This document shows, in pieces, positions 1-64,000 of a stretch of DNA of 64,000 bases. A program made the translations under genes and the position numbers. Source of the DNA: Psychroflexus salarius (GTDB taxonomy: Bacteria > Bacteroidota > Bacteroidia > Flavobacteriales > Flavobacteriaceae); assembly GCF_900129035.1 (NCBI RefSeq), contig NZ_FQTW01000010.1, forward strand, positions 1 through 64,000, read 5' to 3'. The notes beneath the pieces were generated by a model that saw only the letters and a list, made by a program, of their open reading frames with translations, searched no databases and was not told the DNA's origin. The first letter of the stretch is position 1. Each line of letters starts with the position of its first letter.

Positions 1-78
1 ATCAATGAACTTTAATCTAAATTCTTTGCTAAAATAAACCAAATCAATGACTCATTTCTGTTTCTGATTTTGCGAGTG

Positions 79-108
79 CAAATGTAAAACTATTTTCTAA
101 CATAACAA
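79..108 (-). promoter_or_regulatory. Promoter P2, TTG-N19-TACATTTG
   Basis: On the minus strand TTG (108-106) is followed after exactly 19 bases by TACATTTG (86-79). This is a full match to the Bacteroidota -33/-7 consensus, and CACTCGC follows it. It points left, out of the window. Confidence 0.7.
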
Positions 109-191
109 GCTTTTTTAGAAAAAAAATTTTACAGCCCTTACACAAAATCAATCTTAAATACTTTTAAAGAACTTTATTTCCTTGCGGGGCG

Positions 192-223
192 CAAAACTAC
201 AACCTTTATCCGCAATCACAAAA
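192..223 (-). promoter_or_regulatory. Promoter P1, TTTTG-N19-TAGTTTTG with GC-rich discriminator
   Basis: On the minus strand TTTTG (223-219) is followed after 19 bases by TAGTTTTG (199-192) and then by the G+C-rich block CGCCCCGC. This is the strongest promoter in the window. A GC-rich discriminator in an AT-rich genome is typical of stable-RNA promoters. It lies in tandem with P2, about 113 bp upstream. Confidence 0.7.
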
Positions 224-321
224 CTTTTTTTAAACGTTTTTGACAAATAATCCCTAATTAATTACTAACTAACTATTTAAACTTAACTCATACCTATAAA
301 TCAATCAAATTAACCCATTAA

Positions 322-1119
322 TTACATCACTAAATACCATAAAATTGGTATCGATTCAACACAAAACGAAGCGAAATAAAAAGATTTCACTAAATTTGAA
401 GCTAAGATAGCATACATAAGAATAATTGAAATTAGAGACAAAACAAATAGATCATAATCAAGATTAAATTCTATCACCAAACATAGTTGTATTAATACAA
501 GAAAAACACCCAAAACTTGTGAAAATTTAACACCTAACAATTGAGGTAGAGTTTTTAATTGAATATCATCGTAATCAATATCTCGCACTTCGAAAGGAAT
601 TAATAGAATCAAAATTAAAATAAAACGATGTAAACTAAAATAATATATTTGTTTTATATCAATAGCAATAGAATCTATTAAAGGAAGTACGACTGTAGTT
701 AAAGTCCAGACTAAAGCAATTACAAATATCTTTAAACCTTTTACAGCCCTTAAATTTTTCTTTTTTGGCAGAAAAGGGATAGCGTATGCAGTTGTAAGAA
801 GGCTTATTATCGCTAAAAGTGCTAATTCTCGCCAACTACAATATGTCAAAAACCATAAAAAAAAAATAAATGTAAAAAATGAAAATAACTGAATAAATTT
901 CAAATTTCTAGTTAAGCTACGATGGTGTAACTTAGCAATACCTGCATATTTCACAAAATTATAACCCGTTACAGTTGAACAAAAAATTACTACTGCTAAT
1001 TTTAGATCTAAACTATATTTAAAACACAAACATGTAATGTAAGTAAAAGCAACCACAGCTAATGCAACGTGAATACTTGCATTGATATAAAAATCAAATA
1101 TTTTTTTTATGAGCTTCAT
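322..1119 (-). CDS. UbiA-like integral membrane protein of unknown function
   Basis: The 265-aa protein is almost entirely hydrophobic, with roughly 8-9 membrane segments. A loop near residues 178-195 reads RDIDYDD..LKTLPQLLG, which matches the second Asp-rich motif of UbiA-type prenyltransferases. The first motif, normally NDxxDxxxD, is replaced near residues 52-60 by GYNFVKYAG, which has no acidic residue. The canonical magnesium-diphosphate site is therefore incomplete. I recall close relatives being widespread in Flavobacteriia as hypothetical proteins. It diverges from gcvP across a 103-bp gap. The fold assignment is fairly secure; prenyltransferase activity is not. Confidence 0.75.
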   Translation of the reverse strand: MKLIKKIFDFYINASIHVALAVVAFTYITCLCFKYSLDLKLAVVIFCSTVTGYNFVKYAGIAKLHHRSLTRNLKFIQLFSFFTFIFFLWFLTYCSWRELALLAIISLLTTAYAIPFLPKKKNLRAVKGLKIFVIALVWTLTTVVLPLIDSIAIDIKQIYYFSLHRFILILILLIPFEVRDIDYDDIQLKTLPQLLGVKFSQVLGVFLVLIQLCLVIEFNLDYDLFVLSLISIILMYAILASNLVKSFYFASFCVESIPILWYLVM

Positions 1120-1151
1120 TTTACAAAATTAAGCCTTTAAACTTAACTATT

Positions 1152-1193
1152 ATACACTATCTTTTAACAAGTGTTTTCTTACAAATAGTGTAT
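1152..1193. promoter_or_regulatory. Inverted repeat in the gcvP divergent promoter region
   Basis: ATACACTAT (1152-1160) and its exact complement ATAGTGTAT (1185-1193) are 24 bp apart. The right arm overlaps the gcvP -7 element. It is a candidate operator or looping site; the regulator is unknown. Confidence 0.35.
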
Positions 1194-1198
1194 TTTTG
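1191..1198 (+). promoter_or_regulatory. gcvP promoter -7 element TATTTTTG
   Basis: TATTTTTG is a full TAnnTTTG match ending 24 bp before the ATG at 1223. No clear TTG lies 19 bp upstream. It predicts a leader of only about 15-20 nt, which excludes a glycine riboswitch and disfavours the TTG at 1196 as a start, because that TTG lies inside the promoter. Confidence 0.6.
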
Positions 1199-1222
1199 CA
1201 AGCAAATTTTAAAAAGTTTGTA

Positions 1223-4069
1223 ATGAACACAGAATCATTTGCATTACGTCATATCGGACCAAGTAAAGCTGAAGTTCAAGATATGCTTGATAACATTGGG
1301 GTTAACTCACTTGAACAACTCATTTATGAAACTATACCTGACGGTATAAAGCTAAAAAAGCCTCTTGATTTACCTGAAGCTTTAAGTGAATATGAGTTTG
1401 CAAAGCATATCAATAATTTATCAAAGCAAAACAAGGTTTTCAAATCATTTATAGGTTTGGGGTATCACGAAACTGTAATGCCTGCTGTGATTCAAAGAAA
1501 TATATTGGAAAACCCTGGTTGGTACACAGCTTATACGCCTTATCAAGCTGAAATTGCTCAGGGCCGATTAGAAGCTTTACTGAATTTTCAAACCATGGTT
1601 TCAGACTTAACTGGCATGGAGCTAGCTAACGCATCACTTCTTGATGAAGCTACATCAGCAGCAGAAGCCATGAACCTACTTTTTGCTGTTCGTAACCGCG
1701 AACAGAAAAAAAATAAAGTAATTAAGTTTTTTGTAGACAGCAATGTTTTGCCTCAAACTTTAGCGCTACTAGAAACACGTTCAGAGCCTTTAGGTATAGA
1801 ACTTGTTGTTGGCAACCCAAATGAATTTGACTACTCAGCAAACTTTTTTGGTGCTTTATTGCAATATCCTGGTAAACATGGTCAAATTACTGACTTTGAA
1901 GGCTTCACAAAAAAAGCGATTGCAAGTGACATAAAAGTTGCTGTCGCAGCCGATATATTAAGCCTAGTTAAACTTCAAGCTCCTGGTGATTGGGGTGTAG
2001 ATGTTGTAGTTGGCACTACACAACGTTTTGGAATCCCACTGGGTTACGGTGGTCCACACGCAGCCTATTTCGCAACTAAAGAGTCATACAAACGCCACAT
2101 ACCTGGTCGTATTATCGGTGTCACTAAAGACCTTGATGGTAATTTTGGTTTGCGCATGGCTTTACAAACACGTGAACAACATATTAAACGCGACAGAGCC
2201 ACGTCAAACATTTGTACAGCACAAGTACTTTTAGCTGTTATGGCTGGAATGTATGCAGTTTATCACGGTCCTGAAGGTTTAAAACACATTGCAAACGCCG
2301 TTCATCATAAAGCAGTTAATCTTGCCAATGAACTCGAGAAACTCGGATATTATCAGGTTAATAGTTTGTATTTTGATACTATTCAAATTAAAGCTGAAGC
2401 TGAACGAATTAAAACTTTAGCCGAACAACACGAATTAAACTTTCACTATGCAGATGCTGAAACTGTTTGTATTTCAATAAACGAAACAACTTCAATTGAA
2501 GATCTCAACAATATAATTCATGTGTTTGCAAAGGCAAATTCAAGCGCATCAAAATCGTTTTCATTTTCAGTAGAACCTATCATAGATCAGCATGAGCTAG
2601 CAAGAGAAACTCAATTTTTAACACATGATGTTTTTAATCGTTACCATTCTGAAACAGCCTTAATGCGATACATCAAATCACTTGAACGCAAAGATCTGGC
2701 TTTAAATCATTCTATGATTTCACTAGGCTCCTGCACAATGAAGTTAAATGCTGCTTCAGAAATGTTGCCACTGTCGAACCCTCAATGGGGAAATATACAT
2801 CCTTTTGCCCCAAAAGAGCAAGCTCAGGGTTACCAAAAAATACTAAAAGACTTAGCAGACTACTTGACTGAAATAACTGGATTTTCTGCAACTTCACTTC
2901 AACCTAATTCTGGTGCTCAAGGTGAATATGCTGGTCTAATGGTGATTCGTGCCTATCATCAATCAAACAATGAAAGTCATAGAAATATCTGCTTAGTTCC
3001 TTCCTCAGCCCATGGTACTAATCCTGCAAGCGCAGTTATGGCAGGCATGAAAGTTATTGTGGTTAAAGCAAATGAGAAAGGAAATATAGATGTTGACGAT
3101 TTAAAAGCTAAAGCTGAAAAATATAGTGAAAATCTCGCAGCATTGATGGTAACCTATCCTTCAACTCATGGTGTTTTTGAATCTGCAATAAAAGATATTA
3201 CCAAAATTATTCATGATCATGGTGGTCAAGTTTATATGGACGGAGCTAACATGAATGCACAAGTTGGCTTAACCAGTCCTGGTCAGATTGGTGCTGATGT
3301 TTGCCACCTAAATTTACATAAAACTTTTGCTATTCCTCATGGCGGTGGTGGTCCTGGCGTTGGTCCTATATGTGTGGCCAAACAATTAAAGCCATTTTTA
3401 CCCAATAATCCGATTATTGAAACAGGTGGCGAGCAAGCAATATCTGCTATTTCAGCAGCACCTTTTGGTTCATCTTTAGTTTGTCTAATTTCTTATGCTT
3501 ACATCAGAATGCTCGGCGAAGAAGGCTTAAGAAAATCTACTGAAACGGCTATATTAAATGCCAATTATATTAAATCTAAATTGAATGACTTCTACCCAAC
3601 ATTATATTCTGGTGAACGCGGTCGAGCTGCTCACGAAATGATTATAGATTGTCGTGCTTTTAAAGCATTTGGTATTGAAGTCAAAGATATTGCTAAACGT
3701 TTAATCGATTATGGTTTTCATGCCCCAACAGTTTCATTTCCGGTTGCTGGAACAATGATGATTGAACCAACTGAAAGCGAAAACAAAGAAGAATTAGATC
3801 GATTTTGTGAAGCAATGATTTCAATTCGTCAAGAAATTGAAACATGTACTAAAGACGAGCCTAATAATGTGCTTAAAAATGCACCACATACTCAAGAAAT
3901 GTTAACTTCAAATGAATGGAGCTTCCCTTATTCTAGACAGAAAGCAGCCTTCCCATTAGACTATTTGAAGTCTAACAAATTTTGGCCAACAGTGAGAAGA
4001 GTTGATGAAGCTTATGGTGATCGAAATTTGATGTGTACCTGTGCACCTATTGAAGATTACATCTCATAA
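1223..4069 (+). CDS. gcvP: Glycine dehydrogenase (decarboxylating), P protein
   Basis: This is the PLP-dependent P protein of the glycine cleavage system. It decarboxylates glycine and passes the aminomethyl group to lipoyl-GcvH. At 948 aa from the ATG at 1223 it is the single-chain form, with N-terminal (FIGLGYHETVMPAVI) and C-terminal halves both present. The PLP lysine is in HLNLHKTFAIPHGGGGPG, about Lys700, followed by the glycine-rich loop. The start is set at 1223 because the upstream TTG at 1196 is in the -7 box and the family begins with the FALRHIGPS motif. gcvT and gcvH are not in the window. A strong terminator follows. Confidence 0.97.
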   Translation: MNTESFALRHIGPSKAEVQDMLDNIGVNSLEQLIYETIPDGIKLKKPLDLPEALSEYEFAKHINNLSKQNKVFKSFIGLGYHETVMPAVIQRNILENPGWYTAYTPYQAEIAQGRLEALLNFQTMVSDLTGMELANASLLDEATSAAEAMNLLFAVRNREQKKNKVIKFFVDSNVLPQTLALLETRSEPLGIELVVGNPNEFDYSANFFGALLQYPGKHGQITDFEGFTKKAIASDIKVAVAADILSLVKLQAPGDWGVDVVVGTTQRFGIPLGYGGPHAAYFATKESYKRHIPGRIIGVTKDLDGNFGLRMALQTREQHIKRDRATSNICTAQVLLAVMAGMYAVYHGPEGLKHIANAVHHKAVNLANELEKLGYYQVNSLYFDTIQIKAEAERIKTLAEQHELNFHYADAETVCISINETTSIEDLNNIIHVFAKANSSASKSFSFSVEPIIDQHELARETQFLTHDVFNRYHSETALMRYIKSLERKDLALNHSMISLGSCTMKLNAASEMLPLSNPQWGNIHPFAPKEQAQGYQKILKDLADYLTEITGFSATSLQPNSGAQGEYAGLMVIRAYHQSNNESHRNICLVPSSAHGTNPASAVMAGMKVIVVKANEKGNIDVDDLKAKAEKYSENLAALMVTYPSTHGVFESAIKDITKIIHDHGGQVYMDGANMNAQVGLTSPGQIGADVCHLNLHKTFAIPHGGGGPGVGPICVAKQLKPFLPNNPIIETGGEQAISAISAAPFGSSLVCLISYAYIRMLGEEGLRKSTETAILNANYIKSKLNDFYPTLYSGERGRAAHEMIIDCRAFKAFGIEVKDIAKRLIDYGFHAPTVSFPVAGTMMIEPTESENKEELDRFCEAMISIRQEIETCTKDEPNNVLKNAPHTQEMLTSNEWSFPYSRQKAAFPLDYLKSNKFWPTVRRVDEAYGDRNLMCTCAPIEDYIS

Positions 4070-4086
4070 TTAATAACAAAATTAAC

Positions 4087-4130
4087 ATAAGCCTTCTTGA
4101 TAAATAACCAATAAGAAGGCTTATATTTTA
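4087..4130 (+). terminator. Rho-independent terminator of gcvP
   Basis: ATAAGCCTTCTT (4087-4098) pairs perfectly over 12 bp with AAGAAGGCTTAT (4113-4124), with a 14-nt loop. The T-rich sequence ATTTTA follows. Confidence 0.85.
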
Positions 4131-4181
4131 ATATACTGTAATTTTTTAACATTTAAAAAAATTAATTACAAAACTATTGAT

Positions 4182-4205
4182 AAGTTGATATTTTTAAATC
4201 AACTT
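4182..4205. promoter_or_regulatory. Inverted repeat upstream of the fabH-like gene
   Basis: AAGTTGAT (4182-4189) and ATCAACTT (4198-4205) form a perfect 8-bp inverted repeat with an 8-nt AT-only spacer, 25 bp before the fabH-like ATG. It could be an operator; no U-tract follows, so it is unlikely to be a terminator. Confidence 0.35.
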
Positions 4206-4229
4206 TGATTTATCTAAAACACGCTTATT

Positions 4230-5291
4230 ATGGCAAATGTAAAAATTGCGGGAGTAGGCAGCTATGTCCCCAAAAATGTTAAAACCAATCAGGATTTCTT
4301 AAGTAATCAATTTTACACTCAAGATGAATCAAAGTTTGATGCCCATCCTAAAGAAATTATAGAAAAGTTTAAAGCCATCACTGGAATAGCTGAACGCCGT
4401 TATGCTGATGATCATATGAAAACTTCAGATATTGCAGCAATTGCAGCTCAAAAAGCTATTGTTAATGCAGGTGTTAATCAAGAAGATATAGACTATATTA
4501 TTGTGGCTCACAATTTTGGAGATGTCGAGCATCAAACACAGCAAACAGACATTGTACCCAGTATAGCATCTAGAGTCAAGCAAATTTTAAAGATTAAAAA
4601 TCCTAAGTGCGTAGCCTATGATTTAGTATTTGGTTGCCCTGGATGGATTGAAGGCTGTATTCAATCAAAAGCCTTTATAGACGCAGGACTCGCAAAGCGA
4701 ACATTAGTAATAGGCGCTGAAACTTTATCTCGTGTTATAGACCCGCATGATCGTGACTCAATGATCTATGCTGATGGTGCTGGCGCAACAATTCTAGAAT
4801 TAACTGAAGACAATGGCGGTATTCTTTCTCATCAGAGCGCTACCTTCAGTTTAAATGAAGCTAAATATATATTTTTCGATAAATCTAATTCACCTCAACG
4901 ACTCGATAACCGCGGCTACATAAAAATGTATGGTCGCAGAATCTATAATTTTGCTCTAACCAAAGTTCCTGAAGCGATGAAAGCTTGTTTAGATGAAAGT
5001 GGACATAGTATTGATGAACTTAAATGTATTTTTATACATCAAGCTAATGAAAAAATGGATGAAGCCATTGTGAAACGCTTTTATAAGCTTTACAAAACTG
5101 AAATGCCAGAAGGCATTATGCCAATGAGTATTAGTGAACTTGGAAATAGCAGTGTAGCAACTGTACCAACACTTTACGACTTATACTTACAGGGTTATTA
5201 CGGCGGTCAAGAATTCAAAAAAGGAAACTTAATTATGTTTGCAAGTGTTGGTGCAGGAATGAATATCAATGCAATTACCTACCAAATTTAA
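4230..5291 (+). CDS. 3-oxoacyl-ACP synthase III family protein (FabH-like)
   Basis: The 353-aa thiolase-fold condensing enzyme has the complete KAS III triad: Cys136 in VFGCPGW, His270 in FIHQAN and Asn306 in LGNSS. FabH normally condenses acetyl-CoA with malonyl-ACP to start fatty-acid synthesis. This protein is longer than typical FabH (about 320 aa) and has an extended segment around residues 25-48. With a methyltransferase and a glycosyltransferase directly downstream, it may be a paralogue for a specialised acyl chain, not the housekeeping FabH. The downstream gene begins 4 bp after its stop. Confidence 0.88.
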   Translation: MANVKIAGVGSYVPKNVKTNQDFLSNQFYTQDESKFDAHPKEIIEKFKAITGIAERRYADDHMKTSDIAAIAAQKAIVNAGVNQEDIDYIIVAHNFGDVEHQTQQTDIVPSIASRVKQILKIKNPKCVAYDLVFGCPGWIEGCIQSKAFIDAGLAKRTLVIGAETLSRVIDPHDRDSMIYADGAGATILELTEDNGGILSHQSATFSLNEAKYIFFDKSNSPQRLDNRGYIKMYGRRIYNFALTKVPEAMKACLDESGHSIDELKCIFIHQANEKMDEAIVKRFYKLYKTEMPEGIMPMSISELGNSSVATVPTLYDLYLQGYYGGQEFKKGNLIMFASVGAGMNINAITYQI

Positions 5292-5295
5292 TGAG

Positions 5296-5820
5296 ATGTA
5301 CGAACATCATTATCCCGAAAAACGTTTTAATCTTACCTTAAAATTTTTAAAACAGCACCAAGCACCACCACAGTCTATTTTAGACCTTGGTGTTGAAAAT
5401 CCATTTTCGAAAATAATGCAAGAACAAGGTTATAATGTAACTAATACTTCTGGAACAGATTTAGATAACGATCAAACAGAAATTATAACATCTAAAGCTC
5501 AAATAACCACAGCATTTGAAATTTTTGAGCATTTATTATCTCCATATGAAGTTTTAAAGTCAATCCAAACGCCTTATTTATTTGCAAGTATTCCTTTAAA
5601 ACTTTGGTTTGCTAAAGCTTACCAAAGTAAAGCCGACCCTAGAGATCGGCACTTTCATGAATTTGAAGATTGGCAATTTGATTGGTTATTAGAAAAATCA
5701 GGTTGGAAAATTGTAGACCATACAAAATTTACAAATCCAGTCAATAAAATAGGAATTAGACCTATCTTAAGACAGTTCACACCACGTTATTATTTGGTAT
5801 ATTGCGAAAAAGCTGATTAA
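5296..5820 (+). CDS. SAM-dependent methyltransferase-like protein
   Basis: The protein is 174 aa if started at the ATG at 5296. An earlier in-frame ATG at 5269 would overlap the fabH-like gene. Residues near 35-40 (SILDLGVENPF) resemble methyltransferase motif I, but the usual glycine-rich DxGxGxG is degenerate. An acidic residue after the second strand (SGTDLDND) and FEIFEHLLSP, a motif-IV-like EHL, follow. The fold is a class I methyltransferase; the substrate is unknown. It sits in an operon between the FabH-like and GT2 genes, with 1 nt to the next start, which suggests a shared product. Confidence 0.65.
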   Translation: MYEHHYPEKRFNLTLKFLKQHQAPPQSILDLGVENPFSKIMQEQGYNVTNTSGTDLDNDQTEIITSKAQITTAFEIFEHLLSPYEVLKSIQTPYLFASIPLKLWFAKAYQSKADPRDRHFHEFEDWQFDWLLEKSGWKIVDHTKFTNPVNKIGIRPILRQFTPRYYLVYCEKAD

Positions 5821-5821
5821 A

Positions 5822-6673
5822 TTGAAGGTACTAGTTATTATTCCTGCACACAATGAAGCTGAATTTATTAAAGACACCCTTAATTCTTTAGTTCAGCAGA
5901 CGCACTTACCAGCTGAAGTCATTGTGGTTAATGACAACTCAACAGATTCAACTGAAGCTATTGTACAAGATTTTTCAAAACAATATAGTTTTATAAAATT
6001 AGTCAACCGAACCTCATCAAATGCACATGAACCTGGCAGTAAAATTGTAAAAGCCTTCAATTTTGGTCTATCGCATACTTCGACCCAAAATATGGATCTC
6101 ATCTGTAAATTTGATGCTGACCTTATATTTCCAGCAGATTACCTTGAAGTTATTGTACAGGCTTTTTCTAATGAACCTAAATTAGGTATCTATGGCGGAT
6201 TTTGTTCAATTAAAAGCAATTCAGGTTGGAAACTTGAAAATTTAACAGGCAGTAAACATGTTCGAGGTGCTCTAAAAGCTTATTCAAAAAACTGTTTTCA
6301 AAGTATTGGTGGGTTAAAATCTGAAATGGGTTGGGACACCATCGATGAGTTACTTGCCCAGTATTATGGCTTTACTGTAAAAACTAATAGTGAACTTGTG
6401 GTTAAGCATTTAAAGCCAACTGGAACGCGATACAAGACTTCTTTAGCTAGAAAATTTGGAATTTCACTGCATCAAATTCGTTATGATATTGGTCTAGCAG
6501 TTTTAACTTCATTAAAAATGGGGTTGAAAAAGCACAGCTTGAAATTTTTTATCATTTCTATGCTCAACTTTTTTAAAGCAAAAACAAAAAAAATTCCTTA
6601 TTTAGTAGACTCTAAACAAGGAATTTTTATTCGCAAATTACGTTGGAAAGGTGTTTTAGATAAATTAGTCTAA
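5822..6673 (+). CDS. Glycosyltransferase family 2 protein (TTG start)
   Basis: The GT-A fold enzyme is 283 aa and begins directly with the first beta strand, VLVIIPAHNEAEFI, then NDNSTDST. The metal-binding motif is KFDADL near residues 97-102, and the acceptor-side MGWDTIDE follows around residue 170. The TTG at 5822 must be the start because the fold begins at once and no ATG precedes it. The preceding stop is 1 nt away. Its 3' end overlaps the convergent phosphatase gene by 9 bp. The substrate sugar cannot be read from sequence. With its two upstream partners it may modify a lipid or surface glycan. Confidence 0.85.
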   Translation: MKVLVIIPAHNEAEFIKDTLNSLVQQTHLPAEVIVVNDNSTDSTEAIVQDFSKQYSFIKLVNRTSSNAHEPGSKIVKAFNFGLSHTSTQNMDLICKFDADLIFPADYLEVIVQAFSNEPKLGIYGGFCSIKSNSGWKLENLTGSKHVRGALKAYSKNCFQSIGGLKSEMGWDTIDELLAQYYGFTVKTNSELVVKHLKPTGTRYKTSLARKFGISLHQIRYDIGLAVLTSLKMGLKKHSLKFFIISMLNFFKAKTKKIPYLVDSKQGIFIRKLRWKGVLDKLV

Positions 6674-8284
6674 AGCCTCTTCAATAACCGATCCTGTAGC
6701 ACCATTTGGCATTTCGATTCCTAATAATGCTGAAATAGTAGGTGCAATATCAGTTATAAAAAGTTTTTTGTAGGTATAACCAGGCTTTACACCTTGACCA
6801 TAAAGCAAAAATGGTGCTTGCGTATCATAATTTAAGCCTGAACCATGTGTTGAGCCTTTTTTTGGATAAGAAATGTATGAAGGTTCAAAAGCAAAAATTA
6901 TATCTCCGCTTCGCTTGGGATGGAACCCATTTTTAATTAAAGCTTCGGCTCTTGTACTAGCAGAACTTTGAGCCAAATTTTCTCGGGTAAAAACACGGTC
7001 TATTTTTGGGTATTGTAATAAGAAATGCTTGATTTCCCGTTGAAGTTTAACTAAGTTGCTATATGTTACTAAAAAGTCATAGTTTAAAAATATTTGCTGA
7101 TTACTTATATTTTTAATAACATTTTCATAAACAAATTTATTTAAATACTCATTTAAATCAGCCTCTAATTGTTTCGTATCAAAATAACCTGCAGGAATAT
7201 GGTGATCTTTTAAAAATTGAGGCACATGAACCGCACCATGATCGGAGGTTAAAAATAAAGTATAATTATCCTTGCCTACTTTCGAATCTAAGAAGTTTAG
7301 CAAATTTGCAATATCTCTATCTAACCTAATATAGGTGTCTTGTATTTCTTTAGAATTAACCCCAAAATTATGACCAACATAATCTGTACTCGAAAAACTT
7401 ACAGTTAAAACATCTGTGTGCTCATCTTGACCTAAATCTTCAGCTTTGATTGCCTCTTTAGCAAAATCAACAATGATGGAATTTCCGTAGGCCGTTGCTT
7501 TCAATATATCAAATTGACCATTTTGCTTATTTAATGCTTTTAAGTTGTAAGGAAAAGTGGCTTCATCTTTACCTTCAAAACCATGTTCATAATTATTTAA
7601 ATCACTTCCACTTTCTGTATATGATTCAACATTTTTGAAGGTGTTCCAATCCTTTTTTAAGTAATTTTCAACTACCTTAGATTTATTAAATTTTTTCACC
7701 CATTTCGGGAGTTCATCTTGATAAAAAGTACTTGAAATAAAGTGACCTTTGTCTTTCCCGTAAAACCAATAAGCAGCATTGGCTGTGTGGCCAGCTGGTA
7801 AAATTGCACCACGATCTTTAATTGAAATCCCAATAGTTTTACCTCTAAATTGGGTATGAAGTCTGTTTTGATCAGCAAAAGTTGTTGTTAGCATACGGTG
7901 TGGCGACATCTGACCGTCACGTGCGTCAGTACCTAAAGGTTTAACATTAACATCGCCAGCACAATACACAAAATCGTCTTGAAACTTATCATACCAAGTA
8001 TTACTTATAATTCCGTGATTCATCGGGCTTGTTCCCGTAAAAATTGAAGCGTGACCAGGACCTGTATAAGTTGGCACATAATTAAAATGAAGATTTTTAG
8101 CCTCAAAACCCTCACGTTTTAAGCGCTTAAAACCATCTTCTGAGTAGTGAGAATCGAATTTAGTAAGATAATCAAAACGCATTTGATCTACGACTACACC
8201 AACAATAAGTTTAGGTTTAGACTGATTTTGAGCAAAAATAAACCCCGAAAAAAGGGCTAACAAAACAATACTAGTTAATCTCAT
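6665..8284 (-). CDS. PafA-like alkaline phosphatase, secreted
   Basis: The protein is 539 aa from the ATG at 8284, with a signal peptide (residues 1-18, ending FIFAQ). The alkaline phosphatase superfamily site is complete: Asp33 in VVDQMRFDYL, nucleophile Thr74 in PTYTGPGHAS, the phosphate-contacting Lys and Arg of SIKDRGA, DYVGHNFG, TSDHGA, and a final His in GSTHGSG. The KxR pair and Thr nucleophile match PafA, the calcium-activated broad-specificity phosphomonoesterase of Flavobacteriia. It likely acts in the periplasm to release phosphate. The longer open frame to 8359 is rejected because the signal peptide starts at 8284 and the promoter lies in between. Confidence 0.9.
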   Translation of the reverse strand: MRLTSIVLLALFSGFIFAQNQSKPKLIVGVVVDQMRFDYLTKFDSHYSEDGFKRLKREGFEAKNLHFNYVPTYTGPGHASIFTGTSPMNHGIISNTWYDKFQDDFVYCAGDVNVKPLGTDARDGQMSPHRMLTTTFADQNRLHTQFRGKTIGISIKDRGAILPAGHTANAAYWFYGKDKGHFISSTFYQDELPKWVKKFNKSKVVENYLKKDWNTFKNVESYTESGSDLNNYEHGFEGKDEATFPYNLKALNKQNGQFDILKATAYGNSIIVDFAKEAIKAEDLGQDEHTDVLTVSFSSTDYVGHNFGVNSKEIQDTYIRLDRDIANLLNFLDSKVGKDNYTLFLTSDHGAVHVPQFLKDHHIPAGYFDTKQLEADLNEYLNKFVYENVIKNISNQQIFLNYDFLVTYSNLVKLQREIKHFLLQYPKIDRVFTRENLAQSSASTRAEALIKNGFHPKRSGDIIFAFEPSYISYPKKGSTHGSGLNYDTQAPFLLYGQGVKPGYTYKKLFITDIAPTISALLGIEMPNGATGSVIEEALD

Positions 8285-8319
8285 ATTTATAGATTTTACT
8301 GCAAAGTTAAATGAACCCG

Positions 8320-8327
8320 CAAAAGTA
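8320..8327 (-). promoter_or_regulatory. Promoter -7 element of the PafA-like gene
   Basis: On the minus strand TACTTTTG matches TAnnTTTG and is followed by CGGG, about 35 bp before the ATG at 8284. No good -33 TTG lies at the standard distance. Confidence 0.5.
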
Positions 8328-8347
8328 AAGATTAACTGCAAGTTAAA

Positions 8348-8377
8348 TTGATAGCTCAATATTTTATTCTATTTTTA
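8348..8377 (+). promoter_or_regulatory. mlaE promoter, TTG-N19-TATTTTTA
   Basis: TTG at 8348-8350 lies exactly 19 bp before TATTTTTA (8370-8377), one base off TAnnTTTG. It places the transcript start near 8384 and supports translation from the ATG at 8399; the in-frame TTG at 8348 is the -33 box. Confidence 0.6.
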
Positions 8378-8398
8378 GCGAAAATTCTAGGGAATTCA

Positions 8399-9136
8399 AT
8401 GAGTTACATCGAAAGTATTGGGCAATATTTTATCATGTTTCGGGATTTGTTCAAAAAAATGACCAAAGCCTCACAGCTGAAACGTTTGATTTTGCAAGAA
8501 ATTCATGTTTTAATGACTAAGTCTTTGGGTATTGTAATTTTTATTTCTTTCTTCATTGGTGCAGTTATAACGATTCAAACGGCCTTAAATTTATCAAACC
8601 CTTTAATTCCTAAATCTTTAATTGGTTATGCAGCAAGACAATCTATTATATTAGAGTTTTCACCAACTTTTATATCGGTTATCATGGCTGGAAAAGTCGG
8701 TTCTTATATAACCTCAAGTATTGGTACAATGCGAGTAACTGAACAAATTGATGCCCTAGAAGTTATGGGTATTAATTCACTCAATTATTTGGTATTTCCT
8801 AAAATTATAGCCATGCTATTTTACCCATTTATGATTGGAATTTCTATGTTTATAGGAATCTTTGGAGCTTATATGGCTGCTACAATTGGTGGGTTTTTAA
8901 GCTCAAGCGAATTTCTAACAGGTTTACAAGAGGACTTCATACCCTTTCACATCATATATGCCTTTATTAAAACCTTCATATTTGCTATTATTTTAGCTAC
9001 AATACCTTCATATCACGGTTATTATATGAAAGGTGGTGCTTTAGAAGTTGGCCGTGCTAGTACAACATCTTTTGTGTGGACTAGTGTTGTTATTATTGTT
9101 TCAAATTATGTAATAACCCAATTACTCTTAAGTTAA
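8399..9136 (+). CDS. mlaE: MlaE/YrbE family ABC transporter permease
   Basis: The 245-aa inner-membrane permease belongs to the MlaE (Ttg2B) phospholipid transport family. It has the family signatures NPLIPKSLIG, FSPTFISVIMAGKVGS and GTMRVTEQIDALEVMGIN, with about five membrane segments. With MlaF it forms the core of a lipid transporter that maintains outer-membrane asymmetry. The stop overlaps the mlaF start by one base (TAATG). The substrate-binding MlaD, normally the third gene, is not next door. Confidence 0.93.
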   Translation: MSYIESIGQYFIMFRDLFKKMTKASQLKRLILQEIHVLMTKSLGIVIFISFFIGAVITIQTALNLSNPLIPKSLIGYAARQSIILEFSPTFISVIMAGKVGSYITSSIGTMRVTEQIDALEVMGINSLNYLVFPKIIAMLFYPFMIGISMFIGIFGAYMAATIGGFLSSSEFLTGLQEDFIPFHIIYAFIKTFIFAIILATIPSYHGYYMKGGALEVGRASTTSFVWTSVVIIVSNYVITQLLLS

Positions 9137-9900
9137 TGATTAAAGTTGAAAATCTTCATAAATCCTTTGGCGATGTTAATGTTCTAAAAGGCATTGATAC
9201 ACAATTTATTCGTGGAAAAACAAACCTTGTTATTGGTCAGTCTGGCTCTGGTAAAACAGTGTTTTTAAAATGCCTACTTGGACTTTTTGAGCCTACTAAA
9301 GGTGATATTTATTTTGATGATAAAACATACAGAGATTTCTCTGTTAAACAGCGACGTGAATTAAGAAAGCAAATGGGAATGGTGTTTCAGGGTGGCGCTC
9401 TATTTGACTCTATGACGGTTGAAGAAAACATCAAATTTCCTTTAAGAATGTTTACTAAACAATCTCAAGCTGAAATGCAAAACCGTGTAGAAGAAGTTTT
9501 AGATCGTGTAAATCTTGATGGTGCTAATCAGAAATTTCCTGCTGAAATAAGCGGTGGAATGCAAAAGCGGGTTTCTATTGCTAGAGCCATTGTAAATAAA
9601 CCTAAGTTTTTATTTTGTGACGAACCTAACTCGGGGCTAGACCCAAGAACAGCAACTGTTATTGATAATTTAATCCAAGAAATTACCAAAGAAAACCAAA
9701 TTACTACTATTATTAACACACATGACATGAACTCTGTGTTTGAAATAGGCGAAAAAATAATTTATCTGCAAGATGGTATTTTAGCTTGGGAAGGTACAAA
9801 AGACGAAATTCACAAAACAGATAACAAAGCTGTTACAGATTTTGTTTACTCCTCTAATTTATTCCGAAAAGTAAAAATTGCTCAACAAAAAGGATATTAA
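9136..9900 (+). CDS. mlaF: MlaF-type ABC transporter ATP-binding protein
   Basis: The 254-aa ABC ATPase has Walker A GQSGSGKT (34-41), Q-loop VFQGGALFDSMT (83-94), signature ISGGMQKR (138-145), Walker B FLFCDEPNSGLD (158-169) and a switch His in NTHDM. The GGALFDS sequence and signature SGGM are typical of the MlaF branch. It powers the MlaE permease. The 3' end is only 14 bp from the convergent DUF389 gene and I see no terminator there, so the transcripts probably overlap. Confidence 0.94.
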   Translation: MIKVENLHKSFGDVNVLKGIDTQFIRGKTNLVIGQSGSGKTVFLKCLLGLFEPTKGDIYFDDKTYRDFSVKQRRELRKQMGMVFQGGALFDSMTVEENIKFPLRMFTKQSQAEMQNRVEEVLDRVNLDGANQKFPAEISGGMQKRVSIARAIVNKPKFLFCDEPNSGLDPRTATVIDNLIQEITKENQITTIINTHDMNSVFEIGEKIIYLQDGILAWEGTKDEIHKTDNKAVTDFVYSSNLFRKVKIAQQKGY

Positions 9901-9914
9901 ATTTACGGCTTGTT

Positions 9915-11363
9915 TTAGTACGAGATTTCAACCTTGAGTTTTTCAACATTAAGCTTATATGACAACCAATCTGAAAGACGCTTTTGAAAATCCTCTTTTG
10001 TACTCGGCGAAATCGAATCTTTCCAAATCAAATTAAAAGTAGGAATGGTATCTACTTGACTAAAATTGGTAACTAATATTTCAGAAAAACTAACCTTAGT
10101 CACCTGTGAATAGTTCAACTTAATTTCCTTAGCGACTTCAGTAAAAGGTACATCTATTTTTTGCGAATAAACAGAGTTTAACTCTTGCCTTAACTGATCA
10201 ATTTCTTTCGTTTTGTTGATTAAATCAAGTGAGTCTCGACGTTTTAATTCTACAATGTATTTATATTCATTAAATTTTTCAGAATTTTCATTTTGCAATA
10301 CTTTTAAGGTTGTATTACTTAGATAATCATTGTTTTTAAGTTTATTTTCCCATAAGTCTATAACTTCATCAGGTATTTCTTTTCCTAAAAAGGCAACTTC
10401 AATTACTGGATTTTCGCCTGAATTGTAATTAATATGAGTTGAGTTAGTTTGAAGAAATGAATTACCATATTGAGCTAATTCTTCTTTAACAAAAGCCTTA
10501 GCATTTTGAGTAAAATAAGACTCCTGTAAAAGTTGATAAAATAAATAAATACTAGGAATGATAGCAATAATAGCAATAAAATAAGCCGTTCGAGCAATAA
10601 ACCGGCGGCGTTGCGAATTTGCATATTTAACTAATGGAAACTTTAAGACCTTTGAAACCACAAAAGTAGACAATGCTATAAATATGGTATTAATGGTAAA
10701 TAAATAAATAGCACCTCCAAAAATTGATAAATCCCATACGGCTAAGCCATAACCTGCCGTACAAAGTGGTGGCATTAAAGCTGTAGCAATGGCAACGCCA
10801 AAAATTACACTAGCAATAGTTCCTTTTTTGGTTTTAGCAATGATTAGCGCCAAGCCACCAAATATAGCCACAATAACGTCTAAAATAGTCGGTTCTGTTC
10901 TGGCAGCAAGTTCGGGTGTTAACTCTGTAAGCGGCGAAATTTTGAAGTATAAAAATGCAGTTACAACACTTAAACCTACCATAACACCTAAATTAATTAA
11001 AGAGCGACGCAAGGTGTCAACATCATTAATTGCTACAGAGAAACCCAAGCCTACAATTGGCCCCATTAAAGGCGAAATTAACATGGCACCGATAACAACA
11101 GCAGTACTACTAACATTTAAACCGATAGAGGCTACTATAATTGAAAAAATAAGAATCCATGCATTGTGACCTCTAAAAGGAATGTCTTTAATAATCGCAT
11201 CCATGGTCGAATCACGATCAGTTTCATCTCTAATATCTAGTAAATGAAGTAAATACGAACGAATACTGCCATAAGTTTTCTTGGCACTTTCCTTAATCTC
11301 TTTTTGCTTAGCTTCAGATTCTTGCTTAGCTTTATCTTCGTTGGACTGTTGTTCTGTACTCAC
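9915..11363 (-). CDS. DUF389 domain membrane protein (GTG start)
   Basis: The 482-aa protein has a charged, Lys/Glu-rich N-terminus (1-35). A DUF389 membrane core follows (about residues 60-270) with small-residue helices such as GAMLISPLMGPIVGLGFSVA and GVAIATALMPPLCTAGYGLA. A soluble C-terminal half (about 285-482) includes a predicted coiled coil near 365-400. The family function is unknown. The start codon is GTG at 11363-11361, 3 nt after the manC stop, so it is the last gene of the long minus-strand run. Confidence 0.85.
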   Translation of the reverse strand: MSTEQQSNEDKAKQESEAKQKEIKESAKKTYGSIRSYLLHLLDIRDETDRDSTMDAIIKDIPFRGHNAWILIFSIIVASIGLNVSSTAVVIGAMLISPLMGPIVGLGFSVAINDVDTLRRSLINLGVMVGLSVVTAFLYFKISPLTELTPELAARTEPTILDVIVAIFGGLALIIAKTKKGTIASVIFGVAIATALMPPLCTAGYGLAVWDLSIFGGAIYLFTINTIFIALSTFVVSKVLKFPLVKYANSQRRRFIARTAYFIAIIAIIPSIYLFYQLLQESYFTQNAKAFVKEELAQYGNSFLQTNSTHINYNSGENPVIEVAFLGKEIPDEVIDLWENKLKNNDYLSNTTLKVLQNENSEKFNEYKYIVELKRRDSLDLINKTKEIDQLRQELNSVYSQKIDVPFTEVAKEIKLNYSQVTKVSFSEILVTNFSQVDTIPTFNLIWKDSISPSTKEDFQKRLSDWLSYKLNVEKLKVEISY

Positions 11364-11366
11364 GTC

Positions 11367-12449
11367 TTATCCTATATTATCACCGAATTTTTCTATAGCT
11401 TGTTGGCGTAACTTTTTAATATCTTGTTCGTCAGATTTTGGAGCTATCACTAATACTTTTTCATCTTCAACAACAATATAATCGTTAAGTCGCTGTAGCA
11501 CAACAATCTTACCATTTTCGGTTCTAATAATGTTGTTGTTACAGTGATTCAAAATAACTTCTGCGTTTATCACAGCATTATTTTCTGAATCTTTTTCTAG
11601 TTTATCATGCAATGAGCCCCAAGTTCCTAAATCATTCCAGTCAAATTCAGCAGGAATGCATCTAACTGAAGTTGATGGTTCTAAGATAGCATAATCAATT
11701 GAAATATTAGCTGATTTTGAATAATTAGATTGTATAAAATCACGCTCTGATGGCGTATTATAAATATTTTCAGCTTTTGCAAAAAGTTGAAACATTTCTG
11801 GTTGATATTGCTCAAATTGTTTCAAAATATAGCTGACATTCCAAATAAAAATCCCTGCATTCCATAAATAATTACCTTCAGCTAAAAAACGCTTAGCAGT
11901 TTCATAATCAGGTTTTTCAGTAAATTTGATAACCGATTTACTCAATTCATCCTTATCAGTATCTTCAAACTTTATGTAACCATAACCAGTGTTTGGAAAG
12001 CTAGGTTGTATACCAAGTGTAACCAAGGCTTCTTGATCATCACACACTTTAAAAGCCTGATCTAAGTTTCTTGCAAAGGCTGCTTCATCTTCAATCCAAT
12101 GATCACTAGGTGCAACCACCATAGATGCATTAGGGTTTATTGCCTTTATTTTTAAAGCCGCTAATAAAATACATGGTGCTGTATTCCTCATGGCTGGTTC
12201 TAAAACAATCTGAAAGTCTTTAATATCTTCAAGCTGCTGTTTCACCAAGTCTTCGTATATATTATTGGTTAAAATAAATATGTTGTCTTGCGGAATAGAT
12301 TTATTCACCCTTGCAAAAGTTTGCTGCAAAAGTGTTTTTCCAGTGCCTAACATGTCATGAAATTGTTTGGGATGACTTGTTTTGCTGACTGGCCAAAACC
12401 GAGAGCCTACGCCACCAGCCATAATTACAGCATATCTATTTTGGTTCAT
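11367..12449 (-). CDS. manC: Mannose-1-phosphate guanylyltransferase
   Basis: The 360-aa nucleotidyltransferase starts with the pyrophosphorylase signature MAGGVGSRFWP (residues 10-20). It also has FTEKPDYETA, GIFIWNVS and a C-terminal left-handed helix-like part. It makes GDP-mannose from mannose-1-phosphate and GTP and lacks the isomerase domain of fused ManC/AlgA enzymes. GDP-mannose is the donor for the mannosyltransferase candidates elsewhere in the window. It sits in a tight cluster between a SprT-like gene and the DUF389 gene. Confidence 0.93.
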   Translation of the reverse strand: MNQNRYAVIMAGGVGSRFWPVSKTSHPKQFHDMLGTGKTLLQQTFARVNKSIPQDNIFILTNNIYEDLVKQQLEDIKDFQIVLEPAMRNTAPCILLAALKIKAINPNASMVVAPSDHWIEDEAAFARNLDQAFKVCDDQEALVTLGIQPSFPNTGYGYIKFEDTDKDELSKSVIKFTEKPDYETAKRFLAEGNYLWNAGIFIWNVSYILKQFEQYQPEMFQLFAKAENIYNTPSERDFIQSNYSKSANISIDYAILEPSTSVRCIPAEFDWNDLGTWGSLHDKLEKDSENNAVINAEVILNHCNNNIIRTENGKIVVLQRLNDYIVVEDEKVLVIAPKSDEQDIKKLRQQAIEKFGDNIG

Positions 12450-12465
12450 ATAATTTATTTTGAAA

Positions 12466-13095
12466 TTAAGATTTTATAAGTTCTACTTCTGCATTTGGCT
12501 GAAATACATATTGCCGTTTTGTTTTCAGCTCTTCACATTGGTAGCGTTTTCTTAAACGATGACCTTTTTTAAAAAGTCGGCCATTTGAGGTTTGAAAAAT
12601 GCTGCCCAGCGGAAGCTCAAAGATATAGTTTTTTGCTGAAGCCTTTTCTGGATGATCACTTCCTGTTGAAGTTTGGTCGTATTTTTTTAATAGAATCGAT
12701 AATTTAGCATCAGTATCACTACTAGCCTTTGGATTTTTAAAGTGTGTAGCTAAGAATGGTAAAATTTCGTCAGGAAATATTTTAGGATTAATTAACGGCA
12801 ACATTAGTTTTTGAAACACATACTTCCATTCTCTTCCGTGTGGCTTTATTGACCGACCATAAGTTTCAAAAGCAACTAAATGGGCTATCTCATGAATTAA
12901 TGTGATTAAAAAACGGTATTTATTTAAACTATGGTTAACTGTAATAACATGCTTACCGTTACTCAAGGTTCTAAAGTCACCATGTTTAGATTGCCGATCA
13001 TTCACTATTTTTAGATGAACTTGATAAAGCTCAATTAATTGCATAACTGAAGTTAAAGCAGCCTGAGGAATATAATTTTTTAAGGTTGCACGCAT
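12466..13095 (-). CDS. SprT-like zinc metalloprotease domain protein
   Basis: The 209-aa protein has the zinc motif HEIAH at 68-72 with a third ligand candidate, His86 in KPHGREW. This is the SprT/Spartan-like arrangement. The C-terminal part (after about 150) has F.....GR.FKKGHRLRKRYQCEE, which resembles the zinc-ribbon tail of this family but keeps only one visible Cys. Its start is 5 bp from the SDR stop. SprT-domain proteins act on DNA-protein crosslinks in eukaryotes; the bacterial role is not established. Confidence 0.82.
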   Translation of the reverse strand: MRATLKNYIPQAALTSVMQLIELYQVHLKIVNDRQSKHGDFRTLSNGKHVITVNHSLNKYRFLITLIHEIAHLVAFETYGRSIKPHGREWKYVFQKLMLPLINPKIFPDEILPFLATHFKNPKASSDTDAKLSILLKKYDQTSTGSDHPEKASAKNYIFELPLGSIFQTSNGRLFKKGHRLRKRYQCEELKTKRQYVFQPNAEVELIKS

Positions 13096-13100
13096 GCCAT

Positions 13101-13781
13101 TTATGGCGTTGAGTTAGAAACTTGTAACAATTTACCGTTATAAAATTGATGTCCGGTTAAGGCAAACTCAACAATATACTTAGCCATTTCTTCAGCTGAA
13201 ACTGGCGCTTCAACGCCTGGAAAAGCATTTTCTAACATTTCGGTTTGCACAGCACCTAAAGCTAAAACGTTAAATGCCAAATCAGTATCCTTATATTCTT
13301 CGGCTAGCAACTCTGTTAATGTAATTACAGCAGCTTTACTTGAACTATAAGCGGCTAATCCAGGAAACTTAACACTACCTTGGACGCCTCCCATACTACT
13401 TATCGTAACAACATGTGCTTCATTTTTAAATAAATTTAATAGCTGATGTGTTAAGGAAAATACACCAAAAACGTTGGTTTTATATACTTCAGCAACATCA
13501 GCGATATTTGTTTCAGCAAAGTCTTGTTTCAAGAATAATCCTGCGTTGTTAATTAAAATATCAACTTTTGAAGTTTTAGACTGAATAAATTCAACCGCAG
13601 TTGCAATACTTGTTTCATCCTGTAAATCGCAGGCTATTGGGTAAACACTATCTAGATTTAATTGGGTTACAGTTGAAGCATTTCTCGATAATGCGTAAAC
13701 TTGATGACCTAAATCTGCAAACTGCTTTAGCATTTCAAATCCAATTCCGCGACTCGTACCTGTTATGACAATATGTTTCAT
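13101..13781 (-). CDS. Short-chain dehydrogenase/reductase
   Basis: The 226-aa classical SDR has the cofactor motif TGTSRGIG (7-14), NNAG (78-81), a catalytic Ser in TISSMGG (about 128) and Tyr145-x3-Lys149 in AAYSSSKAA. The residue after strand 2 is not acidic and an Arg is near (LSRNA), which suggests NADPH preference. The substrate is unknown. It abuts the peptidase gene exactly (13781/13782), which implies one transcript. Confidence 0.9.
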   Translation of the reverse strand: MKHIVITGTSRGIGFEMLKQFADLGHQVYALSRNASTVTQLNLDSVYPIACDLQDETSIATAVEFIQSKTSKVDILINNAGLFLKQDFAETNIADVAEVYKTNVFGVFSLTHQLLNLFKNEAHVVTISSMGGVQGSVKFPGLAAYSSSKAAVITLTELLAEEYKDTDLAFNVLALGAVQTEMLENAFPGVEAPVSAEEMAKYIVEFALTGHQFYNGKLLQVSNSTP

Positions 13782-14744
13782 TTAGTTTAATTTAATTTCG
13801 TCTTTGGTTGTATTTGCCAAATTAGTAAGTCCAGATTTAAAACTATTAATCAGAGATTTTAAATGCTTTAAGTCCATCTTATCAAACTCATCATCAACAT
13901 GGTGGTAGTACTTAAAATTTGTAAAATCGAATGTACAAACGGTATGCGCTGGAATATTTAAAACTTCATAAAAAGGGTAATTATCACTTCTCTTAAATAA
14001 ACCCATTTTTTGCGCTTCTGGTAAAAAACCAACTACTGACGCTTTAGAAGCAGTATTAAAAACTTGAGCAAAATTAGATTTTTCAATACCGGTTAGATAG
14101 GCTTTATAGTTTTTACCATTCATTGGAATTCCAATCATTTCAATATTGAATAAAAAATAAGGCACAACGGCTTCTTTACTGAATCGTTCAGCTAAGTGCT
14201 CTGCTCCTAGTAAACCTTTTTCTTCAGCAGAAAATAAGGCAAAAATCACATTTCGTTTAGGTTGATTTTCAGAAAAATGCTTAGCTAATTCAAGAACAGC
14301 TACTGTACCTGTTGCATTGTCATTAGCACCATTGGCAATACTATCATTATCTACAACTTTGCCGTAACCAATATGGTCGTAATGAGCACCTATCATGATT
14401 GGTTTTAATTCTGGTTTGGAACCTTTGACCATACCTACAACATTATAGGCAGTTTGAGTTTTTACTTGAAAACTATCTTTATAAGTTTCAAAATAAGGCT
14501 GAACATTGAATTTTTTAAAAACTTGCTCGATATGATCAGCTGCATTTTCAATACCAACAGTTCCTGTTTCACGACCGGCAAGCGAATCTGAAGACAGAAA
14601 TTTCAGTGAAGCTTCTAAAGTAAAGTTTTGTTCTTGTCCTTCAGCCGAAGCTGAAGATGTTAAGGCTTCAGTTGTTTTTTCTGTCGCTTTTTGGCAAGCG
14701 ATTAAACCAAAGCTAATTGCTAAAAGTAAAATTATATTTTTCAT
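13782..14744 (-). CDS. M28 family zinc peptidase, lipoprotein
   Basis: The 320-aa protein has a lipoprotein signal with lipobox LIAC (Cys17). A short low-complexity linker and an M28 aminopeptidase domain follow. The metal and catalytic residues are visible as GAHYDHIG (His, Asp), ANDNATGT (Asp), SAEEKGLLG (Glu pair), FNIEMIG (in place of the usual NxDM) and a late His in KYYHHVDD. It is expected to act as a periplasmic or surface aminopeptidase. It lies downstream of pdhC but behind a terminator, so it may have its own promoter. Confidence 0.9.
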   Translation of the reverse strand: MKNIILLLAISFGLIACQKATEKTTEALTSSASAEGQEQNFTLEASLKFLSSDSLAGRETGTVGIENAADHIEQVFKKFNVQPYFETYKDSFQVKTQTAYNVVGMVKGSKPELKPIMIGAHYDHIGYGKVVDNDSIANGANDNATGTVAVLELAKHFSENQPKRNVIFALFSAEEKGLLGAEHLAERFSKEAVVPYFLFNIEMIGIPMNGKNYKAYLTGIEKSNFAQVFNTASKASVVGFLPEAQKMGLFKRSDNYPFYEVLNIPAHTVCTFDFTNFKYYHHVDDEFDKMDLKHLKSLINSFKSGLTNLANTTKDEIKLN

Positions 14745-14755
14745 AATGTGAATAT

Positions 14756-14790
14756 AAAAAAACTGCCTTTAAATGAACATCTAAAGGCAG
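14756..14790 (-). terminator. Terminator downstream of pdhC
   Basis: CTGCCTTTA (14763-14771) pairs with TAAAGGCAG (14782-14790). On the minus strand the hairpin is followed by seven T residues (14762-14756). Confidence 0.8.
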
Positions 14791-14815
14791 CTAAATTATT
14801 GATTAGAAATTTAAA

Positions 14816-16507
14816 TTAAGCCAACATCGTGACTGGATTTTCTAAATAAGTTTTTAAAGTCTGTAAAAATTGAGCTCCTGTTGCACCGTCAACTGTTCGG
14901 TGATCACAAGCTAATGTAAGTTTCATTGTATGACCAACCTTAATTTCGCCATCTTTTACAACGGGTTTTTCTACAATAGCACCAACAGATAAAATACAAG
15001 AGTTGGGTTGATTAATGATACTTGTAAATTCAGTAATTCCAAACATTCCTAAGTTAGAAACCGTAAATGTAGAACCTTCCATTTCTTGTGGTTGAAGCTT
15101 TTTGTTTCGGGCTTTAGTTGCTAAGGCTTTGACGTTTGCACCTATTTGCATTAAGCTTTGCTGGTCTGCATAATCTAAAACAGGAACAACTAAACCTTCG
15201 TCAACGGCAACGGCAACACCTACATGAATGTGTTTAGCAATTTTTGTTACATCACCATTCCAAGACGAGTTAACTCTTGGGTGTTTACGAAGCGCCATTG
15301 CTGAAGCCTTTATAACCAAATCATTAAATGAAACTTTAACATCTGGCATGGCATTAATATTTTTTCTAGAGGCCATTGCCTGCTCCATATTTACTTCTAC
15401 AGTGAGATAATAATGTGGTGCGTTAAATTTCGATTCGGCTAATCGTTTTGCTATAGTTTTTCGCATTTGAGAGTTTTTAACCTCTTCAAATGATTCTTCT
15501 CCTGCAGGCTGATAAACCTCAACACTTGCAGGTACTTGTTCTTGTTCTGAAACTTCTTGTTTTTCTGATGAAGTTTCTTTTTGAGCAGCTGCTTTTGGCT
15601 GGTAATTTTCGATATCTTTTTTCACGATTCGACCGTTTTCACCGGTACCGTCTACTAGAGCAATATCAATCCCTTTATCTTTAGCCATTTTTTTAGCTAA
15701 AGGTGAAGCCAAAATACGACCTTTACCATCGGTTGAAGTCGAAGCGCTTGAATTCTGTTGACTTTGACTTTCAGTTGAGGACTTACTTTCTTCTTTATTT
15801 TGGGTTGACGTATTATTTTTTTCAGCTTCAGAAGATTTATCACTTGATGAATTATCTGAAGATTTTGAAGCGTTTAAGACAGCATCAACATCAGTACCTT
15901 CTGGGCCAATAATTGCTAAAACGTCATCTACGGGAGCTGAGTCACCTTCATTAATACCAATATGTAATAATTGGCCTGAATAAAAAGATTCAAACTCCAT
16001 TGTTGCTTTATCAGTCTCTATTTCAGCTAAAATATCGCCTTCTTCAACCTCATCACCAACTTGTTTTAGCCAAGTTGCCACAGTACCTTCTTCCATGGTG
16101 TCGCTAAGTCTTGGCATTGTAACCACTTCAACACCTTCAGGAATTTCAGCTGAAGATGAATTATTGTTCTCAGCGTCAATATTGTCTTTGGTGTTTTCTT
16201 TTTCAGAGGCTTTTTCATCTTTTTCTTCAGCCGAGCTATCGCCATCAATCAAGGCTTGTATATCTTCGCCTTCTTCACCAATTATGGCTAACAAACTATC
16301 AACTGGTGCACCATCACCTTCCTCAATGCCGATATGAAGCAATGTGCCTTCATGAAAAGACTCAAATTCCATAGTTGCCTTATCGGTTTCAATTTCAGCT
16401 AAAATATCACCTTCTTCTACCTTATCGCCAACTTGTTTTAGCCATTTTGCGACCACACCTTCTTCCATGGTATCGCTTAATCGTGGCATGTTTACTACTT
16501 CTGCCAT
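14816..16507 (-). CDS. pdhC: Pyruvate dehydrogenase E2, dihydrolipoamide acetyltransferase
   Basis: The 563-aa E2 has two lipoyl domains at about residues 3-78 and 128-204, with lipoylated Lys43 and Lys167, both in the same ETDKATMEFES context. Acidic, Ser/Lys-rich linkers separate them. A peripheral-subunit-binding domain follows near 265-300 (ASPLAKKMAKDKGID), then the catalytic core, which ends with the active-site motif DHRTVDG. The two lipoyl domains are near-identical, suggesting recent duplication. It forms the acetyl-CoA-producing core with PdhA, 3 bp upstream. The E1 beta gene and lpd are not in the window. Confidence 0.96.
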   Translation of the reverse strand: MAEVVNMPRLSDTMEEGVVAKWLKQVGDKVEEGDILAEIETDKATMEFESFHEGTLLHIGIEEGDGAPVDSLLAIIGEEGEDIQALIDGDSSAEEKDEKASEKENTKDNIDAENNNSSSAEIPEGVEVVTMPRLSDTMEEGTVATWLKQVGDEVEEGDILAEIETDKATMEFESFYSGQLLHIGINEGDSAPVDDVLAIIGPEGTDVDAVLNASKSSDNSSSDKSSEAEKNNTSTQNKEESKSSTESQSQQNSSASTSTDGKGRILASPLAKKMAKDKGIDIALVDGTGENGRIVKKDIENYQPKAAAQKETSSEKQEVSEQEQVPASVEVYQPAGEESFEEVKNSQMRKTIAKRLAESKFNAPHYYLTVEVNMEQAMASRKNINAMPDVKVSFNDLVIKASAMALRKHPRVNSSWNGDVTKIAKHIHVGVAVAVDEGLVVPVLDYADQQSLMQIGANVKALATKARNKKLQPQEMEGSTFTVSNLGMFGITEFTSIINQPNSCILSVGAIVEKPVVKDGEIKVGHTMKLTLACDHRTVDGATGAQFLQTLKTYLENPVTMLA

Positions 16508-16510
16508 AAT

Positions 16511-17509
16511 TTATAATTTATGAGGAATAAATGGATAATCATCTTGTTCGTAAACAACGTCGTACATTACGTTTTTATCAGGAAAATCTGACTCATCAGC
16601 AAATTTTTCACATTCTTTTACTTTGTCTTTCACACGCTTGTCCATCGATTTAACTTCATCTTCAGTGGCGTATTTTTTTTCTAAAATCAATTCTTTAACT
16701 TGTGTGATAGGATCGATCTTTTGGTATTCTTCTACCTCATCTTTAGTCCTGTATTTTTGAGCATCACTCATCGAGTGACCTCTATAACGATATGTTTTAA
16801 GGTCTAAAAACGTTGGTCCGCCACCAGATCTTGCCCGATCGATGGCTTCATCTAAAGCTTCAGCGACTTTTTCGGGCTTCATAGCATCTACAGGACCGCA
16901 AGGCATTTCATAACCAAGGCCTAACTTCCAGATATCATCATGATTAGCTGTTCTAGAAACTGATGTTCCCATTGCATAACCGTTATTTTCAACACAAAAT
17001 ACAACAGGCAAATTCCAATTCATTGCCATATTAAAAGTTTCATGAAGTGAACCTTGTCTTGCGGCACCATCACCTAAAAAACAAAGTGTAACACCACCTG
17101 TTTTGAAGTATTTATCAGCAAAAGCAATTCCAGCACCAAGTGGAATTTGACCACCAACAATACCATGACCACCATAGAAACCGTGTTCTTTAGAGAAAAT
17201 GTGCATTGAGCCACCTAAACCTTGTGAAGTCCCTGTGCCTTTACCATATAATTCTGCCATAACACGCTTAGGATCAACACCCATACCGATCGGTTGGACA
17301 TGGTTACGATAAGCGGTTATCATCTTGTCTTTTTCTAAATCCATCACGTGTAAAGCACCAGCTAAAATTGCTTCTTGACCATTGTATAAGTGCAAGAAAC
17401 CTCTTACTTTTTGTTGAATATAGACTTGGGCTAACTTGTCTTCGAATTTTCTCCAAAACAGCATGTCTTCATACCATTTTAGATAGGTTTTCTTTGTGAT
17501 CTTTTTCAT
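16511..17509 (-). CDS. pdhA: Pyruvate dehydrogenase E1 component, alpha subunit
   Basis: The 332-aa thiamine-diphosphate E1 alpha has the ThDP motif running from GDGAARQGS (GDG at 146-148) to ENNGYAMGT (175-183), plus the YRYRGHSMSDAQKYR loop containing the conserved serine. It decarboxylates pyruvate with an E1 beta partner, which is absent here; pdhA-pdhC with a distant pdhB is, as I recall, common in Flavobacteriia. The pdhC ATG lies 3 bp downstream. A gap of 79 bp separates it from cdd upstream. Confidence 0.95.
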   Translation of the reverse strand: MKKITKKTYLKWYEDMLFWRKFEDKLAQVYIQQKVRGFLHLYNGQEAILAGALHVMDLEKDKMITAYRNHVQPIGMGVDPKRVMAELYGKGTGTSQGLGGSMHIFSKEHGFYGGHGIVGGQIPLGAGIAFADKYFKTGGVTLCFLGDGAARQGSLHETFNMAMNWNLPVVFCVENNGYAMGTSVSRTANHDDIWKLGLGYEMPCGPVDAMKPEKVAEALDEAIDRARSGGGPTFLDLKTYRYRGHSMSDAQKYRTKDEVEEYQKIDPITQVKELILEKKYATEDEVKSMDKRVKDKVKECEKFADESDFPDKNVMYDVVYEQDDYPFIPHKL

Positions 17510-17588
17510 TAGGCGTTTGTTTCTTTGATTCCAAAAATGAACTACAAAAGTAATATTTTAAAATAGATTTTAAAACCAATATAGGTAT

Positions 17589-18077
17589 TTAAAAATTGAG
17601 ATATTTATTATCAAAAGCTAGTGGTAATATATCGGCTAATGCATTAACCTTAACCACTTTACCTTTAATTCCCATAAAAAAAATTGAAATTGGTGTATTT
17701 TGTTTTTGTTCATATTCAGCGATTGCTTGCCTACAAGCTCCACAAGGCGGTATTGGCTCTTGGTTATCTTGCTGAATTGATGAAGCGCATATAGCAATAC
17801 TTACAATTTTAGCATCAGGATAATTAGCACCAGCCCAATAAATAGCAGTTCGCTCGGCACATAAGCCTGAAGGGTAAGATGCATTTTCTTGATTACTCCC
17901 TGTAACTACTTTTCCATTATCTAATAAAATAGCTGCACCAACTTTAAATTTTGAATAAGGTGCATATGCATGATCTCTAACTTCAAGCGCCTGTTGCATT
18001 AAATCTTGATGCTGTTTTGACAATTCATTTAAGCCATCGTAGATTTCAATTTCAGTTTTTAGTGTTTTTTTAATCAT
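17589..18077 (-). CDS. cdd: Cytidine deaminase
   Basis: The 162-aa protein has the zinc site Cys73-Ala-Glu75 and Pro-Cys112-Gly-Ala-Cys115, and the substrate motif FKVGAAI. It deaminates cytidine or deoxycytidine to uridine in pyrimidine salvage and is of the small tetrameric type. A porV terminator lies just upstream, so it is probably transcribed separately from the porU-porV pair. Its position between porV and pdhA is, as I recall, conserved in many Flavobacteriaceae. Confidence 0.94.
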   Translation of the reverse strand: MIKKTLKTEIEIYDGLNELSKQHQDLMQQALEVRDHAYAPYSKFKVGAAILLDNGKVVTGSNQENASYPSGLCAERTAIYWAGANYPDAKIVSIAICASSIQQDNQEPIPPCGACRQAIAEYEQKQNTPISIFFMGIKGKVVKVNALADILPLAFDNKYLNF

Positions 18078-18106
18078 AAATGAAATTTGGTATCACTAAA
18101 ATAGAC

Positions 18107-18139
18107 AAAAAAAGCATCAAAATAAATTGATACTTTTTT
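18107..18139 (-). terminator. Terminator downstream of porV
   Basis: AAAAAAGCATCAA and TTGATACTTTTTT (18127-18139) pair fully on the minus-strand RNA, counting one G-U pair, with a 6-nt loop and a run of seven U. Confidence 0.75.
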
Positions 18140-18166
18140 CATTTATATTATTTGATAATCTTAAGT

Positions 18167-19342
18167 TTAATATTCATAATAAGCGCCTGAATTAATATTG
18201 AAAGTTAAGCCAAACCTTAAAGTACCTTCTAACGGGTTTTGAATAGGAGAAGTAGAAAATAAATAAGAAGCATCTATGGTTATAGATGAATATTTAAAGC
18301 CAGCACCAATCGTCATGAATTTACGAAAGCCTTTTTCTTCAGATTCATTAAAATACCCTAAACGTAAAGCAAAGCTATCTTCGTACCAATATTCAGCACC
18401 TAAGGCCCAAGTAAATTCTTTAAGCTCTTCGCTAAAACCATCTGGCGCATCTGTCCAGGATGAAAATATGGCAGAAAACTCATTTGTATCATTATAATCA
18501 TTAAGAGCAGCTTGGCTGTCTGGTGTTAAAACACCATTTTCATCGGTTTCTATTTTAGGAGGCGTTGGCACAAGCAACTTATTAACTTCCGCATAAACGC
18601 CAATTACATTAGATGGATCTAAAATAAAATCAAAACCAACACCAGCACGGAAGTTGGTAGGTAAGAAATTTTCGCCAATATCGTCATCTGTGTAACTAAT
18701 TTTAGGACCAATGTTACTAATACTTAATCCTGCTCGCCATCTACCATTAAAATCTTTATAGACTTCTTCTTCGCTTCTGTAAAACATCGAAATATCTGCC
18801 GCAAATGTATTTGCCGCAGATGCATCTCCATCTACAGATGAAATACGTAAATCAGAAGATATAAATCGGCCTGTAACTCCCATCGAAAACAAATCGCTTA
18901 AACGTAATGAGTAACTTAAATCTAAGGCAAATTCGTTGGGACTTTCAATCTGTGGAACTTGATCAGCGGTTTGCCTAAGTTCAACCTCGCCAAGACTGAA
19001 GTATTTTAAGCTCGCAGCAAAAGCACCACTTTCGCTAATTCGATTAAAGTAATTGAGTTGAGCAATGTTAATATCAGTTGCTATATCTCTTAAATAAGGT
19101 GTAAATGCTAAAGCTATACCTTGCTGATCTTGAGAGAAAGCATATTTTGAAGCATTCCACTGCTGAGAAAAAGCATCAACCCGTGTAGCCACACCTTGAT
19201 CTCCCAAGCCTGATGCTCTTGCGTCACCTGAAATCAATAAAAAAGGAACGCCTGTCGCCACGACTCGCCTATCTTCATCCTGAGCGAAAATATTTTGTGC
19301 GCCTAAAACTAAAAGTATGCTAAATAAAAAACTATGTTTCAT
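18167..19342 (-). CDS. porV: Type IX secretion outer-membrane channel protein PorV
   Basis: The 391-aa FadL-type beta barrel has a signal peptide ending NIFAQ. The PorV hallmark TGVPFLLISGDARASGLGDQG follows, then the WNASKYAF segment and alternating beta strands to a C-terminal aromatic end. In type IX secretion PorV binds the C-terminal domain of cargo leaving the SprA channel and delivers it to PorU. It lies 35 bp downstream of porU on the same strand and is followed by its own terminator. Confidence 0.95.
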   Translation of the reverse strand: MKHSFLFSILLVLGAQNIFAQDEDRRVVATGVPFLLISGDARASGLGDQGVATRVDAFSQQWNASKYAFSQDQQGIALAFTPYLRDIATDINIAQLNYFNRISESGAFAASLKYFSLGEVELRQTADQVPQIESPNEFALDLSYSLRLSDLFSMGVTGRFISSDLRISSVDGDASAANTFAADISMFYRSEEEVYKDFNGRWRAGLSISNIGPKISYTDDDIGENFLPTNFRAGVGFDFILDPSNVIGVYAEVNKLLVPTPPKIETDENGVLTPDSQAALNDYNDTNEFSAIFSSWTDAPDGFSEELKEFTWALGAEYWYEDSFALRLGYFNESEEKGFRKFMTIGAGFKYSSITIDASYLFSTSPIQNPLEGTLRFGLTFNINSGAYYEY

Positions 19343-19377
19343 AATATAAATTGAATTGCAAATATAGAGTTATAATT

Positions 19378-22300
19378 TTATTGAAGTATAACGAGTTTTT
19401 CGTATTTTTCTTGTTTTTGATTTGTAATTGTAGATCTCACAGTTAGTTTATAGATATAAACACCTTTACCGATTTTTTGACCAAAATCATCTAAGCCATT
19501 CCAGGTAATATCCTTAGACAGAAATCCGCTTGTATTTACCATTTGATTGTGCGTCCAAACAACTTTTCCTGTCACGGTAAATACCTGAACTTGAACTTCT
19601 AGCGGCTCAAATGGCCTATTGTGATTAAACCAAAACTCAGTATAGTCAATAAAAGGATTTGGATAATTTAAAACATTACTAAGCTGCAACTCATCATTAC
19701 TACTCACCACAAAATTAAGGGTTGAAGTAGATGAGTTATTATAAACATCCCAAGCTTTAAAACTTAAAGTATGCGGTCCAGGCTCTAAATCTTTAAGCTG
19801 ATAGTAAACCTGACCTGACTGATAAGTATCTGTTGCGGCCTCGTAGTATTCATTTAAAATGATTGGATTTTCTTCATCACCATCTAATATAGCAACAATG
19901 TCATGACCTATTCCGCCAGCTGTATTAATACCGTTATTATCTTCTAAATTTGCTAAGATAAAGGGATTTGTGTTGGTAATTCCTCCGTCAACAAAATTTT
20001 CATCATTCATATAGAGATTAATTAGTGGTCCTTCTTGATCGTCATCTGCATTTTCATTCAAACCACCAATAGAAATGCTTGTATTGAAACCGCTATACTC
20101 ATTGAGCGCTTGATTTTGTAAGGAATAAAAGCTAAATCGTCCTTCACCTTCATCTATTCTGGTGTCTTTAGGTAAAACAAAGTTAAACTCAAATTCGCCA
20201 TTTGTAACACTCGCTTTTCCCTTGAATAAAATTTCGCCGAGTGTGGTAAAATCCATTATTAATAGTTCTCCATTTTCAGTAACACCATCATTACCAAGAG
20301 TTGAACGTTCTATGCGTTTATCAAATAGCGTCAAGGTTACTTCACCATTATAATCATCAATTATTTGACCATTAGGAGAAACCAACTGTCCAGTGACTTT
20401 ATTTTGGCTTAAAGCCTGTAGGGTTTCAGAAAACTGTGCAATTGGCTGGTCATTTATTTGTGTAATGTTTACACGAGGTTCGGGCAATGGTAATTTCATT
20501 GCAGGGTCACCAATATAGAATACGATGCGTTTACCATTACCAGATAAGTTATTTTTTGCTCTCACAACAGACTCAGCAATAGTCTCATCTAAATTGTCAT
20601 AATCAAATAAAAATGGTGCAAAGACATTATTAAAAGCAACTCCTGCAGAAACAGTAATTGATCTCGTGGTTGTCACTAAGGCAACCGCACCACCGTTATT
20701 ATTCCAATAAGTCAGTTCGCCGCCAGTAACTCTTAGTGGATTATCAAACTTTGTAAAGTCACAAGTAATGGTTACGAATACATTGTAGCGATTAGGATGT
20801 GTCCAGTTTTGTGCTTGTGTTTGCGAAACCAAACGTTCTTGAGCCAAGCCATCTTCACCACCATGTCCAAAATAGTTAACTACAACAGCGCCAACCTCAA
20901 TAGCATCATTAATTGCCTTAACAGCTTCAGGGTAACGATCGCCACCAGCTGATGGTTGCTGCTGAAAAGCATCAGCATGTATTTTTTTTACATTAATACT
21001 TGGTTTGTTAGCTGATATTTCATCGCCTAATTGATCTAGCTGAAGTTGCAAATCTTGAAATTCAAATGCTTCATCAACATCATCTGAAATCAAAATAAAA
21101 TTATTACGCCAAGGCTCAAGCGCAGCTCTAGACTCATGATCTATAATTTTATTGATTTGAATATTAGCCTGGCTAGGCGTTTCGGCAACTATGCGACCTA
21201 CGGCAATATCCATTTTTTCTGAAGCCAACATTAAACCTTCATCAGGATCCATCATGGTATAAAAATCATCAGACATAAAAGAGCTACTCGTATCTGAAAA
21301 ACTCCCGTAACTTTGGTAAGTTGGAACTACATTTGTATTTCCGGTAAGGCGATTTTTATAATCGACAGACGTATCGCCTATAAACCCGAGATACTTCAAC
21401 CTTTTATCAGGACTAGAGGCGTTTTGGTAAACATAACGCACAAAATTTCTGATAGCACCAATATCTTGTTTACCTGAATTAAATTCTTCATAAATATGTG
21501 ATAGCTGAACAACCTTTACATTAAGACCATCACGGTTTCTACGGTAATTGGCTAACTTTTCAGCAGCTGAAAGAAAATCACTTCTCGCAATAATTAAATA
21601 ATCGATATCTTGAAAATTACCATTAACTGAATTAAAAATAGTTCCTTTTAAGTTAATCGCGTTGGGATTGACATTTCCAGCTTCAATTCTTGGCGTAAGA
21701 TAGGTTGAAGTTACTGCGACATAGGTCTTAACTTGCCCCATATTGGCTTTGAAACTAAAATTTGAAAGTTCTTGGGCATTTTGAATAGAGGTAACATCGG
21801 TAAAGTTGCTAACATCCCAAATTTGATTGATTTGACTAGCGTTTTCAAATTGATACTGCACAACACCTGGTTGATTTTCTACGATTGGATGGTAAAATTT
21901 AAACTGCTCACTAGAACCTGCTAAGGCACGTTTTGCTTTTACACTTATTAAATCTAGAAAACCTGCCGCACTTGGGTTACCTTGCTTATTGTAGGTCAAA
22001 CTAATATTAACTTCATCTGAGTTTGAGTTGAAATTACCAAAAAAATTGCCACCAGTAGCTGTCGAAATTTGGCTATTAGCTGCAAAATTAATCGTGCCAA
22101 CTTCATTAGAATTTGCACTGATATTCATAGAACTAGTTAATGCAGAAACTGCTCCAGCATAAACTTTTAACTCGATTGGTTCAGAGCTTATTAAATTCTC
22201 AAACTCAAAATTGTAATCACGTTGTGTTTCAATATCAAAACGATCGCCAAACCAACGTCTACCAACCAAAGCAAGGCTAACCTCATCAACTTCATAAAAT

Positions 22301-23202
22301 TGCTCTTCCTCAAACTCTGTAAGTATTAAACTTGGCGGTTCAGCAGGCTGCGTAAAGCTTAAAACCCGCTTTGGTGAAGTACCATTAATACCAATATAAT
22401 AGTAAGCACGATCAGCATATGCGTTGACAAAGGTTTGACTTGTTTCATTCCACTGTCGAGTTGTTGTCGCATAGAACAAAACATAATCATTAGCGTTAAA
22501 AACACCATCACCACCATCGACAACTTGAATTGCTAATTTCGGTGGATCAAAAAATTGATTTTCAGAATTTCGAAGTGGAAGCATACCGCCGCCATGACCA
22601 TAAACATGTATTGAATTTGAACTTAAATTGTCTAAATCAACACCTAATTGCTCTAAAAAAGCACCAGAAATTCTATGAACACCGTCATCTTCAACATAAA
22701 ATTTGTACATATTGGAGGTCGCAAAAACAGAATTACTAATACTAGGTACTGTTTTAGGTGAAGTTCGAGTTGAACTAAATTCAGAGGTCTTTACCAAATC
22801 AAAACGCATCAATTTTTTAAGAACGCCATTTTCCTCAATAATAGGTGGTAAACTTAAATTGAAGAAAGCGGTTTTACCAGCATAACTTATAGAAGTTCTA
22901 AAATTATTTTTAGCTTGATTAGGCTTAATATGCTGAATTTTATTTTTTGAAATAGGTTGGTAAACTAAGTTGGTAATTTTATAGCTGTTTTGAGATAATT
23001 TCCAAGAACGCTCGTATCTCAATTCTTTTGATGCTGGATTATATGACAAAAATTCTTGACTAAAACCATGTATAATAAATCGACCTTCTTGATCATTGAC
23101 TAAGTTAACATCCTTCCAATTAATTGAAATAGTTTCGGTTTGTGAGTAAGCTAGGTTAAACACAAAAAAAATAGCAAACAAAAACTTAGAATATAATTTC
23201 AT
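19378..23202 (-). CDS. porU: Type IX secretion system sortase PorU
   Basis: The 1274-aa C25 (gingipain-type) cysteine protease cleaves cargo C-terminal domains at the cell surface and attaches the cargo. It has a signal peptide (1-20), a beta-rich N-terminal half, and a C25 domain at about 550-930 with catalytic His780 (YFGHGGEDG) and Cys814 (ITCDFTKFDNP). It ends in a type IX C-terminal domain (NYPNPFIDYTEF to GVYIYKL). It sits 35 bp upstream of porV and diverges from gldJ, grouping three components of the secretion/gliding machinery. Confidence 0.96.
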   Translation of the reverse strand: MKLYSKFLFAIFFVFNLAYSQTETISINWKDVNLVNDQEGRFIIHGFSQEFLSYNPASKELRYERSWKLSQNSYKITNLVYQPISKNKIQHIKPNQAKNNFRTSISYAGKTAFFNLSLPPIIEENGVLKKLMRFDLVKTSEFSSTRTSPKTVPSISNSVFATSNMYKFYVEDDGVHRISGAFLEQLGVDLDNLSSNSIHVYGHGGGMLPLRNSENQFFDPPKLAIQVVDGGDGVFNANDYVLFYATTTRQWNETSQTFVNAYADRAYYYIGINGTSPKRVLSFTQPAEPPSLILTEFEEEQFYEVDEVSLALVGRRWFGDRFDIETQRDYNFEFENLISSEPIELKVYAGAVSALTSSMNISANSNEVGTINFAANSQISTATGGNFFGNFNSNSDEVNISLTYNKQGNPSAAGFLDLISVKAKRALAGSSEQFKFYHPIVENQPGVVQYQFENASQINQIWDVSNFTDVTSIQNAQELSNFSFKANMGQVKTYVAVTSTYLTPRIEAGNVNPNAINLKGTIFNSVNGNFQDIDYLIIARSDFLSAAEKLANYRRNRDGLNVKVVQLSHIYEEFNSGKQDIGAIRNFVRYVYQNASSPDKRLKYLGFIGDTSVDYKNRLTGNTNVVPTYQSYGSFSDTSSSFMSDDFYTMMDPDEGLMLASEKMDIAVGRIVAETPSQANIQINKIIDHESRAALEPWRNNFILISDDVDEAFEFQDLQLQLDQLGDEISANKPSINVKKIHADAFQQQPSAGGDRYPEAVKAINDAIEVGAVVVNYFGHGGEDGLAQERLVSQTQAQNWTHPNRYNVFVTITCDFTKFDNPLRVTGGELTYWNNNGGAVALVTTTRSITVSAGVAFNNVFAPFLFDYDNLDETIAESVVRAKNNLSGNGKRIVFYIGDPAMKLPLPEPRVNITQINDQPIAQFSETLQALSQNKVTGQLVSPNGQIIDDYNGEVTLTLFDKRIERSTLGNDGVTENGELLIMDFTTLGEILFKGKASVTNGEFEFNFVLPKDTRIDEGEGRFSFYSLQNQALNEYSGFNTSISIGGLNENADDDQEGPLINLYMNDENFVDGGITNTNPFILANLEDNNGINTAGGIGHDIVAILDGDEENPIILNEYYEAATDTYQSGQVYYQLKDLEPGPHTLSFKAWDVYNNSSTSTLNFVVSSNDELQLSNVLNYPNPFIDYTEFWFNHNRPFEPLEVQVQVFTVTGKVVWTHNQMVNTSGFLSKDITWNGLDDFGQKIGKGVYIYKLTVRSTITNQKQEKYEKLVILQ

Positions 23203-23242
23203 TAATTTTAAAACGTCTTGTAAATGCTTATAGTATTCAATG

Positions 23243-23250
23243 CAAAATTA
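23243..23250 (-). promoter_or_regulatory. porU promoter -7 element TAATTTTG
   Basis: On the minus strand TAATTTTG is a full TAnnTTTG match about 40 bp before the porU ATG. A perfect palindrome, GATGTTT-TT-AAACATC (23261-23276), lies just upstream around the -33 region and could be an operator. Confidence 0.5.
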
Positions 23251-23309
23251 ATTTTTAAGTGATGTTTTTAAACATCTTTTCATTTTTTTTTGATTATAAA
23301 AAAATATTC

Positions 23310-23339
23310 TTGTTAATACAGCGTTAATTATTATATTGC
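23310..23339 (+). promoter_or_regulatory. gldJ promoter, TTG-N19-TATATTGC
   Basis: TTG (23310-23312) lies 19 bp before TATATTGC (23332-23339), one position off consensus. The leader to the ATG at 23372 would be about 27 nt. Confidence 0.55.
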
Positions 23340-23371
23340 GAGCCTAAATAGTCAAGTCAAACAAGTTAATT

Positions 23372-25027
23372 ATGAAAATTAAGAATATCCTTAATATTGG
23401 TGTTACAGTTTTAGGAGCCTTTGCTTTAATAAGTTGTAATAATTCAAGAGATTATTCTAGCTCATCTAGAGCCACTGGTTGGGATTTAAGTGGAAAAAAA
23501 GGTGGTCTTGAATATAAAACAGACTATGAATCTAAAGAGCCTGCTCCAGGCTTAGTTTTTGTTGAAGGTGGAACATTTACAATGGGTCGTGTTCAAGATG
23601 ATGTAATGCATGATTGGAATAATTCACCTACACAACAGCACGTTCAATCTTTTTATATGGATGAAACTGAGGTTACCAATTTAATGTATTTAGAATATTT
23701 AAATTACCTTAAAGAAGTTTATCCACCAAGTGAAGAACGATATGCAAATATTTATAAAGGTGCATTACCAGATACACTTGTTTGGAGAAACCCGCTTGGT
23801 TTCTTAGAAAACATGGTTAATAATTATTTAAGACACCCTGCTTACCAAAACTATCCAGTTGTTGGTGTTAATTGGATTCAAGCAACAGAATTTAGTAAGT
23901 GGCGTACAGACCGTGTTAACGAAAAAATTGCAGCTGATGAAGGCTACGTGGCTAGAGATGCCTATAGAAATGCTTCAGCTGAATCTAACTTTACAACTGA
24001 CACTTATTTAAACGCACCATCACAAGTCTATGGTGGAAACGATTCAATTACAAGAGCTGGAAAACAAACTCAGCGTAAATTAAACAGAAAAAATTCTGAC
24101 TCAACTAATATCTACGTACAGAAGAAAGATGGTGTTTTTTATCCTGAATACCGTTTACCTACAGAAGCAGAATGGGAATATGCTGCAGTAGCGCAAACTT
24201 CGGTTAGAGATTATAATTCCTACAAAGGCCGAAAAAAATATCCTTGGGATGGCGAATACACACGTTCAAGTAAGCGTAAAACTTTAGGTGACCAAAAAGC
24301 TAATTTTAAACAAGGTGTTGGTGATTACGGCGGAATTGCAGGCTGGAGTGATGATGGTGCTGATATTACAACTGAAGTTAAATCTTATGAGCCTAACGAT
24401 TATGGTTTATACGATATGGCTGGTAATGTTGCGGAATGGGTTGCCGATGTTTACAGACCTAGAGTTGATGTTGAATTTAATGATTTTAATTACTATCGTG
24501 GTAACGTTTATACTAAAAATGCGATCGGAAAAGATGGTAAAGTTGAAATTTTAGGAGCTGACGATGTCGTTTATGACACTTTAAGTGACGGTAAAATTAT
24601 CGCTAGAAATTTACCTGGCGAAATCAAAAAAGTTGGAATTGACGAAAAAGAAACTTACTTGAGAACTAATTTCTCAAGAAGTAACAATAAGAATTTTAGA
24701 GATGGTGATAAAGCCTCGTCAAGATATTTTAAACAATCAGGCAGTAACAATTCTGATAACAAGATGTATAATTCTCCAGAACACGAAGTTACAGCCGCTA
24801 ATGGTAAACTAGATCGTAAATATGATGAATCGAATTCTAGAACTACTCTAATAGATGATAGTGTACGTGTTTATAAAGGTGGCTCTTGGAGAGATCGCGC
24901 TTATTGGTTAGATCCTGCACAAAGACGCTATTTCCCACAAGATATGGCAACAGATTTTATTGGGTTTAGAAACGCCATGTCTAAAACAGGCTCTAAAACA
25001 TTTAAAGGTCGAAAAACTAGAAATTAA
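23372..25027 (+). CDS. gldJ: Gliding motility lipoprotein GldJ
   Basis: The 551-aa protein has a lipoprotein signal ending LISC (Cys22) and a formylglycine-generating-enzyme-like (FGE/SUMF1) domain. Its landmarks are FVEGGTFTMGR, MDETEVTN, YRLPTEAEWEYAA, YDMAGNVAEWVADVY, GGSWRDRAYW and a final IGFRNA. A long Asn/Lys/Ser-rich insertion interrupts the fold near 430-490. GldJ, with GldK, is needed for gliding and type IX secretion; these FGE-like proteins are considered structural, not enzymatic. Its position next to porU and murF supports the call. Confidence 0.95.
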   Translation: MKIKNILNIGVTVLGAFALISCNNSRDYSSSSRATGWDLSGKKGGLEYKTDYESKEPAPGLVFVEGGTFTMGRVQDDVMHDWNNSPTQQHVQSFYMDETEVTNLMYLEYLNYLKEVYPPSEERYANIYKGALPDTLVWRNPLGFLENMVNNYLRHPAYQNYPVVGVNWIQATEFSKWRTDRVNEKIAADEGYVARDAYRNASAESNFTTDTYLNAPSQVYGGNDSITRAGKQTQRKLNRKNSDSTNIYVQKKDGVFYPEYRLPTEAEWEYAAVAQTSVRDYNSYKGRKKYPWDGEYTRSSKRKTLGDQKANFKQGVGDYGGIAGWSDDGADITTEVKSYEPNDYGLYDMAGNVAEWVADVYRPRVDVEFNDFNYYRGNVYTKNAIGKDGKVEILGADDVVYDTLSDGKIIARNLPGEIKKVGIDEKETYLRTNFSRSNNKNFRDGDKASSRYFKQSGSNNSDNKMYNSPEHEVTAANGKLDRKYDESNSRTTLIDDSVRVYKGGSWRDRAYWLDPAQRRYFPQDMATDFIGFRNAMSKTGSKTFKGRKTRN

Positions 25028-25052
25028 TATTGTTTAAACTTATAAATTACTC

Positions 25053-25088
25053 ATAATGCCCTAATTTTGAATTAGGGCATTATTTTTT
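25053..25088 (+). terminator. Terminator of gldJ
   Basis: ATAATGCCCTAAT (25053-25065) pairs perfectly over 13 bp with ATTAGGGCATTAT (25071-25083), loop TTTGA, followed by TTTTT. Confidence 0.9.
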
Positions 25089-25100
25089 ATAACAACCTAT

Positions 25101-26378
25101 ATGGACATAAAGCAACTTCATCAACTCTATTTGCAATCATCTGGGATTAGCACAGATACTAGAACACTTAAAAAAAATCAAATCTATTTTGCACTGAAAG
25201 GTGAAAACTTTGACGGTAATACTTATGCCAAAAAAGCGATTGAAAACGGTGCATTAAAAGCAGTAATCGATGCTGAAAATTACTATCAAAATAATTGTGT
25301 TCTTGTAGAAAACACACTATCAACCTTACAAAGATTAGCCAATTATCATAGGCGATATCTTAACTTACCAATTATTGCAATTACTGGCAGTAACGGAAAA
25401 ACTACAACAAAAAAACTGGTATTAGAAGTCCTTAGTCAAAAATTTAAAGTAGCTGGTACAAAAGGAAATTTAAACAATCACATCGGTGTCCCTTTAACAC
25501 TTCTGTCATTTGACAGCTCTATAGAAATTGGCGTTGTAGAAATGGGCGCAAATCACCAAAAAGAAATCGAAGCCCTCTGCAAAATTGCCGAACCTAGCTA
25601 TGGTTATATTACAAATTTCGGTAAAGCACATTTAGAAGGATTTGGCGGTGTTGAAGGCGTAATTAAAGGTAAAAGTGAACTTTATGAATTTCTAATAGAA
25701 GCCAATAGAAAAATATTTATTAATAATGACGATGAAATCCAGATTAACAAAACACTAGATGCCAAGACTTACAGCATAGGCCAAAGCAAACTTTCACATT
25801 GTGTTGTATCATTTTTAGAGGCAAAACCCTACGTGAAAATTGAAGTTGATGGTGTAAAGATTCAAAGCCAACTATTAGGTGAATATAATTTTAAAAATAT
25901 TTCTGCAGCAGTTGGAATTGGCAAATACTTTAGCGTTCCAATAAAAAAAATTCAATTTGCAATCGAAAATTTTCAGCCAGAAGCGATGCGGTCAGAGCTC
26001 ATAACACGAAAAAGTTATCAAATTATTCTTGATGCTTATAATGCCAATCCTACAAGCATGAAATTAGCAATAGAAAACTTAAATCGTTTTGATTCAAAGA
26101 AAAAAGTGGCCATTTTAGGTGATATGTTTGAGATTGGAGAAAGCAGCTTTAAAGAACATCAGCAATTATTAGCCTATGCCCAATCCCTTCAACTAAACGA
26201 AATTTTATTATTAGGTAAAGAATTTAAAAAAGCTTCAGCTGAATTTAAAAACATAAGGCATTTTGATCGCGTTGAAAGCTTAATTAAGCATCTAAAACAA
26301 ATCGACTTAACCGATAGTTCAATCTTAATAAAAGGTTCTAGAGGAATGAAATTAGAAGTCATTACTAATGAAATCTAA
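25101..26378 (+). CDS. murF: UDP-N-acetylmuramoyl-tripeptide--D-alanyl-D-alanine ligase
   Basis: The 425-aa Mur ligase adds D-Ala-D-Ala to the UDP-MurNAc-tripeptide in peptidoglycan synthesis in the cytoplasm. The N-terminal domain carries the UDP-binding SGISTDTRTL. The ATP motif TGSNGKTT is at 95-102, the central domain has GVVEMGANHQKEI, and the C-terminal domain has DAYNANPTSM and LGDMFEIG. It starts only 12 bp after the gldJ terminator T-run, so its promoter must be inside or just before that region. It overlaps the MATE gene by 11 bp. Confidence 0.96.
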   Translation: MDIKQLHQLYLQSSGISTDTRTLKKNQIYFALKGENFDGNTYAKKAIENGALKAVIDAENYYQNNCVLVENTLSTLQRLANYHRRYLNLPIIAITGSNGKTTTKKLVLEVLSQKFKVAGTKGNLNNHIGVPLTLLSFDSSIEIGVVEMGANHQKEIEALCKIAEPSYGYITNFGKAHLEGFGGVEGVIKGKSELYEFLIEANRKIFINNDDEIQINKTLDAKTYSIGQSKLSHCVVSFLEAKPYVKIEVDGVKIQSQLLGEYNFKNISAAVGIGKYFSVPIKKIQFAIENFQPEAMRSELITRKSYQIILDAYNANPTSMKLAIENLNRFDSKKKVAILGDMFEIGESSFKEHQQLLAYAQSLQLNEILLLGKEFKKASAEFKNIRHFDRVESLIKHLKQIDLTDSSILIKGSRGMKLEVITNEI

Positions 26379-27708
26379 GTCAAAATTACCCAAAGTAAGT
26401 TTTTCTGAAATCAATAAAATTGCTATACCTGCAATTATAGCTGGGATTGCAGAACCTTTAATTTCACTAACTGACTTAGCTATTATTGGTAATGTAAAAG
26501 TCAATGCTGTTGAATCTCTTGCTGCTGTTGGATTGGTAGGTTCATTTTTATCAGCCTTAATATGGATTCTTGCCCAAACAAAAACAGCAATTTCGGCCTT
26601 GGTTTCACAACATTTAGGACAAAATAGACTCAATGCTGTTAAAACATTAGTTCCACAAACTTTAGCTCTAAATTTAATACTCAGTCTTATTGTTTATACA
26701 ATTACCGCTTTTTTTGCTGAACTCATATTTTCGGCCTATAATGCTGAAGGTCAAATATTAGATTATGCCAAATCTTATTACCGCATAAGAGCACTCGGTT
26801 ATCCTTTAACCTTAGTCACTTTTGCCATTTTTGGAGTGTTTAGAGGCTTACAAAATACACTTTGGGCCATGAAATGCAGTTTAATTGGCGGCCTAGTAAA
26901 CGTAATTATGAGTTATGTCTTGGTTTTTGGAATCCCAAACATTATTAAGCCTATGCACCTTGAAGGCGCTGCCATTGCAAGCGTTATTGCTCAGGCTGTA
27001 ATGCTGGTTTTAGCTTTATATTTTTACTTTAAAAAAACACCTTTTAATTTAAAGATTAGACTCTCACTTAACCCAAATCTAAAACCACTTATAAAAATGA
27101 GTGCCAACTTGTTTTTAAGAACCTTAGCTTTAAATATTGCCATTTATTTTGCTAATGCCTATGCCACAGATTATGGTAAGAATTATATCGCAGCCCAAAG
27201 TATTTTAATGAATATATGGCTGTTTTTTTCATTCTTTATAGATGGCTATGCCAATGCTGGCAATGCCATTGGCGGCAAACTTTTAGGCGAAAAAGCTTAT
27301 CAAAAACTTTGGCTTTTAAGCAAAGACATCAGTAAATATGCTGTTATTATCGCAATTAGCCTTGGCTTAGTTTGCGCCCTATTTTATAGTGAAATCGGGT
27401 TAATTTTTAATAAAAATCAAGCTGTATTAGCTGAATTTGAAAAAGTGTTTTGGATTGTACTTCTCATGCAGCCTATTAACGCTATTGCATTCATGTTTGA
27501 TGGTATTTTTAAAGGCCTTGGCGAAGCTGTATATTTAAGAAACTTATTACTAGTGGCTACTTTCGGAGGTTTTATCCCAAGTCTTTTAATTGCTGATGCA
27601 TTCGGGCTTCAACTATACGGAATTTGGATTGCATTTTTTATATGGATGCTCATCCGAAGTTCAGCGCTTGTCATTCAATTTAAGCAAAAGTATTTAGCTA
27701 AAGTTTAA
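26368..27708 (+). CDS. MATE family efflux transporter (DinF-like)
   Basis: The 446-aa protein has twelve predicted membrane helices in two homologous halves. The N-terminal PAIIAGIAEPLISLTDLAIIG is the MATE helix-1 pattern with the conserved Asp of the DinF branch. It exports organic cations or drugs using Na+ or H+. Its first 11 bp lie in the murF 3' end, so translation is probably coupled. The substrate is not predictable. Confidence 0.93.
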   Translation: MKSKSKLPKVSFSEINKIAIPAIIAGIAEPLISLTDLAIIGNVKVNAVESLAAVGLVGSFLSALIWILAQTKTAISALVSQHLGQNRLNAVKTLVPQTLALNLILSLIVYTITAFFAELIFSAYNAEGQILDYAKSYYRIRALGYPLTLVTFAIFGVFRGLQNTLWAMKCSLIGGLVNVIMSYVLVFGIPNIIKPMHLEGAAIASVIAQAVMLVLALYFYFKKTPFNLKIRLSLNPNLKPLIKMSANLFLRTLALNIAIYFANAYATDYGKNYIAAQSILMNIWLFFSFFIDGYANAGNAIGGKLLGEKAYQKLWLLSKDISKYAVIIAISLGLVCALFYSEIGLIFNKNQAVLAEFEKVFWIVLLMQPINAIAFMFDGIFKGLGEAVYLRNLLLVATFGGFIPSLLIADAFGLQLYGIWIAFFIWMLIRSSALVIQFKQKYLAKV

Positions 27709-27765
27709 TGCCGAATTAACAAATGCTTATTAGTCATTTTAGCTAGTTTCTTTTAAGTTTATGCT

Positions 27766-28878
27766 ATGAAATTTGATAGAACAACTGCCGGCTTTAGATT
27801 CCAACAAAAATCAGAAGACTCTACTTCTTTATTTAATCAACTATTAGAAATTTTTAAAGAATTAATTACACATACTTCTGGTGATGTTGACGAAGCAATT
27901 GATTGGCTAAAAGAGCTTGACAAAGCCTATCAACTTACTAATGAAGATTATACAATTGACGATTTCATTGAAGAGTTGAAGCAAAAAGGTTACCTTCGAG
28001 AAGAAGTTGCTCAAAAAGGCACACCACAGCTTAAAATTACAGATAAAACAGAGCAAGCCATTAGAAAACGTGCGCTTGAACAAATTTTCGGAAAATTAAG
28101 AAAATCTGGTCGAGGCCAACACAGCTCAAAATTCACAGGCAACCAAGGTGAGTTTACAGGTGATTTAAAAAACTATCAATTTGGTGACAGTTTAGACCAT
28201 GTTTCGATGACAGAGAGTTTAAAAAATGCGCAATCGCGAGGATTTGACAGCAAACTCACTGAAGACGATCTGGTTGTTAAAGATCTTTACTACAAAACTC
28301 AAATGAGTACTGTTTTAATGATTGATATCAGCCACAGCATGATTTTATATGGCGAAGACCGTATAACACCAGCCAAAAAAGTGGCTATGGCATTAGCTGA
28401 ATTAATTACAACGCGTTACCCAAAAGATTCACTTGATATTTTAGTATTTGGCAACGATGCCTGGACCGTAAAAATTAAAGATTTACCATATCTTAATGTC
28501 GGCCCTTATCATACTAACACCGTGGCTGGACTTGAGTTAGCCATGAAGATTCTACGGCGCAAAAAACAGGCTAATAAACAAATTTTTATGATTACCGATG
28601 GTAAGCCTAGTTGTTTGAGATTAAATGATGGCCGCTATTATAAAAATAGCGTAGGTTTAGACGATTATATAACCAACAAATGCTATCAGAAAGCAGCTGA
28701 AGCGCGAAAACTTAATATACCAATTACGAGTTTCATGATAGCTTCAGATCCATACCTACAAGAATTTATTAAAGACTTCACAAAAGCCAATCAAGGTAAA
28801 GCGTACTATTCTGGACTTAAAGGGCTTGGTGAGATGATTTTTGAAGATTACGAACAAAACAGAAAGAAAAAATTATAG
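27766..28878 (+). CDS. von Willebrand factor A domain protein
   Basis: The 370-aa protein has an N-terminal helical region (1-175) and a C-terminal vWA domain (about 180-365). The MIDAS motif is DISHS (187-191), with later metal residues in TNTVAGLELA and MITDGKPS. It pairs with the AAA+ ATPase 2 bp downstream, the arrangement of Mg-chelatase-like and MoxR/vWA chaperone systems that insert metals or activate targets. No target is visible in the neighbourhood. It is cytoplasmic, with no signal peptide. Confidence 0.85.
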   Translation: MKFDRTTAGFRFQQKSEDSTSLFNQLLEIFKELITHTSGDVDEAIDWLKELDKAYQLTNEDYTIDDFIEELKQKGYLREEVAQKGTPQLKITDKTEQAIRKRALEQIFGKLRKSGRGQHSSKFTGNQGEFTGDLKNYQFGDSLDHVSMTESLKNAQSRGFDSKLTEDDLVVKDLYYKTQMSTVLMIDISHSMILYGEDRITPAKKVAMALAELITTRYPKDSLDILVFGNDAWTVKIKDLPYLNVGPYHTNTVAGLELAMKILRRKKQANKQIFMITDGKPSCLRLNDGRYYKNSVGLDDYITNKCYQKAAEARKLNIPITSFMIASDPYLQEFIKDFTKANQGKAYYSGLKGLGEMIFEDYEQNRKKKL

Positions 28879-28880
28879 CA

Positions 28881-30344
28881 ATGATGCAAATCAATAACAT
28901 AACTACATTAGGCGAATTAAAAGAAACTGGCTACCAATCTAAATCAATTAAAAACGAATTACGTGATAATTTAATTTCTGCAATTAAAGCCAAAAAAAAT
29001 AGTTTCACAGGAATTCACGGTTATGAAACCACAGTCATTCCACAGCTTGAACAAGCCATATTAGCAAAACATAACATTAACTTACTAGGTTTAAGAGGTC
29101 AAGCTAAAACCAAAATTGCGCGTCAGTTAATTGAATTATTAGATGAGTATATACCTGTTGTTGAAGGTTCTGAAATTAATGACGATCCGTTTAATCCAAT
29201 TTCATCATATGCTAAAAACCAACTTAAGGAAAAAGGTGATGAAACCCCAATAACCTGGCTTCATCGCAGCAAGCGCTTTGCTGAAAAATTAGCAACGCCG
29301 GATGTCACAGTAGCCGATTTAATTGGCGATATTGACCCTATTAAAGCATCAAATTTAAAATTAAGCTACGCAGATGAACGTGTTATTCATTACGGTATGA
29401 TTCCGCGAGCCAATCGATGTATTTTTGTTATTAATGAACTGCCCGATTTACAAGCACGAATTCAGGTGGCATTATTTAATATATTACAAGAAGGTGATAT
29501 CCAAATTCGAGGCTTCAACTTAAGACTTCAACTAGATTTAGAATTTGTATTTACCGCTAATCCTGAAGACTATACCAATCGTGGTAGCATTGTAACACCC
29601 TTAAAAGATAGAATTGGCTCTCAAATTTTAACGCACTATCCAAACGACATCAACATATCAAAAACCATCACAAAACAAGAAGCACAACTCACCGATTTTC
29701 AAAAAGAACACATTCATATCCCTGAATTTGCACACAGCTTACTTGAACAAATCGCTGTAGAAGCCAGAGACAATGAATATATAGATGCCAAAAGCGGTGT
29801 AAGTGCACGCTTAAGCATTTCAGCTTTTGAAAATTTAGTGAGTACTGCCGAGCGCCGGATGCTATTGGCTGGAGACCAAGAAACTCAAATTAGAATGAGT
29901 GATTTTATAGGAATAATTCCGGCTATTACAGGAAAAATAGAACTCATGTATGAAGGTGAAGAACTTGGTGCCGAACAAGTTACACTTCAACTACTCGAAA
30001 ATGCCATTAAATCATGCTACAATGCAACTTTCCCAGAAATAAAAAAATTGACAAAAAAAGATGAAGACCAAGCTCATGATAGCATCATCAATTGGTTTTT
30101 AGAGCATGAAATTGATTTTATTGTAGATGATAATAATCAAGAATACATTAGTAATCTAAAAAAAATTAAACCTTCAATTGAATTTGTTCAAAAGCATCTT
30201 AACCAAGTTGAAGACACAGAACTTTATTTTTATACTGATTTTATTATTTGGGCTTTAGCAGCTTTCAATAAAATAGATCGTATTACAATAGATAATAAAA
30301 TTAATTTTAAAGATAGTTTTAGTAATTATATAAACGATTTATAA
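28881..30344 (+). CDS. AAA+ ATPase, Mg-chelatase subunit I-like
   Basis: The 487-aa ATPase acts with the upstream vWA protein. The P-loop is GLRGQAKT (70-77), with Ala where the usual GxxxxGK[ST] has Gly. The Walker B is IFVINELPD, with Asn where Asp is normal and the catalytic Glu kept. The downstream motifs QVALFNILQEGDIQIRGF, FTANPEDY and PLKDRIGS (sensor and Arg-finger region) follow the ChlI/MoxR pattern. The C-terminal 130 residues are helical and unique. The last codon overlaps the start of a 50-aa membrane protein gene, giving a three-gene unit. Confidence 0.87.
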   Translation: MMQINNITTLGELKETGYQSKSIKNELRDNLISAIKAKKNSFTGIHGYETTVIPQLEQAILAKHNINLLGLRGQAKTKIARQLIELLDEYIPVVEGSEINDDPFNPISSYAKNQLKEKGDETPITWLHRSKRFAEKLATPDVTVADLIGDIDPIKASNLKLSYADERVIHYGMIPRANRCIFVINELPDLQARIQVALFNILQEGDIQIRGFNLRLQLDLEFVFTANPEDYTNRGSIVTPLKDRIGSQILTHYPNDINISKTITKQEAQLTDFQKEHIHIPEFAHSLLEQIAVEARDNEYIDAKSGVSARLSISAFENLVSTAERRMLLAGDQETQIRMSDFIGIIPAITGKIELMYEGEELGAEQVTLQLLENAIKSCYNATFPEIKKLTKKDEDQAHDSIINWFLEHEIDFIVDDNNQEYISNLKKIKPSIEFVQKHLNQVEDTELYFYTDFIIWALAAFNKIDRITIDNKINFKDSFSNYINDL

Positions 30345-30496
30345 TGCAAGTAGAACTTCCAAAAGCGCAAGAAACACAACAATTTGAAGACGGTTTTAAT
30401 CTTGAAGTTTTCTTAACTGAAAACTGGTTTTATTTGGTAAGTTTTATTTTGGTTGTGCTTTTAGTTTACATGCAATACAAACGCAAAAAAAGCTAA
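30344..30496 (+). CDS. Small single-pass membrane protein, 50 aa
   Basis: This small gene begins at the ATG at 30344, overlapping the AAA+ stop by one base (TAATG). It encodes an acidic/polar N-terminus (about 27 residues), one hydrophobic helix at about 28-44 (WFYLVSFILVVLLVYM), and a basic tail YKRKKS. A strong terminator follows 20 bp later. The overlap, helix and terminator make it a real gene. It may anchor the vWA/AAA+ pair to the membrane; that is inference. Confidence 0.75.
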   Translation: MQVELPKAQETQQFEDGFNLEVFLTENWFYLVSFILVVLLVYMQYKRKKS

Positions 30497-30515
30497 AATT
30501 TAAATTCAAGGCATA

Positions 30516-30551
30516 AAAAAACCGAATTTCTGAAACGAAATTCGGTTTTTT
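30516..30551. terminator. Bidirectional terminator
   Basis: AAAAAACCGAATTTC (30516-30530) pairs perfectly over 15 bp with GAAATTCGGTTTTTT (30537-30551), loop TGAAAC. U-runs form in both directions, so it ends both the plus-strand vWA operon and the minus-strand tRNA-Gln. Confidence 0.9.
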
Positions 30552-30552
30552 G

Positions 30553-30625
30553 TTGGCCTACTAGGGCTCGAACCTAGACTCTTCTGGACCAAAACCAGAC
30601 GTGTTGCCAGTTACACTATAGGCCA
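30553..30625 (-). tRNA. tRNA-Gln (anticodon TTG)
   Basis: A full cloverleaf is visible: acceptor TGGCCTA/TAGGCCA, the anticodon stem TCTGG/CCAGA with loop TTTTGGT (anticodon TTG), and a T arm with GGTTCGAGCC. The 3' CCA is not encoded. Confidence 0.95.
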
Positions 30626-30638
30626 TTAATTCGGGTTG

Positions 30639-30668
30639 CAAATATAAAACCTATTTTAGTTTACACAA
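30639..30668 (-). promoter_or_regulatory. tRNA-Gln promoter, TTG-N19-TATATTTG
   Basis: On the minus strand TTG (30668-30666) lies 19 bp before TATATTTG (30646-30639), a perfect consensus, followed by CAACCCG. Confidence 0.75.
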
Positions 30669-30788
30669 AAAAATAAATCAATTTTTTTTAGAAAATATTT
30701 TTCAGGAAATAAGCCAACTAAATTATCGTTAAAGGCTTGTATTAAGGTTAAATTATAATCCTTATTTTCGCTAATTAAATTAACTTTC

Positions 30789-33700
30789 ATGAAGCAGCTT
30801 AATTTTTCATTTTGGAATAAAATCTTAGCATGGCTGGCCTTTGCTATTGCCCTACTTACCTATGCTTTAACAGTAGAACCTACGGCAAGTTTTTGGGATG
30901 CTGGAGAGTATATTTCTACTTCAGCTAAGTTACAAGTTGGCCACCCACCTGGCGCACCATTTTACCAAATATTTGGTGCGTTTTTTTCGATGTTTGCACT
31001 TGATAATTCGCAAATAGCGCTCATGGTTAATCTCATGTCTGGTGTTGCTTCAGCATTTACAGTCTTATTTATGTTTTGGACAATTGTCCTAATCCTAAAG
31101 AAATTTGTAAAGTTAGAAACATCAGACTCAGCAACTAAGATAGCTGTTTTAGCAAGTGGTTTTGTAGGCTCTTTAAGTTTTGCTTTTACAGACAGTTTTT
31201 GGTTTAGTGCTGTTGAAGCCGAAGTTTATGCCATGGCCATTTGCATTATGGCAGCAATGTTTTATGTTGCTATGCTGTGGGAACGTGATATGCTTCAGCC
31301 ACGTGGTAACCGCTGGTTAATCTTAATCTGTTTTCTCATTGGCTTATCTTTTGGTGTTCATTTTATGGGCTTATTAACTATTCCGGCCATAGGTCTACTC
31401 TACTATTTTAAGCATACCCAAAAAATCACCATCAAAAACTTTGTGATTGCTCATGTGGTCGTGATTGCTATTTTGCTTTTTATCTTTAAACTCTTATTAC
31501 CATACACTTTAAGCTTATTTGGTAAAACAGAAGTCTTTTTTGTGAACAGTTTAGGCTTACCATTTCATTCAGGTACGATATTCATGGGAATTAGTATTAT
31601 AATTGCATTTGTGCTATTGCTGAAGTATTCTCATCAGCACAACTACAAGCTACTTAATACCGTAACGCTTTCTATATTATTTATATTTATTGGCTTTTCT
31701 AGCTGGGTAATGCTGCCTATCAGGGCAAATGCAGGTACTGTTATTAATGAAAATAACCCAAGTAGCGCCAGAGCCTTGCTGGCTTACTACAATCGTGAAC
31801 AGTATCCAGAACAAAAGCTGTTTTATGGTCCTCAATTCACAGAACTTTACGCTGGTTTAGATCCTGAAAATCCTTACTACGATGATGAACCAAAATATGA
31901 AATGAATCACGAGTTAGGTAAATATGAAATTGTGAATCAGTATAAAAACCACAAACAAAACTCTGATGATGCTCAAAAAACATTTTTGCCACGCATGTGG
32001 AGTACTGAACATGCAGCTAATTATTTAATGTTTACTGGTGCTTTAGACTTAAGTGTTAAAGCAGAATATCAAGGTGAATCTGAATTAATTTCAACCGTTG
32101 CACAATACAATAACAGATTTAAAAATGGTGAAATTTCAACTGAAGAATATGCTGGGTTTTTGCAAAAATTCAGCCCTTATTTAAACATCTCTAAACCTTC
32201 AACTGCAGCTAATTTCAACTATTTATTTCAATATCAAATAGGCTACATGTATTGGCGCTATTTTATGTGGAATTTTGTTGGCAGACAAAACGACGAACAG
32301 GGTAAACTAACCGATTTTAATGGTAACTGGATTAGCGGTATCGATGCTATAGATGAAATTTTCCTTGGCAACCAATCTGAATTACCCGAAGAAATAAAAA
32401 ATAATCGGGCAAGAAACACCTACTACTTTTTGCCTTTAATTTTGGGGATTATAGGCTTGCTGTTTCATTTAAGAAAAGACATTAATTTCTTTTGGATTCT
32501 TACCGTGTTTTTTCTCTTCACAGGAATTGCTTTAAAGATTTATTTAAATGAACGCCCATTTGAACCAAGAGAACGAGATTATGCCTTAGTAGGCTCGTTT
32601 TACGTATTTGCTATTTGGATTGGAATTGGCGTTTTTGGGTTATTTGATGTATTAAAACATAAGCTAAATCCTAAAATTGCAGCACCGTTAGTAGGAATCG
32701 CTACGTTACTTGCAGTTCCAGCACTTTTAGCACAACAAAACTGGGACGACCATGATCGATCAAATCGATACACGACCTTAGCTATGGCTAAAAAGTACCT
32801 TGATTCTGTTGAAGAAAACGGAATCCTGTTTACGATAGGTGACAATGACACCTTTGCTTTATGGTATGCCCAAGAAATAGAAGGTTACCGACGTGATGTA
32901 AGAACAATTAATACAAGTTTATTTGCCACAGATTGGTATATTGACCAAATGCGGAGGAAAGCCTATAACAGCGAAGCCATTAAAACTTATTTAGAACATG
33001 ATGACTATGCTTACAGTATTAATGATGCTGTGTTTTATCGCGATGATAAGCGATTTGCAGACACTTTAAGCATAGATAAATGGATGAAGTATATTAAAAG
33101 TGACCAGCCTTCAACAAAAGAAGAACTTGAAAATGGCCAAATTTACAATACTTTTCCTGCAAAAAAATTACGAATTCCGGTCGATATTCAACAGGCTATA
33201 AAAAGTAATAGTCTTTCAATTAAAGATAAAGACAAAGCTGTAGATGAGATTATTTTAAACTTAGAGGAGAACATTATTTATAAAAATCGCTTATTAATGC
33301 TTGATGTATTAGCCTCTAACGATTGGGAAAGACCAATTTACTTTACAGGCGGAAGTTATAATGACTCAGACTACTTATGGCTAAAAGACTATCTTCAACT
33401 GCATGGTGTTGTTTACAAATTAACCCCTATAAAAACACCTGTCAACCCGAATAATCCCTTTGATATGGGTAGAATTGATAGTGACAAAATGTACAAATTA
33501 GTCATGAATTGGGATTGGGGTAATTTAGGAAGCGATGATATTTATCACGACCCAGAAACGCGAAAAAATGCCATTACTTACCGCAGTAATCTAGCGCGCC
33601 TTTTAGAAAAATTGTTAGAAGAAAAGAAATACGATAAAGCTGAAGATATACTTGACTTAGCTATGGAGAAAATGCCCGTTAAATATTTTGGATTTGACAC

Positions 33701-34067
33701 TTTATTAGAACCTTATATTTTAGGGTATTATGAAATTGGTAAACCAGAAAAAGCAAGAGAAATTTGGAGAAGTGTTGCTAAAAAATACCAAGATTGGTTG
33801 AAGTATTACAGTAGTTTAGATTTTGAAAAACAATATGAATATGCTCAAAAAATTTATACTGAAATTGAAAAGTACAGAAGTTTAGTTGATATTTTAATCA
33901 TTGCTAAAGATAGTGATCTTGCTCGTCAAGAAGCTGAAAACTTCAATGGTTACTTAGACTTATTCGGTTTATTTAAAGGTGAAGATCTTGAAGCATCGCC
34001 TAATCAAGCTGTAGATTCAACTAATTCAAGTGAACTTTTTGAAGAAGCAAGACAAGACCTAGAATAA
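30789..34067 (+). CDS. DUF2723 (TMEM260-like) multipass membrane protein
   Basis: The 1092-aa protein is a GT-C-type membrane protein. Its DUF2723 signature WDAGEYISTSAKLQVGHPPG sits at about residues 36-55, where GT-C enzymes carry the catalytic acidic residue after helix 1. About 12 membrane segments alternate with soluble parts, and a large C-terminal soluble region (about 650-1092) ends with TPR-like helices. The human homologue TMEM260 is a protein O-mannosyltransferase, so a protein O-glycosylation role is plausible here. Its stop overlaps the start of the deacetylase gene (TAATG). Confidence 0.88.
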   Translation: MKQLNFSFWNKILAWLAFAIALLTYALTVEPTASFWDAGEYISTSAKLQVGHPPGAPFYQIFGAFFSMFALDNSQIALMVNLMSGVASAFTVLFMFWTIVLILKKFVKLETSDSATKIAVLASGFVGSLSFAFTDSFWFSAVEAEVYAMAICIMAAMFYVAMLWERDMLQPRGNRWLILICFLIGLSFGVHFMGLLTIPAIGLLYYFKHTQKITIKNFVIAHVVVIAILLFIFKLLLPYTLSLFGKTEVFFVNSLGLPFHSGTIFMGISIIIAFVLLLKYSHQHNYKLLNTVTLSILFIFIGFSSWVMLPIRANAGTVINENNPSSARALLAYYNREQYPEQKLFYGPQFTELYAGLDPENPYYDDEPKYEMNHELGKYEIVNQYKNHKQNSDDAQKTFLPRMWSTEHAANYLMFTGALDLSVKAEYQGESELISTVAQYNNRFKNGEISTEEYAGFLQKFSPYLNISKPSTAANFNYLFQYQIGYMYWRYFMWNFVGRQNDEQGKLTDFNGNWISGIDAIDEIFLGNQSELPEEIKNNRARNTYYFLPLILGIIGLLFHLRKDINFFWILTVFFLFTGIALKIYLNERPFEPRERDYALVGSFYVFAIWIGIGVFGLFDVLKHKLNPKIAAPLVGIATLLAVPALLAQQNWDDHDRSNRYTTLAMAKKYLDSVEENGILFTIGDNDTFALWYAQEIEGYRRDVRTINTSLFATDWYIDQMRRKAYNSEAIKTYLEHDDYAYSINDAVFYRDDKRFADTLSIDKWMKYIKSDQPSTKEELENGQIYNTFPAKKLRIPVDIQQAIKSNSLSIKDKDKAVDEIILNLEENIIYKNRLLMLDVLASNDWERPIYFTGGSYNDSDYLWLKDYLQLHGVVYKLTPIKTPVNPNNPFDMGRIDSDKMYKLVMNWDWGNLGSDDIYHDPETRKNAITYRSNLARLLEKLLEEKKYDKAEDILDLAMEKMPVKYFGFDTLLEPYILGYYEIGKPEKAREIWRSVAKKYQDWLKYYSSLDFEKQYEYAQKIYTEIEKYRSLVDILIIAKDSDLARQEAENFNGYLDLFGLFKGEDLEASPNQAVDSTNSSELFEEARQDLE

Positions 34068-34669
34068 TGCTAAGAAGCAGTTGGTATTATAATTTGCTTT
34101 ATCCAAAACGGTTTTGGCGTTTTAAAGACAACAATGTTTATTTAAGCTTTGATGATGGACCAATACCTGAGGTAACGCCTTGGGTTTTAAAACAATTAAA
34201 ACAATTTAAAGCCAAAGCAACTTTTTTCTGTATCGGTGATAATATTAAAAAGCATCCAGAAATTTTTCAACAAATTATAGATGAAGGCCATAGCATTGGC
34301 AATCATAGCATGCACCACTTAAATGGTTGGATAACAAATACTGAAGACTATATAGAAGATGTAAATAATTGTCAACAAACCATTAAACAATTAAATACAG
34401 ACACTTGCTTATTTAGGCCACCATATGGCAAGTGTACTTCTAAACAAGCGAAAATTTTACACCAAAAGGGATTTAAAATCGTGATGTGGGATGTAATTAC
34501 AAAAGACTATGATGCGGGAAAATCACCTCAAGACTGTTTTAAAATTTACAAATCACAAGTTAGAAATGGTAGCATTATTGTAATGCATGACAGTCAAAAA
34601 GCATTTAAAAACCTACAGTACATTTTACCAAAAATCTTAAACGAAAAACTTCATTTTAAGGCGATTTAA
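34067..34669 (+). CDS. Polysaccharide deacetylase family protein (NodB domain)
   Basis: The 200-aa CE4 enzyme consists of little beyond the NodB domain: motif 1 SFDDGP (Asp29, Asp30), motif 2 HSIGNHSMHH (metal ligands His80 and His84), motif 3 RPPYGK and the late MHDS. It has no signal peptide; a few aromatic residues lead at the N-terminus. It would remove N- or O-acetyl groups from a glycan such as peptidoglycan or a lipid-linked sugar. Translational coupling with the DUF2723 gene suggests a joint glycan-modification role. Confidence 0.9.
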   Translation: MLRSSWYYNLLYPKRFWRFKDNNVYLSFDDGPIPEVTPWVLKQLKQFKAKATFFCIGDNIKKHPEIFQQIIDEGHSIGNHSMHHLNGWITNTEDYIEDVNNCQQTIKQLNTDTCLFRPPYGKCTSKQAKILHQKGFKIVMWDVITKDYDAGKSPQDCFKIYKSQVRNGSIIVMHDSQKAFKNLQYILPKILNEKLHFKAI

Positions 34670-34828
34670 TAGTTTTCCACAAGAAACCTTCGATAAGCCA
34701 TTAGATCGCGCTGGATATTTAAAAAACTTATGAAAAAAGCCATATTAATAAGTTTGCTACTAGATTGAAATAATAAACAGTTCTAATTATGGGAAGCTTA
34801 CAATGTCTGTTAATAAACAATAAATAAT
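34670..34828 (+). pseudogene. Decayed gene fragments ahead of immunity-like gene 1
   Basis: No intact gene is present. At 34730-34768 a start reads MKKAILISLLLD then stop, like a signal peptide cut short. A second short frame ends NYGKLTMSVNKQ and stops 5 bp before the next ATG (34829), which is where a toxin C-terminus would end. Both look like debris of a secreted toxin gene, but neither piece alone is long enough to prove it. Confidence 0.35.
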
Positions 34829-35155
34829 ATGAAGAAAAAGTATCTTAAAAATGCAGCCGTTTTTGTAACTATTGTAATTATAGCTTTGATTTACGGTAAC
34901 TTGAAAGAATCAAAACTTGATAAAAATGGAAAATATACAATTGGTAAAATTGAAAATATTTTTTGGGCTAAAGGAGGTATGTCTTGTTCCTACACTTATA
35001 CTGTAAAAGATAAGAATTATGAATCCAAGAATTTCATATATGGAAATCAAGTAAAAGTAGGGGACTTTTATTATGTAAAGTATAATAAAAATTCACCGAA
35101 TCATAATGAACTTATTTTTGAAAAAAAGGCTAAAAACTATGATGATTTAAAGTAG
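34829..35155 (+). CDS. Small membrane-anchored protein, candidate immunity protein 1
   Basis: The 108-aa protein has an N-terminal transmembrane helix (about 8-24) and a small beta-rich domain with KYTIGKIENI, SYTYTVKDKNYES and FYYVKYNKNSP. It shares this pattern (YTIG, then Y.V.YN..NP) with the protein at 35435, so the two are paralogues, loosely like DUF3592-type domains. Immunity function is inferred from the toxin debris before each gene. I do not recognise an experimentally known homologue. Confidence 0.6.
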   Translation: MKKKYLKNAAVFVTIVIIALIYGNLKESKLDKNGKYTIGKIENIFWAKGGMSCSYTYTVKDKNYESKNFIYGNQVKVGDFYYVKYNKNSPNHNELIFEKKAKNYDDLK

Positions 35156-35164
35156 ATAATCTAA

Positions 35165-35435
35165 ATGTCTGAATTTATTATTTCGAACTATGCTAACAAT
35201 ACAAAGGGTTATAATACTGTAGTGAATGGGATAGAGAATAAGCATCAGACATATAATGGGAAAGAACATAAGGAAAGCTTAAATTTGAATGTTATCTGAT
35301 TGGGGCGCTTCCTATATACCTGGTTTAAGTAAAAATATGGCCTCACCAGGAAATTATTTAGGACACAATGGGTTAAGATTTACAGGTAATGCATTTGGTG
35401 TTTTAGGTAGTGATCTTGTAAAAAAACAATTGTAA
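35165..35435 (+). pseudogene. Rhs-type toxin relic, frameshifted and internally deleted
   Basis: A frame from the ATG at 35165 to the stop at 35297 contains TYNGKEHKESLNLNV, matching the Rhs core motif YNGKELQDELGLNMYDYGAR. It then breaks, and a second frame (35289-35435) runs DWGASYIPGLSKNM...GNAFGVLGSDLVKKQL and stops. That stop, TAA, overlaps the ATG of the next gene. The bulk of the Rhs core and toxin is missing between the two. It reads as the last remains of an Rhs polymorphic toxin coupled to its immunity gene. Confidence 0.6.
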
Positions 35436-35962
35436 TGATACTAAAAAGAATTAAATATAAAAAAGTACTTAAATACCTATTGATATCAATATTTGTTTTA
35501 ATTTTAATGAATATTATTTATTCCTATATTTCTAAAACAGAAATCAAGAACATCTATACTAATAAAGCTTATACTATAGGAGTTTTATATGATATTGGAA
35601 ATGCAGGTAGAGGAACTACATTGGCTAGTTATAAGTTTCGAGCTAAAAATATAACTTATAAAGGAGCTATTTCTTTAGCTACATTTGACAACTCAAACCC
35701 AAGAATTGGCAAAAACTACATAGTAGTTTATAATTCTAAAAATCCAAGTGACAATATATGCTTTTTAAACCTTGAAATTCATGATTCTATTAAGAATTAT
35801 TTCAAAAAAGATAGCCTGAGTCAACACCCCATAGAAGAGTATCAACGCACTATAGATTCATTCTTTTTTAAAAGTCTTACAGGTGGCATAAATAAATACT
35901 TCCCACCCTATTATAAAAAAGAAGATTTTCCAGAATTGGAGTATCTATGGAAAGTAAAATAA
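35435..35962 (+). CDS. Small membrane-anchored protein, candidate immunity protein 2
   Basis: The 175-aa protein has an N-terminal transmembrane helix (about 13-30), the same domain as its neighbour at 34829 (AYTIGVLYDIG, ASYKFRAKNITY, YIVVYNSKNPSDN), and an added helical C-terminus of about 60 residues. Its ATG overlaps the stop of the Rhs relic (TAATG), the usual coupling of toxin and immunity genes. Codon use looks AT-rich. Function is inferred from context only. Confidence 0.6.
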   Translation: MILKRIKYKKVLKYLLISIFVLILMNIIYSYISKTEIKNIYTNKAYTIGVLYDIGNAGRGTTLASYKFRAKNITYKGAISLATFDNSNPRIGKNYIVVYNSKNPSDNICFLNLEIHDSIKNYFKKDSLSQHPIEEYQRTIDSFFFKSLTGGINKYFPPYYKKEDFPELEYLWKVK

Positions 35963-35985
35963 CTCAAGTAAAAGATTAGGTAAAA

Positions 35986-36109
35986 ATGGACACCTGAAAG
36001 GATTAAAAATGGTCACCAAAATACAATAACATATTTAGCTCTTTCCCTTATATCATGGGGTATCAGGTTAAAAATCAAGGCTTAAAAAGTTGTCCCCAAT
36101 TTGGACACC
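35986..36109 (+). mobile_element. Possible insertion-sequence end relic
   Basis: Three same-direction near-repeats occur: ATGGACACC (35986-35994), ATGGTCACC (36009-36017) and TTGGACACC (36101-36109), the last preceded by GTCCCC. No transposase is present. Multiple direct copies of a terminal motif fit IS21-type ends, but I cannot match a family by eye. Confidence 0.25.
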
Positions 36110-36152
36110 AAAAAAGTGGTTTTATATGCTAAAATATGTAACCTCTAAAAAT

Positions 36153-36206
36153 AAAAAAGCCTTGAAAATCAACTATTTAGTAAAATTTAGTTGAATTTAC
36201 AAGGCT
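36153..36206 (-). terminator. Terminator of the tRNA-Ser/tRNA-Pro unit
   Basis: On the minus strand AGCCTTG (36206-36200) pairs with CAAGGCT (36064 region excluded; right arm 36164-36158), an inner TCAACTA/AGTTGA pairing supports it, and TTTTTT follows at 36158-36153. Confidence 0.7.
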
Positions 36207-36211
36207 AAAAG

Positions 36212-36286
36212 TCGGGGTGGCAGGATTCGAACCTGCGACCTCCTGCTCCCAAAGCAGGCGCGATAACCGGGCTACGCTACACCCCG
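36212..36286 (-). tRNA. tRNA-Pro (anticodon TGG)
   Basis: The cloverleaf has acceptor CGGGGTG/CACCCCG, anticodon stem CCTGC/GCAGG with loop TTTGGGA (anticodon TGG), and a T arm with GGTTCGAATCC. CCA is not encoded. It lies 55 bp downstream of tRNA-Ser, with a 10-bp hairpin (36300-36309 with 36321-36330) between them, probably a processing spacer. Confidence 0.95.
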
Positions 36287-36341
36287 AATAATATGGTAAA
36301 TAATTTGATGGTATCGCTAAATCAAATTATCGTATATCTTG

Positions 36342-36425
36342 CGGAGAGACAGGGACTCGAACCCTGGCGACGTTTGACCGTCGACAGATTAGCAATCTGC
36401 TGCATTACCACTCTGCCACCTCTCC
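36342..36425 (-). tRNA. tRNA-Ser (anticodon GCT)
   Basis: The gene has acceptor GGAGAGG, anticodon stem GCAGA/TCTGT with loop TTGCTAA (anticodon GCT), a long variable arm (GACGGTCAAACGTC) as in class II tRNAs, and a T arm with GGTTCGAGTCC. CCA is not encoded. Confidence 0.95.
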
Positions 36426-36456
36426 AATATTTTAAGAACTTATTTTAATGCGGGTG

Positions 36457-36487
36457 CAAATATAAAGGGCTTTTTTATTTTTGCCAA
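36457..36487 (-). promoter_or_regulatory. Promoter of the tRNA-Ser/tRNA-Pro unit
   Basis: On the minus strand TTG (36487-36485) lies 20 bp before TATATTTG (36464-36457), followed by the GC-rich CACCCGC. Confidence 0.7.
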
Positions 36488-36523
36488 ACTTATTGATATA
36501 ATTTTTGAAAATATTTTACAAGC

Positions 36524-36826
36524 TTATTTATTGGCTGTTTCTTCAATCTTTATAATCAAATCATTTGCCGATAATACGCCTGATTGACGCCAAACCATCT
36601 CGCCTGACTTATAAAGCATATAAGTAGGCAAGTTTTTTACACGTAAGGCTTCAATAAGTTGCTCATTAGATTCTGCATTGATTTTTATTAGTTTAGCCGA
36701 ATCTCCAACCGCTGCTGAAACATCTTTCAATGTTTCATGAATCACTTCACAGTTTTCATCCCAATCTGCAAAAAAATTCAGCAAAACTGGTTTTTCTAGA
36801 TCTATTAATTCTCCAAACTTTGTCAT
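36524..36826 (-). CDS. Thioredoxin-fold protein with a single active-site Cys
   Basis: The 100-aa thioredoxin-fold protein has the usual strand-loop LLNFFADW, but the CGPC site reads Asp23-Glu-Asn-Cys26, so the nucleophilic N-terminal Cys is gone and only the second Cys remains. The cis-Pro (Pro67 in KNLPTYM) and the final strand-helix are intact. A disulfide reductase of the normal kind is therefore not possible. Roles such as a glutathione- or thiol-binding scaffold or chaperone remain. It has no signal peptide. It follows the RND operon by 70 bp. Confidence 0.88.
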   Translation of the reverse strand: MTKFGELIDLEKPVLLNFFADWDENCEVIHETLKDVSAAVGDSAKLIKINAESNEQLIEALRVKNLPTYMLYKSGEMVWRQSGVLSANDLIIKIEETANK

Positions 36827-36896
36827 AAGAGTTTGATGTTGGTTTCGTCTTACTAATGTAATAAAAAATTTAACTAAGGCTATCTTATTACTTAAA

Positions 36897-39800
36897 TTAC
36901 ACCTTTTTAAACTTCAATTTTGCTCTAATTGTTAAATAGAACATGACTGGCACAACAACTAAGGTTAAGAATGTAGCAAAAATTAACCCGAAAATTACTG
37001 TCCAAGCTAAAGGTCCCCAAAAAACAACGTTATCGCCACCCATGTAAATTTTTGGATCATAATCTGTAAATAACGAAAAGAAGTCTATGTTTAAACCAAT
37101 GGCTAAAGGTATTAAACCTAAAACAGTAGTTATTGCGGTTAATAATACTGGTCTTAAACGAGATTTACCACCAGCAGTAATTAATTCAAAATAATCATTT
37201 CTGCTTAGCATTTGATCGTCTTCTACATTATTTTCTTCTTTTTTACGATCGATTAAAATTTGCGTATAATCAACTAAAACAATGGCATTATTAACCACAA
37301 TTCCAGCTAACGAAATTACACCCATCATCGTCATAATAACCACAAAATCCATTTGAAAAATAACCAAGCCAAACAAGACACCAACTAAACTTAAAATTAC
37401 AGCTGATAAAATAATTACAGGTTTTGATATCGAATTAAATTGAGCTACTAAAATTAACAAAATACTACCTAGCGCTAATAGTAAAGCTTTCAACAAAAAG
37501 TCCATATTATTGGCTTGCTCTTCTTGTTCGCCTGTGAATTGATAAGTCATATTTTCCTGCTTATCATAATACTTCAACTCTTCTTTAATAGCGTTAACAA
37601 TTTCAGTTGGATTATATCCTGCTAAAACATTAGAATAAACTGTTATCACACGTTTTAAGTCTTTCCGCTTAATTGCGTTGAAAGTCGCTGTAGGATTCTT
37701 TTTAATTAAAGCTGAAATTGGCACCTGCACAATTTGACCTTTTAGATTTCTAAAAGTAACTGGTTGATTAAATATGGCATTTTCATCATAACGCTGTGAT
37801 TCATTAAAACGAACATTAATTTCATAATCTTCATCGTTATCTTTAAAGGTTGAGGCTTCCTGACCAAATACAGATCGTCTTATCGTTTGGCCTATCATTG
37901 CAGCTGAAATTCCTAGTTCGCCAGCTTTTTCACGATCAATTAGCAGTTCTAGCTCTGGCTTAGACTTATTAACATCTATTTTTAATTCTTCAATACCATC
38001 AATATTAAGCTCATTGATAAATGTTCTAACATCTTCAGCTTCTGCTAACATCTCATCGTAATTTTCACCTTTAACTTCAAGGTTAATTGGGTAACCTGCT
38101 GGAGGTCCGACCGCATCTTTTTCTACGATAATTGAGACACCTGGAAAACCTTTTACGGCTTGCCTTACTTCGGTTAACACTTGCGTACTTGATATATCAC
38201 GACGCAATTTAAATTCACGTAATGTTAATGTCACTTTTCCTTTATGTGGCATTTCATTGGCCATTCCGCTGTTGGTGTTTGGGTTTCCAGCACCTTTACC
38301 AACTTGGGCAATGGCAGATTCAACCATGAAATTATAGCCGTCTTCATCTTCGTACTTTTTAATAGCTTCGTAAACTTTGGCTTCAACTTTTTTGGTTAAA
38401 GCATTGGTTTTGTCAATATCAGTACCTTCAGGGTACTCGATATAAGTCATAATTTGGTTAGGTTCATTTTCTGGAAAAAACAAAACCTTTGGTTGTGCTA
38501 CACCAACTAAAAAGAAAGCCATAATCAATAAGGCAACTGTTCCAAAAAAGAAGACATAAGCCATCTTTTTATATAAAGCAAACTTTAATGTTTTTTCGTA
38601 AAAATATTCTAACTTTTTAAGCAACTTGAATTGAAAGTAATCTATAGCTTTTAGTAATAAAAACTTATAAACCCATAACATAATTGCTGTAAATATAGCA
38701 AGGTTACCAATGCCTCTAAAGGCTCCAAAATCTAATACAAATCCAGAAACAACAAGTGCAATACCTACTACAAAAAGAATTAAACTCCATCTAACTAATT
38801 GTTTTTTGGTAAACTCTTCTTCTTCAATTTTCATAAACTGAGAAGTCAACATCGCGTTGATGACTAAAGCTACAAAAAGTGAAGATGTTAAGACTACTGA
38901 AAGTGTGATCGGAAAGTAAATCATAAACTTACCTATAGTACCTGGCCAAAGTCCAAGCGGGAAGAATGCAGCTAAAGTAGTTGCGGTTGAAGCTATGATT
39001 GGCCATGCGATTTCTCCAATACCTTGTTTGGCAGCTTTAATTCTTGGCAAGCCTTGGTCCATCAAGCTATAAACATTTTCTACAACTACAATACCATTAT
39101 CTACTAGCATTCCTAATCCCATCACCAAGCCAAATAGCACCATTGTATTTAATGTAAAACCAAGCGATGATAATACTGTCAAGGCTAAAAACATCGATAA
39201 AGGTATGGCTATACCAACAAATAAGGCATTTCTAAAACCTAAGAAAAACATTAAAACACCTACAACTAATATAACACCAAAAATGATGTTGTTTACTAAA
39301 TCGTTAACTTGATTCTCGGTTTTAACAGATTGGTCATTGGTAATACTTATATCTAAATCTTCTGGGTAATAGCTGTTTTGTTCTTGTTTAACTAGCGCTT
39401 TAATTTGCTCGACAGCTTCAATCATATTTTTTCCTGCGCGTTTTTTAACGTCGAGCATGACAACAGGCTTAGTATGGTTTCTAGCAAATGTTGTTGGATC
39501 TTTTTCATGAAAATTAATTTGAGCAATATCACTTAAAAATACCGTACCGTCGTCAGACTTAACCACCATGTTTTTAAGTTGATTTGGTGTATCAATTTCA
39601 CCGATAACACGAATGTTTTTCTGTAAACCATTCTTAATGACATTACCGCCTGAAATTGTTGTGTTTTCAGATCTAATGGCGTTAATAATATTATCAAAAG
39701 AGACTTTTGAAGCGTTCATTTTATAAATGTCAACTGCAACTTCAACTTCTTTTTCGTCTACGCCACGTATGCTTGCTTCTTTAATTTGAGGTAAAAGCTC

Positions 39801-40334
39801 TATTTTATCTTGTAAATGTTCCGCAAAATCTTTCAACTTTTGAGTTTTGTAATCGCCAATAAAATTGACGTTCAAAATCGGCATTTCTTCTGATATATTT
39901 AAATCAAAAACATTAGGCTCTACTTTAGCGCCATTGTCTAAAGTTGGCCAAGTGGTTTCAGACTTCACTTGGTCAACTTTATCTTTAATAAGTTGCTTTG
40001 CATTAGGAACTTCAATATCTTCTTCAAACTCAACAATCACCATAGAGTAATCTTGCATGGTTGTTGACGTTATTTCTCTAACACCTTTTACATTTTTAAA
40101 TTCTTCTTCTAAAGGTTCAGTGATAAATTTTTCAATATCTTCAACTGAGTTTCCAGGGTTGATTGAACTCACATAAATTTTAGTTTCAACAATTTCAGGA
40201 AATGCCTCTCTTGGCATACTGTAATAGGATAACAGACCACCGAGTAAGATAATAGCTGTTATGACATAAACCGTCATTTTATTATCTATAGACCATGACG
40301 ATATCCCGAATTCTTTGTAAGTGTTTTTGGCCAT
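36897..40334 (-). CDS. RND efflux transporter permease (AcrB-like)
   Basis: The 1145-aa inner-membrane pump is of the RND/HAE family. Landmarks are the N-terminal helix after SSWSIDNK, GFRNALFVGIAIPLSM, the helix-4 proton-relay sequence LVDNGIVVVENV, and helix-10 VVNNAIVLVDY. Asn replaces the second Asp of the usual DD pair, and Asn also sits where AcrB has Lys in helix 10. About 100 residues longer than AcrB, it carries an extra hydrophobic pair in the middle (about 515-560). It works with the MFP (8 bp upstream) and TolC-like genes. Confidence 0.93.
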   Translation of the reverse strand: MAKNTYKEFGISSWSIDNKMTVYVITAIILLGGLLSYYSMPREAFPEIVETKIYVSSINPGNSVEDIEKFITEPLEEEFKNVKGVREITSTTMQDYSMVIVEFEEDIEVPNAKQLIKDKVDQVKSETTWPTLDNGAKVEPNVFDLNISEEMPILNVNFIGDYKTQKLKDFAEHLQDKIELLPQIKEASIRGVDEKEVEVAVDIYKMNASKVSFDNIINAIRSENTTISGGNVIKNGLQKNIRVIGEIDTPNQLKNMVVKSDDGTVFLSDIAQINFHEKDPTTFARNHTKPVVMLDVKKRAGKNMIEAVEQIKALVKQEQNSYYPEDLDISITNDQSVKTENQVNDLVNNIIFGVILVVGVLMFFLGFRNALFVGIAIPLSMFLALTVLSSLGFTLNTMVLFGLVMGLGMLVDNGIVVVENVYSLMDQGLPRIKAAKQGIGEIAWPIIASTATTLAAFFPLGLWPGTIGKFMIYFPITLSVVLTSSLFVALVINAMLTSQFMKIEEEEFTKKQLVRWSLILFVVGIALVVSGFVLDFGAFRGIGNLAIFTAIMLWVYKFLLLKAIDYFQFKLLKKLEYFYEKTLKFALYKKMAYVFFFGTVALLIMAFFLVGVAQPKVLFFPENEPNQIMTYIEYPEGTDIDKTNALTKKVEAKVYEAIKKYEDEDGYNFMVESAIAQVGKGAGNPNTNSGMANEMPHKGKVTLTLREFKLRRDISSTQVLTEVRQAVKGFPGVSIIVEKDAVGPPAGYPINLEVKGENYDEMLAEAEDVRTFINELNIDGIEELKIDVNKSKPELELLIDREKAGELGISAAMIGQTIRRSVFGQEASTFKDNDEDYEINVRFNESQRYDENAIFNQPVTFRNLKGQIVQVPISALIKKNPTATFNAIKRKDLKRVITVYSNVLAGYNPTEIVNAIKEELKYYDKQENMTYQFTGEQEEQANNMDFLLKALLLALGSILLILVAQFNSISKPVIILSAVILSLVGVLFGLVIFQMDFVVIMTMMGVISLAGIVVNNAIVLVDYTQILIDRKKEENNVEDDQMLSRNDYFELITAGGKSRLRPVLLTAITTVLGLIPLAIGLNIDFFSLFTDYDPKIYMGGDNVVFWGPLAWTVIFGLIFATFLTLVVVPVMFYLTIRAKLKFKKV

Positions 40335-40341
40335 AATTAGC

Positions 40342-41517
40342 TTATTTTAAAGGCGTTTCGATTCTAACTTTTTCACCATCTCTAACTGATCTTGAACCAC
40401 TTGTTATGACATATTGACCAGCTTTAAGTCCGTTTTTAATTTCAGTAAAACCATTGTAAGATTTACCGATTTCTACTTGAACTTTTTTGGCTTTACCTAC
40501 ATTATCCTTCTCTGGTTGAAATACATAAATAACTTGTTCTCCACTAGCCGTTTCCTGCATTATGCTTTCTTTAACTACAATCGTGTTTTTACGCCTATAA
40601 TCGTTAATTTTAACTTTGGCCATTAAATTAGGCTTAATCACTTCTTTTCCTGACGGGATGCTTATTTTAATTGAAAACTTTCGGTTTGCAGGATTAATGT
40701 AATCTGAAATTTGAATAACCTGAGCTGAAAAAACTTCATTAACCGCTGTTAAACTCACCTCAACTGAAGTATTTAGGGATATTGCACTTAAATATTGCTC
40801 AGGAACTTCAGCACTGATGTACATTTCTTTTAAGTTAATTAATCTAAATACTGGAGACATTCCAGGACTTACAACTTCGCCTTGGTCGGTTAATTTTTGA
40901 TCAATTTTACCTGCAAATGGCGCGCGAATTTTTGTTTTATTAAGCTGCTCTTGCAAACGTTTTACATTTTCTTGCATCGACTTAAAGGCGGTTTCGGCCT
41001 CAAGATATTGAATTTCTGAACCGATGTTTTGCTCCCACAATCTAGATTGTCGTTCAAATCGTGTTTTAGAGAGTTCTAGTTGTGTTTTAAGTTCTTGTAA
41101 TTGGTCGCTTAAGCCACCATCATCAATCTTTGCTAATAATTGCCCTTTAGAAACTTGATCGCCTTCGCTGACGTAAATTTCTTCTAAAACTCCACTAAAT
41201 TCGGGATAAATCAGAATATTCTCGTCGGTTTGAACGTCTCCTTGAACTTCAACATAATGATTAAAGGTAGTTGTATCTACCTGATTTACTTCAACTAAGC
41301 TATAAGAATTAGCTTCTTCAAAACTTTCAATCTTTTGGTTTAATTTTTCAATTGAAGCATTGAGTTGCCGCTGTTGAGTAGATAATTCTGTCCGCTTTTG
41401 GCGCATTAACTCAACATCGTTAGAGTTAATAACTTCTTCTACCGTTTGTTGCTTTTCATTGCAAGACGCGGTAATTAATAACAGACTTAAAAGACTTATG
41501 TTTATTAAATTTTTCAT
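40342..41517 (-). CDS. RND efflux periplasmic adaptor (membrane fusion lipoprotein)
   Basis: The 391-aa adaptor has a lipoprotein signal with lipobox TASC (Cys19). A coiled coil (about 35-75) precedes the barrel-sandwich/lipoyl halves (VYVSEGDQVSKGQLLAKIDD), a hairpin coiled coil (about 135-190), the second lipoyl half (IRAPFAGKI) and beta-barrel domains with RNRKFSIK-type sequence. The extra N-terminal coiled coil is longer than in AcrA. It bridges the RND pump and the TolC-like channel. Confidence 0.92.
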   Translation of the reverse strand: MKNLINISLLSLLLITASCNEKQQTVEEVINSNDVELMRQKRTELSTQQRQLNASIEKLNQKIESFEEANSYSLVEVNQVDTTTFNHYVEVQGDVQTDENILIYPEFSGVLEEIYVSEGDQVSKGQLLAKIDDGGLSDQLQELKTQLELSKTRFERQSRLWEQNIGSEIQYLEAETAFKSMQENVKRLQEQLNKTKIRAPFAGKIDQKLTDQGEVVSPGMSPVFRLINLKEMYISAEVPEQYLSAISLNTSVEVSLTAVNEVFSAQVIQISDYINPANRKFSIKISIPSGKEVIKPNLMAKVKINDYRRKNTIVVKESIMQETASGEQVIYVFQPEKDNVGKAKKVQVEIGKSYNGFTEIKNGLKAGQYVITSGSRSVRDGEKVRIETPLK

Positions 41518-41521
41518 GGCT

Positions 41522-42874
41522 TTAATTAGATTGTAGAGGTGTGTTTTTAACTTTTTCGAGTTCGGCTTTTGTGTTAATTAGGTTAAGCATAGCCTGCAAA
41601 TACTCATTTTGAGCTTGATAGAGTTGGGTTTGCGCTTGACGAAGTTCAAAACTTGAAGCTAAACCTTCTTTAAATTTGACTTCGTTTTTATGCTGAATTC
41701 GTTCGGCAAGGTTTAGGTTTTTTTGAGCAATGGTGTAATTTTCAACTGCAAAATCAAAGTCGCTTTGTGCTGCGTTTAAGTCTAATTGAATTTGATTAAT
41801 GGTTTGTTTGCGTTGTAACTTTGCTTTTTCGAGCTCAATTTTGGCTTGTTGCGTTTGGGCATCACGCTTAAATGAACTAAAGATAGGCACATTTAAACTT
41901 ACACCAATGGTTGCAAACTCGAACCAATCGGTACCGCTTTCAAAAAACTCAAATTGATTACCAAAACTTGTCGCGCCATAATTGGCAAAAGCAGACAAAC
42001 TCGGTAAAGCCTGACTTTTTTGAAGTTTTAACTCTAAATCACGTTGTTCAACAAGGTTTTTAGCAATTTTATAATCAATTGTATTCTCAAAATTAAATTC
42101 TTGCGTTTCAGCTTGCAGCATGGCTTCTTTAGCAGCTAAATTTTCTAAAGTATCTTCTAGAATAACTTCAACTGAAACATCGATTCCTAGAACCATGTTT
42201 AGACTTTCCTTTGCGATGTTATACATACGCTCAGCATTTCTTAACTGACTTTTTAATTGCTGGCTTGTAATTTGCAGCTGCTCGACATCTTCTTCTTCAG
42301 CTAGACCGTTTTCATAAATTTGTCGTGTTTCATTTAAATTATCGAGCGCTTCATTCAGATTGTTTTGTGTAATTTCAATTGAATTTTTCGCTAAAAGCAC
42401 ATTTCCATAAGCTGTAATTACATTTTTTCGCACTTCAAATGCTGTTTTTTCTTTAGCATTAGCCGAATATTCTAAAAAGGTTTTGGCCGCTTGTAAAGCA
42501 ACAATGTATGAGCCATCAAAAATAAGCTGATTAACAGTTCCTGTTGCTCGCATGTTGTGGCGTTGCCCAAATGTTACAGGTACAGTAGTTCCAGGCTCAC
42601 CTCCAACAATTTCAGCTGGTAATGGCGTAACCGTTAGTTTTGGGTTGTTTTCGTAATTGACTTGACCGCTAATTTGAGGCAAACCATCGGCTGTTGTTTC
42701 CCACTTACGTTTAAGTGCAATAGCCACATCTTTTTGGGCATTGAGGTTAGCGTAAGCACTATCGGTTGCAAAGTTTATGGCTTCTTGAAGTGTGAAGTTA
42801 TAAACTTTGGCTTCTTGTGAAAATGTGAGATTAACACATAACAAAAGAAGTAAAATTAAGGTTTGTTGTTTCAT
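41522..42874 (-). CDS. TolC family outer membrane efflux protein
   Basis: The 450-aa protein has a signal peptide (1-19) and two OEP repeats rich in long amphipathic helices; the second ends in FELRQAQTQLYQAQNEYLQAM, a TolC hallmark. It forms the outer-membrane duct of the tripartite pump. It starts exactly where the tetR gene stops (42874/42875) and ends 4 bp before the adaptor gene, so the operon order is tetR-tolC-MFP-RND. Confidence 0.93.
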   Translation of the reverse strand: MKQQTLILLLLLCVNLTFSQEAKVYNFTLQEAINFATDSAYANLNAQKDVAIALKRKWETTADGLPQISGQVNYENNPKLTVTPLPAEIVGGEPGTTVPVTFGQRHNMRATGTVNQLIFDGSYIVALQAAKTFLEYSANAKEKTAFEVRKNVITAYGNVLLAKNSIEITQNNLNEALDNLNETRQIYENGLAEEEDVEQLQITSQQLKSQLRNAERMYNIAKESLNMVLGIDVSVEVILEDTLENLAAKEAMLQAETQEFNFENTIDYKIAKNLVEQRDLELKLQKSQALPSLSAFANYGATSFGNQFEFFESGTDWFEFATIGVSLNVPIFSSFKRDAQTQQAKIELEKAKLQRKQTINQIQLDLNAAQSDFDFAVENYTIAQKNLNLAERIQHKNEVKFKEGLASSFELRQAQTQLYQAQNEYLQAMLNLINTKAELEKVKNTPLQSN

Positions 42875-43474
42875 TTAGTGTGTGTTTAATAAAGCGTCGA
42901 GTCTGTTTTTCCCTTTTAGTGTAGTGATGCTTCTTAAGTGATAAATTAAAAATTCTTCATAAAGTTGTTTAGGATTTAGGTCTGTTGACTTGAAAAGGTC
43001 TTCGTTTTTTATATTCAACATACCTGAAATGTATGCGCGAACAACAAATACAATATTTAAATCGCCTCTATAAAACCCATCTTTCACACCTCGTTCCACA
43101 TTTTCTGTGCAACATTTATCCATAGTACAGATATGAGAGTTTTTAAGTTTTTCGTGAATCTTAGGGTAATATTTCTGCAATTGAAATTGAGGTGAGGCTT
43201 TTTCATTTTTTAGCCTTCTCATGACCGTATTTTTTATTTCAATCATTTCTTGAATAGGATCAAAATTTTGAGCGATCACTTGATGTATTTCGTCATTAAT
43301 TTGATTTTTAATGTGTTGAGCGACGGCTTCAACTAAATCAGATTTATTGTTATAGTGCTCATAAATGGTTTTTTTTGAGACACGCATTTCAGCGGCTAAA
43401 TCGTCCATAGTTACACTCTTGAATCCATATTCAAGAAACATATCTGCAGCTTTATGTAAAATGTCTATTTTCAT
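42875..43474 (-). CDS. TetR/AcrR family transcriptional regulator
   Basis: The 199-aa regulator has an N-terminal TetR helix-turn-helix (about 5-50), with YGFKSVTMDDLAAEMRVSKKTIYEHYNNK as the classic signature. The C-terminal ligand domain contains a Cys cluster (HICTMDKCCTENVE, about 116-130), which could sense thiol-reactive compounds or metal. It heads the efflux operon and likely represses it, with a candidate operator at 43495-43522. Cys clusters are uncommon in the AcrR branch. Confidence 0.92.
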   Translation of the reverse strand: MKIDILHKAADMFLEYGFKSVTMDDLAAEMRVSKKTIYEHYNNKSDLVEAVAQHIKNQINDEIHQVIAQNFDPIQEMIEIKNTVMRRLKNEKASPQFQLQKYYPKIHEKLKNSHICTMDKCCTENVERGVKDGFYRGDLNIVFVVRAYISGMLNIKNEDLFKSTDLNPKQLYEEFLIYHLRSITTLKGKNRLDALLNTH

Positions 43475-43482
43475 TTCGGTTG

Positions 43483-43511
43483 CAAATCTACGTCGGAAAC
43501 TTTAAAAACAA
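43483..43511 (-). promoter_or_regulatory. Efflux operon promoter, TTG-N18-TAGATTTG
   Basis: On the minus strand TTG (43511-43509) lies 18 bp before TAGATTTG (43490-43483). The leader to the tetR ATG (43474) is about 10 nt. Confidence 0.6.
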
Positions 43512-43522
43512 AATAAGTTTCC
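43495..43522. promoter_or_regulatory. Candidate TetR operator
   Basis: GGAAACTT (43495-43502) and AAGTTTCC (43515-43522) form a perfect 8-bp inverted repeat over 28 bp, spanning the -33 box and spacer of the operon promoter. The size and placement fit a TetR-family operator for autoregulation. Confidence 0.55.
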
Positions 43523-43549
43523 ATAGTTTTACAAAACCTTAACAATAAA

Positions 43550-43580
43550 AAAAAGAGACCTTAATAAGATCTCTTTTTTA
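43550..43580 (-). terminator. Terminator downstream of the polyprenyl synthase gene
   Basis: AAAAAAGAGA and TCTCTTTTTT arms with inner CTTA/TAAG pairing form a hairpin with a U-run on the minus strand, between the polyprenyl synthase stop (43762) and tetR. Confidence 0.65.
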
Positions 43581-43761
43581 AACTGCATTTATACCATTTA
43601 GGCATTAAATTAACTGGAATAAATCGCCCTTTTTCTCTTTTTATTTCACTTGAAAAATAGACCGTAGCTAAGGCTATGCTCGATTTTTAAAGTTCATAAA
43701 AAGCAAAAAATCATCAATTTCTTTCCCAGTAAATTCAAAACATAAATGGTATTAGTTAATT

Positions 43762-44727
43762 TTAAACGCTGCGATTCATTAAGAAATCTCCAAATTCGAT
43801 TAAAATTTCTTTCTGTTGTTGTGGTATACCTATATCATCTAAAGATTTATAGGCTTTTTGGGTATAATTCTTAATTTCTTTCTTAACAAATTCAGTTGCG
43901 CCAGTAGAGTTATAAAGCGATTTTACAGTTTCAATTTTACTGTTAGGGTTTTTAGGACTTATACTAAATAAATGTTCTAATTGACCAGACGAATCGTTTT
44001 CAAGTGCTTTTAAGTATAAATAGGTTTTTTTATTTTCAATGATGTCACCGCCAACTTGTTTACCAAATTTTTCAGGATCTCCAAAAGCATCTAAGTAATC
44101 ATCTTGTATTTGAAATGCGATTCCTAAATTTTTACCAAAATCATAAATCAAATCCTGCGTATGCTTGTTTTGATTAGCAACTATGGCACCCATTTGTAGT
44201 GCTGCCCCAACTAAAACGGCTGTTTTAAACTCAATCATTTTTAAGTACTCTTCTATACTAACGTCATCGCGTTGCTCAAAATCAATGTCATATTGCTGAC
44301 CTTCGCAAACTTCTATAGCTGTTTTACTAAACAATTTTGCAAGTGGTTTAAATTGCTCGTCAGGATAATGCTCAAACAATTGGTAAGCTAGAATTAGCAT
44401 AGCATCACCAGACAAAATGCCGGTATTCAAATCCCATTTTTCGTGAACTGTTTTTTGCCCACGCCTTAATGGCGCATCGTCCATAATATCATCGTGAACT
44501 AAAGAAAAATTATGAAACATCTCTACGGCTAAAGCAGCATACATCGCTTGTTTATGTTGACCAGAAAAAATTTCGGCGCTCATCATGACCAAAATTGGCC
44601 GCATACGTTTACCGCCTAAATTTAAAATATAATCGATGGGCTTGTAGAGCTGCTCAGGAGTTTCATTGATGTCATAAGATTTTAAAAAATCTAGGAAATC
44701 AGATTTATATTGCGCTAGGGAATCCAT
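43762..44727 (-). CDS. Polyprenyl (farnesyl/geranylgeranyl-type) diphosphate synthase
   Basis: The 321-aa all-trans prenyl synthase has the first Asp-rich motif DDIMDD (about 79-84), the substrate motif GGKRMRP (about 38-44), and the second motif DDYLD in QIQDDYLDAFGD. The start is set at the ATG at 44727, because the family begins there (DSLAQYKSDF) and a TATTTTCG promoter-like box lies between it and the upstream ATG at 44769. It makes C15-C20 or longer isoprenoid chains for quinones, carotenoids or lipid carriers. Chain length cannot be assigned by eye. Confidence 0.92.
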   Translation of the reverse strand: MDSLAQYKSDFLDFLKSYDINETPEQLYKPIDYILNLGGKRMRPILVMMSAEIFSGQHKQAMYAALAVEMFHNFSLVHDDIMDDAPLRRGQKTVHEKWDLNTGILSGDAMLILAYQLFEHYPDEQFKPLAKLFSKTAIEVCEGQQYDIDFEQRDDVSIEEYLKMIEFKTAVLVGAALQMGAIVANQNKHTQDLIYDFGKNLGIAFQIQDDYLDAFGDPEKFGKQVGGDIIENKKTYLYLKALENDSSGQLEHLFSISPKNPNSKIETVKSLYNSTGATEFVKKEIKNYTQKAYKSLDDIGIPQQQKEILIEFGDFLMNRSV

Positions 44728-44769
44728 AAAATTGATTTTGAGCGAAAATAAACTTTTTAGAAAATTCAA

Positions 44770-45089
44770 AAGATGCTATTTAGAAAATAATAAGGTTTCA
44801 AAATAAAATACTCTAAAATTTGAAGTATAAAATTCTCGTTTTAAAAAGATAAATTAACTATAGTTATTTAGCAAATAAAAAATTCGTAAAAACAAATCAA
44901 CCTAGGTTACCTCAATTGAAATAAAAATAATAAAACACTATAATTTTATAGATATCTCAAATTATTGCAAAAATTATGATTTTACCAAATCAAGAAAGCT
45001 TCAAAATGAAATCATAAAAACCCTTAAAAAAATCGTAGTTTGGTTATAAATTGTAATTTTGTATTACAAATACAATTGTATATCCACAT
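44770..45089. other. Intergenic region between polyprenyl synthase and odhA
   Basis: This 320-bp AT-rich gap separates divergent genes. Apart from the odhA promoter and an inverted repeat TTGTAAT-N5-ATTACAA (45051-45069), which overlaps its -7 box and could be an operator, I see nothing in it. Confidence 0.5.
45054..45061 (+). promoter_or_regulatory. odhA promoter -7 element TAATTTTG
   Basis: TAATTTTG is a full TAnnTTTG match about 29 bp before the odhA ATG. No TTG occurs at the standard -33 position, so activation by a regulator is possible. Confidence 0.5.
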
Positions 45090-47885
45090 ATGGACCAATT
45101 TTCTTTTCTAAATGCGGTGCACCCGCAACAAATCGCTGAACTTTACGATCAATATTTAAAATATCCAGATGCTGTTGAGCCGAGTTGGAGAGCATTTTTT
45201 CAAGGTTTTGATTTTGGGAAAAGCGACTCAAATGAAGTTCAAGAAGTTACATTAAGAGATGCTGAAACCAATGAAAAAACTCAGGTAAAAATTCCTGACA
45301 ATGTTCAGAAAGAGTTTCAAGTCATTAATTTAATTGATGGTTATCGTCATCGCGGACATTTATTTACGAAGACCAATCCCGTTAGAGAAAGACGCGATTA
45401 TCAACCAAAATTAACGCTTGAAAATTTCGGCTTATCTAAAGACGATTTAGATACTGAATTTGAAGCAGGTGAAGTTATTGGCATTGGTAAAGCTAAGCTA
45501 AAGCAAATCATAGATTTTTTAGAAAATGTTTTTTGCGACTCGATTGGTGTAGAATATGCCTACATTAGAAAGCCAGAAGAGATAGACTGGATTCAACATA
45601 AAATTTACGCCAATCAAAATCAACCTAAATATTCTACTGAGCAGAAGAAAAATATTTTAAAAAAGCTTAACGAAGCAGTTGTTTTTGAAAGCTTCTTACA
45701 CAAAAACTTTGTGGGTCAAAAGCGCTTCTCACTTGAAGGTAATGAAACTTTAATTCCTGCACTTGACGCTTTAATAGAAGGCGCAGCAAACCAAGGTGTA
45801 GAAGAATTTGTCATGGGCATGGCTCATCGTGGCCGTTTAAACACGCTCGCAAATATTTTTGGCAAAAGTCCAAAAGACATTTATAATGAATTTCAAGGAA
45901 AAGATTACGAAGTTGATGGCTTTGATGGTGATGTAAAATACCATTTAGGTTGGACATCAAAACGTAAAACCGATTCTGGTAAAGAAATTAATTTAAACAT
46001 CGCGCCCAATCCTTCGCATCTTGAAACAGTAGGTGCTGTTGTTCAAGGAATTGCCCGAGCAAAACAAGACGACCACCATTTAGGTGAAGAACAAAAAGTT
46101 TTACCAATTGTTGTGCATGGTGATGCCGCAATTTCTGCGCAAGGCATTGCCTATGAAATTGTACAAATGGCACAACTTGATGGTTACAAAACTGGCGGAA
46201 CTATTCATATTGTAGTGAATAATCAAATTGGTTTTACCACAAACTATACTGACGGTCGCTCATCTACCTATTGTACTGATGTCGGAAAAGTTACTTTATC
46301 CCCTGTATTACATGTTAATGCTGATGATGCTGAAGCCGTAGTTCATGCTATGGATTTTGCATTAGCTTACCGGATGAAATTTGGCCGAGATGTTTTTATT
46401 GACTTATTAGGCTACAGAAAATATGGCCATAATGAAGGTGACGAACCTCGTTTTACACAGCCTAAACTATATAAAGCTATAGGAAAACACGATAATCCAC
46501 GTGATATATACGCCAAACAATTATTAGACACTAATATAATTGACCAATCCTATTTAGACAAAATAGAAAACAACTATAAATCTAAATTAGAAGAAGACTA
46601 CGAGACTTCTAAAAAAGAAGAAAATAGTGTTGTAACTAAAATACTTCAAGAAGAATGGGATGGCTTTGAAAATGGCGATAAAAAAGACATGCTAGAAGGA
46701 ATTGATACAACATTTAATTTAAAGGAACTTGACCAATTAGCCGAAAAATTAACTAGCTTACCGAAAGATAAAAAATTTCTACGCAAAGTAGATCGCTTGA
46801 TTAAGTCACGTCACAAAATGTATTTTGAAGACAATAAACTTGATTGGGCAATGGGCGAATTATTAGCTTATGCTACTCTACTCAAAGAAAATCATGATGT
46901 TAGAATTACCGGTCAGGATGTTGAGCGTGGTACATTTTCTCACCGTCATGCCGTTATTAAAGTTGAAGAAAGTGAAGAAGAATATGTACCTCACAACCAC
47001 TTAGATAAAGATGCAGCAAATTTTTATATTTATAATTCACTTTTATCTGAATATGCGGTTGTCGGTTTTGATTATGGTTATGCCATGGCAAGTCCGCAAA
47101 CTTTAACTATTTGGGAAGCACAATTTGGTGACTTTAGTAATGGTGCTCAAATTATGATTGACCAATACATTTCAGCCGCTGAAGATAAATGGAAAACCCA
47201 AAACGGACTCGTGATGTTATTACCTCATGGCTATGAAGGCCAAGGTTCTGAACATTCATCTGGACGTATGGAACGCTACCTTCAACTATGTGCTAAAGAC
47301 AATATGTATATTGCCAACTGCACAACTCCAGCCAATTTTTATCATTTGTTAAGAAGACAAATGAAACTGAAATTCAGAAAACCCTTAATCGTCTTTACAC
47401 CAAAAAGTTTATTACGTCACCCAAAGGTCAATTCAACTAAAGAAGAGTTAGCAGAAGGGAAATTTCAACCAATAATAGATGATACAGAAGTGAAGGCAAA
47501 AGATGTAACTTCAGTTGTGTTAAGCTCAGGTAAATTTTACTACGACTTATTAAAACACCGAGAAGAAAACAACATTAAACATGTGGCATTAATTCGTTTA
47601 GAACAACTTTTCCCACTTCCACAAGAAGAAATCGAATCAATTTTAAAGAAATATAATAAAGCAAACGACATTGTTTGGGCACAAGAAGAACCAAGAAACA
47701 TGGGTGCTTATAGTCACTTATTGCTTCAATACCCAAAAGCGAGAGAATTTAGAGTTTGCAGTAGACGTTTTTATAGTTCACCAGCAGCTGGTAGCCCAGC
47801 TAGATCAAAAACACGTCACCAAGAAGTTATCGATTATGTGTTTGATGCTTCAAAAGACAATTGTATATTAGATTATAAAAATTAA
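45090..47885 (+). CDS. odhA: 2-oxoglutarate dehydrogenase E1 component
   Basis: The 931-aa homodimeric ThDP enzyme decarboxylates 2-oxoglutarate in the TCA cycle. It has the N-terminal E1o signature SFLNAVHPQQIAELYDQYL, ThDP motif VHGDAAISAQGI...NNQIGFTT, DLLGYRKYGHNEGDEP, and the C-terminal QEEPRNMGAYS and SPAAGS..HQ. Length and order match SucA. The odhB gene starts 26 bp later, so the two are one operon. Confidence 0.97.
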   Translation: MDQFSFLNAVHPQQIAELYDQYLKYPDAVEPSWRAFFQGFDFGKSDSNEVQEVTLRDAETNEKTQVKIPDNVQKEFQVINLIDGYRHRGHLFTKTNPVRERRDYQPKLTLENFGLSKDDLDTEFEAGEVIGIGKAKLKQIIDFLENVFCDSIGVEYAYIRKPEEIDWIQHKIYANQNQPKYSTEQKKNILKKLNEAVVFESFLHKNFVGQKRFSLEGNETLIPALDALIEGAANQGVEEFVMGMAHRGRLNTLANIFGKSPKDIYNEFQGKDYEVDGFDGDVKYHLGWTSKRKTDSGKEINLNIAPNPSHLETVGAVVQGIARAKQDDHHLGEEQKVLPIVVHGDAAISAQGIAYEIVQMAQLDGYKTGGTIHIVVNNQIGFTTNYTDGRSSTYCTDVGKVTLSPVLHVNADDAEAVVHAMDFALAYRMKFGRDVFIDLLGYRKYGHNEGDEPRFTQPKLYKAIGKHDNPRDIYAKQLLDTNIIDQSYLDKIENNYKSKLEEDYETSKKEENSVVTKILQEEWDGFENGDKKDMLEGIDTTFNLKELDQLAEKLTSLPKDKKFLRKVDRLIKSRHKMYFEDNKLDWAMGELLAYATLLKENHDVRITGQDVERGTFSHRHAVIKVEESEEEYVPHNHLDKDAANFYIYNSLLSEYAVVGFDYGYAMASPQTLTIWEAQFGDFSNGAQIMIDQYISAAEDKWKTQNGLVMLLPHGYEGQGSEHSSGRMERYLQLCAKDNMYIANCTTPANFYHLLRRQMKLKFRKPLIVFTPKSLLRHPKVNSTKEELAEGKFQPIIDDTEVKAKDVTSVVLSSGKFYYDLLKHREENNIKHVALIRLEQLFPLPQEEIESILKKYNKANDIVWAQEEPRNMGAYSHLLLQYPKAREFRVCSRRFYSSPAAGSPARSKTRHQEVIDYVFDASKDNCILDYKN

Positions 47886-47911
47886 TAATAAGATTACGAA
47901 ATATTTAGATT

Positions 47912-49174
47912 ATGGCTTTAGAAATGAAAGTCCCTTCACCGGGCGAGTCAATTAGCGAAGTTGAAATCGCAGAATGGTTAGTCCAGGATGGCGACTACGT
48001 TGAAAAAGATCAAGCAGTTGCTGAAGTAGATTCAGATAAAGCAACTTTAGAATTACCAGCTGAAGCAAGCGGTGTAATAACCTTAAAGGCTGAAGAAGGC
48101 GATGTCGTTGAAGTTGGCGAAGTAGTTTGCCTTATCGACACCGAAGCCCAAAAACCTGATAGTGACGACAGTGCTTCAGATAAAACTTCAGACAACAAAG
48201 CATCTGAACAAAAAACTGATAAACAAGAAAAGGCAAGCAACACTTCTACTGAAGACAATTCAAAAAAAGAAGATAGCCAAGAAAAAACTTACGCATCTGG
48301 AAGTCCTTCACCTGCAGCTAAGAAAACTTTAGCTGAAAAAGATATCGATCCAAAAGATGTTAAAGGAACAGGCCGTGATGGAAGAATCACTAAAGAAGAC
48401 GCCATGAAAGCTGAAGGTAAACCATCTATGGGAACACCTGGAAATGGCTCAAGAGCTGAAAGCCGAAGTAAATTATCGATGTTAAGGCGTAAAGTGGCCG
48501 AGCGTTTAGTAAGTGCTAAAAATGAAACAGCCATGTTAACAACCTTTAATGAGGTTGACATGAAACCAATTTTTGACTTACGTGCTCAATATAAAGAAGA
48601 CTTTAAAGCAAAACATGGTGTTAGCCTTGGCTTTATGTCATTTTTTACTTTAGCCGTTGTGCGAGCTTTAGACCAATTCCCTTCCGTAAACAGCATGATT
48701 GATGGCAAAGAAATGATCACCTATGATTATAAAGACGTAAGTATTGCCGTTTCAGGCCCAAAAGGTTTAATGGTGCCTGTGATTAGAAATGCAGAAAACC
48801 TTAGCTTTAGAGGTGTTGAACAAGAAGTAAAACGCTTAGCGACCCGCGCAAGAGATGGTAAAATAACCGTTGACGAAATGACTGGCGGTACGTTTACCAT
48901 TTCAAACGGTGGTGTATTTGGTTCTATGCTTTCAACACCAATTATTAACCCACCGCAAAGTGGAATTTTAGGTATGCACAACATCATTGAACGTCCAGTG
49001 GCTATTGATGGTGAAGTGGTTATTAGACCTATGATGTATGTCGCCTTATCTTACGATCACCGAATAATTGATGGGCGTGAATCAGTTGGTTTCTTAGTCG
49101 CCATAAAAGAAGCGCTTGAAGACCCAAGCAATTTATTGATGTATGGCGACATCAAAAAAGCACTTGAACTTTAA
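47912..49174 (+). CDS. odhB: 2-oxoglutarate dehydrogenase E2, dihydrolipoamide succinyltransferase
   Basis: The 420-aa E2 has one lipoyl domain (lipoylated Lys43 in [13 protein letters not shown]), an acidic Ser/Lys-rich linker, a subunit-binding domain (about 130-165, [14 protein letters not shown]) and the succinyltransferase core ending DHRIIDGRE. Its context differs from PdhC in the lipoyl motif (EVDSDKAT, not EIETDKAT), as expected for OGDH. A terminator follows. Confidence 0.97.
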
Positions 49175-49196
49175 ATAAATTCTAATCTTATTAATC

Positions 49197-49229
49197 AAAA
49201 GCTGTTAATTAACTTTAGCAGCTTTTTTT
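49197..49229 (+). terminator. Terminator of odhAB
   Basis: AAAAGCTG-TTAA pairs with TTAG-CAGCTTTT (one G-U pair) and runs into TTTTTTT. Confidence 0.85.
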
Positions 49230-49290
49230 ATGAATTTTTATAAACTTAAGCTAATTTAAAATAAGTAATTTAGTTCAATAATTTAGTATT

Positions 49291-50589
49291 TTGACTCAAG
49301 AACATATCGTTATAATAGGAAATGGCATCGCTGGCGTAACTGCCGCAAGACATATTAGAAAATTGTCTGATAAAAAAGTGACCATCATCTCTTCTGAAAG
49401 TGAGTACTTTTTTTCAAGAACAGCCTTAATGTATGTTTATATGGGTCATATGAAGTGGCAACACTTAAAACCTTATGAAGATCATTTTTGGAGAAAAAAC
49501 AACTTCAACTTAGTGCAAGACCACGTCATTGATATCTTTCCAGAGCAGCATCAAATAGAACTTCGGTCAAAACGCAAGATACACTTTGATCAATTAATAA
49601 TTGCTACAGGTTCGAAACCCAACAAATTCGGTTGGCCTGGCGAAAATGCAAACGGTGTTCAAGGTTTATACTCTAAGCAAGATTTAGAATTACTTGAAAA
49701 AAATGCACCTGATAATAAAACTTGCCGACGTGCAGTGATCGTTGGTGGCGGACTCATTGGAGTTGAACTTGCCGAAATGCTTCACACAAGAAAAATTCCT
49801 GTAACATTTTTAGTGCGTGAGTCAAACTTCTGGAACAATGTCTTACCAGATGAAGAAGCCAAAATGCTTAATAAACACATTAAATCTCATGGCATAGACT
49901 TACGCTTAAATACCAATTTAGAAAAAATTTTAGTTGATGAAAATAACCGTGTTTACGCTGTAAAAGTAAAAGAATCCGACGAAATTATTAATTGTGACCT
50001 TGTGGGTTTAACCGCTGGCGTTTCTCCTAATATTGAGTTTGTTAAAGATTCTAAGATAGAAACCAACCGTGGAATTTTAGTTAATAGATATTTACAAACT
50101 AATTATAAACACATTTATGCCATTGGTGATTGTGCAGAACAACGTGAAAATATTGGCTATCGAAAACCTATTGAAGCTGTATGGTACACTGGCAGAATGA
50201 TGGGTGAAACTGTTGCTCAGACAATTTGTGGAAAACCAATGCACTATAATCCAGGCCATTGGTTTAATTCGGCTAAGTTTTTTGATATTGAATACCAAAC
50301 TTATGGTTGGGTCTTTAATCAACCTAAAGAAGGTCATGAACATTTTTTTTGGAAGCATCCAGAAAAAGATATTTGTATTCATATTAACTACGAAAAAAGA
50401 AGCCGAAAATTTATTGGGTTTAACACATTTGGAATAAGAATGCGGCATGTGTTTTTTAACCAATGTTTAGACGCTTCAGCTACCGTTGATGACGTAGTTA
50501 AACATCTTCATTTAGCTAATTTTGACCCAGAGCTTTATAAAACCTACGAAAAATCGATTCAGCAAGCTTTTAAAACACAACAAATATGA
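49291..50589 (+). CDS. FAD-dependent NAD(P)H oxidoreductase (TTG start)
   Basis: The 432-aa flavoprotein of the NirB/rubredoxin-reductase branch has an FAD Rossmann motif at the very N-terminus (IVIIGNGIAGVTAARHI), ATGSKP, a second NAD(P) motif (VIVGGGLIGVELAEML) and the FAD-binding YAIGDCAE. No CxxC active-site disulfide is visible, so it passes electrons to a partner. The TTG at 49291 must be the start because the Rossmann strand follows at once. It overlaps the downstream 4Fe-4S protein by 4 bp, so the two probably form one electron-transfer unit. Confidence 0.88.
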   Translation: MTQEHIVIIGNGIAGVTAARHIRKLSDKKVTIISSESEYFFSRTALMYVYMGHMKWQHLKPYEDHFWRKNNFNLVQDHVIDIFPEQHQIELRSKRKIHFDQLIIATGSKPNKFGWPGENANGVQGLYSKQDLELLEKNAPDNKTCRRAVIVGGGLIGVELAEMLHTRKIPVTFLVRESNFWNNVLPDEEAKMLNKHIKSHGIDLRLNTNLEKILVDENNRVYAVKVKESDEIINCDLVGLTAGVSPNIEFVKDSKIETNRGILVNRYLQTNYKHIYAIGDCAEQRENIGYRKPIEAVWYTGRMMGETVAQTICGKPMHYNPGHWFNSAKFFDIEYQTYGWVFNQPKEGHEHFFWKHPEKDICIHINYEKRSRKFIGFNTFGIRMRHVFFNQCLDASATVDDVVKHLHLANFDPELYKTYEKSIQQAFKTQQI

Positions 50590-52175
50590 GTACTAGTGCA
50601 AATATTTCAGCTACTGCTTCAGCAGACAATTTAAACGCTCAGCAAAAAATAGCCTTGTTTATTGGCTTTTCAGGTCTTTTTATTTTGGTATTAGCTGTAT
50701 TTAAAATTGTTGTCGTTAATCAATTAGTCGCCTTACTTTCGTCGCTAATTTTTATAAGTATTGGTATTATTTGGTATGCCAAATCAACCTATAAAGGTCA
50801 ATCGCCAGGTGTAAAGAACAATTTTATTTACGTCAGCAATTTAACAAACCGTGGTTTTTGGGCATATTTATTGGGCTTAAGTTTAACCGGATTTTATATT
50901 ATACTCTATTTTTATCCTGAAATTTTAGGACTTGTTAAAAACGGACAAAACACAAGACTTATCGCTTTATTTGATCCTTTAAGCCGTGTGTTAAGTGGTA
51001 ATCCGGCTAGCCAATGGTTTGTATATGGCACACTTTACACCATTGCTATTTTAACTTTTGGAATTAAAGCTTTGCTTAAATATCGTCATAATTCTTATCA
51101 AAAAGTAAGAACTCTTTCGGTGATATTTTTTCAGTTGAGTTTTGCCTTTATAATTCCTGAGCTAATGGCAAGACTTAATACCAATAACTTCAGTTTACCC
51201 TATTATGATTTGAAAAATATTTGGCCTTTAAACTATTATAACTTTGAGCAATATCGGGTTGATCAATTTATAAATGCAGGCTCAATTGGTCTTGCTTTAC
51301 TTATTTTCGGAATCATTTCAATCTTTATTATCACGCCAATTTTAACCTTCAAATACGGCAAACGTTGGTATTGCTCTTGGGTTTGCGGTTGTGGTGGTCT
51401 GGCTGAAACAGCAGGTGATTCTTTTCGGCATTTAAGCAATAAGTCAATCAATGCGTGGCGTTTTGAGCGCTGGCTCATACACTTAGTTACCGTATTTATT
51501 ACGCTTGCGACAATTGCTGTAGTCTACTCCTATTTAGGAGATGATTCCTCTAAATATTGGTTAACCCGATCTACATTTTTAATCGCTGTGATGAGTATTT
51601 TAAGTCTCGTTTTTGCTTTAATCATGATTTTTAAGCGAAACGCTTTACAAAAAGATGCCATATATGCTGCAATTGCTTTTTTTATAATCATCGGCTCATT
51701 AATAAGCATGCATTTTATTGATGGCTACCAACAGCAATTGTTTTTATTTGAAGCTGAAACATTGAGAAGTAGTTATGGTTTTTTAATCGGAAGTATTTTT
51801 TCTGGTGTTATTGGGACTGGTTTTTATCCTATTTTCGGTAATCGGGTTTGGTGTCGTTTCGGATGCCCAATGGCTGCAATTTTAGGACTACAACAGCGAT
51901 TATTTTCTAAATTTAGAATCACAACTAATGGTGGGCAATGTATTTCTTGTGGCAATTGTTCTACTTACTGTGAAATGGGTATCGACGTTAGGGCTTATGC
52001 TCAAAAAGGAGAAAACATTGTCAGGTCATCTTGTGTAGGCTGTGGCATCTGTGCTAATGTATGTCCAAGAGGTGTTTTAAAGCTTGAAAATGATAATTTA
52101 GATCATCGCATTAATTCAGAAGACATCTTGTTAGGCAATGATGTAGATTTAAAAGACTTTCTAAAAAAATCTTAA
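50586..52175 (+). CDS. Membrane 4Fe-4S protein (NapH/NosR-like)
   Basis: The 529-aa protein has about 9-10 membrane segments, two partial cysteine motifs in the membrane part (YCSWVCGCGG near 260; WCRFGCPMAA near 422), and a C-terminal pair of 4Fe-4S clusters: CISCGNCSTYC and CVGCGICANVCPRG. This layout fits the NapH/NosR/CcoG group that carries electrons across or along the inner membrane. ATGA overlap with the flavoprotein suggests NAD(P)H to flavin to FeS transfer. The terminal acceptor is not in the window. Confidence 0.85.
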   Translation: MSTSANISATASADNLNAQQKIALFIGFSGLFILVLAVFKIVVVNQLVALLSSLIFISIGIIWYAKSTYKGQSPGVKNNFIYVSNLTNRGFWAYLLGLSLTGFYIILYFYPEILGLVKNGQNTRLIALFDPLSRVLSGNPASQWFVYGTLYTIAILTFGIKALLKYRHNSYQKVRTLSVIFFQLSFAFIIPELMARLNTNNFSLPYYDLKNIWPLNYYNFEQYRVDQFINAGSIGLALLIFGIISIFIITPILTFKYGKRWYCSWVCGCGGLAETAGDSFRHLSNKSINAWRFERWLIHLVTVFITLATIAVVYSYLGDDSSKYWLTRSTFLIAVMSILSLVFALIMIFKRNALQKDAIYAAIAFFIIIGSLISMHFIDGYQQQLFLFEAETLRSSYGFLIGSIFSGVIGTGFYPIFGNRVWCRFGCPMAAILGLQQRLFSKFRITTNGGQCISCGNCSTYCEMGIDVRAYAQKGENIVRSSCVGCGICANVCPRGVLKLENDNLDHRINSEDILLGNDVDLKDFLKKS

Positions 52176-52963
52176 ACTGTACCTAAGACATATAGTTGCT
52201 CTAAAGTTGGTGATTTACTTCCACCTTCAGGTTCAAGTGTTACACCAAAAGCTTCAGTTTCTGGTAGATTGCTGATTTCAAAAATTTTATCTTGATCGCT
52301 ATTAAACTGATCTAAAACAGCAATACTTGTTGGTGTTAACGGATCAAGTTTTAAAGACCAAACTTGGTAAACCATGCCTTTTGGTGGTTTAGGTAAACCC
52401 GCTAAATCGAGATAAACCTTGTTGTTTTTTTTATCTAAAAAAGCTTTTGCATAAGCATCTGGAGCAACTGGCTCGTTTCCAGGCAAACTATAAGCGGTAA
52501 CATCTTTATCTCTTACAACTTCTAAAGTTGACTCATAATTAGCAATGACGCGCTCTTTTTGATTAAGCTGTTCTTCTAAAGTATCAAGATTAGCATTACT
52601 TACTTGAACTTCAGTTTCAAGGTTAGAATTAAGGTTGAAAAGCCACAAAATGCCACCTAAAAGTAACAAACTAGCAGCCCAACCTATGACGCCGAAAACT
52701 GAAAGTGAGCGAGAGGTCCTAGGTGCTTCATCAACTTCAGTTGAACCTATTGCTTTTAAAACAGATGATTTTAACTGTGGAGAAGCTGCTGGTGATATTT
52801 CAGTTGAAAGTTCCATCAAAATTAATTCAATATCTTCAACTTCAACTCTAATTTCAGGATACTTATTAATCAAACTAGAAATCTGTTCATTTTCATGTTT
52901 ATCTAAAACACCATAAACATAAAGTTCTAATAATCCAGATGTAATGTAGTCTTGTGGTTTCAT
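52172..52963 (-). CDS. Anti-sigma factor (RskA-type)
   Basis: The 263-aa protein has an N-terminal zinc-less anti-sigma domain (about 1-75: LLELYVYGVLDKHENEQI), one membrane helix (about 92-110), a periplasmic coiled coil (113-147), and the C-terminal RskA domain (GLPKPPKGMVYQVWSL..., FGVTLEPEGGSKSPT). It should hold the ECF sigma factor encoded 6 bp upstream at the membrane until regulated proteolysis. Its 3' end overlaps that of the 4Fe-4S gene by 4 bp, tail to tail. Confidence 0.9.
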   Translation of the reverse strand: MKPQDYITSGLLELYVYGVLDKHENEQISSLINKYPEIRVEVEDIELILMELSTEISPAASPQLKSSVLKAIGSTEVDEAPRTSRSLSVFGVIGWAASLLLLGGILWLFNLNSNLETEVQVSNANLDTLEEQLNQKERVIANYESTLEVVRDKDVTAYSLPGNEPVAPDAYAKAFLDKKNNKVYLDLAGLPKPPKGMVYQVWSLKLDPLTPTSIAVLDQFNSDQDKIFEISNLPETEAFGVTLEPEGGSKSPTLEQLYVLGTV

Positions 52964-52969
52964 AGCTAA

Positions 52970-53500
52970 TTAGTCTTCTAATGAAGTTCGTAAAGTATTT
53001 AAGCAAGCTCTGTTTCTTGACTTGACAGTTCCTAAAGGAATGTCTAAACTTTCTGAAGTTTCTTTCTGTGAAAAACCTTGGAAGTATAATAATTGAATTA
53101 ATTTTATACACATTGGCTTCAACTTTTTGACAAACTTTTTAATCCCGATGCTTTCTGAAGCTTTATCTAAATCAGTATCGTCTTGTAAGAAAAAAGCAAA
53201 GGTTTCAATATCATGATTTTTAGAAGTATTTTTAAAAGCTTTAGACCTTACACGATCAATGGCCGAATTACGGGCAATATTAAGTAACCAAGTAAAGAAA
53301 CGCCCTTTAGATTTATTGTAAGTTTGTGCTTTGTTCCAAACTTTTACAAATACATCTTGCATGACTTCTTCAGCTATATTTTGATCTTTTACTATGGTCA
53401 TAATTACGCCTAAAATATTTTCAGAATAAAGGTCATAAAGCTTAGCAAAGGCTTTTTCATCTTTATTCTGCAATCGTTCAATAAGGAAGTCGGGTTGCAT
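52970..53500 (-). CDS. ECF RNA polymerase sigma factor
   Basis: The 176-aa sigma-70 family ECF factor has region 2 (LYDLYSENIL...AEEVMQDVFVKVW..., RFFTWLLNIARNSAIDRVRSK) and region 4 (CIKLIQLLYFQGFSQKETSESLDIPLGTVKSR). Paired with an RskA-type anti-sigma factor, it likely answers an envelope or redox signal and may autoregulate. A terminator-like hairpin stands in front of it (53554-53584). Confidence 0.93.
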   Translation of the reverse strand: MQPDFLIERLQNKDEKAFAKLYDLYSENILGVIMTIVKDQNIAEEVMQDVFVKVWNKAQTYNKSKGRFFTWLLNIARNSAIDRVRSKAFKNTSKNHDIETFAFFLQDDTDLDKASESIGIKKFVKKLKPMCIKLIQLLYFQGFSQKETSESLDIPLGTVKSRNRACLNTLRTSLED

Positions 53501-53501
53501 T

Positions 53502-53606
53502 TTAGTAATTTTTTTTAAATCTATTAAAAAATATACTAAAGCGCTTCAATTTTAAAAAAAAGTTGCGGCTATTAAAGCCGCAACCCAAAACAACACTATC
53601 ACTCAT
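53502..53606 (-). other. Possible 34-codon leader ORF before the sigma gene
   Basis: An open frame from the ATG at 53606 runs across the hairpin and stops 1 nt before the sigma ATG. It could be a leader peptide, but the length and composition (Phe/Lys-rich at the end) could also arise by chance. Confidence 0.2.
53554..53584 (-). terminator. Terminator-like hairpin upstream of the sigma gene
   Basis: GTTGCGGCT (53562-53570) pairs perfectly with AGCCGCAAC (53576-53584), loop ATTAA. On the minus strand eight T residues follow (53561-53554). It ends no known gene and lies 54 bp before the sigma start, so it may be an attenuator or the end of a short RNA. Confidence 0.6.
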
Positions 53607-53776
53607 AACACTCACGAATAAAACAATTAAAAACAAAAATCAACCTATGAGCCTTGTTGTTTTAAAATTATCAACCAACTTTATTTTATATACGAAAAAA
53701 ATTAGCCTACGGTTTAAATACTCAACAGAACCGCTGTTAAATGAAGTTAAAACCACACAGAAATTATTTAATAGAT

Positions 53777-53784
53777 TAATTTTG
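53777..53784 (+). promoter_or_regulatory. GT operon promoter -7 element TAATTTTG
   Basis: TAATTTTG is a full TAnnTTTG match followed by CACCGC, 24 bp before the ATG at 53808. No -33 TTG at the standard distance. Confidence 0.5.
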
Positions 53785-53807
53785 CACCGCAAATTAGTTA
53801 GAAAAAA

Positions 53808-54506
53808 ATGATTCAAGAGAAGCCTATACGTGTTATTATTCCAGCATTTAATGAAGAAGCTTCTATTGGATTAGTGATTGATGATATACCGAGCGATATC
53901 ACTGAAATTATTGTGGTAAGCAACCGGTCAACAGACCAAACTGAAGCTGTGGCAAAGCAACATGGCGCGACGGTTTTAAACGAACCGAGACGAGGCTACG
54001 GTTACGCCTGTTTAAAAGGCTTAAACTATCTTGAGCGCTTAAATGACTCTACAAGTATTGTTGTTTTTCTAGATGGTGACTATAGTGATTTTCCAGAAGA
54101 AATGCCTCAACTTTTAAAACCAATAGAAACTGGCGACTACGATTTTGTAATTGGCGCTAGAGCTTCATCCTTACGTGAAAAAGGATCTATGACATTTCCA
54201 CAAATATTTGGTAACTGGTTAGCAACTAATCTTATGCGTTTGTTTTATGGTGCTAAGTACACAGATTTAGGACCGTTTAGAGCCATTAAATATGAAAAAC
54301 TCAAGGCTTTAAATATGGAAGATAAAACCTATGGCTGGACAGTCGAAATGCAATTAAAAGCTCTAAAACACAAACTCAAGTATACTGAAGTCAAAGTAAA
54401 TTACCGTAATAGAATAGGCGATTCTAAAGTCTCAGGAACAATTAAAGGCGCTATATTTGCAGGCGTTAAAATAATTGGTTGGATTTTTAAATATGCTATT
54501 AAATAA
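53808..54506 (+). CDS. Glycosyltransferase family 2, DPM1-like
   Basis: The 232-aa soluble GT-A enzyme starts RVIIPAFNEEASIGLVID and has NRSTDQTE and the metal motif FLDGDYSDFP (about residue 88), with TDLGPFRAI near 165. Size and motifs resemble dolichol- or polyprenyl-phosphate mannose/glucose synthases lacking membrane helices. The product could be a polyprenyl-phosphate sugar for the GT-C enzyme two genes downstream. Its 3' end overlaps the next gene by 14 bp. Confidence 0.88.
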   Translation: MIQEKPIRVIIPAFNEEASIGLVIDDIPSDITEIIVVSNRSTDQTEAVAKQHGATVLNEPRRGYGYACLKGLNYLERLNDSTSIVVFLDGDYSDFPEEMPQLLKPIETGDYDFVIGARASSLREKGSMTFPQIFGNWLATNLMRLFYGAKYTDLGPFRAIKYEKLKALNMEDKTYGWTVEMQLKALKHKLKYTEVKVNYRNRIGDSKVSGTIKGAIFAGVKIIGWIFKYAIK

Positions 54507-55953
54507 AATTGTTAGCTTTACTATAATTGCAATATACAGCTTTGCACTCCTGCAAATATTTATTTATAGTATCGCACAATTACAACTATTAGTCAGTTAC
54601 GTTAAAAATCGGCATAAACAACCAAAGACAAGAGCATACAAAACCTGGCCACAAGTCACTATACAACTACCAATATATAATGAGGCTTATGTTGTTGAAC
54701 GACTTATCAATAATATCATAAACTTAGATTACCCAAAACATTTGCTTGAAATACAAGTATTAGATGACTCTACAGATACTTCAGTTTATACGACAAGTAA
54801 ACTTATTAATCAATATAAAACCCAAGGTTTTGATATTAAGCACCACAAAAGAAAATCACGAACGGGATTCAAGGCAGGTGCTTTAAAAGAAGGTTTAGAA
54901 GTTGCAAAAGGCGAATTTATAGCTGTGTTTGATGCCGACTTTTTACCTAAAGAAGACTGGCTTAAAATAACATTACCTCATTTTTATCATGGCCAAGTTG
55001 GTGTTGTGCAAACCCGTTGGGGACATCTCAACCGAAATACTAATTTACTCACTAAAATACAGGCTTTTGCTTTAGACTTTCATTTTACGATAGAACAAGT
55101 CGGAAGAAACCAAGCTAAACATTTTATCAATTTTAATGGTACTGCTGGTATTTGGCGGAAATCTTGTATTTATGATGCCGGGAATTGGCAAGGCGATACG
55201 CTAACTGAAGATTTAGATTTAAGTTATCGCGCTCAATTAAAAGACTGGAAGTTTGTTTATTTAAAAGATGTTGTTACACCAGCCGAACTTCCAGCTATTA
55301 TGAGTGCTGCAAGATCTCAGCAATTTAGATGGAACAAAGGTGCAGCCGAAAACTTCAGCAAAAACTTTTTTAATGTTTTAAAAAGTTCAAACACTTCGCT
55401 AGGTTCAAAATTTCATAGCTTTTATCACTTATTGAACAGCAGTTTATTTCTATTAATTTTATTAATCGCTGTACTTAGTATTCCGATACTATACATCAAA
55501 TCTTTTTTTCCAGAACTCAAGTTGATTTTTTATGCTTTAAGCGTGTTTGGTATTAGTAGCCTTTTCTTTTTAATTGCTTATTGGTACAGTTTTAAAGAGC
55601 TTTATGGTAAAAGCATTTACAGTTTTTTTAAATTTCTAGGGCTTTTTATTTTATTTTTTTCGGTGGCTATGGGTTTATCTTTACATAATAGTATCGCCGT
55701 CTTAGAAGGGCATTTCAAAAAGAAATCAGCTTTTATAAGAACACCTAAACTCAATAATATACTTCAAGGAAACACTTATGTTACAAGACCGATTAATTGG
55801 GTGAATTTTGTAGAGTTATTCTTATTTTTATACTTTGCCTTTGGAGTTTATAGTGCTTTTAAAGTTGATGATTTTGGTTTAATTATTTTTCATTTGATGC
55901 TATTTGTTGGTTTTGGATTTGTATTTTACAAGTCTGTCTTATCTAAATATTAG
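54493..55953 (+). CDS. Glycosyltransferase family 2, cellulose-synthase-like membrane enzyme
   Basis: The 486-aa processive-type GT2 has an N-terminal membrane helix (about 5-28), a GT-A domain with LDDSTD, FDADF, TEDLDLSYR and the QQFRW motif that holds the growing acceptor (QxxRW), then four C-terminal membrane segments. The start is the ATG at 54493; an in-frame TTG at 54475 is an unlikely alternative. Such enzymes make beta-linked glucan-like polymers or glucosylate a lipid. It lies in the middle of a GT operon. Confidence 0.88.
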   Translation: MLLNKIVSFTIIAIYSFALLQIFIYSIAQLQLLVSYVKNRHKQPKTRAYKTWPQVTIQLPIYNEAYVVERLINNIINLDYPKHLLEIQVLDDSTDTSVYTTSKLINQYKTQGFDIKHHKRKSRTGFKAGALKEGLEVAKGEFIAVFDADFLPKEDWLKITLPHFYHGQVGVVQTRWGHLNRNTNLLTKIQAFALDFHFTIEQVGRNQAKHFINFNGTAGIWRKSCIYDAGNWQGDTLTEDLDLSYRAQLKDWKFVYLKDVVTPAELPAIMSAARSQQFRWNKGAAENFSKNFFNVLKSSNTSLGSKFHSFYHLLNSSLFLLILLIAVLSIPILYIKSFFPELKLIFYALSVFGISSLFFLIAYWYSFKELYGKSIYSFFKFLGLFILFFSVAMGLSLHNSIAVLEGHFKKKSAFIRTPKLNNILQGNTYVTRPINWVNFVELFLFLYFAFGVYSAFKVDDFGLIIFHLMLFVGFGFVFYKSVLSKY

Positions 55954-55958
55954 AATAG

Positions 55959-57365
55959 TTGAAGTTGCTCAACTCACATATTTACAGCCTATTGTTAAAA
56001 GTGTTGTTACACCTATTATTCTTGTCAGGAATTATTTTCTTAAACCAAACCGAACGTCATGAGCATTTTCAGTTAATCGGTATATACTTAAGTGCATTTA
56101 CATTGCTATTTATTTTGATTAAATATCAAAAAAGCAGTTTTTTTGAATTAATTATTTTAAGCTTAGCCTCTCGCCTATTACTTTGGGACTATTTCCCAGC
56201 CTTGTCTCAAGATTTCTACAGATTTATTTGGGATGGTATGCTCAACGCAAAAGGCTTTAATGTTTATGTCAATTTACCTCAAACACTCTGGGAGAATTTT
56301 AGTATTGAACACAACCAATTTACTGAAACACTATATCGTAAAATGGGGAAATTAAGTGCTCACAATTACACTAATTATCCGCCATTTGCACAACTTATTT
56401 ACACCTTACTTTATAAAATTTGTGGAGAAAATATTACAACTTACATCTACGGTTTACGCATAGTTAATTGGCTCGCTGAAATAGGTATTTTTTGGTTCAT
56501 GTGGCAATTGATGAGGCACTTCAAAATCAATTTAAAATCTATTTTTTGGTTAATTTTAAACCCATTAATTTTATTAGAACTAACAGGAAACCTTCATTTT
56601 GAAGCCGTTATGCTATGCTTCTTTCTTGGGTTTTTATACTTCTTTTTAGTCAAAAAACGCTATTACTTATCAATACTTCTATTGTCACTTTCTATTGTTT
56701 CAAAACTATTACCCTTAATTATTTTACCGCTTATTTTAAGCTATCGCTATCATAAGAATTTGCGTATATCAATTTTAAAAGGTTTATTTCTTTGCAGCCA
56801 AACGCTTATTTTAAGTTTAATTAGCTACCTTTATTTTGTTGACCAGCAACTAATTAGCAGTTATAGTGAAAGCCTAGGTCTTTGGTTTTCTACATTTGAA
56901 TTTAATGCCTCTATATATTATGTACTCAGAGAAATAGGTTATTGGATGGTTGGTTATAATGCTATTGCATTTATCGGAAAGTTACTTGCGGCAGTAATCT
57001 TTTTTACTGTGATGTGTATTAGTTTTTGGAAATATAAACAAAATAAAGCTGAAGAATTTCTCAAGAAAATGAGTGTAATTTTTTTAATTTATTTTTTGTT
57101 AGCTACGACCGTACATCCTTGGTATTTAATACTTCCACTTTCTTTGGGTATCATCAATAGGAATTTTTTAACCAAACAACTACTGTTGATTTGGAGTGCT
57201 ACGATTATATTGAGTTATATCAGCTATAAAACTGAAATAGTAAAAGAACCAACAATAATACTAATTGTAGAATACAGTTTAATATATCTAATAATATTAA
57301 AGTATTTATTTCTTAGGCTTAGAAAGAGACTTAACACCAGCTACAGCGCCAACACCAAGACCTAG
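55959..57365 (+). CDS. GT-C type membrane glycosyltransferase (TTG start)
   Basis: The 468-aa protein has about 12 membrane helices. An acidic site in the first large loop, SQDFYRFIWDG (about 88-98), matches the DxD-like motif of mannosyl- and glucosyltransferases that use polyprenyl-phosphate donors. It starts with TTG at 55959, 5 bp after the previous stop. Its final 20 codons overlap the convergent small gene at 57306-57533. It probably uses the lipid-linked sugar made by the upstream DPM-like enzyme. Donor and acceptor are not known. Confidence 0.8.
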   Translation: MKLLNSHIYSLLLKVLLHLLFLSGIIFLNQTERHEHFQLIGIYLSAFTLLFILIKYQKSSFFELIILSLASRLLLWDYFPALSQDFYRFIWDGMLNAKGFNVYVNLPQTLWENFSIEHNQFTETLYRKMGKLSAHNYTNYPPFAQLIYTLLYKICGENITTYIYGLRIVNWLAEIGIFWFMWQLMRHFKINLKSIFWLILNPLILLELTGNLHFEAVMLCFFLGFLYFFLVKKRYYLSILLLSLSIVSKLLPLIILPLILSYRYHKNLRISILKGLFLCSQTLILSLISYLYFVDQQLISSYSESLGLWFSTFEFNASIYYVLREIGYWMVGYNAIAFIGKLLAAVIFFTVMCISFWKYKQNKAEEFLKKMSVIFLIYFLLATTVHPWYLILPLSLGIINRNFLTKQLLLIWSATIILSYISYKTEIVKEPTIILIVEYSLIYLIILKYLFLRLRKRLNTSYSANTKT

Positions 57366-57533
57366 TAACAAAAAAGTATTGATGGGTAGCGGAACATCAT
57401 CTGTGTTAGAGCCTGAACCATCTTCTGTGCCATCTGGTGGCGGTGGTGGTGTTGTTCCACCGCCTGGTTGAGCTTGAACAACATTTGTTGAAACTAAACC
57501 AAGGATTATTAAAATTAAATAAAACTTTTTCAT
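57306..57533 (-). CDS. Small secreted protein with PEP/PID-CTERM-like tail
   Basis: The 75-aa protein has a signal peptide (1-22, ending VVQAQ) and a short Gly/Pro/Asp-rich linker with a PPPPP run. The C-terminal tail is DVPLPIN, then a hydrophobic helix (LLLGLGVGAVAGV), then a basic end KSLSKPKK. Motif, helix and basic cluster are the tripartite layout of PEP-CTERM-like sorting signals; I recall a PID-CTERM variant in Bacteroidota. A TATATTTG promoter box lies at 57566-57559. No exosortase is in the window. Confidence 0.7.
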   Translation of the reverse strand: MKKFYLILIILGLVSTNVVQAQPGGGTTPPPPPDGTEDGSGSNTDDVPLPINTFLLLGLGVGAVAGVKSLSKPKK

Positions 57534-57603
57534 AAATTGGATGTCATCTAGATTAATGCAAATATATAAATAAAATTTTAATCATTAAATTTGAAAATAA
57601 AAA

Positions 57604-58305
57604 ATGAAATACTTTCTCTATCTACTTTTTATACTAACTACCAGTTATGCAAGCGCTCAGATACAAATTTCAGTTCAACTTACCGATAATAAACATGTGG
57701 AAGTTGATGGTAACAAAACTTCAATAAAAGATTTAACTCAAGTTATCAAGGCTTTTATAAAATCGCAAGATGAAAATGAATTAGTCAGTGCAAATATTGA
57801 AGTCGACAATACTTCAACAGATAGTTTAATTGAAGTTGTTAAAAATGAGTTTAAAAAAACTGAAGTCGATATCTTAAATATTCAGCGTTCTTCTATCTCT
57901 AATTTTTCGTCTAACTCTCCTGTGACTAAAGCCATGATTACACAATACAATACGCTTGTAAAAACCTGGAAAAACACGCCAGAAGCTAATCGTTACTACA
58001 GGGAAATTGAACTTGATTTTGTAAAAAATATGTATAAAAAAATGACCTTTAAACAACAGGTTAATGCAGAAAAATTACCTGGTTTTTTACCTATTTTTAA
58101 TCAGAAGCCCAACACAAAACCTATTGAACAATTTAAGTTTGAGCAATGGATTTTTGACGAAAGTTTCCTTATTAAAATAAATGGTCAAGCTATTTCTAAA
58201 AAAGAATTACAAGCCTATCAAGCTTCTGATTTTGATGCTTTTTACATTGAAAGACGCATTATTAATGAAGAAAAAAAATCAATTATTAACCTTATAAAAC
58301 CTTAA
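57604..58305 (+). CDS. Secreted protein of unknown function
   Basis: The 233-aa protein has a signal peptide (1-18, ending YASAQ). The segment about 20-95 (QISVQLTDNKHVEVDGNKTS..., SANIEVDNTSTDSLIEVVKNEF) loosely resembles the periplasmic ExbD/TolR fold without its membrane anchor. The rest is helical with no motif I recognise. It is convergent with the MutS-like gene and overlaps it by 4 bp. Confidence 0.6.
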   Translation: MKYFLYLLFILTTSYASAQIQISVQLTDNKHVEVDGNKTSIKDLTQVIKAFIKSQDENELVSANIEVDNTSTDSLIEVVKNEFKKTEVDILNIQRSSISNFSSNSPVTKAMITQYNTLVKTWKNTPEANRYYREIELDFVKNMYKKMTFKQQVNAEKLPGFLPIFNQKPNTKPIEQFKFEQWIFDESFLIKINGQAISKKELQAYQASDFDAFYIERRIINEEKKSIINLIKP

Positions 58306-60062
58306 GTAATGGCCATTTTCTTCATTAAAAATGAAGCATTCATATTTTGGCAAACGCCAGGTTTTAGTTGATAATCAAAATTAAGTTCATCGTCTAAAAT
58401 TTCAGCGTCGAAATGATAGTTAAACAAGCTTGTATTTTCTTCAGCTAAATCGCATAAGCTAATATCGTGAGTTGCTATAATACCAACACTTGAGGTTTGG
58501 TTTAACTTCTGAATAAATTTCTGAGAACCTTCAGCTTTATCTTTAGAATTAGTACCCTTTAAGATTTCATCTAAAATAATAAAGTAAGCTTGGTCTTTTA
58601 TTGTATCGATAATAAATTTCAATCGAGATAATTCGGCATAAAAATAAGAAGATTCATCTTGAAGAGAATCGGCTGTTCGCATACTTGTAATTACCGGAAT
58701 GGGTTTGTAAATAGCATGGCTAGCACTTACTGGCAAGCCTAAATTAGACATAACAATTTGTAAACCAACAGTTCTTAAAAAGGTGCTTTTACCTGCCATA
58801 TTTGCTCCTGTAACAATCCAAAAATGATGGTTATGAAGCTCAAAACTATTGGTAACTGCTTCATTTTTTGGTATTAAAGGATGAACAGCGTCTTTAGATT
58901 TTAAAATAGTATGACCTGTTTCTGTTAATTGTGGGTAAGTATAATGAGGATGATTATAAGCAAAGTTAGCTAAGCTATTATAAGCGTCAAAATTGCTAAT
59001 ACTTGTTAACCACTGCTCTACCTTATAGCCATGACTTTTTATCCAGCCTTCTAATTTATAACCGTAACGTAAGTCCCACAATAAAAACGCATTTAAAACA
59101 ACGCCTAACAACATATTATTTCGCTGTTCAAAACCATCAACCATTTTATTAAATTGACCTATTAAGTCTGAAACATTTTGCTGCTCTGATGCTACATTAG
59201 ATTGAAAATGCTTCAGTAAATCTGCATTAAAACTTTCGTTTTCAATTAAATGTACCACATTTTGCTGGTTGGCAAAATAAGTTTGAATTTGATTGATTTG
59301 AGATGAAAATGCGCTGACCTTTTTTACGTAAAGACCTGTAATAACTAAACCAATTAATGCCCACAAACCAAACTGACTCAACTTTATGTAATCTAAGAAA
59401 TAAGCTGCTGTAACTAGAATTGAAAGCACTGCAAATACATTTGGTAACCATCGCATCAATTTTGGAATAAATGCTGTATGATTTTTAAAAAAATTAACAA
59501 TCGCATGGTTTGAAACCTCTTGTTGAACTGCATCAGCTTCTGCCGTGAATTGTTGCCTAAATTCAATTTTTTTTGCTAGATCTTTAATGGCCGCTTGTTT
59601 TTCAGAAATATCACAATAGTCATTACTTAAAATTAAGTCTGCCAATTTACTTTCACCTTCATTGGTTGCTGTTCGGTTTATAAATTGAAAAAAACTGCGA
59701 TCACCAAACATATCTAAATCGGCACTAAAAACATGCTGATCATCTTTGTAAACTTCACCATTTTTAAACATTGAAACATCGCCGTTAAGCGCTTTTAATT
59801 CATTTTCATTAATTGTAATTAAGCGCTTAACAATGGTTTTTTTATGCTTTATATTTTGATGCCTTGAAACCAATACCACAAAAGCAATAATACTTAACAA
59901 TAAGGTCGCTACCATAAATTTTACTTCACCCCAAAACCAAAATAAGGCGGCGATTGTCAGCAAAAAGACAGCAATACGAATAAGGCTAGATTGTAATAGC
60001 TTTTTATTTAAATGACGCTGTGTCTTTAAATGCTGATTTATATGGTTTTTGTAGATATTCAT
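58302..60062 (-). CDS. Membrane-anchored MutS-like ATPase
   Basis: The 586-aa protein has two pairs of membrane helices (about 27-66 and 205-247) and a C-terminal MutS ATPase domain with Walker A GANMAGKST (419-427), a Q-loop-like SMRTADSLQDESSYFYAEL, Walker B LDEILKGTN and the ATHD signature. A core-like segment (TATNEGESKLADLI) lies near 131. It lacks the mismatch-binding N-terminal domain and the Smr domain of MutS2. What a membrane MutS ATPase does is not known to me. It diverges from the LuxR gene with 31 bp between them. Confidence 0.88.
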   Translation of the reverse strand: MNIYKNHINQHLKTQRHLNKKLLQSSLIRIAVFLLTIAALFWFWGEVKFMVATLLLSIIAFVVLVSRHQNIKHKKTIVKRLITINENELKALNGDVSMFKNGEVYKDDQHVFSADLDMFGDRSFFQFINRTATNEGESKLADLILSNDYCDISEKQAAIKDLAKKIEFRQQFTAEADAVQQEVSNHAIVNFFKNHTAFIPKLMRWLPNVFAVLSILVTAAYFLDYIKLSQFGLWALIGLVITGLYVKKVSAFSSQINQIQTYFANQQNVVHLIENESFNADLLKHFQSNVASEQQNVSDLIGQFNKMVDGFEQRNNMLLGVVLNAFLLWDLRYGYKLEGWIKSHGYKVEQWLTSISNFDAYNSLANFAYNHPHYTYPQLTETGHTILKSKDAVHPLIPKNEAVTNSFELHNHHFWIVTGANMAGKSTFLRTVGLQIVMSNLGLPVSASHAIYKPIPVITSMRTADSLQDESSYFYAELSRLKFIIDTIKDQAYFIILDEILKGTNSKDKAEGSQKFIQKLNQTSSVGIIATHDISLCDLAEENTSLFNYHFDAEILDDELNFDYQLKPGVCQNMNASFLMKKMAIT

Positions 60063-60093
60063 AGGTTTAAATATTTTTTCAAAAATAGCCGAA

Positions 60094-60888
60094 TTGAAAA
60101 GGTTTTACTTATTTTTATTGTATAAATCTAAAAGTTTGGATGAATATAAAACCTACTTAAGTTTACTAAAAGAAAAATCTCAAGTCAATGACGCTGAAAT
60201 CAAAGCCTTGATTGAAGAGTATAAAGCAACTGAAAGGTTTAGTATTGCTTCAAAAACCTTATTCTATATCCTCAACCTCAACACACAGCATTATGAATTC
60301 ATCAATAAACATGCATATAATTTAACAGGTGTAAATCCAGAAGATTTTAAGGAGAATGGAACCAAAATATTACCAGAAATTATCTATTATTCAGACTATA
60401 AATTATTGGTCAACCAAGTGTTTCCAAAATTGCAAAACTGTTTTTTAGAACTTAATGAAGCGCAGCAAAAAAGCGCTGTGTTTGAACTTTACTATAGATT
60501 TATAAATAAAGTTTCAAACAGTCTAGAACCTGTTGTTGAATACAGCTCTTATGCAGCTTTCGATAAAAGCTTCAAACCTAAAATTTCAACTGGAATTATA
60601 TTAAAATCTAGCCATAAATACCAAGGTGTAAGAGGAATTTTACGTGCTAAGAAAGATGGTGAGATGAAAGATTTATGCGACCATAGAACTTCTTTAGAAA
60701 AAGAGCAATTAAGTAAACGTCAAATTGAAATTATTGAGCTAGTATGTCAAGGCTACACAAAATCTGAAGTTGCCGATAAATTACACCTTGCCAAAGGCAC
60801 CATTCACTCTCACGTTAAAAACATTTACCATAAATTAAACCTCAAAAATCAAGCTGAATTATTTCAATTTAAAGATAATTACCTCTAA
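60094..60888 (+). CDS. PAS-LuxR transcriptional regulator (TTG start)
   Basis: The 264-aa protein has a PAS-like sensor (about 45-170; FYILNLNTQHYEFINKHAYNLTGVNPEDF) and a C-terminal LuxR/FixJ helix-turn-helix (about 205-262; LSKRQIEIIELVCQGYTKSEVADKL, GTIHSHVKNIYHKL). The TTG at 60094 is the only start near the first helix. No phospho-receiver is present, so it is a one-component regulator sensing a small ligand. The inverted repeat behind it (60967-61010) could be its operator or terminator. Confidence 0.85.
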   Translation: MKRFYLFLLYKSKSLDEYKTYLSLLKEKSQVNDAEIKALIEEYKATERFSIASKTLFYILNLNTQHYEFINKHAYNLTGVNPEDFKENGTKILPEIIYYSDYKLLVNQVFPKLQNCFLELNEAQQKSAVFELYYRFINKVSNSLEPVVEYSSYAAFDKSFKPKISTGIILKSSHKYQGVRGILRAKKDGEMKDLCDHRTSLEKEQLSKRQIEIIELVCQGYTKSEVADKLHLAKGTIHSHVKNIYHKLNLKNQAELFQFKDNYL

Positions 60889-60966
60889 AAATTACCACTA
60901 TTGTGGTATTGTATGTGAAGCCCAATACGCTTAGATTTGATAAATATTACCAATTTATTATTTAAT

Positions 60967-61010
60967 AATCGGGTGTAAATTTCATGAGGGCTAATTATTT
61001 ACACCCGATT
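60967..61010. promoter_or_regulatory. 14-bp inverted repeat upstream of the lipoprotein gene
   Basis: AATCGGGTGTAAAT (60967-60980) and ATTTACACCCGATT (60997-61010) are perfect complements with a 16-bp spacer. It ends 15 bp before the ATG at 61025 and is not followed by a U-run, so it is more likely an operator or translational hairpin than a terminator. A smaller one, TACCAC-N4-GTGGTA, lies at 60893-60908. Confidence 0.5.
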
Positions 61011-61024
61011 TAAATATGTGTATT

Positions 61025-62467
61025 ATGAATAAACTGAGCTATTTATTATTTGCTTTATTAGGTGTAAGCTGCCAAACAGAATCTCAAAACTATTGGTCAA
61101 GATATCATGACGAACCAGTAAAAACAGAGACTATACGTTCAACTACAAAAGACTTTGAACCAACAAATCAATTTCAAACCAAAGTCTCCTATTACCCCAA
61201 TGGTTTAATTAAAAGTGAATTCAGTCAAGATCAATATCGAGAAACGAGTCGATATTTTATTTATAAAAGCGACACTTTACATTCTATACTTAGCAAAATT
61301 AAGTCTAATGACATGGTTAACTATGAATTAGAAGAAGTCTTGGCCACGTATAAAAATATTTTCCCGTTAAAAACCAATTATCTGAAGGAATACAATCCTT
61401 ACACTGGAGAAAATAAAGCCAAACTTAATACTAGAACCTACTCTTATACTAAAGACAATAGTATTAAGCAAATCCTTACAACTGAAGACCAAGATAATGA
61501 CAAGTACTTTACAGATTATAAAATAAACTATAAGAAAGGTCATATTTCTTCTTCTAAATTTAAAATGTACAAAACAAGACATTCAGCAGATACAGTTGTA
61601 GAATTTGAAGAAGTCTCTGATTATAAATACATCAAACAATCTAAAGCTGGTCCAAAAAACTACATCCGAATAACACAAAATGACACTTTTTACCTTAATA
61701 GTGACTACACATTATTTCCTAAACAAGTGCTCAAAAATCCAGAAGTCAATTACATCAAATTAGAAGGTATCCTAAGCTATTATCTAGACGATTTACATAA
61801 CAAAGCTATTTCTGAAGAAACCTATTCTATCGTTAATAACAAGATTAAAAAATTAAATACCAATAATGATTCGAGCCTTATAAGTCCTCGTGCCTTAAAA
61901 TCTCAAAACTGGTTTATACAACGATTTTACACAAACTATATCGATTGGCTTATTGAAGAGAATAACTTCTCGAAATTTTACAGTGTTTTTGATGATGTTA
62001 ATGAGCAATCACGATTTTTTGATGCAAAAGACTTAGATCAACTTAGATTTACAGCCTTCTCTGTTGCTAGAAAGGATAACAGATACAACTTAGCTAAAAC
62101 CTATTTTGAGCCTATTTACAAGGAGACTACAAAAAAAGAAAAACTAAGATTTGAAGATATGTACGTCATAGCTCTAATGGCCCAAACCAAAGCTAATTTA
62201 GATGAAAAAAATGAGGCAATAGGAGATTTAAATATCATTAAAAGCTTTAAGAAAGAACAATCATCATTAGTAGAAGATTATAAACGAGAACTTGATTTAT
62301 TAATTGCAGGAATTCAATATGAACTCGGTAACATAAAGTTGGCTAAAGCCATTGTAACTGATAATATTGAGTATTATTCACCAAAAGAAGGTGAAGATGA
62401 GTTTAGCATTAATTATGAAGCCTTAATGAAAAATGAAAGGCTACTTGAAAAAATAAACAATCAATAA
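61025..62467 (+). CDS. Lipoprotein of unknown function
   Basis: The 480-aa protein starts at the ATG at 61025; an upstream in-frame ATG at 61016 is three codons earlier. The lipobox is GVSC (Cys16). A polar Tyr/Lys-rich segment (about 20-250) follows, then helical repeats resembling TPR (about 290-450: ARKDNRYNLAKTYFEPIY, MAQTKANLDEKNEAIGDL). I do not recognise the family. It follows the PAS-LuxR regulator and may be its target. Confidence 0.65.
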   Translation: MNKLSYLLFALLGVSCQTESQNYWSRYHDEPVKTETIRSTTKDFEPTNQFQTKVSYYPNGLIKSEFSQDQYRETSRYFIYKSDTLHSILSKIKSNDMVNYELEEVLATYKNIFPLKTNYLKEYNPYTGENKAKLNTRTYSYTKDNSIKQILTTEDQDNDKYFTDYKINYKKGHISSSKFKMYKTRHSADTVVEFEEVSDYKYIKQSKAGPKNYIRITQNDTFYLNSDYTLFPKQVLKNPEVNYIKLEGILSYYLDDLHNKAISEETYSIVNNKIKKLNTNNDSSLISPRALKSQNWFIQRFYTNYIDWLIEENNFSKFYSVFDDVNEQSRFFDAKDLDQLRFTAFSVARKDNRYNLAKTYFEPIYKETTKKEKLRFEDMYVIALMAQTKANLDEKNEAIGDLNIIKSFKKEQSSLVEDYKRELDLLIAGIQYELGNIKLAKAIVTDNIEYYSPKEGEDEFSINYEALMKNERLLEKINNQ

Positions 62468-62835
62468 TTCTCTTTCAACAGCTCGCGCTTCTTCTTAGGC
62501 AACTTACTTACTACTAAATCGTAACTATGATTAATCAAATGCTTGATGAGACGGTCAGTTAAAGATGTGTCTTGAATTTTAACCGTGTTCCAATGTTTTT
62601 TATGCATGTGATAACCTGGTAACACATGCTCTGGATATTTAGCTCTTAACTCTTGTGCATATTCTGGATCACACTTTACATTCACAGAAAAGTCTTCTTG
62701 CTCCCACTTTTTAAGTGAAGCTAAAGCAAACATTTTACCCATCACTTTAAATACTAATGTATCTTCATCGAATGGAAATTCTTCTGTTGAAGATGCCTTT
62801 GCCAAGCAAAACAATCTTAATTCTTCTATATTCAT
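62461..62835 (-). CDS. MmcQ/YjbR family DNA-binding-fold protein
   Basis: The protein is 124 aa from the ATG at 62835. The longer frame to 62880 is rejected because it would run through the terminator of the neighbouring gene. Landmarks are EEFPFDEDTLVFKVMGKMFAL, VNVKCDPEYAQELR, and PGYHMHKKHWNTV. The MmcQ/YjbR fold resembles CyaY-like double-wing domains; function is unresolved. A TATATTTG box at 62850-62843 fits its promoter, overlapping the neighbouring terminator. Confidence 0.88.
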   Translation of the reverse strand: MNIEELRLFCLAKASSTEEFPFDEDTLVFKVMGKMFALASLKKWEQEDFSVNVKCDPEYAQELRAKYPEHVLPGYHMHKKHWNTVKIQDTSLTDRLIKHLINHSYDLVVSKLPKKKRELLKENY

Positions 62836-62849
62836 TATAAACCAAATAT

Positions 62850-62877
62850 AAAAAAACCTGCCAATTAAGGCAGGTTT
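62850..62877 (-). terminator. Terminator of the small membrane protein gene
   Basis: AAACCTGCC (62854-62862) pairs with GGCAGGTTT (62869-62877); on the minus strand a T-run follows. It immediately precedes the -7 box of the MmcQ/YjbR gene. Confidence 0.8.
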
Positions 62878-62883
62878 CACACA

Positions 62884-63108
62884 CTAGAAAATCATGGTTA
62901 TTAAGATTTTAGTAATTATATAAACAATAAGCACTGATACAACTAATCGTGTTTCTTTAGACCATAATTTATGTTTCCACATTAAATAAACTCCTAACGG
63001 AAACAATAAAATTAAGAATACAGCTATTACTGTTGGCTGGCGTAACCACTTTTTTTTAGAATTATAGTATGCTTTTAAATATTCTCGATTCATAAAATCA
63101 TTAAACAT
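62884..63108 (-). CDS. Small membrane protein, 74 aa
   Basis: The protein has a basic N-terminus (1-22, with YYNSKKKWLRQP) and two hydrophobic helices (about 26-43 and 53-73) joined by a short basic loop (KHKLWSKETR). I do not recognise a family. A strong terminator directly follows its stop, which supports it as a real gene. Confidence 0.55.
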   Translation of the reverse strand: MFNDFMNREYLKAYYNSKKKWLRQPTVIAVFLILLFPLGVYLMWKHKLWSKETRLVVSVLIVYIITKILITMIF

Positions 63109-63136
63109 ATAAATTTATGACTTTATCTTTTAAAAG

Positions 63137-63168
63137 AATAGGGGAAACCGTATGTCTCCCCTATTTTT
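63137..63168 (+). terminator. Orphan hairpin with U-run
   Basis: AATAGGGGA (63137-63145) pairs with TCCCCTATT (63157-63165) followed by TTT on the plus strand. No plus-strand gene is seen upstream, so it may end a small RNA or lie in the leader of the gene at 63108. Confidence 0.45.
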
Positions 63169-63375
63169 AAAGACCAACAAAACAAATACAAAATACTGTT
63201 GAACAGTAATTTATAGCCTTAAAAATCAATTTTAAAGACTATCATCAACATATGATGATTTAAGCTATTTTCCCGTATTTTTCGTCTATTTTTAAAGTTT
63301 GAAATTTATATTTATTACTAACTAGAATCCATAAAATCTTAAATTTTAAGCTAATTGTATGAAGTTATTTTTTTA
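63169..63375. other. AT-rich intergenic region
   Basis: I see no gene or clear promoter here, only a weak inverted repeat ATCATCA-N5-TGATGAT near 63241. Confidence 0.4.
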
Positions 63376-63573
63376 AAAAGCTCTTGAGCTTGGAACGAAA
63401 AGCTCTTGAGCTTGGAACGAAAAGCTCTTGAGCTTGGAACGAAAAGCTCTTGAGCTTGGAACGAAAAGCTCTTGAGCTTGGAACGAAAAGCTCTTGAGCT
63501 TGGAACGAAAAGCTCTTGAGCTTGGAACGAAAAGCTCTTGAGCTTGGAACGAAAAGCTCTTGAGCTTGGAACG
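63376..63573. repeat. Nine tandem copies of a 22-bp palindromic unit
   Basis: The unit AAAAGCTCTTGAGCTTGGAACG-type sequence (first copy 63376-63397) repeats nine times without a mismatch. Each unit contains the inverted repeat AAGCTC-TT-GAGCTT. The period of 22 bp is close to two helical turns. The array lies directly behind the terminator of the minus-strand cargo gene. The minus-strand open frame at 63365-63607 across it is an artefact. Confidence 0.95.
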
Positions 63574-63602
63574 AAAAAACGCCTTGCTTATGCAAGGCGT
63601 TT
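63574..63602 (-). terminator. Terminator of the type IX cargo gene
   Basis: AAACGCCTTGC (63577-63587) pairs perfectly over 11 bp with GCAAGGCGTTT (63592-63602), loop TTAT; on the minus strand TTTTTT follows. Confidence 0.9.
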
Positions 63603-63658
63603 AACAATTGGCTAGGTAGAAAACCTACGAATTTGGATGAAGTTAGTTAATCCTCTAC

Positions 63659-64000
63659 TTAACGCTTAATAAAGCGTTTAGTGATTCTAGTATTGTTTTT
63701 AGTCGTGATTTGTATAAAGTAATTTCCTGCAGCTAAATCTGAAACATCTATTTGTATCGGTGCTACACTACCTGATAATTCTAGCTGTTTGACTTTTTGA
63801 CCTAGCATGTTGTATAGACTTACCGCTTTTACGTCTGCATTAGCATTACTTGTTAAGGTTACTTGATGCGTAGCAGGGTTTGGGTAGAGCTTAATCGCTA
63901 ATTGTGCTTCCGTTGGATTATCTATAGATAAGCTTTCACACTCTGCTCCCCAATTAGGTTCAAAGCTCTCTTCTAATGGAGAGTTGGTAGAAAAACTACT
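63659..64000 (-). CDS. Type IX secreted protein, C-terminal end (partial)
   Basis: Only the last 113 codons are in the window; the gene continues past the right edge. The end is a type A sorting domain: LAIKLYPNPATHQVTL, then VKAVSLYNMLGQKVKQL, IDVSDLAAGNYFIQI and final RFIKR, stop at 63659. PorV would carry this domain and PorU would remove it. What precedes it (ECESLSIDNPTE) does not reveal the passenger function. Confidence 0.9.
   Translation of the reverse strand, partial: SSFSTNSPLEESFEPNWGAECESLSIDNPTEAQLAIKLYPNPATHQVTLTSNANADVKAVSLYNMLGQKVKQLELSGSVAPIQIDVSDLAAGNYFIQITTKNNTRITKRFIKR

Follow-up and report, generated by a model that had tools for sequence, protein, structure and literature searches.

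The window, a 64,000-nucleotide stretch of Psychroflexus salarius DNA, contains near its end the 3' part of a type IX cargo gene, an intrinsic terminator and, behind the terminator, nine exact copies of AAAAGCTCTTGAGCTTGGAACG that follow one another head to tail (Table 1). The cargo protein is 1014 amino acids long, and its gene extends past the window to about 66703. Nine perfect 22-bp repeats behind a type IX cargo gene were what the sequence-only reading had described, and both parts of the description were borne out: the units tile the interval exactly, and the protein carries a T9SS sorting tail. TRF placed the row at 63376-63577, with a period of 22, 9.2 copies, a 100% match and a score of 404, and found two other tandem rows in the window, each of two copies (scores 54 and 50). 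When the unit was searched for with up to three mismatches, nine matches were obtained in the window, all of them exact, and none in 100 shuffles. Because the copies abut without spacers, a CRISPR array was ruled out.

Table 1. Positions of the features discussed in the text. Coordinates are those of the window unless a locus (L) is named.
Feature	Position	Strand	Remarks
MmcQ/YjbR-like protein (presumed)	62461..62835	-	conserved flank of the variable island
74-aa small protein	62884..63108	-	downstream of the array; no Pfam family; within the variable island
Array of nine 22-bp units	63376..63573	.	AAGCTC-TT-GAGCTT in every unit; AAAA at 63574-63577 prolongs the period
Intrinsic terminator of the cargo gene	63577..63602	-	11-bp stem; T-tract runs into the array; -17.5 kcal/mol, z -6.58
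Cargo gene, 3' end	63659..64000	-	PARCEL/DUF285 repeats, Ig-like domains, T9SS sorting tail
Upstream ATGTACA arrays	L106:17230-17332 (P. salarius C18); L122:18379-18520 (G020); L211; L212		before HU-HIG genes
Orphan ATGTACA array	L120:2499-2599 = L230:5500-5600 (P. salarius C33); L257:217-292 (G020)		beside a presumed serS-like gene; 22-bp period
Copied groups of HU-HIG gene plus array	L177/L179; L180/L183; L181/L182; L192/L193; L194/L210/L217		

The units had been called palindromic, which is correct for part of their length: a 6-2-6 inverted repeat takes up 14 of the 22 bp in each unit and leaves an 8-bp remainder, but its central TT is not self-complementary. The small hairpin that had been proposed for each unit does fold, but weakly (-3.7 and -3.2 kcal/mol, z -0.88 and -1.05, for one unit as RNA). 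As RNA, both strands of the whole array folded better than shuffles, with a z of about -7.5; this value is exaggerated, since the copies of any tandem palindrome pair with one another. An RNA-level element, in which tandem mini-hairpins aid the terminator or shield transcript ends, would agree with this folding of both strands and with the position of the array directly behind a strong terminator. We regard such an element as improbable, because single units fold weakly, the folding score of the whole is raised by copy-to-copy pairing, the array is situated past the terminator, and hairpins would need no fixed 22-bp phase with diverged spacers such as the sister arrays described below show. 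A comparison of positions 60000-64000 with Rfam gave four matches, none of which reached the gathering score. The minus strand of the array is stop-free in all frames, and an 80-aa ORF starting from TTG (63365-63607) overlaps the terminator; this ORF over the array is probably incidental.

The count of nine copies is that of a single draft assembly of 47 contigs, and 198 bp of perfect repeat are hard for short reads, which speaks for an assembly artefact, at least for the copy number. An artefact is nonetheless very improbable, since unique sequence flanks the array within an 81-kb contig and the palindrome is common to arrays of other genomes.

The neighbourhood of the array is variable. The closest relative noticed, genome G020, shares 88.4% DNA identity over 10.4 kb, and its interval between the mmcQ-like gene and a gene that we take to be hemW-like is occupied by other genes, a different type IX cargo gene among them. 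Together with the 74-aa protein, the cargo gene and the gene that follows it, the array is therefore part of a variable island, which extends over contig positions 62884 to roughly 68400, between these two flanking genes. The mmcQ-like gene product was found in 26 of the 27 genus genomes, and the 74-aa protein in one, P. salarius. Sequence matches agree with Psychroflexus as the genus, loci from three of its genomes being identical over 1.2 kb to records of P. montanilacus, P. gondwanensis and P. longus. In 25 other genomes, the mmcQ-like loci had no comparable array; the rows seen there included a 21-bp row of 2.1 copies (L042) and rows of 14, 25 and 28 bp (L045). Horizontal spread has been reported for PARCEL-repeat surface proteins, and Psychroflexus torquis is among the species listed (PMC2996958). 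The PARCEL repeat in the cargo gene is a coding repeat (PMC2996958), distinct from the array.

A search of the whole P. salarius genome, as the sequence-only reading had suggested, returned the unit at 63376-63573 and nowhere else. The other 26 genus genomes held three isolated single matches at up to three mismatches, and a tandem palindrome, also at up to three mismatches, occurred in P. salarius alone among 397 family genomes. The exact 27-bp tandem was found in no stretch of genome_contigs, from which the records of the same or very near genomes are possibly excluded, and the exact unit was absent from viral contigs; phage relatives of the array were limited to chance-level matches. When the array itself was used for a DNA search of the 397 family genomes, 339 gave some match at E<=1. 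Most of the matches listed fell on AT-rich edges or on the terminator hairpin. Two rows among them that were followed spanned more than one unit: one in G300, at a locus with an HU-HIG gene (PF18291; L142), and one in G428, with a period of 24-27 and no HU-HIG gene noticed. A loose single-site pattern gave, among the matches listed, many hits with one or two mismatches in 27 genomes, which are uninformative on arrays, and, within the same listed matches, exceeded the reversed control in almost every genome (60 versus 19 in P. salarius). At the type IX loci of P. salarius, 30 of 41 of which were read, 22-bp arrays exceeding four copies occurred at this locus and at L079, where the array belongs to an adjoining HU-HIG gene; L062 had a 21-bp row of 2.1 copies. 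Although the exact unit was indeed absent elsewhere in the collections searched, its motif and its spacing recur, and the absence of the exact unit therefore does not refute a binding array.

Plasmids were covered by a search of 72,556 records, in which the array matched 21 at chance level (best E 0.8). Iterons typically consist of exact tandem repeats about 22 bp long, and the array could accordingly be a set of iteron-like sites for a plasmid replication protein, either a relic of an integrated plasmid or an incompatibility decoy. With no relative in these records, and no replication gene noticed among the nearby ORFs (five proteins were run against Pfam), this origin is extremely improbable.

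Arrays of nearly the same period were found beside HU-HIG genes, which encode HU-like DNA-binding proteins. A sample of 400 kb from P. salarius and 400 kb from G020 contained, besides other tandem repeats, five degenerate arrays with a period of 21-22 bp (L106, L119, L120, L122 and L136), four of which are adjoined by an HU-HIG gene. A sixth 21-bp row, in L136, was rejected because it is really a 7-bp repeat taken three at a time. The two samples and the window together (864 kb) were scanned by lag for stretches of at least 60% identity, with those of low complexity dropped. Lag 22 gave five, of which this array is one, and lag 21 gave two, versus none at lags 16, 17, 19, 20, 23, 25, 26, 28 and 29. 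All five HU-HIG genes of P. salarius and G020 had a 21-22-bp array no more than about 120 bp away, in contrast to none of the four ordinary HU genes, the two kinds being split by score (at least 64 bits versus at most 45 bits). Genus-wide, TRF detected a 21-22-bp array at 13 of 20 HU-HIG loci (12 of 20 if L200, with 1.9 copies, is left out) versus 0 of 14 ordinary HU loci (Fisher 8e-5 for 13 of 20). In a second set of 20 loci, taken by protein similarity from genome_contigs and having three genes in common with the first, an array was again present at 13, lying downstream in 12 and upstream only in one (L184); rows of fewer than two copies were dropped from this tally, and L191, the same gene as L200, was thus scored as lacking. 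In either set, seven of the 20 HU-HIG loci had no 21-22-bp array.

Autocorrelation, which is free of the TRF thresholds, was used to find the best lag between 12 and 40 in the 300 bp downstream of each gene. The 41 HU-HIG loci reduced to 23 non-redundant ones, of which 22 had enough sequence and 21 remained without L142, the locus found through this array. The best downstream lag was 22 at 12 and 21 at four of these 21 loci, whereas for 96 flanks of type IX or mmcQ-like genes, used as controls, it was 22 in three and 21 in ten; the controls exclude L058 (this locus), L079 (HU-HIG neighbour) and loci under 2.9 kb. Upstream of the HU-HIG genes, the best lag was 22 at five and 21 at three of 23 loci, and a group of upstream arrays (L165, L166, L211 and L212) shared a 22-bp period and the core ATGTACA.

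The palindrome recurred at the same spacing. We searched for pairs of near-matches to the 14-bp palindrome, with at most four mismatches each and at most six in all. In 56 kb of flanks of the 41 HU-HIG genes, lag 22 yielded nine such pairs at three loci: L168 of G020 and L185 of Profundicola chukchiensis, both found independently of this array, and L142 of G300, found through it. In a background of 940 kb from P. salarius and G020, lag 22 picked out only this array and L136 (the same locus as L168); three pairs turned up at the remaining lags between 15 and 29, one of which fell at L136. In a column-permutation test, palindromy stood out (at most 25 of 500 permutations) in 10 of 23 array consensuses; this array gave 31 of 500. 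The layout was checked at 15 HU-HIG loci whose array lies downstream, several of them close copies of each other. A simple script located an intrinsic terminator ending 47-63 bp past the stop codon at 14 of the 15 and none at L185, and the best-scoring array window started 17-128 bp past the stop. Behind the cargo gene, the terminator spans 57-82 bp past the stop and the array starts at 86 bp. The order of gene, terminator and array is the same here as in the usual HU-HIG layout, with a different gene.

With its period, an inverted-repeat core in common with an HU-HIG array and its site behind a terminator, the array very probably belongs to an HU-HIG-linked class of arrays, which is defined in this analysis. 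We call it an orphan rather than a paired array, because no HU-HIG gene lies within a few hundred bp. A scan of 79,000 of the 81,419 bases of the contig for an HU-HIG gene or its remnants found none (best E 4.2), and homology between the flanks of the array and HU-HIG loci was at chance level. The search for HU-HIG genes in P. salarius likewise placed no match on this contig; the genome has two such genes, both on other contigs, C21 and C18. An order-wide pattern search found four further places, in two of 394 other genomes (G516 and G706), and no HU-HIG gene was present within the 3.6-19 kb read around them. In G706, several distinct 22-bp array types stand side by side in intergenic DNA (L244, L245 and L246), and these contigs of 3.6-8.8 kb contain no HU-HIG gene.

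The association also has its bounds. No clear array was seen at the eight HU-HIG loci of Bacteroidales plasmids that were read, out of 13 records with a relative. Weak rows occurred at L250 (20-bp, 2.4 copies), at L255 (best lag 22, at only 0.44) and at L248 and L253 (two-copy 22-bp rows over 500 bp away from the gene). The HU-family genes of these plasmids (L248-L254) often adjoin amidase/peptidase, DUF4248 or smalltalk genes. The array motif could not be predicted from protein identity: the arrays of L168 and L174 differ although the proteins are 73% identical, whereas the HU-HIG protein of L142 is 33% identical, yet has a similar array. A search of the open-licence PMC literature found no paper on such arrays.

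Sister arrays show how members of the class change. The array on contig C33 of P. salarius lies away from any HU-HIG gene, beside a gene presumed to be serS-like, yet its core is ATGTACA, as in the group of HU-HIG arrays that lie upstream. G020 has retained this array, and its version and that of P. salarius are set apart by a single 22-bp gap. Between the upstream HU-HIG arrays of these genomes there are gaps of 22 and 23 bp, and the sequence on either side is conserved. An orphan of the class can therefore stay conserved, and arrays of the class change unit by unit. That our array is itself a variable-number locus, as had been proposed, is suggested by analogy with two sister arrays that differ in whole units between P. 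salarius and G020. HU-HIG gene and array region have also been copied together within genomes, in five groups from four genomes (G010, Mesonia sp. 4-133 with two groups, Mesonia ba4b1049 and Tenacibaculum sp. M341). The duplicated blocks measure about 1.0-2.1 kb and are 87-96% identical; in Mesonia sp. HuA40, the shared block ends ahead of the array. In this, gene and array resemble a cassette that moves or recombines, with no visible transposase.

Whole-unit variation of sister arrays would equally be expected of a neutral minisatellite, in which slippage or recombination amplified a 22-bp stretch that is functionless whatever its seed. The perfect identity of the copies, their restriction to one locus in one genome and the variable island around them are consistent with this explanation. 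We consider it rather unlikely, given that the period and core palindrome are common to HU-HIG arrays elsewhere, with no third place in 940 kb, and that one orphan array has been kept in two genomes.

We favor the reading that the array is probably an orphan, recently amplified member of a helically phased, operator-like, HU-HIG-linked class of the Flavobacteriales. Three roles had been offered for it. A protein-binding array is the best supported of them, in that the palindrome recurs in degenerate form at an exact 22-bp phase beside HU-HIG genes and lag 22 stands out in the 864 kb; a supercoil buffer received no specific support, and the variable-number locus was discussed above. A dimeric DNA-binding protein, most simply one of the HU-HIG family, would occupy each palindrome. 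The sites are 22 bp apart, about two helical turns, and the dimers and their bends would therefore all lie on one face. Dimers phased in this way would bend the DNA in one direction, giving a compact nucleoprotein block. Behind the cargo gene, such a block might support the terminator as a roadblock or insulator, an effect that we put forward tentatively; beside HU-HIG genes, the array may also regulate those genes. For an HU-HIG protein as the candidate binder of this array, we put the chances at about even, and the possible partner could be the product of either HU-HIG gene of P. salarius or of a lost or incoming one. The nine identical copies would have arisen by recent amplification of units.

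HU proteins are commonly described as DNA benders that are largely sequence-neutral. It is conceivable, though doubtful, that the HU-HIG proteins of Flavobacteriales are sequence-specific HU relatives, each with a private array of palindromes at 22-bp phase, gene and array being spread as copied cassettes of 1-2 kb, and that orphan arrays such as this one are distal targets or decoys, possibly silencing or insulating acquired genes such as those of this island. If the HU-HIG proteins, as a large HU-like family of Bacteroidota, do have private, helically phased palindromic arrays, these would offer direct candidate sites for proteins of unclear role, and the nine perfect copies would serve as a natural high-affinity probe.

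Among known systems, the HU-HIG-paired arrays L168 of G020 and L185 of Profundicola chukchiensis are like this array in the period of 22, the inverted repeat AAGCTCTTGnnCTT and the terminator position. In contrast to them, this array has no HU-HIG neighbor and consists of nine copies, all perfect, instead of about four or five. The HU-HIG clade of the HU/IHF superfamily (PF18291, TIGR01201), whose genes adjoin the sister arrays and which we propose as the putative binder, is a protein family and not a class of arrays; the clades of HU/IHF are reportedly the subject of a 2017 paper. Plasmid iterons and partition-site arrays are likewise tandem, helically phased inverted repeats, but here no plasmid relative was found, and no replication or partition gene was noticed nearby. 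VNTRs and minisatellites likewise consist of perfect tandem copies, and the sister arrays change by whole units, as they do; the array at this locus differs from them in that its period and core are common to different genera.
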